NCBI GenBank assembly: GCA_012522335.1
Contig: JAAYKP010000155.1
Location: 1 to 43,984 of the forward strand
DNA length: 43,984 nucleotides
Direction of reading: 5' to 3'
Origin: Bacillota bacterium
GTDB taxonomy: Bacteria; Bacillota; Dethiobacteria; Dethiobacterales; Dethiobacteraceae
Positions 1 to 43,984 of this stretch are shown in pieces (positions within the stretch are counted from its first letter, which is position 1; every line of letters starts with the position of its first letter). The position numbers and the translations under genes are program-made. The notes beneath the pieces were generated by a model that was not told the DNA's origin, searched no databases, and saw only the letters and a program-made list of their open reading frames with translations.

Positions 1-146
1 AGAGCGCACTGGCAGCCGGTTATGCTGTAGACTTGTTGGCCATCGATCTGCATACTGCCTTAGAGGCTTTGGGGGAAATTACCGGTGAGAGTGTCGGTCC
101 GGAATTATTAGATGAAATCTTTAGCAATTTTTGTATTGGTAAATAG
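1..146 (+). CDS. mnmE: MnmE tRNA-modification GTPase, C-terminal end (partial)
   Basis: Only the last 47 codons are present, in the frame that starts at base 3. The C-terminus reads ...[14 protein letters not shown], the conserved MnmE end with the catalytic Cys in the terminal FCIGK motif. MnmE works with MnmG to place the carboxymethylaminomethyl group on U34 of certain tRNAs. The stop at 144-146 lies 19 bases before the start chosen for mnmG, so the two are probably co-transcribed, as in most Bacillota near the origin. The rest of the gene lies upstream of the window. Confidence 0.93.
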
Positions 147-165
147 AAAGTCGGGGTGTAATGTG

Positions 166-2058
166 GTGACCTATCTAGGCGGAGAATATGATGTCATTGT
201 CATTGGCGCCGGCCACGCCGGCTGCGAAGCAGCTTTAGCTGCTGCCCGTTTAGGCTGTAAGACCTTATTATTGACCATTAATTTGGATGCCATTGCCTTA
301 ATGCCCTGCAATCCGGCCATCGGCGGCCCGGCCAAAGGACATTTGGTACGTGAAATTGATGCCTTAGGGGGCCAGATGGCCAAGAATATTGATCAGACGC
401 GCCTGCAGATTCGCATGTTAAATACGGGTAAGGGGCCTGCTGTCCATGCTTTAAGGGCGCAGGCAGATAAAAAAATGTATATGTGGCTGATGCGTCAGAC
501 GCTGCAAAATACACCCAATTTAGATTTAAAAGAGGCCATGGTGGAAAGATTCCAGGTGCGGGGAGGCAGAATTCAGGGGGTTGTGACCGGTACGGGAGCC
601 CTTTATCGTGCCCAGGCGGTAGTGCTCACTACCGGCACTTACCTGCGCGGCCGCATTATGATTGGTGATTATCAATATCAGGGGGGGCCTAACGGTCAAT
701 TGGCCAGCACCAAATTATCTGCTTATTTAAAGCAGATCGGTCTTGAGCTGCGACGCTTTCAAACCAGCACCCCGCCCCGTGTACACCGCGACACCATCGA
801 TTTTAGCAAAACAATCATGCAGCCTGGCGATGAGCAAAACTATACTTTCTCCTTCAGCGGAAAAGCTGTCAGCAGACAGCAGCTTCCCTGCTGGCTGACC
901 CATACGACTGAACAAACACATGAGATTATATACAATAACCTGCATCGCTCCCCCATTTCTGCTCCTGAACTGCAAAGTGTCGGGCCACGCTATTGTCCCT
1001 CCATCGAAGATAAAGTGATGCGCTTTAGCGATCGCCCCCAGCATCAGGTTTTTTTAGAGCCGGAAGGCTATGATACGGCTGAATTTTATGTACAGGGTTT
1101 ATCTACCGGGCTGCCGGAAGATGTACAAGAGGCCGTACTGCGTACGATTCCCGGGTTAGAAAACGTAAAAGTCTTACGTACCGGCTACGCCATTGAGTAT
1201 GACTGCCTGGATCCGCTGCAGTTAAAAAGCACCCTGGAAACAAAAACCATAACCGGGTTATACAGTGCAGGACAGATTAACGGTTCTTCCGGTTATGAGG
1301 AAGCTGCGGCCCAGGGTTTAATTGCCGGTATCAATGCCGCTTTGGCCGTACAGGGGCGGGAACCGCTGATACTTGACCGCTCTCAAGCTTATATCGGTGT
1401 TTTGATTGACGATTTGGTGACCAAGGGCACGCAGGAACCTTACCGCATGATGACTTCACGTGCCGAATACCGGCTGCTGCTGCGCCAGGATAACGCAGAT
1501 GCCAGACTAACACCCCTGGGTTACGAGGTTGGTTTAATCAGCAGCGAGCGTTATCGCTCTTTTACGGCCAAAAGCTCGCAGGTAGCGGCCGCAAAAGAAC
1601 GCCTGCAAAATACAATGATAGCTGCCAGTGATCGTACTAACCAACTGCTCCGGGAATGGGGCAGCCGGCCGCTCAAGGCGGCAGTAACTGCCGCTCAATT
1701 ATTAAAAAGGCCGGAAATCAGCTATCAAAGCTTACTGCAGCTGCTGCCTGACCCGCCTTCCCTGGACGCGGAAGTGGCGCAGCAGGTGGAAATTCAGGTA
1801 AAATATGAAGGTTATATTACGAAACAAGAACAGCAGATAGAAAGGTTTAAACGCCTGGAAGACAAGGTGCTGCCGGAAAATCTGGATTATTTTCAGCTCT
1901 CCGGCCTTTCCCGTGAGGCAGCGGAAAAACTGATGAAAATTAAGCCCCGTTCCCTGGGCCAGGCCGGCCGTATTTCCGGCGTTTCTCCGGCTGATATTGC
2001 CGTCCTGCTGGTTTACCTGGAGCAGAATAAAAAACGTGGAGGGCAGCCCCATGTTTAA
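166..2058 (+). CDS. mnmG: MnmG (GidA) tRNA uridine-5-carboxymethylaminomethyl modification enzyme
   Basis: FAD-binding partner of MnmE in U34 tRNA modification, cytoplasmic. The N-terminus has the Rossmann dinucleotide motif [13 protein letters not shown], followed by the family motif [24 protein letters not shown]; the C-terminal helical domain ends with [17 protein letters not shown]. The open frame extends up to ATG 112 inside mnmE, but I chose GTG 166: the GGGGTG stretch at 153-158 is a suitable ribosome site, and this start gives [14 protein letters not shown], which lines up with Bacillus MnmG. GTG 163 is equally possible. The 630 residues match the family. It overlaps rsmG by 8 bases, so translation is probably coupled. 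Confidence 0.95.
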
Positions 2059-2758
2059 GCAGTTAAGTACTTTGGCGCAGCAGTTTGGCCTCAGTTTACC
2101 GCCGGCGGCCCCTGCTCTCTTTGCCCGTTATCATCACTTTCTGCTGGAAGAAAACAAAAAGTTTAACTTAACAAGGATAACGGCGGCAGAGGAAGTGATG
2201 ATAAAGCATTTTTTAGACTCCCTGATGCTGTTGGTAATTTTTCCGGATGTGAGCGGACCCCTTTTAGATCTGGGCAGTGGTGCCGGGCTGCCCGGCATTC
2301 CTCTCAAACTGGCCCGTCCAACCTTAGCGTTAACGTTGCTGGATGCTTTGCAAAAAAGAGTCAACTTCCTGCAGCAGCTTAGTGCCCACCTATCCTTAGA
2401 GCAGGTCAGTTTTCTGCATGGACGTGCAGAAGACTTGGGTCAGGAAAGCAAACTGCGGGAAAAATATCCCCTGGTAGTCTCCCGTGCCGTGGCTAAAATG
2501 CCGGTGCTGCTGGAATTGGCTTTACCCTTTGTTGCCTTGGGTGGTTATTTTATCGCCTATAAAGGACCGGAAGGAGCAACAGAACTGCAGGAGGCAGAAA
2601 ATGCGCTGCAGGAGTTAGGCGGCTCCCTCCACAAACTTTGGCACTATGATTTACCACAGCAGTTTGGCAAAAGAAGTTTAATCGTCATTAAAAAAGAACA
2701 TGTCACGCCGGAAAAATACCCCAGAAGAGCCGGTGTGCCGGCAAAAAGACCGCTTTAA
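2051..2758 (+). CDS. rsmG: RsmG (GidB) 16S rRNA (guanine-N7) methyltransferase
   Basis: SAM-dependent methyltransferase for the conserved G527-equivalent of 16S rRNA. Seen: a Rossmann methyltransferase fold with [17 protein letters not shown] (about residues 69-85, the SAM-binding motif I), the upstream LTRI...KHFLDSL block, and [14 protein letters not shown]. Length is 235 residues, normal for the family. The longer open frame beginning at 1997 lies inside mnmG and lacks a ribosome site. ATG 2051 follows GGAGGG at 2038-2043. The gene ends directly in a terminator hairpin, closing the mnmE-mnmG-rsmG unit. Loss of RsmG confers low-level streptomycin resistance in other bacteria (established for the family). 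Confidence 0.94.
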
Positions 2759-2788
2759 AGACTTCCTGAATTTGAGGAAGTCTTTTTT
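2757..2788 (+). terminator. Rho-independent terminator after rsmG
   Basis: The inverted repeat AAAGACTTCCT / AGGAAGTCTTT (11 bp stem, 7-base loop) is followed by a T run. It overlaps the rsmG stop codon and separates the mnm/rsmG unit from noc. Confidence 0.9.
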
Positions 2789-2912
2789 CGCCCCCTCTTT
2801 AAATTTGCAAAAATTGCAAAGATTATTATTAAAGCAAGAATAAATTGGCAGGATATTCCTTTAATCTGTCGAATAATTATTGTGATTAAAATAAAGTGAC
2901 GGAGGGAGATTG

Positions 2913-3821
2913 ATGAGCGAAGATTGGAGAAAACTGATGAATATTGAGGAAATCGAGTATGAACAGAATGAGCTGCAGCAAATTCCTATAAATAAAATTC
3001 GACCCAATCCCTTTCAACCGCGTCAGGTTTTCGAGCCGGAAAAAATTGCTGAACTGATGCAGTCAATAAAGACCTACGGTCTTTTGCAGCCTGTCATTGT
3101 GCGCAGCATTGCCAGCGGATATGAACTGGTGGCAGGAGAGAGACGTTTGCGGGCGTGCCAGCAGCTGGGGTGGACACAAATACCTGCGGTGGTAAAAGAT
3201 GTTTCCGAAAGTGCCATGGCTACCATGGCGCTAATTGAAAACTTACAAAGGGAAAATCTGTCCTTCCTGGAAGAAGCGGCGGGCTACGAAAGACTATTAA
3301 AAGAATTTAAACTGACACAGGAAGTTTTAGCTCAAAGGCTGGGCAAAAGCCAATCGACAATTGCTAATAAACTGCGTTTATTAAAACTGCCGGACAGTGT
3401 GAAGGAAAAGCTGCTGGCCCATGATTTGACAGAGAGACATGCCCGAGCTTTACTGAAGCTGCCTGACGAAGAGGCCCAAATTAAAATTCTGCAGGAAGTA
3501 TGTAATCTGGGTTATACAGTAAAGCAAACAGAAAATCGTGTCGCTGCCTATTTAAAAAAGCTGTCACCTCCTCCTAAGGAGCGTAAAAAGGTTATAATTC
3601 GTGATGTTCGTATTTTTCTCAACACTATTCGTCAAGCAGTTTCTTTGCTGGAATCGGGCGGGTTAGGTCCTCGTCTCAAAGAGAAGGATTGTGGAGATTA
3701 CCTGGAAATCACTATTTGCGTGCCGAAAAATAAAAAGGCCGTCCCGCAGTCGGAGCAGCAAAAAAAAGAGACAAAAAGAGCTATTTCCCAGGTAATTGCC
3801 CCTGAAGCCGCCAACAATTAA
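2913..3821 (+). CDS. noc: Noc-type nucleoid occlusion protein (ParB/Spo0J family)
   Basis: DNA-binding CTPase-fold protein of the ParB family. Noc loads at its own sites on the chromosome and keeps FtsZ from assembling over the nucleoid. Seen: N-terminal ParB domain with NPFQPRQVFEPEKI, GERRLRA and ENLQRENLSFLEEA, then a helix-turn-helix with GKSQSTIANKLRLLKLP and LTERHARALLKL. The QSTIANKLRLLKLP and TERHARAL segments match Noc better than Spo0J, whose equivalent in this window reads RSAVANTMRL. 302 residues. ATG 2913 follows GGAGGGA at 2901-2907. It stands between rsmG and parA, the standard Noc position. A ParB-type role in partition is the alternative. Confidence 0.85.
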   Translation: MSEDWRKLMNIEEIEYEQNELQQIPINKIRPNPFQPRQVFEPEKIAELMQSIKTYGLLQPVIVRSIASGYELVAGERRLRACQQLGWTQIPAVVKDVSESAMATMALIENLQRENLSFLEEAAGYERLLKEFKLTQEVLAQRLGKSQSTIANKLRLLKLPDSVKEKLLAHDLTERHARALLKLPDEEAQIKILQEVCNLGYTVKQTENRVAAYLKKLSPPPKERKKVIIRDVRIFLNTIRQAVSLLESGGLGPRLKEKDCGDYLEITICVPKNKKAVPQSEQQKKETKRAISQVIAPEAANN

Positions 3822-3922
3822 CGACAAGCATCAGCATTAAGTAAACTAAAGACGCTTTCGTGCAGGAAAAGATAATCGCTGACGCGAAATATAGTAAGTA
3901 CTGCAGAGAGCGAGGTGATAAT

Positions 3923-4699
3923 ATGACTCGAATCATAGCCGTAGCCAACCAAAAAGGCGGCGTTGGCAAAACTACCACTTCAGTTAATTTAAGTGCTTGT
4001 CTGGCAGCAGAAGGGAAAAAAGTCTTACTTTTAGATATAGATCCACAGGGCAATGCTACCAGTGGTATTGGTCTGGAAAAAAGGGAAATTAAATTTTGTA
4101 TTTATGATGCTCTGATTAACGAACTGCCGCTGCAAAATATTATTCAAAAAGCTGTTCTGCCTAATTTAGATGTGGTTCCCGCCACCATTCAACTGGCCGG
4201 AGCAGAAATCGAGCTGGTACCGACCATGTCTCGCGAAGTAAGGCTGCGTAATGTGTTGGCAGAAATAAAAAGTCAATATGATTATATTATTATCGACTGC
4301 CCTCCTTCTCTCGGTTTACTTACTATTAATGCCCTCTCAGCAGCAGATTCTGTTCTTGTGCCTATACAGTGCGAATATTACGCTTTAGAGGGGTTAAGTC
4401 AGCTGACAAACACGGTGAAAATGGTCAAGAAACATTTAAATAGTGAGCTGGAATATGAAGGTATTTTATTGACAATGTTTGATGCCCGTACTAACTTATC
4501 AATTCAGGTTGCTGAAGAAGTCAAAAAATTCTTTGGCAGCCAGGTATTTAATGCGATTATACCACGTAATGTTCGTCTAAGTGAGGCACCCAGCCATGGG
4601 CTGCCCATCATAGCCTATGACGAACGCTCCAAGGGAGCCGAGATGTACGTACAATTGGCAAAGGAAGTGATCGCCAATGAGCAGAAAAAGGCTGGGTAA
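3923..4699 (+). CDS. parA: ParA/Soj chromosome-partitioning ATPase
   Basis: Deviant Walker-type ATPase that works with ParB-parS in chromosome segregation and, in Bacillus, modulates DnaA. Seen: MTRIIAVANQKGGVGKTTTSVNL (deviant Walker A with signature Lys, residues 9-17), LLLDIDPQGNATSGIG, DYIIIDCPPSLG and PIQCEYYALEGL. 258 residues, normal. The frame is open from 3860, but ATG 3923 has an AGGTGAT ribosome site at 3913-3919 and gives the canonical N-terminus. It overlaps parB by 23 bases, so the two are surely one operon. About 100 bases separate it from noc, with no clear terminator between. Confidence 0.95.
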   Translation: MTRIIAVANQKGGVGKTTTSVNLSACLAAEGKKVLLLDIDPQGNATSGIGLEKREIKFCIYDALINELPLQNIIQKAVLPNLDVVPATIQLAGAEIELVPTMSREVRLRNVLAEIKSQYDYIIIDCPPSLGLLTINALSAADSVLVPIQCEYYALEGLSQLTNTVKMVKKHLNSELEYEGILLTMFDARTNLSIQVAEEVKKFFGSQVFNAIIPRNVRLSEAPSHGLPIIAYDERSKGAEMYVQLAKEVIANEQKKAG

Positions 4700-5516
4700 A
4701 GGCTTACAGGCATTAATCCCTGAGATTGATGAAACACCCCTGACTGAGGCCATAGAAATGGAAATTACCCAGATTGAAATAAATCCCCACCAGCCGCGCA
4801 AAACTTTTGATGAAGAAAAATTGTTAGAATTAACGCGTTCCATCGAGCAGCACGGGATCCTACAGCCCATCATTGTCAGGCCAAAGGGAGCGGCTTACGA
4901 GCTGGTAGCCGGTGAACGCCGGCTCAGAGCGGCAAAAAATGCCGGACTGAAACAAGTACCGGTGGTAATTAAAACGCTCTCAGACCGGGAAATGATGGAG
5001 ATAGCGTTAATTGAGAACCTGCAGCGAGAAGATCTTAATCCTCTGGAAGAAGCGGAAGCCTACCAGAGATTAATGGAAGAATTTAGCTATACGCAGGAGC
5101 AGTTAGCGGAAAGAGTGGGTAAAAGCCGCTCCGCTGTTGCCAATACCATGCGTTTAGTAGCTCTGCATCATGAAGTAAGGCAGGAAATAGTCAACGGCAA
5201 CCTGACGGAGGGACATGCCCGGGCCATTTTAGCCTTACCGCTGGAAAAACAGCCTGAAGCTGCCCGCAAAGTCATTGCTTTGGGTCTGTCTGTACGGGAA
5301 ACGGAACGGCTGGCCGGCCAGGTACAGAAAAAGGCAGTCCGCAGTCCAAAGAAAAAAGCTTTCCGCGACGACTATATCATTGCTTTGGAAGAAAGGCTGC
5401 GGGATAAATGCGGTACAGCCGTCAGTGTCCGCATGTCAAACAAGGGTCGGGGTAAAATCGAAGTCCATTTTTACAACCTGGAAGAATTAGAGAGGATTTG
5501 TGAAGCTTTACTTTAA
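4677..5516 (+). CDS. parB: ParB/Spo0J chromosome-partitioning protein
   Basis: CTP-dependent DNA clamp that loads at parS and spreads, recruiting SMC and stimulating ParA. Seen: N-terminal KRLGKGLQALIP (the conserved basic motif that contacts ParA), the CTP-binding GERRLRAAKNAG and ENLQREDLNPLEEAEAYQRL, then the HTH region GKSRSAVANTMRL with LTEGHARAILAL, and a C-terminal dimerisation domain (KGRGKIEVHFYNLEELERI). 279 residues. The start lies inside parA, preceded by GGAAGTGAT. Two perfect parS sites lie 28 and 63 bases after its stop. Its N-terminal half is clearly paralogous to the noc product. Confidence 0.95.
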   Translation: MSRKRLGKGLQALIPEIDETPLTEAIEMEITQIEINPHQPRKTFDEEKLLELTRSIEQHGILQPIIVRPKGAAYELVAGERRLRAAKNAGLKQVPVVIKTLSDREMMEIALIENLQREDLNPLEEAEAYQRLMEEFSYTQEQLAERVGKSRSAVANTMRLVALHHEVRQEIVNGNLTEGHARAILALPLEKQPEAARKVIALGLSVRETERLAGQVQKKAVRSPKKKAFRDDYIIALEERLRDKCGTAVSVRMSNKGRGKIEVHFYNLEELERICEALL

Positions 5517-5543
5517 GTAATTTGCGGCCGTTTAACACTTTTG

Positions 5544-5559
5544 TGTTTCACGTGAAACA
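5544..5559. promoter_or_regulatory. parS centromere site 1
   Basis: TGTTTCACGTGAAACA, a perfect 16-bp palindrome identical to the Bacillus parS consensus. It lies just after parB. Confidence 0.96.
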
Positions 5560-5578
5560 TTGTCGATTAATCCGTCAT

Positions 5579-5594
5579 TGTTTCACGTGAAACA
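5579..5594. promoter_or_regulatory. parS centromere site 2
   Basis: A second perfect TGTTTCACGTGAAACA, 35 bp start-to-start from the first, in the parB-DUF554 gap. It is followed by TTTTTT, so on the plus strand it also resembles a weak terminator (6-bp stem TGTTTC/GAAACA with ACGT loop). Confidence 0.96.
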
Positions 5595-5703
5595 TTTTTT
5601 GTAGATTTATACTTACTTTTATCGTTGTGATGGTGTAAACTGTATAAGAGTCGATAATGATGACAGGATAAACAAGCTTTATCTCGGGAAAGGAACAAGC
5701 AGG

Positions 5704-6417
5704 ATGGGTTTTGTATTAAAAGGGACTATTGTTAACGGCGCAGCCATTATTGTAGGCGGTTTGTTAGGCGTATTATTAGGAGGCAGGATCCCGGAGAGAA
5801 TCAAGGCGCTGATTATGCAGGGGATTGCTTTAGCTGTCCTGGTTATCGGGATGCAGATGGCGTTGCAGATGCAAAATGCCGTGCTGATCATTTTCAGTTT
5901 GGTTCTGGGCGGCATTCTGGGAGAAATTATTGGTCTTGATGCTTTACTGCAGCGGGCAGGGACCTGGTTAGAGCGGCGGGCGGCCCGTACACGCTCCGGC
6001 TTGGCTCGTGCTTTTGTATATGCCACGCTGGTTTATGTTGTGGGGGCCATGGCTGTGACGGGCGCTCTGGAAAGCGGTTTGCTGGGCCAACATCAAACAT
6101 TGTATGTAAAAGCAATTTTGGATGGTTTTACGGCCATTGCTTTTGCTGCTACCATGGGAGTCGGAGTTTGTCTGGCTTCTGTGCCGGTACTGCTGTACCA
6201 GGGCAGTATTGCTTTAGCAGCCGGTTTGCTGCAGCCCTTCCTCTCCCCTGCCGTACTGAATGAATTAACCGCGGTGGGCGGTATTTTAATTATTGCCATC
6301 GCCGTTAATTTGTTGGAGTTAAAGGAAATTAAAGTTGCCAATTTTTTGCCGGCCTTCTTTATTGTGCCGCTGTGGTTAATTGTTTTGCTTCCCCTTACTG
6401 CAGGATTTAGCTTTTAA
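5704..6417 (+). CDS. DUF554 family integral membrane protein
   Basis: A 237-residue protein made largely of hydrophobic segments: GTIVNGAAIIVGGLLGVLLGG at the N-terminus, then IMQGIALAVLVIGMQMAL, AVLIIFSLVLGGILGEIIGL, a charged loop (LERRAARTRSG), FVYATLVYVVGAMAVTGALE, and three more helices to the C-terminus. The repeated small-residue GG motifs and the overall pattern match DUF554 (YdfK-like), whose function is not established; transport is sometimes suggested. The ATG follows GGGAAAGGAA. The gene commonly follows parB in Clostridia, and here the parS pair lies between them. About 20 bases separate it from the DUF4446 gene, so they are probably co-transcribed. Confidence 0.85.
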   Translation: MGFVLKGTIVNGAAIIVGGLLGVLLGGRIPERIKALIMQGIALAVLVIGMQMALQMQNAVLIIFSLVLGGILGEIIGLDALLQRAGTWLERRAARTRSGLARAFVYATLVYVVGAMAVTGALESGLLGQHQTLYVKAILDGFTAIAFAATMGVGVCLASVPVLLYQGSIALAAGLLQPFLSPAVLNELTAVGGILIIAIAVNLLELKEIKVANFLPAFFIVPLWLIVLLPLTAGFSF

Positions 6418-6437
6418 AACTGGGAGGATTAGTCAGG

Positions 6438-6911
6438 ATGGAATTGTATGTAGCTCTCATAGGCTGCCTGTTATTGCTGTTATTTATATATTGTATAATT
6501 ATTTCTGCCCGGCTGCGGAGATTAGATAAAAGCTACCAGGCATTTATGGCCGGCAGTGACGGCCAAAGCCTGGAAGGACAGCTGACAAACCTATACAACG
6601 AGCTGCGCGGCATGTCGGCTGAAATGGCAGAAAACCGCCGCCACATGGCACAGCTGCAGCAGGCTTTTGCCGGTACAGTGCGCGGTGTCGGTGTTGTTCG
6701 TTTTAATGCCTTTCAAAACACAGGCGGTGATTTGAGTTTCGCCGTGGCTTTGCTTACCGGAAAGCAGGACGGGGTAGTCTTTAGCAGTATTTATGGACGT
6801 GAGGAATCACGCTTCTACGTTAAACCTATTAGTGCCGGTAGTTCGGCTTACCAGCTCAGTGCAGAAGAGTGGGAAGCTATACAACAAGCGGTAGGTATGA
6901 TGTCAGATTAA
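6438..6911 (+). CDS. DUF4446 family single-pass membrane protein
   Basis: 157 residues. An N-terminal transmembrane helix (about 3-25, ALIGCLLLLLFIYCIIIS) is followed by a polar, probably coiled-coil stretch (about 28-75) and a globular end with VRGVGVVRFNAFQNTGGDLSFAVALL and GVVFSSIYGREESRFYVKPI, the conserved DUF4446 block. Function unknown. It is regularly found near parB in Clostridia, and the ribosome site GGGAGGA precedes the ATG. The orientation predicts a cytoplasmic C-terminal domain. The position suggests a housekeeping envelope role, but nothing in the sequence shows which. Confidence 0.85.
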   Translation: MELYVALIGCLLLLLFIYCIIISARLRRLDKSYQAFMAGSDGQSLEGQLTNLYNELRGMSAEMAENRRHMAQLQQAFAGTVRGVGVVRFNAFQNTGGDLSFAVALLTGKQDGVVFSSIYGREESRFYVKPISAGSSAYQLSAEEWEAIQQAVGMMSD

Positions 6912-6932
6912 AGTTGTACGGAGTAGATGTAG

Positions 6933-7847
6933 ATGTCAAAGGAAAAGAAGTATTTTTTTATCGTTAATCCTACTGCAAATAATGGACAAGCGCTGGCAGT
7001 CTGGCAGCAGCTGCAGTCATTCCTTGACGCGGAACAAATAGGATACAGCTTTGCAGTAAGTAAAAGTATTACTGATGTGGAGGAACTGGCGCGGGCAGCG
7101 GCTCAAAAAGAATTTGTTGTTGTCGGTGTGGGTGGAGACGGCACTTTATCCCGTATTGCCGGTGCCTTGGCCGGAACAAGGGCAACCTTAGGGCTGATTC
7201 CGGCAGGTACAGGTAACGATTTTGCCCGTACTTATCAGATCCCGGCCGATCCACAGGCTGCAATGCAGATTATTTTGGCAGGGCATACCGTAAATTTAGA
7301 CTTGGGTATCGTCAACGGACGCTACTTTTATAATGCTGTCGGCTCCGGTTTAGATGCTGCCGTAGTAGCAGATGCCAATTTAACCTTTAAAAAAATCGGC
7401 GGCTCTTTTGGTTATTTGTTGGCTTTGCTGCGTCAATTAATCTTTTATCGCCCGCAGCGGATAAAAATAACTGTCAATGATGAAGTGCATATTGTGAAAG
7501 CTTGGCTGGTAACAGTGGCCAATGCCTGTTATTTTGGCAGCGGCATGAAAATAGCGCCTTTGGCAGACCCGGAGGATGGTTTGCTGGATGTTATTGTTGT
7601 CCTGGATGTGCACCGCTTAAACTTTTTACGCCTTTTTCCGCGTGTTTATCGCGGTCAACATATTTTTCATCCCGCTGTCCGTGTGTGGCGGGGTACGAAA
7701 ATTGCTGTAGAAGCGGAAAGTCCGCTGGCGGTACAGGTTGATGGTGATTTGTTCGGTCAAACTCCCTTGTCTGTAACTATGAAGGCAGCCGTGGTGCAGT
7801 TGTTGGTGCCGCCGCAGCATAAAACTACCGACAGTTGTGAAGAATAA
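6933..7847 (+). CDS. YegS/DgkB-type lipid (diacylglycerol) kinase
   Basis: Soluble or peripheral ATP-dependent lipid kinase of the DAGK catalytic family, probably phosphorylating diacylglycerol or a related lipid. Seen: FIVNPTANNGQA at the N-terminus, the nucleotide-binding VVVGVGGDGTLSRIAGAL (about 62-79) and IPAGTGNDFAR (about 90-100), a C-terminal beta domain with FGSGMKIAPLADPEDGLLDVIVV, and the terminal QVDGDLFGQTPL. 304 residues, normal for YegS/BmrU proteins. Exact substrate cannot be read from sequence. The ribosome site is weak (CGGAG, 6919-6923). It continues the DUF554-DUF4446 unit and is followed after 20 bases by the YkuS-like gene. Confidence 0.87.
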   Translation: MSKEKKYFFIVNPTANNGQALAVWQQLQSFLDAEQIGYSFAVSKSITDVEELARAAAQKEFVVVGVGGDGTLSRIAGALAGTRATLGLIPAGTGNDFARTYQIPADPQAAMQIILAGHTVNLDLGIVNGRYFYNAVGSGLDAAVVADANLTFKKIGGSFGYLLALLRQLIFYRPQRIKITVNDEVHIVKAWLVTVANACYFGSGMKIAPLADPEDGLLDVIVVLDVHRLNFLRLFPRVYRGQHIFHPAVRVWRGTKIAVEAESPLAVQVDGDLFGQTPLSVTMKAAVVQLLVPPQHKTTDSCEE

Positions 7848-7867
7848 CAACTGAAGGAGGCGATGTT

Positions 7868-8104
7868 GTGGCGCGAACAGTGGCGGTAGAAGACAGTTTA
7901 ACCCCCATTCGCCAATATCTCCAGGAAAAAGGTTATGAAGTCGTCAGTTTGCGTCCGGGCCACAAGGCGGATGCTGCCGTTATTAGCGGTGGCGACAAAG
8001 ATGTGATGGGTATACAGACGGTTGCGCAGGATGTTCCGGTAATTGATGCGCGGGGCATGCGGCCGGAAGAGGTTCTGCAGGCCCTGGAAGGGAAATGGCA
8101 GTAA
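7868..8104 (+). CDS. YkuS/UPF0180 family small protein
   Basis: 78 residues starting at GTG 7868, with AAGGAGG at 7854-7860. Seen: VAVEDSLTPIRQYLQEKGYEVVSL at the N-terminus, DAAVISGGDKDVMGIQT in the middle and PVIDARGMRPEEVLQAL at the end. This is the compact pattern of the UPF0180/YkuS family of Bacillota. The family has no established biochemical function; its alpha/beta pattern recalls small ligand-binding or kinase-inhibitor-like folds, but that is only a guess. It is the last gene of the plus-strand unit and stops just before a bidirectional hairpin. Confidence 0.85.
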   Translation: MARTVAVEDSLTPIRQYLQEKGYEVVSLRPGHKADAAVISGGDKDVMGIQTVAQDVPVIDARGMRPEEVLQALEGKWQ

Positions 8105-8120
8105 ATATTTTAGCAGCAGA

Positions 8121-8150
8121 AAGCCGCCCGTGTTTAATGGGCGGCTTCCT
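8121..8150. terminator. Shared hairpin terminator between ykuS-like gene and yyaC
   Basis: AAGCCGCCC / GGGCGGCTT (9 bp stem, 9-base loop), with short T-rich tails on both strands. The yyaC stop codon lies in the loop, so it probably serves both convergent genes. The T tracts are modest. Confidence 0.65.
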
Positions 8151-8751
8151 TTGTGGCGACAGCTGCTGAGGTAGGTAAATCCTGCAGCAGTAATAATATT
8201 CCCTGAGCAATGCTTTCGGCCAGGTTAAAAACAATATTCAGCCTTGTATTTTGTAAGATATAATATTCTAAAAAGCCTGCTGTGTTCACAATGCCGCTGA
8301 TATAAATATCTCCTACCGCCGGCAGCGTTTTACTGACGCCTGCCCCGGGACGTAAAGGACCGAGACCAATGTCTACTGCGCCTACACTTTCCGGTTTGCC
8401 TAAACAGGCATCAATGGCGATGATATAAGGCCGGGGAAAGCGGTGGTAGATAGCAGTAATGGTGTCTGCCAGGTTGACAGCATGGACCGGCTCGGCCAGA
8501 GTGCCGTAAATGGCGGCATCTTGTATTGGCTTTTTTGTTAACTGTGTACCGATGAGCGGCCCTAAAGCATCTCCGGTGGAACGATCGGTACCGATGCAAA
8601 GAATTACTAACTGCTGTTGGCCGGGGCAAAAAGAAGCTGCCAGCAGCTTCTGTAAAACCACTTTGATTTTTTGTGCAGGAAATAGGTCCGTTTGCCAGAT
8701 GCGATAAGCATGCTGCTGTTTTTGTCTGCTGTCGGGTGGATAGGTAGACAT
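8134..8751 (-). CDS. yyaC: YyaC spore protein (GPR protease-like fold)
   Basis: 205 residues. The core ILCIGTDRSTGDALGPLIGTQL, YGTLAEPVHAVNLADT, YIIAIDACLGKPESVGAVDIGLGPLRPGAGV and GDIYISGIVNTAG follows the YyaC family, which is related in sequence to the germination protease GPR. In Bacillus subtilis yyaC is a sporulation gene and maps near noc/parB, matching the context here. The ribosome site CGGAGGGGAG stands upstream of ATG 8751. It is the only minus-strand gene in the first 32 kb, which fits separate, developmental control. I see no confident sporulation sigma-factor promoter. It is a marker that the organism is a spore former, by family knowledge. Confidence 0.9.
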   Translation of the reverse strand: MSTYPPDSRQKQQHAYRIWQTDLFPAQKIKVVLQKLLAASFCPGQQQLVILCIGTDRSTGDALGPLIGTQLTKKPIQDAAIYGTLAEPVHAVNLADTITAIYHRFPRPYIIAIDACLGKPESVGAVDIGLGPLRPGAGVSKTLPAVGDIYISGIVNTAGFLEYYILQNTRLNIVFNLAESIAQGILLLLQDLPTSAAVATKEAAH

Positions 8752-8883
8752 AGCTCCCCTCCGTTTTGCATAGCTATATGATAGTATATGGCAATTACGT
8801 TTAGTTATGAGCGTTTATCTGATAATCTAACTGTATTTGTCATTACCCGGGCAATATCTACAAAAATTGCGGAGGGCAGAAGG

Positions 8884-9528
8884 ATGACTTGGGTTGATAT
8901 GGCTGCCTTGACATTAATCCTTTGGGGCGCGGTACAAGGCTATCTTAAAGGCTTTCCTGCGGCCTTATTGCGCTTGTTAACTGTCATGACGGCCCTTGCT
9001 GCGGCGGTATTTTTGGCCGACCCCTTAGCTGTTTATATGCAAAATGAATGGCGGTTGGAAGCAGTATTTGTCGATTGGCTGCATAAAGTGGGAAAAACCG
9101 CCATTCCTGTCACACAGCCCGGAGGGTCGGGGATTGTCCTGCCCCCTCTTTCCGCCCCGCTGCTGCGCAGCTTAATGCCCGAACTGGCGCTTTTGCCTGC
9201 CCTCAGTACCCGGGAACAGATGCTGTCTCTCTTAGCCGCACTGGCTGTACGCCTGTTGGCGCTGCTCCTGGCACTGTTCTTTTGCCTGGCTTTAAACCGC
9301 TTTATGTGGCAGAATAAAAACAGCGGCCGCAGCCGTCAGCAGGCAGAATGGCTGCGGCTGGCCGGTTTAATGGCAGGCGCAGTTAACGGACTGCTCTTTG
9401 CTTTGGCAGTCTGTCTGGTGGTTGATGCCTGCTCCCTTTTTGCCGGCCCCCAGCCTCTGCTTAACGATTTGGCCGCTTCATATTTAGCCAGGACGGCCGC
9501 TTTTCTGGTACAGCAGCTTGCCGTTTAG
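8884..9528 (+). CDS. CvpA-like integral membrane protein
   Basis: 214 residues from ATG 8884 (GGAGGGCAGAAGG just before it); the frame is open further upstream to 8788 without a ribosome site. The N-terminus MTWVDMAALTLILWGAVQGYLKGF is the CvpA/colicin V production protein pattern (aspartate, hydrophobic helix, G-x-x-KG). Further hydrophobic helices cover about 31-49, 118-141 and 165-187. CvpA-family proteins are implicated in membrane processes; the molecular function is not known. Divergent from yyaC across 132 bases. The middle loop is proline-rich (LPPLSAPLLRSLMPELALLPAL). Confidence 0.7.
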   Translation: MTWVDMAALTLILWGAVQGYLKGFPAALLRLLTVMTALAAAVFLADPLAVYMQNEWRLEAVFVDWLHKVGKTAIPVTQPGGSGIVLPPLSAPLLRSLMPELALLPALSTREQMLSLLAALAVRLLALLLALFFCLALNRFMWQNKNSGRSRQQAEWLRLAGLMAGAVNGLLFALAVCLVVDACSLFAGPQPLLNDLAASYLARTAAFLVQQLAV

Positions 9529-9695
9529 CCACAATCTGACAGCAGTAGTGGCAATATATACAAGTATAGATATCCTGTGGGAAGCAGCTGCCGTCAAGGA
9601 AACTGCCATCTTCAGCAAGTTGTTGCAGGATTTTTTTGCGCAGGGACAGAATATACTAGATAATGTAATGAATATTGAGGAAAAGGTGGTAAATC

Positions 9696-10346
9696 ATGCG
9701 CATAATCTTACTAGGCCCTCCCGGTGCCGGAAAAGGAACACAAGCGGAACGTTTAGTAAAAAAATATAATATACCTCATATCTCCACAGGAGATATTCTG
9801 CGTTCAGCCATCAAAGACGGAACGGAACTGGGTCTGCAGGCAAAGGAATATATGGACCAGGGACAGTTGGTACCAGACGAGCTGGTAGTGGACATTGTTA
9901 AAGAAAGACTAACGCAGCCGGATACGCAGCATGGTTTCTTACTTGATGGTTTCCCCCGGACAGTGGCGCAGGCTGAGGCCTTAGATGCTAATTTGCAAGC
10001 GCTCAACGCTCCCCTGACAGCTGTCCTGAATGTTGATGTGGCAGAAGAAGAGCTGATTGAGCGGTTAACGGGCCGGCGCGTCTGCAGGGCCTGCGGCTCC
10101 ACCTACCATATTCGCTTTAATCCTCCTACAGTGCGCAGTGTTTGTGATAAATGCGGCGGCGAGCTGTATCAGCGTTCAGATGACACCGTGGAAACGGTTA
10201 AGCAGCGTTTAGCCGTTTATCGACAGCAGACGGCACCTTTAATAGATTATTATCGTGAACAGGGAATTTTATTTACAGTGGACGGCGCTCAGGAAATAGA
10301 TGCGGTTTTCCAGGAAATTACCGCTATTCTCAATCAGCAGCAGTGA
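9696..10346 (+). CDS. adk: Adenylate kinase with zinc-binding lid
   Basis: Catalyses ATP + AMP = 2 ADP in the cytoplasm. Seen: P-loop [10 protein letters not shown] (residues 7-16), AMP-binding [10 protein letters not shown] and [22 protein letters not shown], and a second Cys pair CDKCGG, giving the four-cysteine zinc lid typical of Gram-positive long-form Adk. 216 residues, normal. The ribosome site AAAGGTGGT precedes ATG 9696. Unusual context: Bacillota adk normally lies between secY and map in the ribosomal protein operon; here it stands alone between a CvpA-like gene and DUF951. It may be the relocated only copy or a second one. Confidence 0.94.
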
Positions 10347-10659
10347 TCAGTTTCGCAAAGCAGGGTGATGGTCCGCCGCAGCATCTTTTATCAGGAAACC
10401 TTGCCCGAACCACAGTAGAGGATTTTTTCTAGACTTATTTGCCGGCCTGGGGTTCGCAGCTATTATTGAGCATGCTAATGATTGTGCCTACCCGCCTTGC
10501 TTTGCGTTTTGGTCACCCTGTAGTGTTAATTATTACCAATGGCCAGGAAGGGTCTGTCTGCTTTATTACCGGAAGGCAAGGCCAAATACTCCTGGCATTA
10601 TTATTTGCACTGTTTTGACCATGTTGTTTAATCATGAGTAGAGTGAGGGGGAGAATCAC
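10347..10659. other. Gap after adk with a possible short open frame
   Basis: This 313-base gap has no recognisable gene. An open frame of 48 codons at 10472-10618 (ATG; in-frame TTG at 10439) encodes a peptide beginning MLMIVPTRLALRFGHPVV and ending in a hydrophobic stretch LLALLFALF. No ribosome site precedes either start and I do not recognise the product. It could be a gene remnant or chance. Confidence 0.3.
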
Positions 10660-10836
10660 GTGACAGATTTTGCAGTTGGTGAACAAGTGAGGATGAAAAA
10701 AAAGCATCCCTGCGGGGGTGATATCTGGACCATCATTCGCGTTGGTATGGATTTTCGGATCAAATGTACCAACTGTGGCCGTAGTCTTATGATCCCCCGC
10801 AGCAAATTTGAAAAAAGTGTGCGTGAACGTCTTTAA
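10660..10836 (+). CDS. DUF951 small zinc-ribbon-like protein
   Basis: 58 residues from GTG 10660, with GAGGGGGAG at 10646-10654 as ribosome site. The sequence begins MTDFAVGEQVRMKKKHPCGG and contains IRVGMDFRIKC, TNCGRSLMIPRSKFEKSV. The pattern KKxHPCG...IKCxxCGRxxMxPRxxFEK is diagnostic of DUF951 (YyzM-like). The three cysteines and the His suggest a metal site, possibly nucleic-acid binding, but no function is established. In Clostridia and Bacilli it usually sits immediately upstream of rpsF or ychF, as here. Confidence 0.9.
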   Translation: MTDFAVGEQVRMKKKHPCGGDIWTIIRVGMDFRIKCTNCGRSLMIPRSKFEKSVRERL

Positions 10837-10849
10837 TTGCTGACGAGAC

Positions 10850-10878
10850 TTGTCAGCGCAATTTGAGTATGATACTAT
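10850..10878 (+). promoter_or_regulatory. SigA-type promoter of the rpsF-ssb-rpsR operon
   Basis: TTGTCA (10850-10855), exactly 17 bases, TACTAT (10873-10878). Transcription would start near 10885, about 60 bases before rpsF. Confidence 0.75.
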
Positions 10879-10895
10879 ATAGGTTGTACTTCCCT

Positions 10896-10916
10896 GCTCC
10901 CGCCGTCAGCGGGGGC
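10896..10916 (+). promoter_or_regulatory. Leader hairpin upstream of rpsF (candidate S6:S18 autoregulatory element)
   Basis: GCTCCCGC / GCGGGGGC forms an 8-bp stem (one G-U pair) around the 5-base loop CGTCA. It lies in the predicted 5' leader, 14 bases before the GGAGGAGG ribosome site. Many bacteria carry an mRNA structure here that the S6:S18 protein complex binds to repress the operon; the hairpin position fits, and a CCG sits at the loop edge (10902-10904 region). Assignment to that motif is an inference. Confidence 0.5.
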
Positions 10917-10946
10917 CAAAGTCCAGAGGGAGGAGGTGAATAGGCC

Positions 10947-11237
10947 ATGATTAAGTACGAAACCATGTTTATTTTAAAACCGGGTCAGGAAGACGACGCC
11001 TACCAGGCAGTTGTGGAGAAGTTTACCACACTGATTACTGACCAGGGTGGAGAAGTGACAAATGTTAATCACATGGGACGCCGCAAACTGGCCTATGAGG
11101 TAAGGAAGAAGTTCCGTGAGGGGTACTATGTACTCATTCATTACACTGCTGAACCCAGTGTAACTGCTGAGCTGGAGCGGAACTTTAAGATTTCCGATGA
11201 TGTTATTCGCTACCTCATTGTTAAAGAGGAAGAATAA
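10947..11237 (+). CDS. rpsF: 30S ribosomal protein S6
   Basis: 96 residues: [26 protein letters not shown], the central [26 protein letters not shown] and the C-terminal [15 protein letters not shown] cover the whole bS6 fold. It binds bS18 on the platform of the 30S subunit. The very strong ribosome site GAGGGAGGAGGTGA precedes the ATG. First gene of the rpsF-ssb-rpsR operon, 20 bases before ssb, behind a good promoter and a structured leader. Confidence 0.97.
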
Positions 11238-11257
11238 GCGGGGATGGTGAGAGAAGA

Positions 11258-11647
11258 ATGCTAAACCGTGTTGTATTAATCGGTCGTTTAACCCGCGATC
11301 CGGAATTACGCTACACGTCGACCAACGGCATTGCTGTGGCCACTTTTACCCTGGCCGTAGACCGGCGTTTTACGCAGGGACAACAGCGTGAAGCTGATTT
11401 CATTCCCATTGTAACTTGGCGCGCTCAAGCGGAAAATTGTGCCAAGTATTTAGGTAAGGGAAGTTTGGTGGCGGTAGAAGGGCGTCTGCAGATACGCAGT
11501 TACGAAGATCGGGACGGACAGCGCCGTACCGCAGCGGAAGTTGTGGCAGACAGTGTACAATTCCTGGATAGAAGGGAAAAGCGTTCTTCCGATGATGTAC
11601 CTGTTTTTGACGATTCTCTGATTGGGGATGATGATGTGCCCTTTTAG
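11258..11647 (+). CDS. ssb: Single-stranded DNA-binding protein
   Basis: 129 residues. OB-fold N-terminus [39 protein letters not shown], the middle [33 protein letters not shown], and the acidic C-terminal tip [11 protein letters not shown], which is the conserved tail that recruits replication and repair partners. The linker between them is unusually short for a Bacillota SSB, which often reaches 150-170 residues. Sits in the standard rpsF-ssb-rpsR operon. Confidence 0.96.
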
Positions 11648-11706
11648 GTAAGGGCTAACTATTCCCTCAGGAGTAAAGATTTGATGCACAGAGGAGGATT
11701 GAAGTA

Positions 11707-11937
11707 ATGCGAAGGGATCGCGGTCGCAGAGGCAGGCGTAAAGTCTGCAGCTTCTGCGTTGATAAAGTCGAACATATCGACTATAAAGCAACAAATAAGT
11801 TAACACGCTATGTTACCGAAAGAGGCAAAATTTTGCCGCGTCGTATTTCCGGTAACTGTGCCAAACATCAAAGGCAGTTAACAAAAGCCATCAAAAGAGC
11901 CCGCAATATTGCTTTACTGCCCTACACAGCTGAATAA
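11707..11937 (+). CDS. rpsR: 30S ribosomal protein S18
   Basis: 76 residues: basic N-terminus [17 protein letters not shown], then [49 protein letters not shown], the complete bS18 core. It retains three Cys (KVCSFC and GNC), so with HQR it may be the zinc-type C+ paralog of S18. The ribosome site AGAGGAGG precedes the start. Last gene of the operon, followed by a hairpin terminator. Confidence 0.97.
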
Positions 11938-11951
11938 GCTGCTGCATAAAC

Positions 11952-11980
11952 AAAAGCGTCCGTTTTCGGGCGCTTTATCT
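11952..11980 (+). terminator. Terminator of the rpsF-ssb-rpsR operon
   Basis: AAAGCGTCCG / CGGGCGCTTT (10 bp stem with one T-G pair, TTTT loop) then ATCTT. The stem is strong and the T tract short. Confidence 0.75.
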
Positions 11981-12070
11981 TACTGTGCCAACATGCGCTC
12001 ACAGCAGAGTCTGGCTGGACTCTGCCGCAGCCGGGGCCGGTGCAGGCGGCGGAAGACAAAAACTAGCAGA

Positions 12071-12123
12071 CTGTACAATTTTTTGCGGCAGGAGATTCTC
12101 ATCCTTGTGCAGAAGTTGTACAG
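12071..12123. repeat. Spaced inverted repeat in the rplI leader
   Basis: CTGTACAA (12071-12078) and its exact complement TTGTACAG (12116-12123) flank 37 bases just before rplI. It could form a long-range leader stem. Role unknown. Confidence 0.5.
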
Positions 12124-12155
12124 CACTTACTGCTGCTGTCGCTAAGGGAGGTATG

Positions 12156-12611
12156 ATGAAAGTGAAAGTTATTTTACAGCAGGATGTGAAATCACTGGGA
12201 AAAAAAGGTGAAGTCAAGGAAGTAGCTGAAGGCTACGCCCGTAATTATTTGCTCCCGCGTGGCTTGGCGGTAGAAGCGACGGGGGGACATTTAAAGCAGC
12301 TGCAGCAGCGCCAACAAAGAAAAGCGGACAAGCAGGCCAGGGAATTGGCAGCTGCTCAGCAAACGGCGGCCAAAATTTCCGGCCTGGAGCTTGAGATCGG
12401 CATGCGCGTAGGAGAAAATGGACGCCTCTTTGGTTCTGTCACCAGCAGCGATTTGACTGCTGCCCTGGCCCAAAAGGGTATTAAAGTAGATAAAAGAAAA
12501 ATCGAACTCCCGGAACCGATCAAAAGTCTCGGTAGTTACCCTTTGCGTATCAAACTGCATCCGGAAGTAGAGGCCAAGCTAACGGTTAAAGTAGTGGCAG
12601 CCTCTAAATAA
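12156..12611 (+). CDS. rplI: 50S ribosomal protein L9
   Basis: 151 residues from ATG 12156 (ATG 12153 also possible; GGGAGG at 12146-12151). The N-terminal domain [42 protein letters not shown] is the rRNA-binding L9 signature, followed by the long connecting helix (about 41-75) and a C-terminal domain containing [13 protein letters not shown] and [24 protein letters not shown]. An open frame running upstream to 11985 has no ribosome site and non-L9 sequence, so it is not part of the protein. In related genomes a gdpP-like phosphodiesterase gene often lies just upstream; here there is none. Confidence 0.96.
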
Positions 12612-12627
12612 GCATCAGGAGTAAAAG

Positions 12628-14553
12628 ATGGAGAAATCAGTAACAACAAGTACAGCAGCACCGGACCCAGGTTTAGCGGAGCAGGAACAATATAAAAAAG
12701 AAATTAATGCACTGTATGCATTGCTGGCTCAGCTGCTTGGGGCTGAGCGCTTAATTCTTAAGGCAGGTAAATTAGAAGCATTGTCAATGCTGCGTTCCCG
12801 CCAACCGGCAGAGCGGCTGTTAGGACTGCAGAGAGTTATTTTAGAAAATCCCGTGCTTACAGCAGTACCTAGCGCAGAGCAAATTCCGCACATTTTGCAG
12901 CAGCTTTATGATGCATTGGCCGAGCAGATGGCGCGCCGCGCCGTGGAGGAAAATTTAGAGCGCAAAGTTGCGGAAAAGATGCAGGAAAAGCATGATGAAT
13001 ACCTGCAGGAAATGAAGCGGCAGCTGCTCAAAGAGCAGGGCGGACCGGAGAACCCACAGACTCTAAAAAAATATGCTCAGCTGGAAAAAATGAAGCATAA
13101 AAAACTTAACCGTTCTGCCCTTGATATTTTGCGCCCACAAACACTGGCAGAAATTGTCGGGCAGGAGACAGCTGTTACAGCTTTAATGGCCAAATTAGCG
13201 TCTCCCTATCCCCAGCATATTATCATTTATGGCCCACCGGGGGTAGGTAAGACTACAGCGGCCCGTTTAGCCTTAGAGGCGGCAAAACAGTTACAAGACA
13301 GTGCTTTTCAGCCGGATGCACCGTTCATAGAAGTTGACGGCAGTACTTTGCGCTGGGATCCGCGGGAAACTACCAACCCCTTGTTAGGGTCTGTGCATGA
13401 TCCTATTTATCAAGGGGCCAAACGCGACCTCATTGACGGGGGCGTACCGGAACCTAAACCCGGTTTGGTCACGGAAGCACATGGCGGTATTCTGTTTATC
13501 GATGAAATTGGTGAAATGGATCTCCATCTGCAGAGTAAACTGCTTAAGGTCTTGGAAGATAAAAAGGTAACCTTTGATTCAGCTTACTATGATCCTACTG
13601 ACCCTCAGGTACCGCAGTATATACACGACCTTTTTACAGACGGCGCTCCTGCTGATTTTATCCTCATTGGTGCTACTACCCGTGCGCCGGAGGAAATTAA
13701 TCCGGCTCTGCGCTCACGCTGTACGCCGGTATTTTTTGCCCCGCTGACGCCGCATGATATAGAAAAAATAGTGATGAATGCGGCGCAAAAGCTGGGAGTA
13801 AAGCTGGACCACGACGTGGCGGCTTTAATCGCCCTGCATACGACGGAAGGGCGGCAGGCAGTAAACCTGCTGGCCGATGCTTTTGGTCTGGCCCGCTACC
13901 GTCAACAGCAGACTGTGGAGCCGCTCATCACCAAAGAGTTGGTTTTGGAAACATTACGTGCCGGCCGCTACAGTCTGCAGGCCGGGAAAAAACCAACTTG
14001 TGGTGAACTGGTCGGTAAAACATACGGCCTGGGTGTCAGCGGCTTTAAGGGCAGTGTGCTGGAGATTGAAGCGGTTGCATTTCCAGCCGCTGCAGCCGGC
14101 AAAGGCAGGATACGCTTCAACGAAACGGCAGGCAGCATGGCCCGGGATTCTGTGTTTAATGCGGCTGCCGTCATTCGCCGACTCACCGGTGAAGATCTGC
14201 AGAATTATGATCTTCACGTTAATGTGATTGGCGGCGGACAGATTGACGGTCCCTCGGCCGGCTTAGCCATGCTGATAGTATTACTGAGTGCGCTCAAGGG
14301 CTGGCCGGTAGCCCAGGACACGGCAGTCACCGGAGAAATTTCTCTGCAGGGCTATGTGCGTCCTGTCGGCGGCATCCCCGAGAAGCTTTTTGGTGCCCGG
14401 CTGGCCGGCCTGCAGACAGTTGTTGTGCCCTATGAAAATAAAGCGGAAATACCACAGCTGCCGGGGATGCAGGTGATTCCTGTGAAAAGGGTGGAGGAGG
14501 CCTTACCGCTCTTTTTTAAAGGGCAGCAGGCACTAATAAAATTATCTTCCTAA
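12628..14553 (+). CDS. lonC: LonC-type ATP-dependent protease
   Basis: 641 residues, shorter than classical Lon because the large N-terminal LAN domain is absent. In order: a helical/coiled-coil N-terminal region (about 1-170), AAA+ domain with Walker A GPPGVGKT (about 202-209), a long insertion, Walker B GGILFIDEIGEMD (about 285-297), sensor GATTRAPEEINPALRSR, and a Lon peptidase domain. The catalytic Ser is in GGGQIDGPSAGLAM (about 540) and the Lys in VGGIPEKLFGA (about 584). Lon of this type between rplI and dnaB is the usual LonC position in Clostridia. Its substrates here are unknown. It is 16 bases after rplI and 25 before dnaB. Confidence 0.88.
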   Translation: MEKSVTTSTAAPDPGLAEQEQYKKEINALYALLAQLLGAERLILKAGKLEALSMLRSRQPAERLLGLQRVILENPVLTAVPSAEQIPHILQQLYDALAEQMARRAVEENLERKVAEKMQEKHDEYLQEMKRQLLKEQGGPENPQTLKKYAQLEKMKHKKLNRSALDILRPQTLAEIVGQETAVTALMAKLASPYPQHIIIYGPPGVGKTTAARLALEAAKQLQDSAFQPDAPFIEVDGSTLRWDPRETTNPLLGSVHDPIYQGAKRDLIDGGVPEPKPGLVTEAHGGILFIDEIGEMDLHLQSKLLKVLEDKKVTFDSAYYDPTDPQVPQYIHDLFTDGAPADFILIGATTRAPEEINPALRSRCTPVFFAPLTPHDIEKIVMNAAQKLGVKLDHDVAALIALHTTEGRQAVNLLADAFGLARYRQQQTVEPLITKELVLETLRAGRYSLQAGKKPTCGELVGKTYGLGVSGFKGSVLEIEAVAFPAAAAGKGRIRFNETAGSMARDSVFNAAAVIRRLTGEDLQNYDLHVNVIGGGQIDGPSAGLAMLIVLLSALKGWPVAQDTAVTGEISLQGYVRPVGGIPEKLFGARLAGLQTVVVPYENKAEIPQLPGMQVIPVKRVEEALPLFFKGQQALIKLSS

Positions 14554-14578
14554 TATATGTGCGAAAGGGGTGTACCCT

Positions 14579-15925
14579 GTGAGCGGGATGATGGAAAGAG
14601 TACCCCCGCAAAACATAGAAGCTGAGCAGTCGGTTTTAGGCTCCATGCTGATCGACCGTGATGCCATCATTACGGCAGCGGAGATGCTTAAGCCGTCTGA
14701 CTTTTATCGCGACGGTCATCAAAAAATTTTTACGGCCATGCTCGCGCTGGCGGAACGGAATGAGCCCGTTGATCTCATTACTTTAGCCGAGGAGCTGGAG
14801 CAGCAGAAGCAGCTGGAAGCCATAGGCGGCCTGCCTTATTTAACTACTTTGGCCAACCTTGTACCTACAGCCGCCAATATTGGCTATTATGCCAAAATTG
14901 TGCAGGAAAAAGCCGTGCTGCGGGCCATGATTCATGCGGCCACCGGCATTGTGTCACGCTGTTTTGAAGCTAACGAGCCGCTGGAAGAAATTATTGATGA
15001 GGCCGAAAAAACAATTTTTGAAATATCGCAGCGCTCAACGCCCCAAGGCTTTGCCAGTATGAAAGATCTGCTGAAAAGCGCCTTTGACAATATTGATAAG
15101 CTGTGGGGCAATAAGGGCGGCGTTACCGGCGTGCCTACAGGTTTTCACGATTTAGACAGCATTACCTGCGGTCTGCAAAATTCAGATTTAATCATTATCG
15201 CCGCGCGGCCTAGTATGGGCAAGACTACGCTGGCTTTAAACATTGCCCAGCATATTGCCGTCAACGAAAAACTGCCGGTAGCTATTTTCTCTTTAGAAAT
15301 GTCCAAGGAGCAGTTGGTGCAGCGTATGCTTTGCGCGCAGGCAGATCTTGATGCCCAGCGCCTGCGCCGCGGTTATTTGAAGGACGAAGATTATCCTAAA
15401 TTAACCCGCGCTGCCGGTCCCTTGGCGGAAGCCCCTTTGTTTATTGACGATACAGCAGCCCTTTCCGTAATGGAAATGCGGGCCAAAGCCCGGCGCTTAA
15501 AGGCTGAACATGGTTTGGCAGCCATTTTTATTGATTATCTGCAGTTAATGCGCGGCAGCGGCCGCTTTGAAAACAGGCAGCAGGAAATATCCGGCATTTC
15601 CCGCTCTTTGAAAGCTTTAGCCAAAGAATTGGAAGTACCGGTGGTGGCCTTGTCTCAGCTGTCGCGGGCGGTAGAACAGCGGGAGAAAAAACGGCCTATC
15701 CTCAGTGATTTACTGGAATCAGGCGGCATTGAAGCCAATGCTGATGTAGTAGCGTTTATTTACCGTGAGGGCTATTACAATCCCAATATGGAAAATCGTC
15801 ATCAGACGGAAATCATTATCGCCAAACAGCGTAACGGTCCTGTCGGCACTATTAATCTTTACTTTAAAGAAAGCCACAATAAATTTCTTAATATAACGAC
15901 GGAGCATGCGGAACAGGCAGGCTAA
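14579..15925 (+). CDS. dnaB: Replicative DNA helicase DnaB (DnaC in Bacillus)
   Basis: Hexameric RecA-fold helicase at the replication fork. 448 residues from GTG 14579, chosen because AAAGGGG (14564-14570) is well spaced; GTG 14570 and ATG 14588/14591 are alternatives. Seen: N-terminal domain VPPQNIEAEQSVLGSMLID, Walker A ARPSMGKTT (about 208-216), IFSLEMSKEQLVQRMLC, FIDYLQLM (Walker B), ISRSLKALAKELEVPVVALSQLSRAVEQR and RPILSDLLESGGIEANADVVAFIYRE. Ends with IIAKQRNGPVGTINLYF, so it is complete. Probably the last gene of the rplI-lonC-dnaB unit. Confidence 0.97.
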   Translation: MSGMMERVPPQNIEAEQSVLGSMLIDRDAIITAAEMLKPSDFYRDGHQKIFTAMLALAERNEPVDLITLAEELEQQKQLEAIGGLPYLTTLANLVPTAANIGYYAKIVQEKAVLRAMIHAATGIVSRCFEANEPLEEIIDEAEKTIFEISQRSTPQGFASMKDLLKSAFDNIDKLWGNKGGVTGVPTGFHDLDSITCGLQNSDLIIIAARPSMGKTTLALNIAQHIAVNEKLPVAIFSLEMSKEQLVQRMLCAQADLDAQRLRRGYLKDEDYPKLTRAAGPLAEAPLFIDDTAALSVMEMRAKARRLKAEHGLAAIFIDYLQLMRGSGRFENRQQEISGISRSLKALAKELEVPVVALSQLSRAVEQREKKRPILSDLLESGGIEANADVVAFIYREGYYNPNMENRHQTEIIIAKQRNGPVGTINLYFKESHNKFLNITTEHAEQAG

Positions 15926-16012
15926 TGCGGCGCGTGCAGTAAAGACACTGCGGCGCTGCCGCAGGCCGTTGTGCCGCCGGTCACAGGCGGATTGTTATGT
16001 TAAATTTCACCA

Positions 16013-16041
16013 TTGACATTAAACAGAGAATATAGTATCAT
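16013..16041 (+). promoter_or_regulatory. Promoter of the tRNA-Lys/tRNA-Glu unit
   Basis: Perfect TTGACA (16013-16018), 17 bases, TATCAT (16036-16041), about 20 bases before the first tRNA. Confidence 0.8.
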
Positions 16042-16061
16042 AATGACCCGTAAGACATTTC

Positions 16062-16137
16062 GAGCCATTAGCTCAGTCGGTAGAGCACCTGACTTTTAAT
16101 CAGGGTGTCCCGCGTTCGAGTCGCGGATGGCTCACCA
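16062..16137 (+). tRNA. tRNA-Lys (anticodon TTT)
   Basis: 76 bases with encoded CCA. Acceptor GAGCCAT/ATGGCTC, D arm GCTC/GAGC, anticodon stem CCTGA/TCAGG around CTTTTAA (anticodon TTT), T arm CCGCG-TTCGAGT-CGCGG. All stems pair. Confidence 0.97.
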
Positions 16138-16141
16138 TTAC

Positions 16142-16216
16142 GGCCCCTTGGTCAAGCGGTTAAGACACCGCCCTTTCACGGCGGTAACGCGGGTTCGAGT
16201 CCCGCAGGGGTCACCA
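16142..16216 (+). tRNA. tRNA-Glu (anticodon TTC)
   Basis: 75 bases with encoded CCA, four bases after tRNA-Lys. Acceptor GGCCCCT/AGGGGTC, anticodon stem CCGCC/GGCGG around CTTTCAC (anticodon TTC), T arm GCGGG-TTCGAGT-CCCGC. Confidence 0.97.
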
Positions 16217-16226
16217 GCTTATAATT

Positions 16227-16256
16227 AAGAGACCTTAACAGGTCTCTTTTTTTTTT
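16227..16256 (+). terminator. Terminator after the tRNA pair
   Basis: AAGAGACC / GGTCTCTT (8 bp, 6-base loop) then a run of T. A canonical intrinsic terminator. Confidence 0.92.
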
Positions 16257-16268
16257 AGTTTTTTTAAG

Positions 16269-16293
16269 AAAAGTTAATATTTCCTTAACTTTT
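16269..16293. repeat. AT-rich inverted repeat upstream of the M23 gene
   Basis: AAAAGTTAA (16269-16277) and TTAACTTTT (16285-16293), perfect 9-bp arms around 7 bases. Possibly an operator or a weak second hairpin; the rest of the 16,257-16,412 gap shows nothing clear. Confidence 0.45.
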
Positions 16294-16412
16294 AGCAGGA
16301 ATTTAAAAATGCGTGCCGAATATACATAGAGCTTTAGTGTCACCAGGTTCATGATGCTTAACAGCTTTTCATAAGTGCCCCGGACAAAGTTTACCTAGCG
16401 TGAGGTGATTAA

Positions 16413-17987
16413 ATGGATATAGAACAGATGAATGACGCTGCGGAACAGGCAGCGCCGCAGAGTACGGAAAACCTGGCTCAGCCTTTCATAAACAAGCTAA
16501 AAAAAATAGCTGCGGAGGGGCTAAAAGTACTAAACAACTTTGCTCAGCAGAGTAAAGAATGGCTGACAAAGCTGACCCGGCAGCTCAAAAGTTTCTTTGT
16601 TAACTGCCTGGAGCACTGCCGCACCCTTAGTGCTCCGGTAAAATACAGCGCTTTGGCAGTGCTGCTGATAATTTCTCTGATTACTGCCGGCAGCGTTTAT
16701 GCTTATTATGATTCCTTTACCTATGTTGTCTATTTAGACGGCGAAGAAGTGGGCTATGTGGAATCAGAAACCGTGATTCCGGAGTTTGCAGCGGCTTTAC
16801 AGCAGCAGCAGAGTGAAGCCGCAGGGGTAGAGCTGGTTACTGAACAGGAATTAAAGGTGGTACGTGAACAGCGCAAAGGTGTTACGGAAGATGAAGAAGC
16901 CGTAAAAAATAAATTGCGCGAGCAGCTTAAATTTGGCGTCCACGCCTACATGCTGACGATCAATGATAAGCCTGTCATGCCGCTGGCCAGTATTGCTGAT
17001 TATCAACAAGTCATTGACCAATTAAAGGATACATATGTTCCTGAGCAAAAAAATGCTGTAGTGCAGACTGTAGTTCTCAATGATAAACTGGAAGCAAAGT
17101 TAACCCTTGTTGATCCGTCTGAAATTTGCAGTGTGGATAAAGCCTTAGAGGTACTCTGTTACGGTACAAATCAGCGGAAAACATATCTTGTTTCCCGCGG
17201 TGATTCTCTTTGGTCCATCGCCGTAAAAAATAACCTTTCTGTCACAGACATTCGCAATGCTAATCCGCAGCTGGCTGAATCAGACAAATTAATGCCTGGT
17301 GACTGCCTGAATTTAGTTGTCGTCGAGCCGCTGGTCTGTGTGCGGGTGACCCAGGAAGTTGTGGAAACAGAGGCGATACCTTTTACCACAACAACAAAAG
17401 AAGACAGCAGCATGTACAAAGGTACCAGCAAAGTGCTGCAGGACGGCAAAGAAGGTAAAAAAGAAGTAACTTACCGGGTTACTTTAGAGAATGGTAAGCA
17501 GGTTAAAAAAGAGGCTCTGAAGGAAAAAGTGCTGGCAGAGCCGGTGGAGAAAATTGTTGCTAAAGGCACAAAGGCTGTTCCCAAACCGGCAGCCGTAGGT
17601 GGCGGCGGCAGCGGGACAGGCCGTTTCCTCTGGCCGGTGGCCGGGCGCGGTACAATTACTTCCCGCTATGGCTACCGCTGGGGCAGATTCCATCGCGGAC
17701 TCGATATCGGTACACCTACCGGCACAGCCATTTTAGCCGCTGACAGCGGCAGAGTCATCCAGTCCGGTTGGTCCGGTGCCTATGGCATCTTAGTAACAAT
17801 TGATCATGGTAACGGTTTTGTCACGAAATACGCGCACAATTCAGCGACATTGGTTACAGTGGGGCAGTATGTACAAAAAGGGCAGCAAATTGCCCGCTCC
17901 GGCAGTACCGGCAATTCTACCGGTCCCCACTTACATTTTGAAATAATTAAAAACGGTTCCAATGTCAATCCTCTGTCATATCTCTAA
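16413..17987 (+). CDS. Membrane-anchored LysM-G5-M23 peptidoglycan endopeptidase
   Basis: 524 residues. Order: cytoplasmic amphipathic N-terminus (1-76), one transmembrane helix (about 78-99), a poorly conserved extracellular region with Gln-rich stretch, a LysM peptidoglycan-binding module (about 257-303, TYLVSRGDSLWSIAVKNN), a G5 domain (about 305-385, with EVVETEAIPFTT and VTYRVTLENGKQVKKEAL), a Gly-rich linker and a C-terminal M23 domain (about 410-524). The zinc ligands are intact: HRGLDIG (HxxxD) and HLHFE. It should cleave peptide crossbridges outside the cell. The AGGTGAT ribosome site precedes the ATG. It lies upstream of walRK, and M23 hydrolases are typical WalR targets elsewhere; I see no WalR box in front of this gene, only after it. 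Confidence 0.93.
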   Translation: MDIEQMNDAAEQAAPQSTENLAQPFINKLKKIAAEGLKVLNNFAQQSKEWLTKLTRQLKSFFVNCLEHCRTLSAPVKYSALAVLLIISLITAGSVYAYYDSFTYVVYLDGEEVGYVESETVIPEFAAALQQQQSEAAGVELVTEQELKVVREQRKGVTEDEEAVKNKLREQLKFGVHAYMLTINDKPVMPLASIADYQQVIDQLKDTYVPEQKNAVVQTVVLNDKLEAKLTLVDPSEICSVDKALEVLCYGTNQRKTYLVSRGDSLWSIAVKNNLSVTDIRNANPQLAESDKLMPGDCLNLVVVEPLVCVRVTQEVVETEAIPFTTTTKEDSSMYKGTSKVLQDGKEGKKEVTYRVTLENGKQVKKEALKEKVLAEPVEKIVAKGTKAVPKPAAVGGGGSGTGRFLWPVAGRGTITSRYGYRWGRFHRGLDIGTPTGTAILAADSGRVIQSGWSGAYGILVTIDHGNGFVTKYAHNSATLVTVGQYVQKGQQIARSGSTGNSTGPHLHFEIIKNGSNVNPLSYL

Positions 17988-17993
17988 AGCAGA

Positions 17994-18023
17994 ACGAGCA
18001 CAATCTTGTGCTCGTTTTTTTTT
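17994..18023 (+). terminator. Terminator after the M23 gene
   Basis: ACGAGCACAA / TTGTGCTCGT (10 bp stem, 2-base spacer that will open to a small loop) then nine T. Strong intrinsic terminator. Confidence 0.92.
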
Positions 18024-18072
18024 CGGCTGTTATGATGTTCCGGCGGCCTGTGTTACATAATAATAAAGTCAC

Positions 18073-18105
18073 TGTAACACGCATGTAATATTCACCCGCT
18101 ATAAT
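18073..18105 (+). promoter_or_regulatory. WalR box plus -10 element
   Basis: TGTAAC-ACGCA-TGTAAT (18073-18089) fits the published WalR consensus TGTWAH-N5-TGTWAH at every position. Ten bases later comes a perfect TATAAT (18100-18105); the box covers the -35 region, where WalR acts as activator. Transcription would begin near 18112. walR itself is encoded 1.2 kb downstream. Confidence 0.7.
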
Positions 18106-18111
18106 AAAGAC

Positions 18112-18173
18112 AAGGTTTGACCCCCTCTTTAATATATATTTTTTTACAACGTGGCGCACCACGTTATTTTTTT
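18112..18173 (+). ncRNA. Predicted short WalR-controlled transcript or attenuated leader
   Basis: From the predicted start after TATAAT the RNA would be about 62 nt and end at the strong hairpin at 18148-18173. No open frame of note lies in it. It may be a small RNA, or the leader of the secreted peptidase gene that starts at 18270, with the hairpin as attenuator. Predicted only. Confidence 0.4.
18148..18173 (+). terminator. Terminator or attenuator hairpin before the peptidase gene
   Basis: AACGTGG / CCACGTT (7 bp stem, CGCA loop), then A and seven T. It stands only about 36 bases after the predicted start site of the WalR-box promoter. Confidence 0.82.
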
Positions 18174-18269
18174 GCCTGAACATGGCTGTGCTGACATATA
18201 TTACCAATGCGAGGGCAGGCAAAACCTGTTACAATATTTAAGTATACTGTATAGGGGGAGGGGCTGCCG

Positions 18270-19136
18270 GTGCAGACGCAAAGCAGAACAAAACAGACAC
18301 TGCAGATTACTGCTCTCTGCTGCATACTGCTGGTAATTTTACCTGCTTTACCGGCAGCAGCGCAGAGCACGCTGCGCTATTTATCCTCCCTGGCGGTACG
18401 CAGGCATTTTCGTCACTGGCTGACGCAGGAGTCTGCCTATTTTCAACTACGCTATACGGAAAGTGATCAGGAGCTGGCAGCTTGGCTGGGTAGGCAGGCC
18501 GATGAGGCGGTGGAGCAGGTGACGCAGCTGCTGCCGTATACACCAACAGCAAAACCATGGCTGGTAATAGCTCCGCGGCAGACCGTGCTGCGGCAAACTT
18601 TTGGCTGGGGAGAAAATACAGGTGCCCTGGGGGTTTATGTGGCGGATACCATCATTATCCTTTCTCCTCGCGCCTGGGAATGGGAACATCCTTTACTCCG
18701 GGAGGCAGTTTTTGCCCGGCAGGGTCCCCTTGTACATGAATATACCCATTATCTGCTGGACCAAAGGGCGCAGGGTAACTACCCGCGCTGGTTTAGTGAA
18801 GGGTTAGCCCAGTATATAGAGTATCAGGTTTTGGGCCATGAATGGGTAGAAGCCGGCAGTTCCCTGGCCAATCCTCTCTATTCTCAGCAGGAACTGACGG
18901 ATGATTTTGATCAGCTGCCTAATCAGGCCCTTGCTTATCGTCAGTCTTTTAGTATGGTGAGCTTTCTGGCTGCCTTACAGGGTGACGCCGCCCTCAATAA
19001 TTTAATTACGCTGCTGGGCGGGGGAGAAGATTTTAATACTGCCCTAGAACAGATTTATGGACTGTCTCCCCAGGCTTTGCGAACGGCCTGGGAAAACTGG
19101 ATAGAGACTGATTTGCGTTGGCAGCAGACAGGATAG
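18270..19136 (+). CDS. Secreted peptidase MA-like (gluzincin) metalloprotease
   Basis: 288 residues from GTG 18270, after the G-rich ribosome site GGGGGAGGGG (18254-18263). N-terminal signal peptide: basic start, hydrophobic core ITALCCILLVILPALPA and probable cleavage after AAAQ (about 31). Zinc-binding motif HEYTH (156-160) with the glutamate ligand in FSEGLAQYIEY (E177) gives a gluzincin site as in peptidase MA-like (PF13485-type) proteins. The C-terminus repeats the common ...YRQSFSMVSFL...GLSPQALRTAWENWI pattern. It should act outside the membrane; substrate unknown. Its neighbours, an M23 hydrolase and WalRK, suggest an envelope role. Confidence 0.82.
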   Translation: MQTQSRTKQTLQITALCCILLVILPALPAAAQSTLRYLSSLAVRRHFRHWLTQESAYFQLRYTESDQELAAWLGRQADEAVEQVTQLLPYTPTAKPWLVIAPRQTVLRQTFGWGENTGALGVYVADTIIILSPRAWEWEHPLLREAVFARQGPLVHEYTHYLLDQRAQGNYPRWFSEGLAQYIEYQVLGHEWVEAGSSLANPLYSQQELTDDFDQLPNQALAYRQSFSMVSFLAALQGDAALNNLITLLGGGEDFNTALEQIYGLSPQALRTAWENWIETDLRWQQTG

Positions 19137-19137
19137 T

Positions 19138-19180
19138 AAAAGCGTGCACTTTTCAGTTGACTGAAAGCACGCTTTTCTTG
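19138..19180 (+). terminator. Terminator after the secreted peptidase gene
   Basis: AAAAGCGTGC (19138-19147) pairs with GCACGCTTTT (19167-19176); inside it TTTCAGT/ACTGAAA forms a second helix. The long two-part hairpin is followed by CTTG, so the T tract is mainly the arm itself. Confidence 0.75.
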
Positions 19181-19183
19181 TAG

Positions 19184-19302
19184 TATAATCCGGGCAGCCG
19201 CAGGCTGCGTTCCTGCCCCCTGCGGCCGCCAACCGACGCACTGACTGTCTCAGCCCCTGCTGCCGGCAGATGTCAGCAGGAAATCTGCTTCTGAAACAGA
19301 AG
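19184..19302 (+). promoter_or_regulatory. Candidate walR promoter (-10) and structured leader
   Basis: A TATAAT (19184-19189) without a good -35 could start transcription near 19196. The leader then holds three small hairpins: GCAGCC/GGCTGC (19194-19208), CCTGCTG/CAGCAGG (19256-19280) and CTTCTG/CAGAAG (19288-19302). No known riboswitch class is recognised. Confidence 0.35.
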
Positions 19303-19332
19303 TATTATGTACTCTAGGAATGGGGTGATCAC

Positions 19333-20031
19333 GTGGCGCGCGGTACAATTCTGGTTGTAGACGACGAAAAACCCATTGCGGAAATATTGCGTTACCATTT
19401 AATCCAGGAAGGTTATGAGGTAAGTCTGGCTTTTGACGGCGAAGACGCGCTCAAGCAGGCACAAAGTATGCAGCCTGATCTGATACTGCTGGATATTATG
19501 CTGCCGAAAAAAGATGGCTTTGAAGTCTGCCGGGAAATCCGCCTTTTTAGTAATGTACCTATTATCATGCTCACGGCCAAGGATACAGAATTGGACAAGG
19601 TACTGGGCCTGGAGCTGGGCGCTGATGATTATGTAACAAAACCTTTTTCTGCGCGGGAAGTTTTAGCCCGGGTCAAAGCCAATCTGCGCCGGACTGCACA
19701 GCAGCAGGAAATGCAGACGGAAATTCTCAGCTGTCAGGATCTGCAGGTTGATACCGGACGCATGGAAGTGCGGCAGGCCGGACAGCTGGTGGAACTCACC
19801 TACCGGGAATATTTACTTTTAACCTATTTGATGCGCCATGCCGGTTATGTGATTAATCGGGAAACTTTATTGGAAAAAGTCTGGGGTTATGACTTTTATG
19901 GTGACGAGAGAACTGTTGATGTGACCATCCGCCGCCTGCGGGAAAAAATAGAACCGAAACCAAGTGAACCGCGTTATATTCTCACCAAACGGGGTGTAGG
20001 TTACTATATGGGGAATAACAGCAATGCTTAA
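19333..20031 (+). CDS. walR: WalR (YycF) response regulator
   Basis: 232 residues from GTG 19333 with GGGGTGAT as ribosome site. Receiver domain ILVVDDEKPIAEILRYHL with phosphoacceptor D54 in LILLDIMLP, IIMLTAK and DDYVTKPF; C-terminal OmpR-type winged helix with LTYREYLLLTYLMRHAGYVINRETLLEKVWGYDFYGDERTVDVTIRRLREKIE. WalR governs cell-wall hydrolase genes and is essential in many low-GC Gram-positives. Its 8-base overlap with walK and the yycH-yycI-walJ-htrA genes after it identify it securely. Confidence 0.96.
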   Translation: MARGTILVVDDEKPIAEILRYHLIQEGYEVSLAFDGEDALKQAQSMQPDLILLDIMLPKKDGFEVCREIRLFSNVPIIMLTAKDTELDKVLGLELGADDYVTKPFSAREVLARVKANLRRTAQQQEMQTEILSCQDLQVDTGRMEVRQAGQLVELTYREYLLLTYLMRHAGYVINRETLLEKVWGYDFYGDERTVDVTIRRLREKIEPKPSEPRYILTKRGVGYYMGNNSNA

Positions 20032-21838
20032 AAGTATACAATGGAAGCTTGTCCTCATCTATTCTTTATTAATTTTGTTTGCCATGCAGTTTTTTGCCGT
20101 TTTCCTGACGCAGTCACTGGAGGATTACTATGTAACAAGTTTTGCCCAGAATTTAGAATCACAGGGACTGCTCCTGGTCAACTTTTTAGAACGCTATCTG
20201 GCTGCGGACGAAATCGGCAGTACAACGGGAGATATTGACAGTTTAGTCCTGGAATACTCCCGCTACGCCGGCGCCGCCGAGATCATGGTGCTGGATAATT
20301 TCGGCCGCGTCATCTCGGCTACCAGGCAGAGCGCTGAACTGCGGGGTCAGCGTATTATTCAGGAGGAAATTACGCATGCCCTGACGGGTACCCGCAGTGA
20401 AGCAACCCGTTTAGATCCGGAAACTAAAGAGCGCATGAAATACCTGGCGCTGCCTGTCCGGGTCGGCAACAGAAATTTAGGTGTAGTTTATTTAATCGGC
20501 TCCCTGGAGCCTCTTTATGCTACTTTACGTGAAATTCAGCTGATCTTTTTAACCGGCGCTTTGTTAGTCATGGGAGTGACTGTCCTGCTCGGCTTTGTGC
20601 TGGCACAAACCATTACCGGGCCGATTCAGGAAGTTACCTCGAAGGCCGAGCAAATCGCCCATGGTGATTATCGGCAGCGTATCACCATTCATGCCGATGA
20701 CGAAATCGGCCGCTTAGGCGAGATGTTTAATTATTTGTCCCGACAGCTGGAAGCAACCTTACAGGAGATTTCCTCAGAAAAAGGTAAAATAGAGGCAATT
20801 CTAAATCATATGACGGACGGGATTATTGCTTTAGGCAGTGACGGGAAGATCTTACACCTCAACCCCTCTGCCAAACGCTTACTGGGCTTACAGGCCGCTG
20901 CCGAACCGGCGGTGGAGATTTTAGCGCCGCTGATTATGCCGGTCAATTTAGCTGAATTATTGACAACAGGACAGCAAACAAGTCAGGAAATAACGCTGGC
21001 ACCGGAGCAGCGCCATCTGCACGTTAATTATGTGCCTTTTCAGATGCAGGAACCGGAGCCTGATTATTATACAGGTATTCTCATTGTGTTACATGATGTG
21101 ACACAGGAGCGGGAGCTTATGCGCCGGCAGCGTGAGTTTGTGGCCAATGTATCCCATGAACTGCGTACACCGCTCACCACCATTAAAAGTTATACCGAGG
21201 CACTGGTTGACGGGGCCAGGCTAGAACCGGAGCTGTGCCTCTCCTTTTTGACTACCATCGAGAAAGAAACGGAGCGCATGGTTCGTTTGGTCAAAGACCT
21301 GTTAGTTTTGTCACAGCTAGACTTTCAGCAGGTTGGTTGGCATAAAGACCAGTATGCTTTAGATGAGCTGATTACGGAGGTAGTGGCGGAGCTGAAGCTG
21401 AAATATAAAGAGACAGCGCGGCAGATCACCGTCTCCCTGCCGGTGGAGCCGGTAATTGCGTATATCGACCGCGACAAGATTAAACAAGTACTGCTGAATA
21501 TTATTCATAATGCCTATAAATACACGGCTGAGGGCGGGCAGATCACCATCAGCCTTGAGCAGCAGCGGGAGCAGGCGGTAATGCAGGTGAGCGATGACGG
21601 CATCGGTATTCCCGCTGCCGATGTAGAGCGAGTCTTTGAACGTTTCTACCGGGTGGATAAAAATCGTTCCCGTGCCTACGGGGGTACCGGCCTGGGCTTA
21701 CCGATAGCCCGCGAGCTGGTGGCGGCACACGGCGGTACAATCAGTCTCAGCAGTGAACTGCAGCAGGGCACGACAGTGACCGTTACGCTGCCCCTGCCGC
21801 AGGTGAGGGAGGAGGACGAAGGATGCGTGAGCGCCTAA
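20024..21838 (+). CDS. walK: WalK (YycG) sensor histidine kinase
   Basis: 604 residues. TM1 (about 9-29), extracellular sensor domain (about 30-171), TM2 (172-194), HAMP (about 195-248), cytoplasmic PAS (about 255-360), HisKA with phosphoacceptor H378 in ANVSHELRTPLTT, and HATPase with LLNIIHNAYKYT (N box), VSDDGIGIPAADVERVFERFYR and GGTGLGLPIA. This is the complete WalK architecture, close to the 611 residues of Bacillus. It phosphorylates WalR in response to the state of peptidoglycan metabolism (established for the family). It overlaps walR by 8 and yycH by 16 bases. Confidence 0.96.
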   Translation: MLKSIQWKLVLIYSLLILFAMQFFAVFLTQSLEDYYVTSFAQNLESQGLLLVNFLERYLAADEIGSTTGDIDSLVLEYSRYAGAAEIMVLDNFGRVISATRQSAELRGQRIIQEEITHALTGTRSEATRLDPETKERMKYLALPVRVGNRNLGVVYLIGSLEPLYATLREIQLIFLTGALLVMGVTVLLGFVLAQTITGPIQEVTSKAEQIAHGDYRQRITIHADDEIGRLGEMFNYLSRQLEATLQEISSEKGKIEAILNHMTDGIIALGSDGKILHLNPSAKRLLGLQAAAEPAVEILAPLIMPVNLAELLTTGQQTSQEITLAPEQRHLHVNYVPFQMQEPEPDYYTGILIVLHDVTQERELMRRQREFVANVSHELRTPLTTIKSYTEALVDGARLEPELCLSFLTTIEKETERMVRLVKDLLVLSQLDFQQVGWHKDQYALDELITEVVAELKLKYKETARQITVSLPVEPVIAYIDRDKIKQVLLNIIHNAYKYTAEGGQITISLEQQREQAVMQVSDDGIGIPAADVERVFERFYRVDKNRSRAYGGTGLGLPIARELVAAHGGTISLSSELQQGTTVTVTLPLPQVREEDEGCVSA

Positions 21839-23118
21839 AATCAGTAGTCCTGTGTGTCCTGATTCTTACCAGTATGTTTCTCACTACTAAATTATTATTT
21901 GGCCAGCCTTATTGGGAGACTGCCTCTCCGCCTGCTTACAAACAAGTTACTTTCGGTGAATTACGCCCCCTGCAGGAACAAATCAGACCGGTGTTACGTC
22001 TGGGAGAAGATGACAAGTGGCTGCAGCTGCAGCCCTGGGATGAAGGTTATCAGGCAGCCTGGGAATGGTTAAGCTGGCTGTTTAGACCGCGGCAGGTCCC
22101 TGTCTCCACGACTCTGCCGGAATTTGGCGGGCTGCAGGTCAGGCTGAACTTTATGCTGCCTGTGGAAACTAATTGGTGGGTAACAAATCGGCAACTGCGC
22201 GGTCTGGAGATTCTGCAGGCCGCCTGGTTTGCGGAAGCACCTCAGACGATCTGGTATCAGACAGCCAGCGGCAGGTGGCTGCGCGGTGAATTAACCTTAC
22301 CTGAACAGTGGGAAGAGCAGCTGCCTGCATTGTTTGCCGCCGGACTTGAACTGCGCACCGCGGCCGCCGAGGAGCTGGCCCTTGAGCCTGTCAGTGCCGG
22401 GGTGCTTTTACCCCAGGCAGTGCCGGAGCTGGCGGTACATGCGATTACAGCGGAAAATCTGGAAAGTGATGAACTGCTGGGCAGCTTTTTTGTGAATCCG
22501 GCTTTAGTCAGACGGATTGAGGAAGGCGACGGAGCTGAAATATATACCGACGGTCAAAAGGGTCTGCGTCTTTTCCGTCACGGCGAACTAGAGTTTAATG
22601 CCCCGGAAAATGAACCGGGTTCCGCTCCCCAGTCTCTGGCGGAGATTCTCAAGCAGGGCGCCCAGTACCTGCAGTTGATGGGCGGGTGGCCGGATCATCT
22701 TTATCTGCAGAAGGTTCACAGGACGGAAAGGTCAGCTAACTGGGAGCAGAGATATACGCAAACTTTAGTGTTTCAATCTGTGCAAAAAGGCATCCCGCTG
22801 CTCAGTGCCAAGCCTGCCGTCAGTTTATATTTTTCCGACCGTGGTGTCATCAATTACCAGCGGCAGATCTATTTGCTTGGCAGTCCCACGGGGACGGCAG
22901 AGCCGCTGGTTAAACCGCAGCAGGCGGTAGCAGCCGTGGCTGACCAATTGGCGGCAGAAGGGGCGGAGGAGCAGCTGGCTGCCGTCTCCCCCGTACTCTA
23001 CTTTCACAGTTTTGTCACCAGGCAGTCTTATGCCCGACCGGCTTGGCTGGTGGAGCTGCAGCAGCGTCAGGCTGTAGTAGATGGGTTTACCGGTGAATTT
23101 ATAACCTGGCTGGAGTAG
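21823..23118 (+). CDS. yycH: YycH-family WalK regulatory protein
   Basis: 431 residues. N-terminal membrane anchor RLKSVVLCVLILTSMFLTTKLLFGQPYWE (about 4-32), followed by a large extracellular part. In Bacillus, YycH with YycI forms a transmembrane complex with WalK that dampens its activity; in Staphylococcus aureus the pair activates it. The family shows low sequence conservation and the call rests on the anchor pattern, length and exact position between walK and yycI. The C-terminal part (FHSFVTRQSYARPAWLVELQQRQAVVDGFTGEF) resembles a PepSY-like fold. Confidence 0.85.
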   Translation: MRERLKSVVLCVLILTSMFLTTKLLFGQPYWETASPPAYKQVTFGELRPLQEQIRPVLRLGEDDKWLQLQPWDEGYQAAWEWLSWLFRPRQVPVSTTLPEFGGLQVRLNFMLPVETNWWVTNRQLRGLEILQAAWFAEAPQTIWYQTASGRWLRGELTLPEQWEEQLPALFAAGLELRTAAAEELALEPVSAGVLLPQAVPELAVHAITAENLESDELLGSFFVNPALVRRIEEGDGAEIYTDGQKGLRLFRHGELEFNAPENEPGSAPQSLAEILKQGAQYLQLMGGWPDHLYLQKVHRTERSANWEQRYTQTLVFQSVQKGIPLLSAKPAVSLYFSDRGVINYQRQIYLLGSPTGTAEPLVKPQQAVAAVADQLAAEGAEEQLAAVSPVLYFHSFVTRQSYARPAWLVELQQRQAVVDGFTGEFITWLE

Positions 23119-23131
23119 GAGGTCTCGCGGC

Positions 23132-23974
23132 GTGGATTTATCAAAAGCCAAAACACTGCTGATTATTGCCTTTTTAAGTCTTAATATCTTTTTAGGGTAT
23201 AAATTATGGATAGCTCCGCGCTCGCTGTCGCCAAGCAGTGTCTTAACGCAGGCACAGCTGGAGCAGACCGAGGCCTTGTTAAAGGAACATGGCTTTGACT
23301 TAAAGACTGCCCTGCCCAGGCAGATCCCCCGCCTGGCCCTGCTCAATGTTTCCCGTCTGGTCCAGGATGATGCTTACTGGGTGTCTGCTTTTTTGGGCGC
23401 GCAGGAAGTTTGGTCTCAGCGGCAGGAGGACAGGACTGTTTACACAACCGGGCAGGAAACCTTGACCATTTTTGCCAACGGTCATGTTTTTTACACCAAT
23501 AATTTACCGGGTATAGATGAAGCTAATACCCGGGTGCTGGCAGAACGCTATCTGCGTGACTGGAAGCTCTGGCAGAATAATATGAAACTGGATCTGGCCG
23601 TGCCGTGGGGACAGCATGGTTTTCGTTATCGTTTTGTCGAGACATATCAAGGATTTCCGCTCTTTTTCAGTGCCATTGAAGTATACTTGACAGATGGCAG
23701 GCCGCGTGAAGTTCACATTTATCAGGTACAGCCGCACGGCTTTAGTGACAAGGAAACAGCCGTTATTTCCGCACAAAAGGCGGTACAGACATTTATCAAA
23801 GAAGCAGCTGCCGTCAGCAGTAAGAGTATTATTGATATTTCTTTAGGTTACTATAGTTTAAGCTACGATGCTGAGCGCTGGGAAAGCGCTCCGGTGTGGC
23901 GGATTGCCACCCAGGACGGCGGTGAATCCTATATTAACGCCTTCACCGGCGAGGTGGAAAAAACTACTTTTTAA
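23132..23974 (+). CDS. yycI: YycI-family WalK regulatory protein
   Basis: 280 residues from GTG 23132 with AGGAGGT at 23116-23122. The N-terminus MDLSKAKTLLIIAFLSLNIFLGYKLW matches the conserved YycI anchor (single transmembrane helix, about 7-27), followed by an extracellular domain ending in YINAFTGEVE, which parallels the YycH end. Works with YycH in controlling WalK. Two-part PepSY-like folds are known for both proteins. Likely last of the tightly packed walR-walK-yycH-yycI genes, before a hairpin. Confidence 0.86.
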   Translation: MDLSKAKTLLIIAFLSLNIFLGYKLWIAPRSLSPSSVLTQAQLEQTEALLKEHGFDLKTALPRQIPRLALLNVSRLVQDDAYWVSAFLGAQEVWSQRQEDRTVYTTGQETLTIFANGHVFYTNNLPGIDEANTRVLAERYLRDWKLWQNNMKLDLAVPWGQHGFRYRFVETYQGFPLFFSAIEVYLTDGRPREVHIYQVQPHGFSDKETAVISAQKAVQTFIKEAAAVSSKSIIDISLGYYSLSYDAERWESAPVWRIATQDGGESYINAFTGEVEKTTF

Positions 23975-24043
23975 AAATAGCTTCGCAAACAGGATTTTAT
24001 TCTTTTAACAAGAATCTATATACAGGATATTGACAATTCAGGA

Positions 24044-24069
24044 GCTTTGCCGCGGGCAAAGCAGCCTTT
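24044..24069 (+). terminator. Hairpin after yycI
   Basis: GCTTTGCC / GGCAAAGC (8 bp, GCG loop) followed by AGCCTTTTC. The T tract is weak, so termination may be partial and allow read-through into murA. Confidence 0.5.
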
Positions 24070-24129
24070 TCATTTCAATATTGCCAAAAAGGACCAGCTA
24101 ACAGATGATGATACAGGAGGATAACTCTA

Positions 24130-25383
24130 ATGCCGAGACTGCTTGTGACCGGCGGCTGCTCGCTTGCCGGTACCGTTAAAATAAGTGGTGCAAAAAATTC
24201 CGCTGTGGCCATTATCCCGGCGGCCCTGCTCACAGAGGCGCCGGTGCGCATTGAAAACTTGCCGGAGATTGATGATATTCAGGTTTTAGTAGACATTTTA
24301 ACTTATCTGGGTGTGCGGGTAGTGTGGGAAACACCGAGCACGCTTTTTATTGACGCCTCCAAGCTGACAAAATGGCAGGCACCTTATGACTTGGTGAAAA
24401 AATTACGTGCTTCCTATTATCTGTTGGGCGCGCTGCTGGGGCGCTTTCAGAAGGCGGAAGTTCCTGTGCCCGGTGGCTGTGATTTAGGCCCCCGTCCCAT
24501 TGATCAGCATATCAAAGGCTTTGTCAGTTTGGGAGCAAAAGTAGATACGGAACATGGGATCGTTAAGCTGGAAGCCGATCGACTGGTCGGGGCAGAAGTC
24601 TACCTTGACGTGGTTAGTGTCGGTGCCACCATTAATATAATGCTGGCGGCCGTACGGGCCGAAGGCAGAACGGTGATAGAAAATGCTGCCAAAGAACCGG
24701 AGATTGTGGATGTTGCCAACTTCCTTAATGCCATGGGCGCCAAAATCCGCGGCGCCGGCACCGATGTGATCAGAATTACGGGCGTGAAAGAGTTAGGCCC
24801 TGTTAACCATTGCGTAATCCCTGACCGCATTGAAGCCGGTACTTATATGATTGCTGCCGCTGCCGCACAGGGCAATGTTTTACTGACAGACGTTATTCCC
24901 AAGCATTTAGATCCTATCATCGCCAAATTGCGTGAAATGAACATTACTGTCGATGTGCAGGACGATCAGCTGCGTGTCATCGGTGTCGAACAGCCCCAGG
25001 CCGTCGATATTAAAACCTTCCCCTACCCCGGTTTTCCGACAGATATGCAGTCTTTAGCCATGGTGCTGTTGACGCAGGCGGAAGGCAGCAGTATCATCAC
25101 GGAAAATGTGTTTGAAGGTCGCTTTAAACATGTTGATGAATTGAAACGGATGGGGGCACGCATTAAAGTGGAAGGCCGCACAGCCATTGTAGATGGCCGT
25201 ACTCTCCTGACCGGCGCTCCGGTCAGAGCCACGGATTTACGTGCCGGTGCCGCCTTTATCATAGCCGGGTTAATAGCCCAGGGGGAAACTATTATCAGTG
25301 ATATCGGCCATATTTATCGCGGCTATGAACGTGTCTGTGAAAAGTTAACTGCCCTGGGTGCCAAGATTGTAGAAATTGAGTAA
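24130..25383 (+). CDS. murA: MurA UDP-N-acetylglucosamine 1-carboxyvinyltransferase
   Basis: First committed step of peptidoglycan synthesis: enolpyruvyl transfer from PEP to UDP-GlcNAc; target of fosfomycin. Seen: [17 protein letters not shown] (conserved Lys-Asn), catalytic Cys117 in [68 protein letters not shown] and [15 protein letters not shown]. 417 residues, complete. The retained Cys predicts fosfomycin sensitivity by family knowledge. The ribosome site CAGGAGGA precedes the ATG. It lies inside the wal locus, between yycI and walJ. Many Bacillota carry two murA genes; whether a second exists lies outside the window. Confidence 0.95.
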
Positions 25384-25393
25384 GGTGAAGAAA

Positions 25394-25987
25394 ATGCGTA
25401 TTCTGCTGGCCAGACACGGGGAGACAACTGCTAATGCCGAGGCGCGCTTTCAGGGTATACGGGACTATCCGTTAACTGCACGCGGCCGGCAGCAGGCAGA
25501 ACGTTTAGCAGCCATGTTGGCCTACCATCGGCCAGGCAGAATCTATACAAGTGATTTAACCCGCAGCAGAGAAACAGCGCAGCCGGCAGCCCGGCTGTTA
25601 GCTGTAGAACCTATTGCCCTCCCTGTTTTTCGCGAGTTTTCCTGGGGGGTGCTGGAGGGGCTCACACGGACAGAAATTAAGGAGCGGTACCCCGCTCTTT
25701 TTTCCCGTCTGCAGACAGATTGGCGCCGGGCAGTAATTCCCGGGCAGGAACCGCTGCCGGATTTTCGCCGGCGCCTGCAGGCCGGTCTAGCTGTGCTGCT
25801 GGCGCCCGACAATCCCTCCACCGTAGCCCTGATTGGGCATGGCCGCTACTTAAACGCGCTGCTGGTAGAGTTTTTAGGTTTGGACTTTGCCGGACCGTGG
25901 CCTTTTTCTTTTCTGTCCGGTGCCCTGACGATTCTGGAAGTGGAGGCGGGGCAGCGGCGTCTGCTGTGTTTCAACCAACAGAATTAG
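25394..25987 (+). CDS. Histidine phosphatase family protein (phosphoglycerate mutase-like)
   Basis: 197 residues from ATG 25394 (AAGGTG ahead; the frame also opens at TTG 25376, overlapping the murA stop). Seen: phosphohistidine motif LLARHGETTANAEARFQG (R7, H8), TSDLTRSRETAQPAARLL, the acidic EFSWGVLEGL and the second histidine in ALIGHGRYLNALL. These residues match the branch-1 histidine phosphatases. Substrate unknown; SixA-, CobC- or PhoE-type activity are all possible. It sits between murA and walJ, probably co-transcribed. Confidence 0.88.
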   Translation: MRILLARHGETTANAEARFQGIRDYPLTARGRQQAERLAAMLAYHRPGRIYTSDLTRSRETAQPAARLLAVEPIALPVFREFSWGVLEGLTRTEIKERYPALFSRLQTDWRRAVIPGQEPLPDFRRRLQAGLAVLLAPDNPSTVALIGHGRYLNALLVEFLGLDFAGPWPFSFLSGALTILEVEAGQRRLLCFNQQN

Positions 25988-26003
25988 CTGAGAGGAGACA
26001 ATA

Positions 26004-26792
26004 ATGCTGGAAATTTGTATGCTTGCCAGTGGCTCGTCCGGCAATGCTATCTATATAGCGGCAGGAGAGACAAAATTATTAATTGATGCCGGTTTAAGCG
26101 GCAGGAGAATTGCCAATGCTTTGACCGCCATCGGTGCCGACGCCGCATCCCTGTCGGCCTTGCTGCTTTCCCACGACCATGTTGACCATACCTGCGGCGC
26201 CGGTGTGATGGCCCGCCGCTATGGCCTGCCTGTTTATGCTACCGCTCCCACCTGGCAGGCGGCGGGTAAAGCGCTGGGGAATATTGCTCCGGAACAGTGC
26301 CGCCTGCTGCCCAACTGCGGGACCATTACCCTGGGCGCTTTAACGGTGGAAACGATGCCGGTGCCCCACGATGCAGCCGATCCCGTTGGCTTTATTGTGC
26401 GCAGTGCAAAGCGGGCTGCTGCCCTGGTGACAGATCTGGGCCATGTTACCCCGTATATACTGCAGCGGCTGCAGGCGGTAGACTGCCTGGTGCTGGAAGC
26501 CAACCATGATGAAGAAATGCTGCTGCAGGGCAGCTACCCCTGGCCGCTGAAAAAAAGAATTTTAGGCGCCAAGGGACATCTGTCCAATGAGCTGGCAGCA
26601 GAGAGTTTGACCAAAGTAATTAATGCACAGACTAAGCATGTCGTCCTGGCCCACCTAAGTGAAGAGAACAACTGCCCGCAGCTGGCTTATGATACAGTCT
26701 GCTGCCGCCTGGAAAGGACCGGACAATTAAACCAGGTCACGGTGCAGGTGGCCAAACGCCATCAGCCCAGCTGCCATTTGCGCTTGGCCTAG
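26004..26792 (+). CDS. walJ: WalJ (YycJ) metallo-beta-lactamase fold protein
   Basis: 262 residues. N-terminal LASGSSGNAIYIAAGETKLLIDAGLS, metal-binding HDHVDH (H57, H59, D61, H62), MPVPHDAADPVGFIV, LVTDLGHVTP, LEANHDEEML and GHLSNELAAE fit the WalJ/YycJ family, a putative metallo-hydrolase with exonuclease-like relatives. In Bacillus it is the sixth gene of the wal locus and affects cell division coordination with replication. Its position here supports the name. Ribosome site AGAGGAG precedes the ATG. Confidence 0.91.
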   Translation: MLEICMLASGSSGNAIYIAAGETKLLIDAGLSGRRIANALTAIGADAASLSALLLSHDHVDHTCGAGVMARRYGLPVYATAPTWQAAGKALGNIAPEQCRLLPNCGTITLGALTVETMPVPHDAADPVGFIVRSAKRAAALVTDLGHVTPYILQRLQAVDCLVLEANHDEEMLLQGSYPWPLKKRILGAKGHLSNELAAESLTKVINAQTKHVVLAHLSEENNCPQLAYDTVCCRLERTGQLNQVTVQVAKRHQPSCHLRLA

Positions 26793-26826
26793 TGGGTAGG
26801 TAAAAAAGTTTTTCTTCTTCATATTA

Positions 26827-26855
26827 TTGTCACAACTTACTGCTATATTTATAAT
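26827..26855 (+). promoter_or_regulatory. SigA-type promoter of htrA
   Basis: TTGTCA (26827-26832), exactly 17 bases, TATAAT (26850-26855), 27 bases before the htrA ATG. htrA can thus be transcribed apart from walJ. Confidence 0.8.
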
Positions 26856-26882
26856 AAAGTTAAGTGCAAGGGGGTTAGAGCA

Positions 26883-28049
26883 ATGGATTTCTTTAACGGA
26901 TTTTCTCATCAGCCCAGACGAACAGGGTTGGCGGGATTCCTGTTGACTGCTCTGGTTGGTGCCATTATCGGCGGCTTAGTGGTTGCAGTCATTGTCGTGC
27001 GGGTTGTTATTCCTGGTTTAGACCTAGCTCCTCATGACCCTGGTGTAGTGCCTGGCAGCAATGTACAGCAGCCAGAGATTCCGTTTAATGAAAATGATTT
27101 ACCTGAATATCAAAATACGGCCATTGTCCGTGCCGCCCAACGGGTGATGCCGGCGGTGGTTGGCATTACCAACAAAGCCATGGTGTACGATATGTGGCGC
27201 GGGCGTTCCCTGCTGCAGGACAAGGCTACCGGTTCCGGAGTCATCATTGACGCTGCCGGCTATATTGTGACTAACAACCACGTCATCGACGGCGCGGCAG
27301 AAATTTATGTTACCCTTGGTGATGGCACTGAACATCGGGCAGAATTAATTGGTGCTGACGCGGCTACCGATCTGGCCGTCATTAAAATTGACGAAACAAG
27401 TTTGCCTGTGGCTGCTTTAGGTGACTCTGACAAAATTGTTGTCGGCGAGCAGGCCTTGGCCATCGGTAATCCCTTAGGTCTGAATTTCTCACAAACTCTG
27501 ACCGTCGGCTATATCAGCGCCAAAAGCCGTACCATTACGATGAACGAATATACTTTTAACTTCATCCAAACAGATGCCGCCATTAATGACGGTAACAGCG
27601 GCGGCGCTTTAGTTAATTTGCAGGGTGAAGTGATCGGTATCAATACGGCTAAAATTAAAATTGCCGGTGTGGAAGGTATGGGCTTTGCGATCCCGTCTAA
27701 TACGGTCAAAACAATAACGCAGGAGCTCATTGAACACGGGAAAATTATCCGGCCCTGGTTAGGTATTTATGCCGGCGGCGATATTGATGATACACTGGCG
27801 CAGCAGCTGCAGCTGCCTGTCAATTATGGCGTGCTGGTACAGGATGTGGTGCCCGGCAGCCCGGCAGACCGGGCCGGCATCAGGCGCGGTGACGTTATCA
27901 TTGAGATGGCAGGGGAAAAGGTTACCAAATTTAGAGATCTGCGTGATCTCATTTATAAGCAAAAGGTAAACGCGCAGGTAGAAATTAAGCTGGTGCGCGA
28001 TGGCAAAGAGATAAAAACGACGGCCACACTGACGGAAATGGAGGCTTAG
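26883..28049 (+). CDS. htrA: HtrA/DegP-type membrane-anchored serine protease with PDZ domain
   Basis: 388 residues. Cytoplasmic stub, one transmembrane helix (about 17-42), extracellular trypsin-like domain with H133 in VTNNHVI, D163 in ATDLAVIK and S239 in NDGNSGGALVN, then one PDZ domain (about 290-385, with VVPGSPADRAGIRRGDVI). Cleaves misfolded or secreted proteins at the outer face of the membrane. Position after walJ matches YycK/HtrC in Bacillus. Own promoter and own terminator, so it is separately regulated. Confidence 0.95.
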   Translation: MDFFNGFSHQPRRTGLAGFLLTALVGAIIGGLVVAVIVVRVVIPGLDLAPHDPGVVPGSNVQQPEIPFNENDLPEYQNTAIVRAAQRVMPAVVGITNKAMVYDMWRGRSLLQDKATGSGVIIDAAGYIVTNNHVIDGAAEIYVTLGDGTEHRAELIGADAATDLAVIKIDETSLPVAALGDSDKIVVGEQALAIGNPLGLNFSQTLTVGYISAKSRTITMNEYTFNFIQTDAAINDGNSGGALVNLQGEVIGINTAKIKIAGVEGMGFAIPSNTVKTITQELIEHGKIIRPWLGIYAGGDIDDTLAQQLQLPVNYGVLVQDVVPGSPADRAGIRRGDVIIEMAGEKVTKFRDLRDLIYKQKVNAQVEIKLVRDGKEIKTTATLTEMEA

Positions 28050-28085
28050 TTAGTTTTAACTTGCTAAAACAACTTAACAGCCAGC

Positions 28086-28120
28086 AGCAATAACGGCCGG
28101 CAGGCCGTTATTGCTTTCTT
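28086..28120 (+). terminator. Terminator after htrA
   Basis: AGCAATAACGGCC / GGCCGTTATTGCT, a perfect 13-bp stem with GGCA loop, then TTCTT. Confidence 0.88.
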
Positions 28121-28178
28121 GCACAGCTTTCCCCTTGGTCTATATTATGATATGATGAGCGCAAAAGAGGTGCAGCAG

Positions 28179-29084
28179 ATGCGGATTATTCTTATCTTTA
28201 TTGACGGTTTAGGTCTTGCCCCTGCCGGAGACACCAATCCCCTGGCCACAACTGCCCTGCCCTGTTTGCAGCGGCTGCTGGCAGGCCAAAGCCTGACGGC
28301 GGAGGCCGTAGGGACAAATAATGATACAGCGACCCTGTTGGCCCTTGACGCAACTTTAGGCGTACCGGGTGAGCCCCAAAGTGCTACGGGACAGACTGCC
28401 CTTTTTACCGGCGTTAATGCCGCCCAGGCAGTCGGTTACCATGTCCGCGGCTTCCCCACCCCGCCGCTCAGGGCCATACTGCAGGCAGAAGGAATTTTAA
28501 AAAAAATCACTGCCCTGGGCAAAACGGCAACTTTTCTTAACACTTATACTCCGGCCTATTTTGCGCAGCCGCCGGAGGAGCGTACAGATGCGGCTACCAC
28601 TTTGTTAAGTTTGGCTGCCGGTTTGCCTCTGCACACCATTGATGATTTGCTGGCCGGTACTACCCTCAGTGCGGATATTACAAGTACCCTCTGGCGTGAA
28701 CAGGGTCTGCCCGTGCCTTATGTGCCGCCGCTGGAAGCCGGCCGGAGAGCGGCTGCCAATACCCGGCATTATGATTTTGTCTTTTTTGAATATTTTCTGA
28801 CTGACCATTATGCCCATAAAAGAGACCAGGAAAAACTGCGGCAGAGTTTAATGGAGATTGACACCTTTTTAGCGGGCATCATCGCCAACATCGATCTGCA
28901 GCATACACTGCTGATTGTGACCAGTGATCATGGCAATTTGGAGGATAACAGCAGCTCCCTGCATACCTACAACCCGGTGCCCCTGTTATTAGTCGGTGCC
29001 GGCCGGGAACAGCTGCCGCCCTTAACAGATTTGACCGCTTTGACTCCCTTTATTCTGCGGCAATTACAAAGCAAACCCAAATAA
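28179..29084 (+). CDS. Alkaline-phosphatase-superfamily metalloenzyme, unknown substrate
   Basis: 301 residues from ATG 28179 (GAGGTG at 28167-28172). Seen: FIDGLGLAPAGDTNPL with metal-binding D9, SATGQTALFTG with presumed nucleophile T70, FFEYFLTDHYAHKRDQEKLRQSL and LIVTSDHGNLEDNSSSLHT. The order matches the phosphoglycerate mutase/phosphopentomutase metalloenzyme domain with a reduced cap. The usual D-x-x-GH metal motif appears as TDHYAH, so metal ligands are partly altered. Its substrate is unknown. It shares a unit with rlmH, 16 bases apart. Confidence 0.75.
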   Translation: MRIILIFIDGLGLAPAGDTNPLATTALPCLQRLLAGQSLTAEAVGTNNDTATLLALDATLGVPGEPQSATGQTALFTGVNAAQAVGYHVRGFPTPPLRAILQAEGILKKITALGKTATFLNTYTPAYFAQPPEERTDAATTLLSLAAGLPLHTIDDLLAGTTLSADITSTLWREQGLPVPYVPPLEAGRRAAANTRHYDFVFFEYFLTDHYAHKRDQEKLRQSLMEIDTFLAGIIANIDLQHTLLIVTSDHGNLEDNSSSLHTYNPVPLLLVGAGREQLPPLTDLTALTPFILRQLQSKPK

Positions 29085-29100
29085 TCATCCGGAGGCGGCA

Positions 29101-29580
29101 ATGCAGATCCAAATTTTAACTGTCGGCAGAATCAAAGAAAAATATCTCACGGCAGGTATTAAAGAATACCTGAAAAGGCTTTCTGCCTATGCCAAAGTAG
29201 AAATTAAGGAAGTAAAAGATGAAAAAACGGCGGAAAATGCTTCTCCCCGTGAAATTGCCCTGCTGCTGGAAAAGGAGGCAGCCCGTCTCGAACAGCTGCT
29301 GCGGCCCCAGACCTATCTCATCGCGCTGGCTATTGAGGGCCGGCAGTTTACTTCCCCTGATTTTGCAGCCCATCTGCAGCAGCAGACTGTCTATGGCCAC
29401 AGTCATTTTACTTTCCTCATCGGCGGCAGTTTAGGTTTAGCGCCGCGCCTATTAGCGCAGGCAGATCTTCAACTCTCCTTTTCGCCCCTCACCTTTCCAC
29501 ACCAGCTATTTCGTTTAATGCTGCTGGAACAGCTCTACCGCGCCTTTAAAATAATGCGCGGTGAGCCTTATCATAAATAG
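29101..29580 (+). CDS. rlmH: RlmH 23S rRNA (pseudouridine1915-N3)-methyltransferase
   Basis: 159 residues, the usual family length. SPOUT-class knot: MQIQILTVGRIKEKYLTAGIKEYLKRLSAYAKVEIKEVKDEK, LIALAIEGRQFTSPDFA, FLIGGSLGLAP and SFSPLTFPHQLFRLMLLEQLYRAFKIMRGEPYHK, the last being the conserved C-terminal signature. Methylates the helix 69 pseudouridine of 70S ribosomes. In Bacillus and relatives rlmH lies directly downstream of the wal locus, as here. Ribosome site CCGGAGG. Confidence 0.96.
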   Translation: MQIQILTVGRIKEKYLTAGIKEYLKRLSAYAKVEIKEVKDEKTAENASPREIALLLEKEAARLEQLLRPQTYLIALAIEGRQFTSPDFAAHLQQQTVYGHSHFTFLIGGSLGLAPRLLAQADLQLSFSPLTFPHQLFRLMLLEQLYRAFKIMRGEPYHK

Positions 29581-29642
29581 CCGCAGCCCACTGTCCCGGT
29601 GATAACAACGATTTTGCTTCAGCAACGATAGGAGATCAAGCA

Positions 29643-31010
29643 ATGCATAAAGTTAACAAACTTACAGAAGGAAATATTTATCAAGCTTTATTTAAACTTG
29701 CCCTGCCCATCATGGGCACTTCATTTGTCCAGCTGGCCTACAGCACCACCGACATGATGTGGGTCGGCAGAATCGGCACCAAAGCTGTGGCAGCCGTCGG
29801 CACAGCCGGCTTTTATACCTGGCTGGCGGTCGCCTTTATTTTGATCCCGCAAATCGGGGCCGAGGTGGGGGTAGCACAGGCCGTGGGCAGAAAGGATCCG
29901 GTCGCAGCCAAATCTTATATTCAGCATAGCCTGCAGCTGATTATCTGTCTGGCAGTAGTTTATGGTGCCGTCATGTTCACCTTTAGAGATGCTTTAATCG
30001 GCTTTTTTCGGCTGGGAGATGCAGAAATCATCAGCCAGGCCATTACCTATTTAGCAATTGCTGCCTGTGGCCTGCTTTTTTATTTTCTTAATCCTGTCTT
30101 GACCGCCATTTTTAACGGTTATGGCGACAGCAGAACACCTTTTTGGATTAATTCCCTTGGACTTGTTGTTAATATGCTCTTAGATCCGCTGCTGGTTTTA
30201 GGCTGGGGGCCTTTTCCCCGCTTAGAAGTTGCCGGCGCCGCCATCGCCACCGTTATCGCCCAGGCTGTCGTCACCCTTGTTTTTCTCCGGCACCTGCGCA
30301 GGCAGCCGGAGCTGTTTGCAGGCGTAAAACTTTTGCAAGCACCGGACCGGGCCTATATCAGGCAGATTGTGACATTAGGGCTGCCTGTAGCCCTGAAGAA
30401 CGGCTTATTTGCCGCCATCGCCATGGTCATCGCCAGAATTATTGCCCAATGGGGTCCCATCCCCATTGCCGTGCAGCAGGTAGGTTCACAGATTGAAGCC
30501 ATCTCCTGGATGACGGCGGGGGGGTTTCAAACAGCCATGAGTACCTTTGTCGGCCAGAATTACGGCGCCAAAAAATGGCAGAGAGTGCAGAAAGGTTACG
30601 CTGTAGGCATGACAATTATGTTCGTCTTTGGCCTGGCGGCTTCACTGCTCTTGATTTTTGCCGCCCGCCCACTGTTTGCCATCTTTATTACGGAAGCTGA
30701 AACTCTGCGTGCCGGTATAATTTATTTAAGGATTTTGGGCCTCTCACAGCTTTTTATGTGTCTGGAAGCTACAACGGCCGGGGCTTTTAATGGTTTAGGC
30801 AATACCGTTCCGCCTTCAGTCGTCAGCATCCTCTTTAACGGGCTCAGGATTCCGGCAGCGCTGCTTCTGTCAGCAACCGCTCTTGGTCTCAATGGCGTCT
30901 GGTGGACCATCAGTATCTCCAGCGTCTTCAAAGGTACGGTGCTGCCCCTGTGGTATCTGTGGCACAGCAAACAGCTGGCAGCAAAGGAGCTGCAGACAAG
31001 CTGCGCTTAA
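29643..31010 (+). CDS. MATE family multidrug/drug-sodium antiporter
   Basis: 455 residues with about 12 hydrophobic helices. Seen: LTEGNIYQALFKLALPIMGTSFVQLAYSTTDMMWVGRIGTKAVAAVGTAGF (MATE N-lobe), DSRTPFWINSLGLVVNMLLDPLLVLGWGPFPRLEVAGAAIATVIAQ, and PIAVQQVGSQIEAISWMTAGGFQTAMSTFVGQNYGAKKW in the C-lobe. Exports cationic compounds or metabolites against a sodium or proton gradient. The substrate cannot be read from sequence. The ribosome site AGGAGA precedes ATG 29643. Confidence 0.93.
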   Translation: MHKVNKLTEGNIYQALFKLALPIMGTSFVQLAYSTTDMMWVGRIGTKAVAAVGTAGFYTWLAVAFILIPQIGAEVGVAQAVGRKDPVAAKSYIQHSLQLIICLAVVYGAVMFTFRDALIGFFRLGDAEIISQAITYLAIAACGLLFYFLNPVLTAIFNGYGDSRTPFWINSLGLVVNMLLDPLLVLGWGPFPRLEVAGAAIATVIAQAVVTLVFLRHLRRQPELFAGVKLLQAPDRAYIRQIVTLGLPVALKNGLFAAIAMVIARIIAQWGPIPIAVQQVGSQIEAISWMTAGGFQTAMSTFVGQNYGAKKWQRVQKGYAVGMTIMFVFGLAASLLLIFAARPLFAIFITEAETLRAGIIYLRILGLSQLFMCLEATTAGAFNGLGNTVPPSVVSILFNGLRIPAALLLSATALGLNGVWWTISISSVFKGTVLPLWYLWHSKQLAAKELQTSCA

Positions 31011-31050
31011 AGACTTGGCCTGAAGGAGTTCGTGCCTCCCAGCCTGCCCG

Positions 31051-31080
31051 GTGGGCAGTACAGCCCACTTTATCTTTTTT
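31051..31080 (+). terminator. Terminator after the MATE gene
   Basis: GTGGGC / GCCCAC (6 bp, 6-base loop) then TTTATCTTTTTT. Confidence 0.75.
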
Positions 31081-31178
31081 CTGGTCATTTCTTTTGCGTA
31101 TTAGTGGTAATCTATAGAGGAAAAACGCTTGTGATGCAGAATTACAAAAGTATGAATCTGTAAAGGGAGGGTTTAAAG

Positions 31179-31811
31179 ATGGCAATGTCCGCAAAAAGTA
31201 GTGATTACTTTATAGCTGAACTAGCTTCCAAGGCACCGACGCCAGGTGGTGGTGGTGCCGCTGCCATGGGTGGCGCTATTGGTATGGCTCTGTCTAATAT
31301 GGTAGGAAACCTGACTCTTGGTAAAAAGAAATATGCCGATGTTGAGGATGAAGTGCAAGCACTGGTAGATCAAGGCTATAAAATTATCGATGAATTAAAA
31401 ACTTTAGTTGATAAAGATGCTGAAGTATTTGCCCCCTTGTCTAAAGCTTACGGTCTGCCCAAAGACACCCCGGAACAAGCTGCCCATAAGGAAAAAGTGT
31501 TAGAAGAATGCTCAAAAGTGGCCTGCTCCGTACCGCTGGAAATTATGCGTAAATCATATGAGGGGATTAAAATCCATCAGCGGATGGGCGAAATCGGCAA
31601 TAAACTTGCCATTTCCGATGTGGGCTGCGGCGTGCAGTTCCTGAAAGCCGCTTTAATTAGCGGGTACTTAAATGTTTTGATTAATCTTACCGGGATTAAA
31701 GATGAAAAGTTTGTCAGTGAAACTTCCGCGGAAGTAGAGCGCTTATTAGAAGATGGCAGCAGGATTGCTGACGAAGCTTTACAAAACGTAATCGCTAAGA
31801 TTAAAAAATAA
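31179..31811 (+). CDS. fchA: Methenyltetrahydrofolate cyclohydrolase (FchA/FTCD family)
   Basis: 210 residues, all-helical. N-terminus SSDYFIAELASKAPTPGGGGAAAMGGAIGMALSNMVGNLTLGKKKY carries the glycine-rich loop of the formiminotransferase-cyclodeaminase C-terminal family, followed by VEDEVQALVDQGYKIIDEL and ISDVGCGVQFLKAALISGYLNVLINL. In clostridia stand-alone members are methenyl-THF cyclohydrolases (FchA) acting in purine fermentation or the Wood-Ljungdahl methyl branch. Cyclodeaminase in histidine degradation is the alternative, but the neighbour folD (35 bases downstream) favours cyclohydrolase. The strong ribosome site AAGGGAGG and relatively AT-rich codons suggest good expression. Confidence 0.87.
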   Translation: MAMSAKSSDYFIAELASKAPTPGGGGAAAMGGAIGMALSNMVGNLTLGKKKYADVEDEVQALVDQGYKIIDELKTLVDKDAEVFAPLSKAYGLPKDTPEQAAHKEKVLEECSKVACSVPLEIMRKSYEGIKIHQRMGEIGNKLAISDVGCGVQFLKAALISGYLNVLINLTGIKDEKFVSETSAEVERLLEDGSRIADEALQNVIAKIKK

Positions 31812-31845
31812 ATAGCAGCAAAAAGACAAGTTAGGAGGATTTTGG

Positions 31846-32703
31846 ATGGCTGAACAATTAAAAGGTAAAGCAGTTGCCAATGCCATGAAAGAAGATTTAA
31901 GCAAACGGGTAGAAGCTCTAAAAGCGAAAGGTGTAACGCCTAAGCTTGGTTTTATTCGGGTCGGTGCCCGTCCTGATGATCTCTTTTATGAAGGCGGTGC
32001 CAAAAAGACTGCCGACGGCATCGGTTTAGCTTATGAAGTATTTGAATATCCGGAAGATATAGCGCAGGCTGACTTTGAAAAAGCTGTTATCGAGGTAGGG
32101 GCGAGAAAGGATATTCACGGTATCTTAATGTTCTCACCGCTGCCCAAACATTTAGATGAGAAAAAGATTCGCGCTCTCATCCCTGTAGAAAAAGATGTTG
32201 ACTGCCTGACAGTACATGGTGCAGGTAAAGTTTTTGCTGATGACTTAACAGGCTTCCCTCCCTGCACACCGACTGCCTGCATGGATATCCTGAAATTCTA
32301 TAATATACCGCTGGAAGGCAAAAAAGTTGTTGTTCTGGGCCGCTCCATGGTTGTAGGTAAGCCGGTGGCAATGCTGCTGCTGCGGGAAAATGCCACGGTA
32401 ACCATCTGCCATTCCCGCACCAAAGATCTGCCTGCCGTTTGTCGGGAAGCAGATGTGCTGGTAGCAGCCGTCGGACGGGCTAAAATGGTCAATGCCGATT
32501 ATGTCAGCCCCGGCCAGACCGTAATTGACGTCGGCATCAACCCTGATCCCGACAGACCCGGTAAATTCTGTGGTGATGTTGACTTTGCCGCCGTTGAACC
32601 CATCGTGGACAAAATTACTCCTTCCCCCGGTGGCGTAGGCTCCGTTACCACCATGGTCCTCTGCAAACATACCGTCATGGCCTGTGAACTGCTGAACGCC
32701 TAA
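31846..32703 (+). CDS. folD: FolD-family methylenetetrahydrofolate dehydrogenase, altered cyclohydrolase site
   Basis: 285 residues. FolD fold with [17 protein letters not shown]-binding [37 protein letters not shown] and [14 protein letters not shown]. Canonical bifunctional FolD has YVxxK with the catalytic Lys and LVQLPLP with a Gln; here these are YEGGAK (Y48, with Ala52 at the Lys position) and LMFSPLP (Phe96 at the Gln position). The Asp in KDVD (D119) is kept. Those Lys and Gln are needed for cyclohydrolase activity in characterised enzymes, so I infer dehydrogenase only, with FchA next door supplying the second step. Co-transcribed with fchA. Confidence 0.92.
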
Positions 32704-32729
32704 AACAGCATCTATTTTCTAAGTTAAGA

Positions 32730-32767
32730 AATCGCTCCGGCAGCCGCCGGAGCGATTGTGCTTTTTT
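32730..32767 (+). terminator. Terminator of fchA-folD
   Basis: AATCGCTCCGGC / GCCGGAGCGATT, a 12-bp perfect stem with AGCC loop, then GTGCTTTTTT. It lies between convergent folD and the ABC permease gene. Confidence 0.88.
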
Positions 32768-32818
32768 CCCCGACGGCTGTGCCGCCAGTCTGCCCTGCAG
32801 TGGTGCTGCAGCACCAGT

Positions 32819-33544
32819 TTACATTTCAGTTTTCAGACGCAGGAGACCGGCAGTTAACAGCAGCAGACCTAAACCGCCCATCCATAAAAGCGGCTTTACT
32901 AATGATGCCAGTGCCGCACCCTGCAGGAGAATATCTTTTAAGGCATGGGCCGCCCAACTTTGCGGCGAAATTGCCGTAATGAATTTAATGGCAGTAGAAG
33001 GGTTTTCCATGGGGAAGAAGATATCGCCTAACATTGAACCCACCAGTACAATACCCGTTGCTGCAGCCTGTACCTGCCCCTGAGTTTTAAACAGGCCGGC
33101 TAAAAACAGACCTAAACCCGTCATGGCGAAAATATATACTGCGAGGACCACGGCCAGCTCTCCATAGCCTTGGTTCCAAGGGGCGCCGAAGAGAAGTTTC
33201 CCAGAGAGAAGTAAAAGCAAAGCCTGTACAGCAGCAACTAAACTAAAACGGAGTAAGTAGCCTGCCATGATAGCACGGTAGGGGGTGGCACTGCTGCGTA
33301 AGCGCTGCCAGGTGCCCTGCTGTTTTTCTTCTAAAATGGAGCCGGCTGAGGTGAGCAAATTTAAAGCGACAAACATTACTAAAACGCCCAATAAGGCCAT
33401 TTCATAAACACCTGCTTCTCTGGGCAAAAAACTCATCGCCCAGGTCAGCAGCAGCGGCAGCGCCAGGGTAAAGATAAGATACATGGGGTCAGCAAACATC
33501 TGCTGAAAGCCTACCGCGGTAATGGCTAAACATTTTTTCATCAT
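32819..33544 (-). CDS. ABC-2 type transporter permease
   Basis: About 241 residues with six hydrophobic helices; three ATG codons in a row (33547, 33544, 33541) follow GGAGG, and I chose the middle one. Seen: ADPMYLIFTLALPLLLTWAMSFL at the N-terminus, the family stretch LTSAGSILEEKQQGTWQRLRSSATPYRAIMAGYLL and GIVLVGSMLGDIFFPMENP near the end. This is the ABC-2 permease pattern of drug/lipid/antibiotic exporters. Partner of the ATPase gene 11 bases upstream on the same strand. Substrate unknown. Confidence 0.88.
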   Translation of the reverse strand: MMKKCLAITAVGFQQMFADPMYLIFTLALPLLLTWAMSFLPREAGVYEMALLGVLVMFVALNLLTSAGSILEEKQQGTWQRLRSSATPYRAIMAGYLLRFSLVAAVQALLLLLSGKLLFGAPWNQGYGELAVVLAVYIFAMTGLGLFLAGLFKTQGQVQAAATGIVLVGSMLGDIFFPMENPSTAIKFITAISPQSWAAHALKDILLQGAALASLVKPLLWMGGLGLLLLTAGLLRLKTEM

Positions 33545-33555
33545 CATACCCTCCT

Positions 33556-34491
33556 TTACTGATCTCGCAAGCTTTTCCCTGTTAATTTTAAAAAAAGGCT
33601 TTCCAAATTAGGCTTATGAATCTCAATGGCAGAAACCTGTAGACCTTGACTCAGCAGATATTCATATGCCAGCGGCAGCACTTGTTCTGCCTTAAGTGTC
33701 AGGAGTTTAAAGGCCTGCCCGACCATTACTGCCTCCCTCACACCGGGAATTGCTGTCAGCCGGGACAGTACAGCCTGGTGAGGGCGGTTAACCTTAATCA
33801 CCAGTTCCTGAGCGTGACCGGCAGCACGTAATAACTCTGCCACTGTACCGGCGGCAACAACTTTTCCTGCATCCATGATCAGCACGCGCCCGCACAGCTC
33901 TTCTACTTCCTCCACATAATGACTGGTATAAATAATGGCTGTGCCTGCACACTGCAAACGTTTAACTGTTTCATGAATATGGTTACGGGACTGGGGATCA
34001 ACGCCCACTGTCGGTTCATCCATAATCAGTAATTTGGGCCGGTGCAGGATGCCGGCAGCAATATTGAGCCGCCGTTTCATGCCCCCGGAATAGTTTACCA
34101 CCCGTTCCCTGGCTCGCTCTGTTAAGCCAACTACTGCCAACGCTTCTGCTACGGCTTTGTTGAGTTCACTACGCTGCAGTCCCTGCATTGTGCCCCAAAA
34201 GCGTAAATTGGCTGCAGCTGAAAGCTGCGGATATAAAGCCGGTTCTTGCGGTACTATCCCAAGCAGTGCTTTGGCCTGGAGAGGATGCCGCTGTAGATCC
34301 CAGCCACCAATGGTAATGCTGCCGGCTTCTGGTTGGAGCAGACCGCCAATCATGGCTAAAGTGGTTGTTTTTCCTGCGCCATTGGGACCCAGTAAACCTA
34401 AAACCTCGCCCTCGTTGAGCAGCAGATTTATTCCCGCTACTGCCCGTCGCGCACCAAACGATTTTTCCAGCTGTTTAACTTCTAATATCAT
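33556..34491 (-). CDS. ABC exporter ATP-binding protein
   Basis: 311 residues from ATG 34491, with GGAGGTG about 7 bases ahead (the frame extends to TTG 34506 but without a spaced site). Walker [10 protein letters not shown] (35-43), Q loop [11 protein letters not shown], signature [15 protein letters not shown], Walker [18 protein letters not shown]-loop [11 protein letters not shown]. The extra C-terminal domain ([13 protein letters not shown]... [15 protein letters not shown]) is typical of DrrA/CcmA-like exporters with an ABC-2 permease. A terminator separates it from the two-component genes upstream, so it has its own transcript. Confidence 0.92.
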
Positions 34492-34550
34492 CTGCGGCAC
34501 CTCCAAGTGAAACTTTGCTTGACTTTAGTGTATCAAGGTGCGGGAAAAGA

Positions 34551-34574
34551 AAAATCGGCCTAAAGGCCGATTTT
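34551..34574 (-). terminator. Terminator after the histidine kinase gene
   Basis: AAAATCGGCC / GGCCGATTTT (10 bp, 4-base loop). On the minus strand the tail reads TTTTCTTTTC, so it ends the response regulator/kinase transcript before the ABC genes. Confidence 0.85.
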
Positions 34575-34603
34575 AGTTCCGCCGAAGGTCCGGCTTTTTA
34601 GCT

Positions 34604-35410
34604 TCAGTCTTTAGGCGGAAGTATAACTTTAATTGTGGTGCCGTGACCGGGCTTACTGAGAACTTCAAAGCTGCCGCCTGCCTCCTCTGCCCGCTGCCGC
34701 ATATTGCGCAAACCATGACCTGGCGCTGCCTGTGGTACAGTAAAACCCCTGCCGTCATCTTTTACAGTCAGCAGCACTTGTCCCGCTGTCTCGGTAATAC
34801 TAATCATCACCTGCTGTGCGTGAGCATGCTTTTCAATATTGGCCAGTGCTTCTTGGACGATCCGGTAGATAGTCATTTCAATTTCCGGTGACAGTGGTGC
34901 CGGGAGAGTAATGTTGACGTCAACAGGGATAGCCTGGCGTTGTGAAAGCAATTCGCACGTCGCTTGAATGGAGGCGGTTAACCCTTCTTCTACAAGCTGA
35001 GAAGGTTTTAATTCTTCAATTAAAGCCCGCAGCTCGTCTAAAGTGGAACGGGCGGTAGCCTCCAGGTGATGCAAAATGTTTGCCACCCGTTCAGGCGGAT
35101 CTTTTAATTCATGACGTAGGGAGTGGAGCGCAAAGATTAAACCTTGTACCCCCTGGGAAATGGAGTCGTGCAGCTCCCGGCCCATGCGGTTGCGTTCCTC
35201 GCTGATCGCTAAATGTCGTGTGGTAGCCTGCAGCTGCTGATTCTTTTCCGCCAATTCTTCTAAAAACTTCATGCGTTCTTGTAAATATTCCAGGCGTAAG
35301 GTGTAAATGCCATAAATCCCGCCCATGGCCAGGCCAAAAAAAATGCTGACTATCACATCGCGGTGAAAGAGGTTATAATTAAAATAATTGAGCACAAAAC
35401 CAACAATCAT
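34604..35410 (-). CDS. NarL-type sensor histidine kinase, C-terminal part of a frameshifted gene
   Basis: 268 residues from ATG 35410: two helices (IVGFVLNYF and VIVSIFFGLAMGGIYGIYTLRL), a short coiled coil (about 38-70), HisKA_3 with phosphoacceptor H81 in NRMGRELHDSISQGV, and HATPase with EALANIEKHAHAQQ and VKDDGRGFTVPQAAPGHGLRNMRQRAEE. No ribosome site precedes ATG 35410, and the frame stays open and hydrophobic back to 35503 (ARLLLSKKTIHIFSFLAAALV). The missing N-terminal helices lie in the overlapping frame at 35460-35660. Removing one base near 35480 would fuse them into a normal 351-residue kinase. Partner of the response regulator just upstream. Confidence 0.85.
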   Translation of the reverse strand: MIVGFVLNYFNYNLFHRDVIVSIFFGLAMGGIYGIYTLRLEYLQERMKFLEELAEKNQQLQATTRHLAISEERNRMGRELHDSISQGVQGLIFALHSLRHELKDPPERVANILHHLEATARSTLDELRALIEELKPSQLVEEGLTASIQATCELLSQRQAIPVDVNITLPAPLSPEIEMTIYRIVQEALANIEKHAHAQQVMISITETAGQVLLTVKDDGRGFTVPQAAPGHGLRNMRQRAEEAGGSFEVLSKPGHGTTIKVILPPKD

Positions 35411-35459
35411 GATATTAACAAGTGCTGCGGCGAGAAAGGAGAAAATATGGATCGTTTTT

Positions 35460-35660
35460 TTAGAAAGCAGCAGTCTGGCATTTAAAGCCGGCCACCAAGT
35501 CTGCTACTATGCCGCCGATGGCTGACAGTAAAGCCGTAGCCAAGGGTATGAACCATAAAAAGCCTTCAAAGAAAGGGAGTTTTAAAGCAAGAGTTAGCAG
35601 TAAAAAGATTATCCCAAAGATAAAACCGGTAAAAGCTGTTCTGCGTATCATTTCTTTCAT
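35460..35660 (-). CDS. N-terminal membrane fragment of the frameshifted sensor kinase
   Basis: 66 residues from ATG 35660 (GGAG at 35667-35670; a GTG at 35681 is also in frame). Two transmembrane helices, TAFTGFIFGIIFLLLTLAL and GFLWFIPLATALLSAIGGIVADLV, then ...AGFKCQTAAF and stop. I read it as the start of the kinase gene whose second half is encoded in the +1 frame immediately downstream. Its ribosome site, placed 9 bases before the ATG and just after the regulator stop, fits this. A stand-alone membrane peptide is possible but less likely. Confidence 0.65.
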   Translation of the reverse strand: MKEMIRRTAFTGFIFGIIFLLLTLALKLPFFEGFLWFIPLATALLSAIGGIVADLVAGFKCQTAAF

Positions 35661-35671
35661 TGTAATCTCCT

Positions 35672-36328
35672 TTAACGCCACTGATCTTTTGCTGCTAATA
35701 AAGCTGCCTGCGTCCTGGTTTTAACATCTAACTTTTGTAAGATATTAGTGATATGTGTTTTGACTGTTTTTTCACTGACAAAAAGCTTGGCGGCAATCTC
35801 CTTATTGCCTAAACCCTGCGCTAAAAGATGCAGTACTTCAGTTTCCCGTTGGGTTAAAGACTCCACTTTAGAGGCATTTTCCTGCAGCAAGTTGTGGCTG
35901 CCTTTGATCTGCCGCATCAGCACAGCAGGATTAATGCCGCGTCCTAAATAGGTGCCGCCGGCGGCAACGGCACGAATGGCCGAGGCCAGTTCTTGCGGTG
36001 GCGCATCCTTTAAACAGTAACCGGCAGCACCGGCCTGCAGGGCCTGGGCAATAGCATCTTCACTACCATAACTGGTGAGAATAAGAATACGTAAGTCCGG
36101 CCAGGCTTCCAGGGCCGCGGTAGTGGTGGCAATGCCATCGATACCGGTCATTTTTAAATCCATCAGCACAACATCAGCGGCAGTTTTTGCTAATAACTGC
36201 AGAGCCTGTTCGCCGTCTGCCGCTTCGCCCACTAGAGAGAATTCCGGCAAGCTGCTGAGATAAAACTTTACTCCCTGGCGAAAGAAGGGATGATCATCAA
36301 CAATGATAATTCTAATGGGCTGTTTCAT
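35672..36328 (-). CDS. NarL/LuxR-family response regulator
   Basis: 218 residues. Receiver IIIVDDHPFFRQGVKFYL with phosphoacceptor D57 in VVLMDLKMTGIDGI, ILTSYG, and GYCLKDAPPQEL; C-terminal HTH with LTQRETEVLHLLAQGLGNKEIAAKLFVSEKTVKTHITNILQKLDVKTRTQAALLA. The ribosome site GGAGGTCAGGC precedes the ATG. First gene of the two-component unit; the presumed kinase follows and is frameshifted. Similar two-component genes beside an ABC exporter control drug or envelope responses (YvfTU- or LiaRS-like), but a terminator divides the units here. Confidence 0.93.
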   Translation of the reverse strand: MKQPIRIIIVDDHPFFRQGVKFYLSSLPEFSLVGEAADGEQALQLLAKTAADVVLMDLKMTGIDGIATTTAALEAWPDLRILILTSYGSEDAIAQALQAGAAGYCLKDAPPQELASAIRAVAAGGTYLGRGINPAVLMRQIKGSHNLLQENASKVESLTQRETEVLHLLAQGLGNKEIAAKLFVSEKTVKTHITNILQKLDVKTRTQAALLAAKDQWR

Positions 36329-36368
36329 GCCTGACCTCCTGCTGCTTGAAATAAGAAACTTTATCCAT

Positions 36369-36377
36369 ATTATATCA
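36369..36377 (-). promoter_or_regulatory. Extended -10 promoter of the response regulator
   Basis: On the minus strand TG-A-TATAAT (36377 to 36369), about 40 bases before the regulator start. The -35 is poor, but the TGN extension compensates. Confidence 0.6.
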
Positions 36378-36554
36378 TAAGTATTTCGGGTCAGAGTATC
36401 TCCGGCTGTTTACGACAGCTTGTCAGGCTAACTAATTGCCGTGGTAAACAAGCGGCTAACGTAGTGCGCTGATAAATTATCAAGCCTGGGGGTATTTCTG
36501 ATGGAAAAAGTCCCTTTTCCCTTGACAGTAACGGCAGCTGAAAGCAGGCAGCAC

Positions 36555-36583
36555 TGGACAGCTGTCTTGGAAAACGGTATAAT
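36555..36583 (+). promoter_or_regulatory. SigA-type promoter of the FAD oxidoreductase gene
   Basis: TGGACA (36555-36560), 17 bases, TATAAT (36578-36583), 48 bases before the ATG. Confidence 0.78.
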
Positions 36584-36631
36584 ACATGGGGTTTATTCAG
36601 ACCCGGCAAAGAAATTAGCGGAGGGTTCTAC

Positions 36632-38029
36632 ATGCGCAAAACATATGATGTGGCCATGATTGGCGGCGGTCCGGCAGCGATTTATGCCGCCTATGAGCTG
36701 GTGACTAAACATCCGGAAATTAGTGTGGCCATTTTTGAAGCAGGTAATGATATTTATGCCCGCAAATGCCCAATAGCAGACAAAAGGGTTGAGAACTGCA
36801 TCAAGTGTCAGACCTGTGACGTCATGCGCGGCTTCGGTGGTGCCGGCGCCTTTTCCGACGGCAAATATAACTTAACGACCGAGTTTGGCGGTTGGCTAAC
36901 CGACTATCTGCCGGAAACTGAAGTCATGGCGCTCATTGACTATGTCGACCAAATCAATCTTTCCTACGGAGCGCCGGAGGATATTTACGGTACAGGCGGC
37001 AGTGAACTGAGCAAAAAAGCCATTGCCCATGATCTGCATCTGCTGAAGGCCCGGGTACGCCATCTTGGCACAGAAAACAATATCATGATGCTAAAAAGAT
37101 TGTACGACTTTTTAAAGGCACGCTGTGATATTTTCTGCAATACGCCTGTGGCAGAGATTGAGCAGCATGAGCAGGGTTTTACGCTGCACCTGGCAGGACA
37201 GGAAACGGCTGACTGCACCTATCTGATTGCTGCCCCGGGGCGGGCCGGTTCAGAATGGTTTGCCCACCAGTGTCAAAAATTAGGTCTTTCCCTGTTTAAT
37301 AACCGGGTTGATGTGGGTGTGCGGGTGGAACTTCCCGCCATTATCTTTCAGCATATTACCGATGAAGTTTATGAAGCAAAACTGCTGTACCGGACGAAAC
37401 AGTATGGCGACCTGGTGCGCACTTTCTGCATGAATCCGAAGGGCTACGTCGTGGCGGAAAATACTGATGGCATTGTGACCGTTAACGGCCACAGCTATCG
37501 TGACGAGAAGCTGCACAGTAAAAATACCAACTTTGCCCTGCTGGTCAGCAACCGTTTTACTGAACCGTTTAACGAGCCGCATCAGTATGGTAAACGCATC
37601 GCCTCCTTCTCCAACATGTTAGGCGGCGGCGTGCTGGTGCAGCGCTTTGGTGATTTAATTAAAGGACGCAGAACCAATGCCCATCGTCTCGCGCAAAGCT
37701 TTACCCGGCCCACGCTGCAGGCGACAGCGGGAGATTTAAGTCTGGTCCTGCCCAAGCGTCACCTGGATAATATTATTGAAATGATTTATGCCCTTGACAA
37801 GCTGGCGCCCGGCACGGCTAACAACGATACCCTGCTGTATGGGGTAGAAGTTAAGTTTTACAGCTCCCGTCTCAAACTGACGGCACAGTTAGAAACGGAA
37901 ATCCCCAACCTCTTTGCCGTTGGCGATGGGGCCGGTATTACACGCGGCCTGTCCCAGGCCAGTGCCAGCGGTGTCCATGTGGCACGGATAATTAGTGCCC
38001 GTCTGCAAAAACAATCAGGTAAAGAATAA
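36632..38029 (+). CDS. FAD-dependent oxidoreductase (COG2509-like) with Cys cluster
   Basis: 465 residues. N-terminal Rossmann motif YDVAMIGGGPAAIYAAYEL (GxGxxA at 11-17), then CPIADKRVENCIKCQTCDVMRGFGGAGAFSDGKYNL with four cysteines (C46, C56, C59, C62) in the family-specific block, and C-terminal FAVGDGAGITRGLSQASASGVHVARII, the FAD-binding end. This is the pattern of the uncharacterised FAD-dependent dehydrogenases (COG2509), distinct from thioredoxin reductases. The cysteines could bind a metal or Fe-S centre, or be redox active. Substrate unknown. Own promoter and terminator. Confidence 0.85.
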   Translation: MRKTYDVAMIGGGPAAIYAAYELVTKHPEISVAIFEAGNDIYARKCPIADKRVENCIKCQTCDVMRGFGGAGAFSDGKYNLTTEFGGWLTDYLPETEVMALIDYVDQINLSYGAPEDIYGTGGSELSKKAIAHDLHLLKARVRHLGTENNIMMLKRLYDFLKARCDIFCNTPVAEIEQHEQGFTLHLAGQETADCTYLIAAPGRAGSEWFAHQCQKLGLSLFNNRVDVGVRVELPAIIFQHITDEVYEAKLLYRTKQYGDLVRTFCMNPKGYVVAENTDGIVTVNGHSYRDEKLHSKNTNFALLVSNRFTEPFNEPHQYGKRIASFSNMLGGGVLVQRFGDLIKGRRTNAHRLAQSFTRPTLQATAGDLSLVLPKRHLDNIIEMIYALDKLAPGTANNDTLLYGVEVKFYSSRLKLTAQLETEIPNLFAVGDGAGITRGLSQASASGVHVARIISARLQKQSGKE

Positions 38030-38044
38030 CTTTTTTGCCCAAAG

Positions 38045-38078
38045 TGCTCTGTACAGCTGCTGGTACAGGGCATTTTTT
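38045..38078 (+). terminator. Terminator after the FAD oxidoreductase gene
   Basis: TGCTCTGTAC / GTACAGGGCA (10 bp with one T-G pair, 8-base loop), then six T. Confidence 0.88.
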
Positions 38079-38173
38079 GCTGTGTAACTGCCTTTTCAGA
38101 GAGGTTTTTCTAGCCTTTATCTCCACTTTGTGGTATAAGTTTAGCAAGGGATTTTAAAGGAGTGAAGTAAAAG

Positions 38174-39400
38174 ATGAAATATGTAGTCGTTTTAGGCGAC
38201 GGCATGGCAGATTATCCGGTAGAGTCCTTAGGCGGAAAAACACCTTTACAAGCCGCAGACAAACCTCACATTGACGCCCTGGCGGCGCAGGGGCAGGTCG
38301 GCATGGTACAGACGGTGCCGGCAGGCTTCGCCCCGGGCAGTGATACGGCAAATTTAGCAGTGCTTGGTTATGACCCCCGCCTTTACTATACAGGTCGGTC
38401 ACCCTTTGAAGCAGCCAGTATGGGGGTGACGCTGGCCGATGATGATCTTACTTTTCGCTGCAATCTGGTGACCCTTTCGGCAGCACCGCGTTATGAAGAT
38501 AGCATCATGCTGGACCACAGTGCCGATGAAATCACTACGGCGGAAGCAGAAATTCTGTTGGCGGCCGTCAGTGAGCAGTTTGCCTCGGACGAGCTGGCTT
38601 TCTACCCCGGTGTCAGCTACCGCCATTTGCTGGTCTGGCATCATGCGCCGACAGAATGGCGGCTGACACCGCCCCATGATATCCTGGAACAGCGCATTGG
38701 TGACTATCTGCCCGTCGGCCCGGCGGCAGAGCGGTTGCTGGCCATGATGAAAGCCAGTGTGCCGCTCCTGTCGGCCCATCCGGTCAATCAGAAGCGGCAG
38801 CAGCAGGGCTTGGCTCCCGCCAATGCCATCTGGATCTGGGGAGAAGGGACAAAACCGCAGCTGCCGGCTTTCAGTGAAAAATACGGTCTGCGCGGCGCCG
38901 TCATTTCGGCCGTAGATTTAATTAAGGGTCTGGGTGTCTGCGCAGGTCTGGAGGTGCTGGATGTTGAAGGCGCCACCGGCAATATGCATACCAACTTCCG
39001 GGGCAAGGTGCAGGCCGCTTTAGCAGCCCTGCAGGACGGGAAAGATTTTGTCTATCTGCACCTGGAGGCACCGGATGAATGCAGTCATCGTCAGGAAACC
39101 GAGAATAAAGTCAGATCCATTACACTGCTGGACCGGGAAGTTGTACAGCCGCTGGTGGCGGGACTGGCAGCTTTAGGTGAGCCGTACCGGCTGCTGTTCC
39201 TGCCGGACCACGCCACACCGCTGGCACTGCGTACCCATACTGCCGATCCTGTACCTTTCCTGCTGTATGATAGTACGGCCCCGGCTGCCGGGGGGCCAAC
39301 CCGCTACGATGAAGCGGCAGCCCAGGATGCCGGACTGTTTATCAGGGAAGGCTATACACTGATGGATTTATTTTTAAACCCCGGTCAAGGAGGAGCGTAA
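38174..39400 (+). CDS. ApgM-like metalloenzyme; proposed alternative homoserine kinase
   Basis: 408 residues of the archaeal-type cofactor-independent phosphoglycerate mutase family: MKYVVVLGDGMADYPVESLGGKTPLQAADKPHID, FAPGSDTANLAVLGYDP (nucleophile S56), YTGRSPFEAASMGV, LEAPDECSHRQETENKVRSI (metal ligands) and FLPDHATPLALRTHT. In bacteria, members adjacent to thrC and hom have been proposed to phosphorylate homoserine (TIGR02535-type), replacing ThrB. thrC begins 2 bases after its stop here and there is no thrB in the window, so I favour that. Ordinary phosphoglycerate mutase is the alternative. Ribosome site AAAGGAGTG. Confidence 0.83.
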   Translation: MKYVVVLGDGMADYPVESLGGKTPLQAADKPHIDALAAQGQVGMVQTVPAGFAPGSDTANLAVLGYDPRLYYTGRSPFEAASMGVTLADDDLTFRCNLVTLSAAPRYEDSIMLDHSADEITTAEAEILLAAVSEQFASDELAFYPGVSYRHLLVWHHAPTEWRLTPPHDILEQRIGDYLPVGPAAERLLAMMKASVPLLSAHPVNQKRQQQGLAPANAIWIWGEGTKPQLPAFSEKYGLRGAVISAVDLIKGLGVCAGLEVLDVEGATGNMHTNFRGKVQAALAALQDGKDFVYLHLEAPDECSHRQETENKVRSITLLDREVVQPLVAGLAALGEPYRLLFLPDHATPLALRTHTADPVPFLLYDSTAPAAGGPTRYDEAAAQDAGLFIREGYTLMDLFLNPGQGGA

Positions 39401-39401
39401 G

Positions 39402-40895
39402 ATGGCAACAGTAATGTACCGCAGCACCCGTGGTGACAGCCGCCTTGTAAGCGCGGCGGAAGCTATCGTTAGCGGCATTGCCGCCGATGGCGGCTTATAT
39501 GTACCGACTGAGCTGCCGCGGCTGACTGTACCGCCGGCGGAACTGGCTGCCCTGTCCTACCAGGACCTGGCCGGGCAAATTATGAGTCTTTTTCTGCCTG
39601 ATTTCACAGCGGCGGAATTAGCGGCAGCGGTACAGCAGGCTTATGATGACAAATTTGATACACCGCTCATTGCCCCGCTGGTTACGCACGGCGAGGTGCA
39701 CTTTTTGGAACTTTTTCACGGACCTACTTTAGCCTTTAAAGATATGGCCCTGTCCATCCTGCCGTATCTGCTGCGCCTGGCAGCGGAAAAATGCGGCCTG
39801 CAGGAGGAAGTGGTGATTTTGACGGCCACTTCCGGCGATACCGGCAAAGCTGCCCTAGAGGGTTTTGCCGATGTGGCAGGCACAAAAATTATTGTCTTTT
39901 TCCCCGAGCATGGTGTCAGCCCTGTGCAGAAAAGGCAGATGGTAACGCAGACCGGAGCCAACACCCATGTAGTTGGGATTGAGGGCAACTTTGATGACGC
40001 CCAAAGTGGTGTCAAGGCCATGTTTACCGATGCGCAGCTGCGCCGTCAGCTGCAGCAGGCCGGCTATGTCTTTTCTTCGGCCAACTCTATCAATGTTGGC
40101 CGTCTGATACCGCAAATTGTCTATTATTACTCGGCCTATCTGCAGCTGGTAAACCAAGGGAAACTGCAGGCCGGGCAGCCTGTCAATTTTGTCGTGCCTA
40201 CCGGCAACTTCGGCAACATTTTAGCGGCCTACTATGCGCGTCAGCTGGGACTGCCTGTGCACAAACTGATTTGTGCTTCCAATGCCAATAAGGTGCTGTT
40301 TGACTTTTTCACCACCGGCATTTACGATAAAGAACGTCCGTTTTTTGTTACCATGTCTCCTTCCATGGACATTCTTGTTTCCAGCAATCTGGAACGTTTA
40401 CTTTACCATGCCAGCAACGAAGATACGGCCTGGGTTAAAGCACAGATGGAAAATTTAGGGCGGCAGGGCCACTATCGGGTGCCGGAAACAGTGCGGGCTG
40501 CCATGTCCGACTTTGTCGGCGGCTACGCGACGGAGGAAGCTACGGCCAAAGCCATTAACTCGGTTTACCGGCAGTCAGGCTATTTAATTGATCCCCATAC
40601 CGCCGTTGCTTACGCTGTGCTGCAGGATTATTTGTCAGTCAGCGGCGACACTACTCCCACCGTAGTGGTAGCCACGGCCAGTCCTTTTAAATTCGCCAAA
40701 GATGTACTGGAGGCTGTTGCCGGACCGCAGTCAAGTGAGGACGAGTTTGCCCTGCTGTTTGAGTTGGCGGCAGTAACGGGACAGCCGGTACCGGCAGCCA
40801 TTGCCGATCTGCAGACCAAGCCCGTTTTACACCGGACTGTCTGTAAGAAAGACGACATGCGGCGGGTAGCAGCAGAGATCCTGCAGTTAGTTTAG
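39402..40895 (+). CDS. thrC: Threonine synthase
   Basis: 497 residues, the long ThrC type. Makes threonine from O-phosphohomoserine with PLP. Seen: YRSTRGD..VSAAEAIVSGIAADGGLYVP, PLP-binding K113 in ELFHGPTLAFKDMALS, ILTATSGDTGKAALEGF, FFPEHGVSPVQKRQMVTQ, NFVVPTGNFGNILAAYYARQLGLP (phosphate loop) and SPSMDILVSSNLERLL. Typical start and end. Preceded by AAGGAGGAG that lies within the apgM-like coding end, so the two are translationally linked. Followed after 30 bases by an M3 oligopeptidase gene. Confidence 0.95.
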   Translation: MATVMYRSTRGDSRLVSAAEAIVSGIAADGGLYVPTELPRLTVPPAELAALSYQDLAGQIMSLFLPDFTAAELAAAVQQAYDDKFDTPLIAPLVTHGEVHFLELFHGPTLAFKDMALSILPYLLRLAAEKCGLQEEVVILTATSGDTGKAALEGFADVAGTKIIVFFPEHGVSPVQKRQMVTQTGANTHVVGIEGNFDDAQSGVKAMFTDAQLRRQLQQAGYVFSSANSINVGRLIPQIVYYYSAYLQLVNQGKLQAGQPVNFVVPTGNFGNILAAYYARQLGLPVHKLICASNANKVLFDFFTTGIYDKERPFFVTMSPSMDILVSSNLERLLYHASNEDTAWVKAQMENLGRQGHYRVPETVRAAMSDFVGGYATEEATAKAINSVYRQSGYLIDPHTAVAYAVLQDYLSVSGDTTPTVVVATASPFKFAKDVLEAVAGPQSSEDEFALLFELAAVTGQPVPAAIADLQTKPVLHRTVCKKDDMRRVAAEILQLV

Positions 40896-40925
40896 TGAAC
40901 TTTGCACAGCGGAAAGGAGTACAGT

Positions 40926-42617
40926 ATGCAGGAAAAATTCCCCCGGTTTACCTATCGGCGGCCAGATTTAGCGGCCCTGCAGGAAGAATGGCGTTTTTTA
41001 CTTAACAATTTTAGCAGGGCGACCACGGCCGCTGCCCAGCAGGAAATAATAGAACAAATAAATCAGCGACGCCAGGAATTTGAGTCTATGGCGTCGCTTG
41101 CCCATATTCGTCATACTATCAATACGAATGATCAATACTATGCAGCAGAGCAGGACTTTTTTGATGAAGCAGAACCGCACTTTCAGGAGCTGATTACTGC
41201 ATACTATCGTCAGTTAGTAACCTCCCCCTTTAGCCGGGAACTGTCCGCCCGTTACGGGCAGCAGTTGTTCAACATTGCGGAAATGACACTGAAAGCCTTC
41301 TCGCCGGCAGTCATTGCCGATTTACAGCAGGAGAATAAAGTCGTCAGTCAGTATAAAAAATTACTGGCCTCGGCGGCCATCCCCTTTGCCGGCGAAAAGA
41401 GAAATTTAGCACAGTTAGTACCCTTTCAGCAGGCTCCGGAGCGTGCCACGCGTCAGGCCGCGGCAGAAGCCCGCTACAGTTTTTTTGCGGAGCATGAGGA
41501 TGCCTTTGATGAACTTTATGAGCAGCTGGTTGCAGTGCGCACCACTATTGCTCACAAGCTGGGCTTCAGCAGCTTTATCCCCCTTGCTTACCTGCGGCGC
41601 CACCGCTCGGATTACCAGGCAGACCAGGTAGCTGCTTTCCGTCGGGCCATGGAGCGTTATGCCGTCCCCCTGACAGCGCGGCTGCGCGAGCAGCAGCGCC
41701 GGCGTTTAGGTATCACTAAGCTGTATTATTATGATGAAAGCATCTATTTCCCCCAGGGCAACGCACAGCCCCGCGGCAGCGCGAAGGAATTAATTGCCCA
41801 AGCCCGCCGTATGTATGAGCAGTTAGCACCGGAAACGGCCGCTTTCTTTCAGGAAATGACGGAACGCCGGCTGATGGACTTATTAAGCCGCCCCGGCAAA
41901 TCTCCCGGTGGTTACTGCGATTACCTGGCACTTTATCAGGCTCCCTTTATTTTCGCCAACTTTAACGGCACATCCGGCGATGTTGATGTACTGACCCACG
42001 AAGCAGGTCATGCCTTCCAGGTGTGGCTGGGTCGGGAGCGGCAGATACCGGAATACCATTTTGCTACCATGGATGCGGCAGAGATTCCTTCCATGGGCAT
42101 GGAGTTTTTTACCTGGCCTTACATGGAGCTCTTTTTTGCTGAGCAGGCGCAGCAGTATCGCTATGAACATTTAAGCAGTGCCTACCTCTTCCTGCCCTAC
42201 GGCTGTTTAGTCGATCATTTTCAGCACCAGGTCTTTGCCGAACCGCGGCTGAAGCCGGTACAGCGCCGCCGGCTCTGGCGTGAGCTGGAAAAACGTTATC
42301 TGCCGTACAGGGATTATGACGGGCAGCCCTTTTTGGAAGCAGGCGGCTACTGGTTTCAGCAGGGACATATTTTTGAAGTACCTTTCTACTACATTGACTA
42401 TGTCCTGGCACAAAGCTGTGTTTTTCAATTGTGGCAGCGGGCTTTAACAGATCCCCGGTCTGCCTGGCAGGATTACCTGTCCCTGTGCCGGGCCGGCGGC
42501 AGCCGCTCCTTTACCCAGCTTCTGCCCCTGGCGCGGCTGACTTCGCCTTTGGCGGCAGGCACTGTCAGTCAAGTGACGCAGCAGGTGCAGGCTTGGTTGG
42601 CAGAGCATGAACTGTAG
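40926..42617 (+). CDS. M3 family oligoendopeptidase
   Basis: 563 residues from ATG 40926 with AAAGGAG at 40912-40918. Zinc motif HEAGHAF (H358) plus the downstream Glu in AEIPSMGMEFFTWPYMELFF; N-terminal FPRFTYRRPDLAALQEEW and GGYCDYLALYQAPFIFANFNGTSGDVDVLTHEAGH are characteristic of the Gram-positive PepF-like M3 group. Cytoplasmic cleavage of short peptides; no signal peptide. Probably transcribed with apgM-thrC, but the function is not obviously linked. Complete. Confidence 0.9.
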   Translation: MQEKFPRFTYRRPDLAALQEEWRFLLNNFSRATTAAAQQEIIEQINQRRQEFESMASLAHIRHTINTNDQYYAAEQDFFDEAEPHFQELITAYYRQLVTSPFSRELSARYGQQLFNIAEMTLKAFSPAVIADLQQENKVVSQYKKLLASAAIPFAGEKRNLAQLVPFQQAPERATRQAAAEARYSFFAEHEDAFDELYEQLVAVRTTIAHKLGFSSFIPLAYLRRHRSDYQADQVAAFRRAMERYAVPLTARLREQQRRRLGITKLYYYDESIYFPQGNAQPRGSAKELIAQARRMYEQLAPETAAFFQEMTERRLMDLLSRPGKSPGGYCDYLALYQAPFIFANFNGTSGDVDVLTHEAGHAFQVWLGRERQIPEYHFATMDAAEIPSMGMEFFTWPYMELFFAEQAQQYRYEHLSSAYLFLPYGCLVDHFQHQVFAEPRLKPVQRRRLWRELEKRYLPYRDYDGQPFLEAGGYWFQQGHIFEVPFYYIDYVLAQSCVFQLWQRALTDPRSAWQDYLSLCRAGGSRSFTQLLPLARLTSPLAAGTVSQVTQQVQAWLAEHEL

Positions 42618-42662
42618 ACGGCCAGCCATCATCCCGCAGCTTTTAAGAAAGAAGGTGTAAAG

Positions 42663-43984
42663 ATGACCACTTTTAATGAGTTTAACCTTAATGAGGACAT
42701 CCTGAAGGCGGTAAGTCTGATGGGCTTTGAAGAAGCGACACCCATTCAGGAACAAGCGATTCCGGTAGCCCTGGCCGGTGAGGATTTAATCGGTCTGGCC
42801 CATACCGGCACAGGAAAGACGGCTGCCTTCGGCATTCCCCTCGCCCAGCGCCTGCAGGCTGATAACCATCAGATTCAGGCCTTGGTCGTCACCCCTACCC
42901 GTGAACTGGCCATGCAGGTGGCGGAGGAATTAAACAGGATATGCCAGTTTGTGGAGCTGCGTGCCTTACCGGTTTATGGCGGTCAGGATATCGGCCGGCA
43001 GATCCGGGCCCTGAAGAAGAAACCGCAGATTATTGTCGGCACCCCGGGCCGGCTGCTGGATCATCTGCGGCGCCGCACCATACGTCTGGATCAGCTGCAG
43101 ACCGTGATCCTGGATGAAGCTGATGAAATGCTGAATATGGGCTTTATTGAGGATATTGAAGCCATTCTGCAGGAGACGCCGTCGGAACGGCAAACTTTAC
43201 TTTTCTCCGCCACCATGCCTCCGGCCATCCAGCAGTTAGCAAAACGGTTTATGAAAACACCACGCATGATCACTGTGCGCAGCAGGGAAGTTACCGTGCC
43301 TAACACAGACCAATATCACATGGTGGTGGAAGAAAGACAAAAGTTTGATGTTTTATGCCGCCTGCTCGATACACAGCCGCCTGATTTAGCCATCGTTTTC
43401 GGCCGGACTAAACGCCGGGTCGACGAACTGAACGAAGCTTTAAGTAAAAGGGGCTACTCGGCAGAAGGCATCCACGGTGACTTGTCGCAGGCCCGGCGCG
43501 ATGCGACGATGCGCCAGTTTAAGGAAGGTATTATCGACATTTTGGTGGCCACGGACGTGGCGGCCCGCGGCTTAGACATCGGCGGTGTTACCCATGTTTA
43601 CAACTTTGATATCCCGCAGGACCCGGAAAGCTATGTGCACCGTATCGGGCGCACGGGACGGGCCGGTCAAAGCGGTATGGCTATTACCTTTGTTACGCCA
43701 CGGGAATTAAATCATTTACGTGTCATAGAGAACGGCATAAAACATAAAATCCCCCGTATGCGCATCCCCACCATGAAGGATGCCATTGAAGGGCAGCAGC
43801 GGCTGACGGTAGATAAACTGGTCAGCACCATGGAAACGGAAGATACTACTTACTACCAATCCATGGCGGCGGAATTGCTGGCGGAGTATGACCATACCCG
43901 GCTGCTGGCAGCGGCGCTGAAGCTGCTGACGAAAGAGCCGGATACCACCCCTGTCACTTTGACGGCAGAAGCACCACAGTTTTC
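42663..43984 (+). CDS. DEAD-box RNA helicase, CshA/DeaD type (3' end cut off)
   Basis: About 440 residues are visible before the window ends. All motifs are present: [16 protein letters not shown] (I), [12 protein letters not shown] (Ia), [11 protein letters not shown] (Ib), [11 protein letters not shown] (II), LFSATMP (III), [16 protein letters not shown] (IV), [13 protein letters not shown] (V) and [12 protein letters not shown] (VI). After the core come residues resembling the CshA/DeaD linker. The C-terminal RNA-binding part, if any, lies outside. Unwinds RNA in ribosome assembly, mRNA decay or cold response. ATG 42663 follows AAGGTG. The reading frame remains open to the last base. Confidence 0.94.

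Follow-up and report, generated by a model that had tools for sequence, protein, structure and literature searches.

The WalRK two-component system is essential in many Firmicutes. For Bacillus subtilis, the accessible portions of published work give the WalR consensus as TGTWAH-N5-TGTWAH (PMC9210968; also PMC6624279). One RNA of S. aureus, SprX, reportedly acts on walR without being WalR-controlled, as far as the available text of that source goes (PMC9266662). Other small RNAs are known as outputs of two-component systems. In the sections accessible to us, csRNA1-5 of streptococci are described as CiaRH-controlled, with sequences that can base-pair to start codons and ribosome binding sites (PMC4507080, PMC7602753), and LhrC of Listeria as LisRK-controlled and induced by cell envelope stress, with CU-rich (UCCC) motifs that bind the ribosome binding site (PMC4132741, PMC7602753). 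Here we analysed a stretch of 43,984 nucleotides of bacterial DNA (the window) that carries a wal locus. Upstream of walRK it contains one member of a family of conserved small RNAs under a WalR-type promoter, and this family is wider than the original prediction, made from the window alone, could see; that its members are transcribed is inferred.

The original prediction had recognised a perfect WalR box, a TATAAT downstream of it and a strong intrinsic terminator shortly after, and all three were recovered in our analysis (Table 1). The box fits TGTWAH-N5-TGTWAH exactly and is the single exact match in the window. TATAAT follows 10 bp downstream, and the terminator consists of the hairpin AACGTGG-CGCA-CCACGTT at 18148-18165, followed by ATTTTTTT. 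Taken on this single sequence, the box is only moderately surprising because 11 of 100 dinucleotide shuffles of the window contained at least one match (mean 0.11). In the whole 2.0-Mb genome, we counted 20 matches to the box pattern versus 9 for the pattern read backwards. The hairpin alone is unremarkable, with a fold z-score of -1.3. In the centroid fold of about 18112-18173, an unpaired GUUUGACCCCCUCUU stands at the start, followed by the A/U-rich linker, and the terminator comes last. The most conserved part of the unit, 13 nt at 18117-18129, had been overlooked before.

Table 1. Features of the window around the predicted small RNA gene; positions count from the first letter of the window.
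Feature	Position	Strand	Basis or remark
M23 peptidase gene with G5 and LysM	16413		Pfam
Upstream third half-site TGTTAC	18051..18056	+	22 bp upstream of the box's first half-site
WalR-type box TGTAAC-ACGCA-TGTAAT	18073..18089	+	Motif scan; at most one mismatch in 104/105 copies
-10 element TATAAT, 10 bp past the box	18100..18105	+	Exact in 63/105 copies, one off in 29/105
Predicted small RNA, ~62 nt	18112..18173	+	Start inferred 7 nt past the -10; sequence only, no transcript data
Near-invariant single-stranded C-rich core TTGACCCCCTCTT, putative seed	18117..18129	+	Alignment and pattern search
A/U-rich linker	18130..18147	+	Family alignment
Intrinsic terminator: 7-bp stem, 4-nt loop, T tract	18148..18173	+	Hairpin in 98/105 copies
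Extended -10-like block TGTTACAAT, inferred separate gluzincin promoter	18227..18235	+	Family alignment, by eye
G-rich gluzincin gene leader AGGGGGAGGGG, candidate site of pairing	18253..18263	+	Prediction only
Gluzincin-like peptidase gene (Peptidase_MA_2), candidate target	18270..19136	+	Pfam
walR, inferred regulator	19333..20031	+	OmpR-type response regulator; adjoins Cache_WalK kinase, yycH, yycI
walK, kinase with Cache_WalK	20024..21838	+	Pfam
yycH	21823		Pfam
yycI	23132		Pfam
Metallo-hydrolase gene	26004		
Unusual G-run leader AAGGGGGTTAG preceding the HtrA-like gene (26883), candidate site of pairing	26868..26878	+	Prediction only
HtrA-like protease gene with PDZ	26883		

A DNA search with 17985-18275 found matches in 53 of 99 relatives. 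The 30 loci that were aligned, i.e., the best-scoring of these matches, all share the box, TATAAT, the near-invariant core, an A/T-rich stretch and a hairpin whose sequence varies. We then derived from the core a pattern that permitted one mismatch and demanded neither box nor hairpin; it matched in 78 of the 97 class genomes (48 of the 57 good-quality ones), while the backwards pattern gave 3 matches. Copies in G002, G005 and G090 escape this pattern yet appear in the alignment, and the copy in G011 carries one change in the core. Several genomes hold at least two copies. From 110 distinct core matches, 105 were retained as copies; L217, L203, L208, L216 and the second match of L187 were dropped because they lacked box or hairpin, so the retained copies are partly selected on the features afterwards counted in them. 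L053 was kept despite the absence of a scored hairpin.

A perfect box stands in the expected place in 89 of the 105 copies, versus 7 of 2,100 dinucleotide-shuffled upstream stretches; with up to one mismatch, the numbers are 104 versus 58 of 2,100. The spacing between box and -10 is 10 bp in 98 copies, and a TGTNAY half-site lies about 22 bp upstream of the box in 84. Hairpin and T tract together pass the threshold in 98 copies and in 34 of 2,100 shuffles, and the terminator hairpins of the copies represent 84 different 5' arms. The 13-nt core is exact in 101 copies; the 105 had themselves been retrieved with this core, one mismatch being allowed. What the copies preserve is the geometry of the promoter, the head of the RNA and the structure of the terminator, while the terminator sequence is free. 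This is the pattern of a small RNA gene, and the unit has what such a gene requires, a promoter and a terminator of its own that are conserved apart from the neighbouring genes. Its conservation lifts the unit far above chance, and it is not private to the window's genome. The original prediction had named conservation of box, -10 and hairpin in relatives as a check, and the three are indeed kept as a unit in most of the 105 copies. Judged from comparative sequence data, it is practically certain that the conserved terminated unit at 18073-18173 is real. In addition, inspection by eye of L050, a locus of a distant relative outside the 105, showed that the same gap contains ACCCCCTCTT and a hairpin, together with a degenerate form of the box.

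The unit also occurs beyond the class. When box and ACCCCCTCTT were jointly required, 19 of 398 phylum genomes matched and the control gave 0 matches. Assignment of the DNA to the Bacillota is inferred from YycH/YycI and from the relative JAUYEF010000054.1. Thirteen of these genomes belong to the class and six lie outside it (G101, G147, G185; G307, G398, G419). All six outside copies sit just upstream of walR (walRK), and 3 of 3 genomes searched from the class of G185 match. The core alone matched in 37 of 398 genomes of the phylum scan; outside the class these matches are nearly all chance-like by eye, with G185 as the exception. Viral contigs yielded one exact core match, which we read as chance because box and hairpin are missing, and the plasmids searched for the unit gave no match. 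By genomic position, the unit is linked to walRK in three lineages. An RNA of roughly 60 nt under a WalR box, as originally proposed, is hence supported by a unit conserved in most class genomes and, upstream of walRK, in two further lineages. An extra short hairpin, AAAGG...CCTTT, was seen by eye just 5' of the core in the three outside copies that belong to family f84 (L222, L223 and L221).

Gene order around the copies was compared at 117 loci tested with the window's proteins, a set in which the chance matches are still counted and at least one locus appears twice (L215/L220). At 48 loci a co-directional walR follows the copy, and in 34 of these the M23 gene is also found upstream. Most loci without a downstream walR belong to family f3, whose copies lie elsewhere, often before birA-like genes (names by eye). 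As far as position can tell, copies have been relocated away from walRK in one family. Copies of this displaced sort, at L038, L039, L047, L049 and elsewhere in f3/f5, lie between valS-like and birA-like genes; some f3/f5 copies are near DUF554-like and SleB-like genes (names by eye). Several genomes have two to four copies. In 80 of the 105 copies the next open frame downstream shares the strand of the copy; in 22 it is encoded on the opposite strand, and for 3 none was seen. In the window itself, tRNA-Lys (16062-16137) and tRNA-Glu (16142-16216) lie between dnaB and the M23 gene.

These arrangements bear on the other option left by the original prediction, namely that the hairpin is an attenuator. 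Box-driven transcription would then meet the terminator, and regulated read-through would feed walRK in the ancestral position or the gluzincin gene here. At the 48 loci with co-directional walR downstream, partial read-through into walRK cannot be excluded. The 22 copies with an opposite-strand neighbour, however, make attenuation unlikely, since no leader or attenuator can explain them. Some copies occur without the gluzincin gene altogether, and in the window this gene has its own promoter-like block, the second conserved one, which separates it from the hairpin. Moreover, the most conserved part is single-stranded, and inspection by eye showed no conserved way in which it could pair with the terminator arms instead. 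An attenuator should have a co-directional gene in all copies, which does not hold here, as well as an antiterminator fold, of which no conserved form was seen by eye. Regulated read-through is hence a quite improbable reading, and as an account of gluzincin expression it could not be upheld. Hardly to be credited is a short translated leader peptide, UUG-ACC-CCC-UCU-UAA, encoded by the core. Its frame closes at UAA where AA follows the core, but the next base is T in 64 of 105 copies and A in 41, so that the frame is broken in many, and there is too little space after the predicted start for a ribosome binding site.

Given a small RNA, its regulator might still be a different one. We infer WalR because of the motif, the position beside walRK and the contrast with the PhoP-type boxes at pstS in relatives. 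The box upstream of the promoter has the TGTWAH-N5-TGTWAH form that membership in the WalR regulon demands. WalR homologues (E <= 1e-60) are present in 97 of 97 class genomes, and paralogues pass the same cut-off. As paralogous response regulators exist, another could bind the box, and the same small RNA would then be driven by another OmpR/PhoB-type regulator, e.g., a PhoP-like paralogue. Paralogues at about 55% identity occur in most class genomes, and in the family with copies away from walRK the box lies off WalR. Repeats of 11 bp are read by several members of the OmpR/PhoB family, phosphate regulators included, and we therefore inspected nine pstS-type loci of relatives out of 16 listed. 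TTWACA-N5-TTWACA was found on the coding strand in six of the nine and a forward TGTNAH pair in none; the repeats are of the TTAACA type in L101, L102, L103 and L104 and of the TTTACA type in L099 and L100. These PhoP-type direct repeats have the opposite orientation to the WalR-type box, so that a place in the phosphate regulon, for which box type and orientation should be pstS-like, is not indicated. TIGR02136 had no match in the window's genome nor in several other copy-bearing genomes, and the ancestral position adjoins walRK in three lineages. Control by another family member thus seems unlikely, though it deserves to be kept in mind. WalR remains the best candidate regulator, unproven, and its control of the RNA is highly probable but inferred, without binding or transcript data. 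The regulon-wide test was weak: perfect boxes elsewhere in the window's genome outlined no clear cell-wall regulon, and there is no support at this level because most of them fall inside genes and one lies before a VanW-like gene. The latter, TGTTAC-N5-TGTTAC, is 93 bp upstream of that gene (by eye; L091, site at 721), which is possibly a further WalR target.

The C-run of the RNA is complementary to G-rich ribosome binding sites, and its pairing with such sites as a seed is the likeliest mechanism, although the targets can be listed only tentatively. Among the window's 38 leaders, those of htrA and gluzincin gave the strongest predicted duplexes; the prediction used no accessibility term, and starts were picked by a simple rule. 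GGGGG occurs within 25 nt before the start in 2 of the 38 leaders, only those of htrA and gluzincin. In the window's family the same run precedes htrA in 14 of 16 cases, gluzincin in 9 of 13, and the starts of seven other wal-locus genes at 16 family loci in 6 of 108. Outside the family, none of five htrA leaders carried GGGGG, and walR leaders had it in 13 of 32 loci, with the duplicates L253/L212 and L255/L199 counted. Ten-base walR leader pairings were found in L255/L199, L036 and L041. Since orthologous loci share descent, leader counts are not independent. Long core complements were not enriched in 20 genomes and were rarer than the backwards control, which itself looks like a ribosome binding site. 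Most of the 20 long-complement places inspected lie inside genes; three are just before a plausible start (L148, L152, L159), with no gene in common. These target tests covered the window, 20 wal-locus stretches and selected loci only. Hfq (PF17209) is encoded in 37 of 39 genomes, the window's included, and there are no data on Hfq binding of the RNA. In the absence of target data, we are inclined to believe that the RNA pairs in trans with ribosome binding sites. The tentative candidates, all inferred, are htrA and gluzincin in the window's family and walR in other lineages.

Taken together, we consider it likely that the locus is the gene for a trans-acting, WalR-controlled small RNA of about 62 nt that uses a single-stranded C-rich seed to bind G-rich ribosome binding sites. 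WalR would bind 11-bp-phased half-sites that end 10 bp before TATAAT and drive transcription from about 18112. The RNA would open with the unpaired GUUUGACCCCCUCUU, continue with the A/U-rich linker and close with the intrinsic terminator. Pairing of its C-rich segment with G-rich ribosome binding sites would block translation, possibly assisted by Hfq. Likely targets may include the HtrA-like protease and the wal-locus gluzincin gene in the window's family and walR itself elsewhere. Transcription, WalR as regulator, the direction of control, pairing and targets are all inferred. We may further speculate, and no more than that, that the RNA is an ancient arm of WalRK, located beside walRK in at least three lineages, and that it masks ribosome binding sites and thereby exerts feedback on the wal locus. 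Its targets would have shifted by lineage (walR; htrA and gluzincin here), and the RNA would be free-standing and multicopy in one large family. A conserved small RNA under a WalR box would provide WalRK with an output at the level of translation, perhaps a feedback loop, and the 13-nt core together with the box can serve to recognise the RNA in relatives that are in culture.

The original prediction knew of no WalR-dependent small RNA at this locus, and our search of the open-access literature, with subscription papers and preprints outside its scope, found none described. In the available part of an S. aureus WalR ChIP-seq paper, "small RNA" appears once, in the reference list, and "sRNA" is absent (PMC10746227). 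In Rfam 15, the window stretch matched no family at gathering score, and relaxing the cut-off to E = 5 added nothing beyond chance. This includes any sequence match to csRNA or LhrC, although we did not check that every such family is contained in Rfam.

In RsaE/RoxS and FsrA, which are under other regulators, the comparison extends to the proposed mode of action. There, according to the accessible text, a C-rich unpaired motif blocks translation in low-GC Gram-positives (PMC4132741), yet the window stretch fits no Rfam family at gathering score. The TGTWAH-N5-TGTWAH box beside walRK, yycH and yycI resembles the WalR regulon, whose described members, in the portions at hand, are in contrast protein genes (PMC9210968, PMC6624279). 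The csRNAs resemble the RNA proposed here in being under an OmpR-type response regulator, from a system linked to the cell envelope, and in having several copies, as far as their available descriptions reach (PMC4507080, PMC7602753). They are, however, 87-151 nt long versus about 62 nt here, and the present RNA has the terminator as its single hairpin, a different core and a WalR-type box, and it sits beside walRK. LhrC, in the parts of the reports that we could draw on, is under two-component control, multicopy and bound through CU-rich motifs to the ribosome binding site, as is proposed for the C-rich segment here (PMC4132741, PMC7602753). With 111-114 nt and three redundant motifs in loops and linker, it differs from the single unpaired segment found here, and it has a different regulator. 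While membership in either group is not shown, the best reading by analogy is that the RNA beside walRK would work like csRNA or LhrC.
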